A DNA stretch of 5,982 nt from Thioalkalivibrio nitratireducens (lineage in GTDB: Bacteria > Pseudomonadota > Gammaproteobacteria > Ectothiorhodospirales > Ectothiorhodospiraceae), in NCBI GenBank assembly GCA_011390385.1, contig JAABSN010000202.1, positions 1 to 5,982 of the forward strand, in the 5' to 3' direction. The position numbers and the translations under genes are program-made. Within the stretch, counting starts at the first letter, position 1; each line of letters opens with the position of its first letter. The notes beneath the pieces are model-generated. The model made no database searches. It had not been told where the DNA came from and saw only the letters and a program-made list of their open reading frames with translations. Positions 1 through 5,982 of this stretch are shown piece after piece.

Positions 1-77
1 TGCACGTGGACGGTCGCGAGATCTATACCGCAAAGGATCTGCGCGTCGGCCTGTTCACCTCGACAGAGGATTTCTGA
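1..77 (+). CDS. fabA: 3-hydroxydecanoyl-ACP dehydratase/isomerase FabA, C-terminal end (partial)
   Basis: Only the last 24 codons and the TGA stop (75-77) are present; the 5' part lies outside the window. The frame beginning at base 3 reads HVDGREIYTAKDLRVGLF and ends STEDF. This closely matches the C-terminus of FabA as I recall it from E. coli (VDGRLIYTASDLKVGLF...). FabA is a cytoplasmic hotdog-fold enzyme that dehydrates 3-hydroxydecanoyl-ACP and isomerises trans-2- to cis-3-decenoyl-ACP, the branch point for unsaturated fatty acids. The catalytic His and Asp would be upstream and are not visible. The gene is convergent with dcd across a gap holding a palindromic repeat. No fabB follows on this strand, unlike the fabAB pair of Pseudomonas. 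The identification rests on a short but characteristic tail. Confidence 0.85.
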   Translation, partial: HVDGREIYTAKDLRVGLFTSTEDF

Positions 78-182
78 AGACTGATTTCGCTCCCGGTCTG
101 CTGCCTGCTGCGCAGCGCTGGTCTGACTCTCGTCACCTCGGGCTAACCGCCATGGCGCCCGCTGCCACCCCACAACATGAAG

Positions 183-296
183 GGCGTAGGGTGCCAATGA
201 GCGCAGCGAATTGCACCGTCCGAGGCCCGAACGCCCGAGGGTGATCGGCGGCGCGCTATTGGTGCGGTTCGGCTGCGCCTCACGGCACCCTACGCC
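183..296. repeat. 114-bp palindromic repeat between convergent fabA and dcd
   Basis: The outer arms are a perfect 13-bp inverted repeat, GGCGTAGGGTGCC at 183-195 and its complement at 284-296. The dyad continues with mismatches and one or two indels through 196-217 and 261-283 (a GAGCGCAGCGAA-type arm against a TTCGGCTGCGCCTC-type arm). A central spacer of about 43 bases (218-260) holds no gene. Palindromes of the form GTAGGGTGC...GCACCCTAC are, as I recall, dispersed in many proteobacterial genomes. It lies between two convergent genes, so the folded RNA could terminate or protect both transcripts. No T-run follows either arm, so it is not a classical intrinsic terminator. Mobility is inferred, not seen. 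Confidence 0.75.
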
Positions 297-331
297 AACG
301 ATCGAACTGATGCCCGGCCCAGGGCTCCGTC

Positions 332-898
332 TCAGGTCTTGGGCAGCGTAACTCCCCTCTGGCCCTGGTATTTGCCGCCCCGGTCCATGTACGACGTCTC
401 GCAGACTTCGTCGGATTCCAGAAACAGCATCTGGGCGACGCCTTCGTTGGCGTAGATTTTTGCCGGTAACGGCGTGGTGTTGGAAAACTCCAGTGTCACG
501 TGCCCCTCCCACTCGGGCTCCAGAGGGGTCACGTTTACAATGATCCCGCAACGGGCATAGGTGCTTTTGCCCAGGCAGATGGTCAGTACGTTGCGGGGGA
601 TACGGAAATACTCGACCGTGCGCGCCAGGGCAAAGGAATTCGGCGGGATGATGCAGACGTCGGCCTTCACATCAACGAAGCTGCGTTCGTCGAAGGCCTT
701 CGGATCGACGATCGAACTGTTGATGTTGGTGAAGATCTTGAATTCGTCCGCGCAACGGACGTCATAGCCGTAGCTCGAGGTCCCATAGGACACGATGCGC
801 AGATCGTCCCGATAGCGCACCTGCCCCGGCTCGAAAGGCTCGATCATGCCGGTGGACTCGGCCATGCGTCGAATCCACCGGTCCGACTTGATCGACAT
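332..898 (-). CDS. dcd: dCTP deaminase
   Basis: This 188-residue cytoplasmic enzyme deaminates dCTP to dUTP and ammonia, feeding dUMP and then dTMP synthesis. The length equals that of the Pseudomonas-type Dcd, and long stretches match it, including SSYGYDVRC (41-49), the [15 protein letters not shown] block (88-102) and [14 protein letters not shown] (129-142). Key residues by family comparison are Ser112 and Arg116 in GKSTYAR and the catalytic Glu137 in TLEFSN. The C-terminal [14 protein letters not shown] tail, which closes over the triphosphate in the trimer, is intact. The ATG lies 3 nt after the mrp stop. I see no strong Shine-Dalgarno before it, so translation is probably coupled to mrp. 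Nothing appears degraded. Confidence 0.97.
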
Positions 899-901
899 CG
901 G

Positions 902-1993
902 TCAGGTGTTCTTGATCACGATGCTGGGGAACTTGCCACTGTAATCCTTGCTCGTCTCGGCCAGCTTGGCGCTGGTGCGGCGGGCGATCTCTCGATAGAT
1001 TTCGGCGATGCGGCTGTCGGGGGCACGCACCACGGTCGGCTCACCGCCGTCGGCCTGTTCCCGGATACTGATATCGAGCGGCAATGCGCCGAGCAGCTCG
1101 ACTCCGTGGTCCGCCGCCATCTTCTCGCCGCCCCCCTGGCCGAAAATGTACTCCTCGTGACCGCAGTTCGAGCAGATGTGGATGCTCATGTTCTCCACGA
1201 TACCGAGCACGGGAACGTCCACTTTTTCGAACATTTTCAGCCCCTTGCGGGCATCCAGAAGGGCGATGTCCTGGGGCGTGGTCACGATCACCGCCCCGCT
1301 GACCGGGATCTTCTGTGACAGCGTCAGCTGGACGTCGCCGGTACCCGGCGGCAGATCCACCACGAGGTAGTCGAGATCCTCCCAGTTGGTCTCGCGCAAC
1401 AGCTGTTCCAGCGCCTGGGTCACCATCGGCCCGCGCCAGATCATCGGGGTGTCTTCCTCGATCAGAAAGCCGATCGACATCGCCTGCAGGCCGTATTTCC
1501 GCAGCGGTTCCATGCTCTTGCCGTCCTTTGACTCCGGCTTGTCGGTGATCCCGAGCATCCGCGGCTGACTGGGGCCGTAGATGTCTGCGTCCAGGATTCC
1601 GACCTTGCCACCTTCGGCAACGAGGGCCAGTGCAAGGTTGACCGCAGTGGTCGATTTGCCGACCCCGCCCTTGCCCGACGCCACGGCGATGATGTTCTTG
1701 ATTCCGGGCATCGGTTTCAGGCTCTTCTGTACCGCATGCGAAACCACTCGGCTGGACACCGTGACATCGGCGTGCTCCAGACCAAGCACGGTTCCAAGCG
1801 CCTTTTCCACGTCCCCGCGCAACTCGTCGAAGTAACCCGACGCCGAATAGCCCAGTTCGATCGCAACCGTCGCGCGCGCGCCATCGATCTGGATGTCCTT
1901 CACCGCGCCCGCGGCCATGAGGTCCTTTTCCAGGTATTTGTCCTGCACTGTTTTCAGGGCAGTTTCGATCTGCAGACGCGATAGTTCGGACAT
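902..1993 (-). CDS. apbC: Mrp/ApbC-family iron-sulfur cluster carrier ATPase
   Basis: This 363-residue cytoplasmic P-loop ATPase of the Mrp/NBP35 family binds a [4Fe-4S] cluster, probably at a dimer interface, and passes it to apo-proteins. Residues 1-85 form a MIP18/DUF59-type domain. The ATPase domain follows, with the deviant Walker A GKGGVGKST (107-115), the A'-type DADIYGPSQP (135-144) and Walker B region VVDLPPGTGD (211-220). The cluster-ligand pair CSNC is at 274-277, followed by the family's GGGEKMA stretch (287-293). All hallmark motifs are intact and the length is normal. The ATG at 1993 is preceded by GGGAAG (2008-2003) with 9 nt spacing. It is first in a two-gene unit with dcd, an order I recall from Pseudomonas, where metG lies on the other side. 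No metG is visible here. The alternative family name is mrp. Confidence 0.96.
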   Translation of the reverse strand: MSELSRLQIETALKTVQDKYLEKDLMAAGAVKDIQIDGARATVAIELGYSASGYFDELRGDVEKALGTVLGLEHADVTVSSRVVSHAVQKSLKPMPGIKNIIAVASGKGGVGKSTTAVNLALALVAEGGKVGILDADIYGPSQPRMLGITDKPESKDGKSMEPLRKYGLQAMSIGFLIEEDTPMIWRGPMVTQALEQLLRETNWEDLDYLVVDLPPGTGDVQLTLSQKIPVSGAVIVTTPQDIALLDARKGLKMFEKVDVPVLGIVENMSIHICSNCGHEEYIFGQGGGEKMAADHGVELLGALPLDISIREQADGGEPTVVRAPDSRIAEIYREIARRTSAKLAETSKDYSGKFPSIVIKNT

Positions 1994-2002
1994 GGTTGAC
2001 TG

Positions 2003-2008
2003 CTTCCC
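2003..2008 (-). promoter_or_regulatory. Ribosome binding site of apbC/mrp
   Basis: GGGAAG on the minus strand lies 9 nt before the ATG at 1993. It supports this start over any upstream codon. Confidence 0.6.
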
Positions 2009-2028
2009 TGTGTTTGGTTAGTGCGCGC

Positions 2029-2057
2029 ATAGTAACGGTCGGCAACGGCACCGCCAA
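2029..2057 (-). promoter_or_regulatory. Candidate sigma70 promoter for apbC-dcd
   Basis: On the minus strand TTGGCG (2057-2052) is separated by 17 nt from TACTAT (2034-2029). Each hexamer matches the consensus at 4 of 6 positions and the spacing is optimal. Transcription would begin near 2022, leaving a leader of about 28 nt that contains the Shine-Dalgarno. It is the best-placed candidate seen, but hexamers of this quality occur by chance. Confidence 0.4.
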
Positions 2058-2160
2058 ATCACCCACGGTGGGCGGCACAATACCGGGCGCCAAACCACGG
2101 CGCCGGAGGCACCGCCGACCTGAACGGGGCCGGCATCGCCTTTCATTTTCCGGGTCTGGC

Positions 2161-2179
2161 GCGCAGCGCCACGCTGCGC
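2161..2179. repeat. Short REP-like hairpin
   Basis: GCGCAGC (2161-2167) and GCTGCGC (2173-2179) form a perfect 7-bp stem with a 5-base loop. The sequence around it (GGCGCGCAGCGCCACGCTGC) resembles dispersed palindromic units of gammaproteobacterial chromosomes. No T-run follows. Whether it recurs elsewhere cannot be judged from one copy. Confidence 0.4.
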
Positions 2180-2191
2180 TCGCGGCTACAG

Positions 2192-2239
2192 GCTGCGCTC
2201 CTCGCGATGACGGGTTGACTCAGCACTTCCCTAGCAGCC
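2192..2239. repeat. Half copy of the inverted-repeat element (right arm only)
   Basis: Bases 2192-2212 are identical over 21 bp to 2351-2371, the right arm of the complete element downstream. The similarity continues, with substitutions and one indel, through the CTTCCCTAG end at 2234. No matching left arm is present upstream, so this is a remnant or a separately acquired end. It points the same way as the complete copy's right arm. Confidence 0.6.
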
Positions 2240-2270
2240 TGTCGGACTTGGGCTGCTAGGGAAACGCTGA
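2220..2270. repeat. 20-bp inverted repeat joining the two element copies
   Basis: Bases 2220-2239 and 2251-2270 are inverted repeats matching at 18 of 20 positions around an 11-base spacer (TGTCGGACTTG). The core CCCTAGCAGCC / GGCTGCTAGGG is perfect. The dyad is formed by the right end of the half copy facing the left end of the full copy. Its RNA would be a strong hairpin, but no T-run follows, so terminator function is uncertain. Confidence 0.65.
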
Positions 2271-2392
2271 TTAATGCACGTGTCATTGCGAGCGAAGCGC
2301 GGCAATCTAGGCGGCGTACGAGAGATCAACGGCTTATGGATCGCCACGTCGCTGCGCTCCTCGCGATGACGAGTAAATCAGCGTTTCCCTAG
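2256..2392. repeat. MITE-like palindromic element (137 bp) ending in the dacB stop codon
   Basis: Terminal inverted repeats CTAGGGAAACGCTGATT (2256-2272) and its exact complement (2376-2392) enclose a second imperfect dyad. That inner dyad is GTCATTGCGAGCGAAGCG...GCAATC (2282-2307) against the complement at 2339-2370. The inner arm type, TCATTGCGAGCGAAGCG...GCAATC, is one I recall as dispersed in proteobacterial genomes. It has no coding capacity, consistent with a non-autonomous miniature element. No target-site duplication is obvious. The right terminal repeat contains the CTA that reads as the TAG stop of dacB on the minus strand. Confidence 0.7.
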
Positions 2393-3903
2393 AGGCTGTG
2401 CACCCAGCGCAACACCGCTTTCTGCAGATTCGCTCCGGCGCCTCGGTGCGCATTCGGGTGATTGACCAGTAGCACGACCATCACGTCCTCGTTACTTCGG
2501 TTGCGAACATACCCGGCCACCGCCGAAACCTCATTGAGATGTCCGGTCTTCAGGTGCATGCGGCCGGTTTCGGGCACGTCCGTGAAACGACGGCGCAAAG
2601 TCCCGTCGAGACCGGCGATCGCCAGCGAGGAAACGAACTCGGCGCGCCATGGGCTGTCCCAACCGGCCTGGAGCACCTGTCCAAGCTGTTCCGGAGTCAT
2701 GCGTACATGCCGGCTCAGGCCAGACCCGTTGTCGATGATCATGCCGCCGACATCGATTCCGCGCTCCCGAAGCACGTCGTACAATGCCTGGCGGGATTTC
2801 TCCACCGTCGCGGGCGCACCGAACCGTTCCGCACCCAGGGTCAGCGCCAGGTGCCGCGCCACCACGTTCGAACTCCACTTGTTGGCGGCCCGAATGATCT
2901 CGCCCAGCGGTCGCGACTCGTGCGCGAGCAGCGGCGGCCCGTCCGGAACCGGTGGCGCCCCGTAACGCACATCGCCAGCAAGTTCGCCACCCCACTGCGC
3001 CCAGTGCAGACGAAACAGCTCGCGGTTGTATGCTTCCGGCGCGATGGCCGTCCGCAACAACGCATAATCGCCGCAATTGACCGGGTAGTTGCCGGAAAAG
3101 ACCGCCCGCGACCGGCCGGCTCCGTTGTCCACTTCGTAACGGATACCGCGCTGCCACCCGCCGCAGTTCCCTTGCACGCCACGCAGCTCGTTCACGATCT
3201 CCAGACCCGGGAGGGGTGGATCCGCCTCGACGCGTACACCGCGACCATCGGAGTCGGGCAGTACGTGAAAATAGAGCGCGCTGCCATTCACGTGCAGGGC
3301 ATGCGGCGGCTGATTGTAGGCGCGCAGCGGCTGGCCATCGAACGCACCGGGATCCTCCCGAGCGACCCGGAAATGGCTGGTATCGAGCAACACATTACCT
3401 TCGATACGCCGCAGCCCGGTACGCCGAAGCGCTCCGAGCATGCGCCAGTGTTCTTCGCTGACCATTCCTGGATCACCGCTGCCGCGCAGCACCAGATCCC
3501 CGTTGAGCACTCCCCCGCGGATCGGCGCGGTCGCATGGATCTCGGTGGTCCATACGTGATTCGGGCCCAGTTCGGAAAGGGCCGCCAGGGTGGTGGCCAG
3601 TTTGGCCGTCGAAGCGGGATTGAACGACGCGCGTGCATTGAGTCGAGCCAGCGGGGTCGGGTCGCCGACCCGCTGTACCCATAGACCGACCGCGTCCGGA
3701 GGCAGGTTCTGGTCCCGCACGGCCTGCTGCAGGGCTTCCGGCAGCAGTGAAAACGAGGCCGTCGCTGCGCCAGCCGCCAGCGACGCCAGGAGTAGCAACA
3801 CGATTCCGAGCAGAGGCGGGAGGACCCGCAACCTGTTAGCGCGATTCCAGCGATCCACCGCAAACGGCAATTCGGCTCGTGCGGAGCCGCCATTCGAAAT
3901 CAC
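2389..3903 (-). CDS. dacB: D-alanyl-D-alanine carboxypeptidase/endopeptidase (PBP4 family, DacB)
   Basis: This periplasmic class C penicillin-binding protein removes terminal D-Ala from stem peptides and cleaves D-Ala-mDAP cross-links. From the chosen GTG start it is 504 residues, near the family length (E. coli about 477). A signal peptide is clear: a basic stretch around WNRANRLR (18-25), a hydrophobic core at about 28-45, and AATA before a likely cut near residue 49. Active-site motifs are all present: SxxK as STAK (Ser98, Lys101), SxN as SSN (344-346), DNGSGLSR (391-398) and KTG (452-454). GTG at 3903 is chosen because GGAG lies 5 nt before it. GTG at 3858 would give a more compact signal peptide but lacks a ribosome site. 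The frame is open to ATG 4056, but that start would overlap the upstream gene and add a non-signal N-terminus. The stop TAG lies inside a MITE-like repeat. Confidence 0.93.
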   Translation of the reverse strand: MISNGGSARAELPFAVDRWNRANRLRVLPPLLGIVLLLLASLAAGAATASFSLLPEALQQAVRDQNLPPDAVGLWVQRVGDPTPLARLNARASFNPASTAKLATTLAALSELGPNHVWTTEIHATAPIRGGVLNGDLVLRGSGDPGMVSEEHWRMLGALRRTGLRRIEGNVLLDTSHFRVAREDPGAFDGQPLRAYNQPPHALHVNGSALYFHVLPDSDGRGVRVEADPPLPGLEIVNELRGVQGNCGGWQRGIRYEVDNGAGRSRAVFSGNYPVNCGDYALLRTAIAPEAYNRELFRLHWAQWGGELAGDVRYGAPPVPDGPPLLAHESRPLGEIIRAANKWSSNVVARHLALTLGAERFGAPATVEKSRQALYDVLRERGIDVGGMIIDNGSGLSRHVRMTPEQLGQVLQAGWDSPWRAEFVSSLAIAGLDGTLRRRFTDVPETGRMHLKTGHLNEVSAVAGYVRNRSNEDVMVVLLVNHPNAHRGAGANLQKAVLRWVHSL

Positions 3904-3985
3904 TCTCGCTCCAGCGCTTTCAGAACCTCTCGCCAACAAACCCGTGCACCTCCCAAACCGTCGTCCGCACATGGTGCGCAACAGA

Positions 3986-5023
3986 CTAGCGGGTTGGCAA
4001 GTGCCTTGCCACGGGCAACGGTACCGGCGCGGTCGGAACGGCCGTGCAGGGACCAATCATATTCCCCAGGCCATAGTCGATCCCCAGCCCGCGACAAAGC
4101 CGAAGATCCTCCGGATCATCGAGGCCATCGGCAACCGTCGCGGCGCCGAGACTGCGTGCGGTGGCGACGAGGCCATCAAGGAGGGAGGCCACAGGCGTCG
4201 ACACCTGTGCCTCGCGAACCAGTCCGGTATCGAGCCGGACGAACTCGGGCTCGAGACCCGCGATCAGGCCGACCTGGCCCAGACCCGCACCCACTTCTCC
4301 CAGCGCAATCCGGAATCCCATGCTGCGCAGTAGTCCGCAACTGTTGACCAATGCATCGATGTCGTCGACCTGGCCGCGCTGGGCGACCTCGATCACGACG
4401 TCGGCGGGATCCAGTCCAAGGCGCTCGAGACAGGTGTAGGAAGGATGCCGGTGCAGATCCTGCCGCAGCAGTGACTGCGGGCTGGCACTGATGAACACGG
4501 GCATCCCTTGAGGAAGACACTCCGACTTCTTTACCAAGGCACTGATCTGGCAGGCCTGCTCGACCGCGGCGAGCCGCCGCGCGTTACGCGCAAGCTGATA
4601 GAACTCGGGCCCGTGTACGAGGCCGCGATCGGGGTGCTCCAGCTGGCACGGCATGTGGTAACCGAGCAGAGGACCATCACCCGACAACGCAACCACCGCC
4701 TGGAACCCGGGCCGCACCAGATCACCGAGCTCGCCCATCACCCAAGGCTCATGCAGACGCGTGTGCAGCACGCTCAGCGGTTCCAGTTCATCGAGCACGG
4801 ACAACGACAGGCGCCCGTCGAAATCGGGGTTGACCCAGACGGCCAGACAGTCGGAAAGCATCTGCGAAGGTGTCTCGCCAACGAGCGCTTCGACCAGATC
4901 AGCGAGATCCATCATCGTGGGCAACGGGAAGGCCCAGATCCGGTGTGATTCCCGGCTCAGGGGCCGGCCCCAGCGGTTCCAGCTCTTGGGTACATCGTCC
5001 CCGCACAAACGGACTACCAGCAT
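3986..5023 (-). CDS. Degenerate (probably non-catalytic) EAL-domain protein
   Basis: This 345-residue protein has no signal peptide or membrane segment. Residues from about 105 to 328 follow the EAL c-di-GMP phosphodiesterase fold order, but the catalytic set is mostly lost. The EAL triplet is HMP (123-125), the N of VN(V/L)S is Phe177, DDFG is GEVG (242-245), the Lys of K-x-D is Arg263, and AEGVE is ADGLD (298-302). The final QGY-type motif is LGN (319-321). Glu212 in IEVAQ is the only obvious ligand kept. Hydrolysis is therefore unlikely, and a role as a protein- or nucleotide-binding regulator (as for YdiV-like proteins) is inference. Residues 1-104 are not recognised. ATG 5023 is supported by GAGGAAG (5037-5031) with 7 nt spacing. 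It follows a predicted sigma54/NtrC control region and precedes dacB by 82 nt on the same strand. Confidence 0.8.
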   Translation of the reverse strand: MLVVRLCGDDVPKSWNRWGRPLSRESHRIWAFPLPTMMDLADLVEALVGETPSQMLSDCLAVWVNPDFDGRLSLSVLDELEPLSVLHTRLHEPWVMGELGDLVRPGFQAVVALSGDGPLLGYHMPCQLEHPDRGLVHGPEFYQLARNARRLAAVEQACQISALVKKSECLPQGMPVFISASPQSLLRQDLHRHPSYTCLERLGLDPADVVIEVAQRGQVDDIDALVNSCGLLRSMGFRIALGEVGAGLGQVGLIAGLEPEFVRLDTGLVREAQVSTPVASLLDGLVATARSLGAATVADGLDDPEDLRLCRGLGIDYGLGNMIGPCTAVPTAPVPLPVARHLPTR

Positions 5024-5030
5024 GGCTCAG

Positions 5031-5037
5031 CTTCCTC
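5031..5037 (-). promoter_or_regulatory. Ribosome binding site of the degenerate EAL gene
   Basis: GAGGAAG on the minus strand lies 7 nt before the ATG at 5023. It fixes that start and falls inside the short leader predicted from the -24/-12 promoter. Confidence 0.7.
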
Positions 5038-5061
5038 GGCTTCCTGGCCTGCCGCCTCCAA

Positions 5062-5077
5062 TGCAAGTTGCGGACCA
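5062..5077 (-). promoter_or_regulatory. Candidate sigma54 (-24/-12) promoter of the EAL gene
   Basis: On the minus strand TGGTCCGCAACTTGCA matches the sigma54 consensus TGGCACG-N4-TTGC(A/T) at all defined positions except CA to TC. The invariant GG (5076-5075) and GC (5064-5063) are exactly 10 nt apart. Transcription would start near 5051, about 28 nt before the ATG, with the Shine-Dalgarno in between. Two NtrC-like dyads upstream strengthen the call, because sigma54 promoters need an upstream activator. Confidence 0.65.
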
Positions 5078-5116
5078 CATCGGAGAGTGTCTTGGCAGAG
5101 AGATTCCAGCACGAAT

Positions 5117-5131
5117 GCACCGCAATGGTGC
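5117..5131. promoter_or_regulatory. Putative NtrC-binding site, promoter-proximal
   Basis: The plus strand reads GCACCGCAATGGTGC, a perfect 5-bp dyad with a 5-base spacer, extended as TGCACC...GGTGCTT. This is the layout of the E. coli glnA NtrC site I recall as TGCACCAACATGGTGCTT. Its centre is about 73 bp upstream of the predicted start of transcription. Confidence 0.6.
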
Positions 5132-5160
5132 TTCAAGCGCGGCGCGATCCGCTACAACAA

Positions 5161-5175
5161 GCACCAGGAGAGTGC
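5161..5175. promoter_or_regulatory. Putative NtrC-binding site, promoter-distal
   Basis: The minus strand reads GCACTCTCCTGGTGC, the same layout as the E. coli glnA site I recall as GCACTATATTGGTGC. Its centre is 44 bp (about four helical turns) beyond the proximal site and about 117 bp upstream of the predicted transcription start. It begins 40 bp past the DUF3581 stop. Confidence 0.55.
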
Positions 5176-5215
5176 ACATCCTGCTCGCCGCGCGTCGGCT
5201 GGTTCGAAAAAGCGC

Positions 5216-5947
5216 TCAGGCAGCCTCGTACGCGGCCTTCCAACCCGCGTATTCCCGCACCAGTCCCTGCATCGTCTGTGCGTCGTAGGTACGCAATCCG
5301 CTCAGGACCAGATTCTTGCTCCCGATCGCGAAGGGGTCACCATCGACGGTCAGTGCGTAGTCCAGCCGCACATCGCCGCGCTTTCCATCCACTTTCATCG
5401 TGGCAGCGTTCAATTGCGGCTGCACGGTTTCGGTCAATACTCCGACCGGGATCTGGATCTCCAGCGACATGCTTTCGTAAATGACCAGAGGCCGCGCGGG
5501 ATTGACCATGACCTGATGCTGTTCCATCAGCGGAACGAGTACATGGGGAAAGTTCTGGCCCGAAAAGGCCACGTAACTGCGGGTCAGGGCCTCGATCGTG
5601 TAGGGATCGGTCACCACCGCACCATCACGCTCGACCTCCAGATAGCTCTTGCCACGAAAGTCGGTGATCGCGAACTGCGATCCGGGAGCCTCGGGAAAGT
5701 TCAGCGGCACAGACGCCCCCACCATACCGACGAAGCGGCAACGCATGCGGGCGCTGACACCGTAGCGAGCAAGAACCAAGGCGAACAGGAGGTCACCGGG
5801 AACGCAGAAACGCCGGGAGTCAGGGTCGTGGATCGGATTGAAATCGCCAGCGACTTCCTTGGCGAAACGACTGCCCTGCTCCGGCGTGATGAGCACCTGT
5901 CCATCGCGAATTCCATGGAAAGGGTGCAGGAAGGTATCTTCAGTCAC
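5216..5947 (-). CDS. DUF3581 family protein with a MaoC/hotdog-like motif
   Basis: This 243-residue soluble protein matches the gammaproteobacterial DUF3581 family as I recall it. The evidence is the N-terminal block SRFAKEVAGDFNPIHDPDSR (26-45), followed by RFCVPGDLLFALVLARYG (46-63). GDFNPIHD resembles the active-site loop of MaoC-type (R)-enoyl-CoA hydratases, whose Asp and His are catalytic, so an acyl-thioester-binding hotdog fold is plausible. No function has been assigned to the family that I know of. There is no signal peptide or membrane helix. GTG at 5947 is chosen because GGGAG (5958-5954) lies 6 nt before it. An in-frame TTG at 5953 would abut that ribosome site, so it is less likely. 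Its promoter would be beyond the right edge. The gap to the EAL gene carries a separate promoter, so the two are probably not one operon. Confidence 0.8.
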   Translation of the reverse strand: MTEDTFLHPFHGIRDGQVLITPEQGSRFAKEVAGDFNPIHDPDSRRFCVPGDLLFALVLARYGVSARMRCRFVGMVGASVPLNFPEAPGSQFAITDFRGKSYLEVERDGAVVTDPYTIEALTRSYVAFSGQNFPHVLVPLMEQHQVMVNPARPLVIYESMSLEIQIPVGVLTETVQPQLNAATMKVDGKRGDVRLDYALTVDGDPFAIGSKNLVLSGLRTYDAQTMQGLVREYAGWKAAYEAA

Positions 5948-5953
5948 TGGCAA

Positions 5954-5958
5954 CTCCC
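5954..5958 (-). promoter_or_regulatory. Ribosome binding site deciding the DUF3581 start
   Basis: GGGAG on the minus strand is 6 nt before GTG 5947 but directly against TTG 5953. It therefore favours the shorter, GTG-initiated protein. Confidence 0.55.
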
Positions 5959-5982
5959 GAATACGGCAAGAACGGCTGCACT

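Follow-up and report, generated by a model that had tools for sequence, protein, structure and literature searches.

A predicted NtrC-activated, sigma54-dependent promoter conserved ahead of a degenerate EAL-domain gene in one Thioalkalivibrio clade

Sequence comparison suggests that a gene for a degenerate EAL-domain protein in Thioalkalivibrio nitratireducens is preceded by an NtrC-activated, sigma54-dependent promoter that is conserved in one Thioalkalivibrio clade of soda-lake sulfur bacteria, a reading to which we assign a probability of about 85%. The window (the whole 5,982-nucleotide stretch of DNA that was analysed) carries the control elements themselves; they are conserved in orthologous loci, the same dyad is found at nitrogen-assimilation genes of these genomes, and relatives carry genes for both NtrC and RpoN. 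NtrC binding, activation and a response to nitrogen are predicted from these observations. Promoters driven by NtrC and sigma54 are textbook systems, and the one described here is of that already known kind.

Control elements in the window

The minus strand of the window contains, in order, a DUF3581 gene (5216..5953; Pfam DUF3581, 5.5e-87), the control region, the EAL gene (3986..5023, 345 aa, ATG at 5023), dacB, apbC and dcd. The DUF3581 gene is thus the upstream neighbour of the EAL gene on the same strand, and the ~190 nt between its stop and the EAL gene make up the entire control region. Downstream, dacB is an open frame at 2389..4056 that matches Pfam Peptidase_S13 (5.1e-88); its true start is uncertain and in most orthologues likely lies ~100 nt past the EAL stop. 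Two repeat structures were observed elsewhere in the window. Nested inverted repeats at 2220-2392, between apbC and dacB (arms 2220-2239/2251-2270, 90%, and 2256-2272/2376-2392, 100%), look like a small palindromic mobile element, and a MITE-like inverted repeat past dcd, at 183-296, has 25-nt arms that are 80% complementary.

Within the control region two NtrC-type dyads, a sigma54 element and a ribosome-binding site follow one another on the minus strand. The distal dyad (TGCACTCTCCTGGTGCT, 5160..5176, with GCACTCTCCTGGTGC at 5175-5161) has three mismatches to the NtrC consensus TGCACCAnnnTGGTGCA, as quoted in a passage of PMC8743547, and the proximal dyad (AGCACCATTGCGGTGCA, 5116..5132, with GCACCATTGCGGTGC at 5131-5117) has two; the dyads are 44 bp apart, start to start. 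The sigma54 -24/-12 element TGGTCCGCAACTTGCA occupies 5062..5077 with GG-N10-GC spacing, and the ribosome-binding site GAGGAAG, at 5031..5037, precedes the ATG. All of these features, together with the exact 10-nt GG-GC and 44-bp dyad spacings, had been proposed in a first-pass annotation of the window, whose account of them was borne out.

The GCAC-N7-GTGC pattern occurs twice in the window, at these two dyads, for 0.21 matches expected, and at least two matches arose in 6 of 200 shuffles. A search with the full consensus, allowing up to three mismatches, returned the same two dyads alone (0.32 expected; at least two matches in 9/200 shuffles), and a close tandem pair appeared in none of 200 dinucleotide shuffles of the window. 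The -24/-12 pattern, with up to two mismatches, gave four matches against 1.19 expected; by itself this element is weak evidence, and it is taken as real because it is conserved in orthologues. Next to these pattern searches, a position matrix was trained on 31 sites before genes other than the EAL gene and then applied to the EAL upstream regions, a matrix that is partly dependent on the pattern since its training sites were chosen by the GCAC-N7-GTGC core. With this matrix of other genes' sites, the proximal dyad is the top place in the window, at 18.3, and the distal dyad is the second, at 14.4, with the third place at only 6.8.

Conservation of the dyad pair and the -24/-12 element

The orthologue set consisted of ten loci from Thioalkalivibrio MAGs, to which an eleventh genome (G021) was added later, and genome-wide scans were run on the orthologues' genomes. 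The EAL gene is present in 11 of the 47 genomes of the order that were searched (E <=1e-50). A -24/-12 element lies ahead of it in all 12 copies, the window included, in a variant form in G021: TGGTCCGCAAYTTGC starts 53-56 nt 5' of the start codon both in the window and in 10/10 loci, and TGGTCCGCGTCTTGC stands in the same place in G021. A whole-genome scan that allowed up to one mismatch gave one -24/-12 match per genome, in every case (10/10) ahead of the EAL gene. The reversed control pattern gave seven matches across the same ten genomes, so that one match per genome is near chance; what carries information is that the matches all share one place.

Eleven upstream regions were testable for the dyads, the locus in G008 (L008) being left out because only 94 nt of its contig precede the gene. 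The pair is present at exactly 44 bp in nine of the eleven (the window, L001-L007 and L010), with one of the two sites one base off in the GTGC half in L002, L003 and L007. G021 has a single NtrC-type site, and matrix scoring of the L009 upstream region found no acceptable dyad. Apart from these two partial exceptions, the dyads and the GG-N10-GC element, whose conservation in orthologues had been proposed as a check of the original prediction, are conserved.

Between the nearer site and the -24/-12 element lie 39-41 bp in seven copies (G021 and six of the two-site copies), 73 bp in two others and 155 bp in one more. An enhancer of interacting NtrC dimers would be expected to show just this combination of a fixed inter-site distance and a movable promoter distance. 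No other site pair (each site scoring at least 12, 17-60 bp apart) was found in the 107,334 bases scanned. Equally good single dyads do occur elsewhere in the loci (17.7 in L003 and 19.3 in L004, more than 5 kb away), and in random sequence a place scoring as well as the window's weaker dyad turns up ~20 times per 3 Mb; the weight therefore rests solely on the pair and its conservation. The locus with the longest gap (L006, genome G006), in which the pair stands 155 bp from the -24/-12 element and the 44-bp spacing is kept, represents a natural enhancer-distance variant.

Beyond the 11 true copies there are 20 weaker genome matches (E 7.9e-42 to 5.8e-31), with scores that fall well short of theirs. 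Nineteen weaker loci (L037-L055) were rejected as orthologues on their low scores, the lack in all of them of an exact dyad close to the open frame, and the lack of either a DUF3581 or a dacB neighbour in the ~1.5 kb examined on each side; they were used as a negative control. An isolated sigma54-like match was seen in L043, alone among them. These loci represent a distant EAL family, distinct from the first, in which several proteins open with a CxxC motif.

NtrC-type sites at nitrogen genes and the likely activator

A tandem-dyad scan of the ten genomes returned 17 places, against one for the reversed control pattern. They precede glnL (ntrB) in eight cases, the EAL gene in five, glnA in two, a gene for a urea-type binding protein in one and an open frame in L012 in one; gene families were assigned at one locus each and extended to other loci where tblastn gave an identity of >=80%. 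Neither G008 nor G009 yielded a tandem-dyad place. Single-dyad scans were noisy, returning 50 and 58 matches where their controls gave 15 and 15, and the 16 single-dyad loci that were inspected include more promoters of glnL, glnA and the urea-type binding protein gene as well as gltB, an ABC transporter permease and ureD. Leaving aside the EAL gene and the unassigned loci L012 and L093, the dyad-preceded genes that were identified belong to nitrogen assimilation or encode a permease (transport, substrate unspecified). In L012 of genome G002, a 485-codon open frame that is matched by neither Pfam (1e-8) nor NCBIfam (1e-10) follows tandem dyads 31 bp apart (1501-1546) and lacks any sigma54-like element within 200 bp; it is a possible extra NtrC target in that genome.

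Like glnAp2-type NtrC promoters, the EAL gene has a GG-N10-GC -24/-12 element with two GCAC-N7-GTGC dyads on its upstream side, and glnA and glnL of these genomes are preceded by like dyads. The spacing differs: the glnA and glnL pairs of the clade are 30-32 bp apart (pattern lengths 45-47), and among the 17 pairs a distance of 44 bp is found solely at the EAL gene, one transporter-gene pair being at 45 bp. The likeness to glnA drawn in the first-pass annotation thus does not extend to the 44-bp spacing as far as glnA of this clade is concerned.

NtrC was matched above the curated cut-off in 9 of 11 relatives' genomes, the copy in G002 being partial, and the C-terminal DNA-binding domain of one of these proteins matches that of Salmonella NtrC (1ntc, 1.1e-17). 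RpoN was matched in 11/11, in eight above the cut-off and in three below it, the latter apparently fragments. The GG-N10-GC element, at least two dyads and the same site at nitrogen genes, by which an NtrC-activated sigma54 promoter is recognised, are all in place, and both ntrC and rpoN are encoded in relatives. The earlier prediction that nitrogen limitation would control this gene through NtrC is well supported at the level of sequence by the dyads, their conservation, the nitrogen genes that share them, and NtrC and RpoN in relatives.

Could a sigma54 promoter here be driven mainly by another enhancer-binding protein with an NtrC-like site? The genomes contain 16 to 38 ntrC-model matches each, fragments and receiver-only proteins included, and G008 retains the -24/-12 element though no true NtrC was found in that genome, both of which would suit such an activator. 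However, the EAL upstream region of G008 ends at 94 nt and its RpoN match is split over two contigs, which indicates a fragmented assembly. Moreover, the same dyad stands at glnA, glnL, gltB, the urea-type transport genes and ureD of these genomes, and a matrix built solely from those nitrogen and transport genes picks out the EAL sites, so that another activator appears very unlikely. Chance resemblance in unconstrained intergenic DNA is less probable still, to the point of being negligible. The -24/-12 element alone is within the shuffle range and two dyads do turn up in a few shuffles, but the close pair never did, its 44-bp spacing stays fixed while the promoter distance varies, and conservation among orthologues speaks strongly against chance.

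If control by NtrC is correct, NtrB would phosphorylate NtrC when nitrogen is short, and NtrC dimers would bind the two sites, which lie ~73 and ~117 bp 5' of the start, about four helical turns apart, and so should share one face of the DNA. Once assembled, NtrC would reach sigma54 RNA polymerase at the -24/-12 element by DNA looping, and the promoter would open at ~5051, a position deduced from the element, to give a leader of ~28 nt. This model suggests that nitrogen-starved cells make the EAL protein.

The EAL protein, its neighbours and comparable systems

The window protein has an N-terminal alpha/beta part (residues ~1-90) followed by an EAL fold (~88-332). Its family is narrow, with 28 matches at E <=0.001 among 7998 scored candidates, and no relative was found in viral contigs. 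The 23 proteins that were aligned are well conserved, with a mean column identity of 67%. The catalytic set of an EAL phosphodiesterase comprises the Glu of the EAL motif, an Asn, an Asp pair, a Lys and a Glu. In the alignment neither the EAL Glu nor the catalytic Lys is kept (0/23 for each), and the Asn is kept in 1/23; in the window protein the first Asp is replaced by Gly and the second by Glu. The ELTE-type Glu is retained in 22/23 and the EALxR Arg in 3/23, and the window protein is the one without the QG glutamine. The fold of an EAL c-di-GMP phosphodiesterase is present and most of its catalytic residues are not. The first-pass annotation was right to call the gene degenerate, given the loss of Glu and Lys from all 23 proteins, and its term 'c-di-GMP-type protein' is valid for the fold only, not for catalytic function, because most of the catalytic residues are gone.

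Loss of the EAL Glu and the catalytic Lys from every aligned protein indicates that the EAL protein is probably a regulator that binds a partner protein. Retention of the EAL fold without the catalytic residues argues for a non-enzymatic role, and we somewhat favour a regulator that would bind its partner and adjust surface or growth behaviour in nitrogen starvation. YdiV/RflP is a degenerate stand-alone EAL protein, nutrient-linked and anti-FlhDC, and the protein described here is likewise stand-alone and catalytically dead. Flagellar (anti-FlhDC) control of the YdiV type is nevertheless unlikely, because FlhD was found in 0/11 genomes by a search that matched its E. coli positive control; flagellin was matched in just 4/11, most of the genomes being draft MAGs.

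Two other readings were weighed against a partner-binding regulator. The EAL protein could be an enzymatically dead receptor of the FimX/LapD type, with c-di-GMP binding and with nitrogen setting the amount of effector. The fold agrees with such a putative receptor, but the EALxR Arg and the EAL Glu are as poorly retained as described above and the window protein lacks the QG glutamine; we regard the receptor as fairly unlikely. Alternatively, the promoter might serve dacB, which encodes a cell-wall carboxypeptidase/endopeptidase, and starvation would then mainly change peptidoglycan. In its favour, dacB lies 3' of the EAL gene on the same strand in 11/11 loci, and no terminator-like site was found between the two genes in a window scan of 3700-5300, so dacB is possibly cotranscribed with the EAL gene. 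Yet a promoter of its own would fit into the ~100 nt that separate the EAL stop from the usual dacB start, and the EAL protein itself is well conserved, so that a promoter meant for dacB seems unlikely. On the other side, DUF3581 is upstream of the EAL gene in 10/11 loci (L008, the remaining one, ends at a contig edge). A sigma54-like sequence, TGGCAAGGCACTTGCC, was observed immediately 5' of dacB at window positions 4011-3996 (minus strand); it resembles the element of the urea-type transporter gene and is missing from the same place in 10/10 orthologues.

Among the matches listed from the open-licence literature, judged by titles and the openings of abstracts, none dealt with this gene or with an NtrC-controlled EAL gene in Thioalkalivibrio. 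The nitrogen-EAL link, which the first-pass annotation did not know to be described for this gene, has a partial precedent: PMC5491218 reports that the Burkholderia cenocepacia H111 EAL gene I35_3013/BCAL0652 is strongly NtrC-dependent, at log2 -7.2 in the ntrC mutant when nitrogen is limiting. That EAL-domain gene belongs to the NtrC regulon, as is predicted for the gene described here; B. cenocepacia belongs to another bacterial class, and the evidence there is RNA-seq, whereas here it is cis-regulatory and comparative. Nitrogen signalling is also joined to c-di-GMP machinery in Azospirillum brasilense, where, according to PMC7646526, the PII protein GlnZ contacts that machinery at low 2-oxoglutarate, likely in carbon starvation; that system works through PII contacts and not through NtrC transcription of an EAL gene.

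The usual NtrC target is an assimilation enzyme, a transporter or a regulator of assimilation, whereas the product here is a signalling-type protein. Control by NtrC would therefore add a signalling-type gene to the otherwise assimilatory NtrC target set of these haloalkaliphilic sulfur oxidisers, and would supply a testable inducing condition for a degenerate EAL family that is so far uncharacterised. With its variable distance to the promoter, the fixed 44-bp pair would offer a natural test of the bearing that the spacing of NtrC dimers has on enhancer strength. More tentatively, and on balance doubtfully, this undescribed clade-specific family may be a core output of nitrogen stress that acts independently of c-di-GMP by touching another protein directly; candidate partners would be nitrogen-signalling, pilus, exopolysaccharide or envelope proteins. 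If so, it would link nitrogen to behaviour by a route apart from the second messenger.
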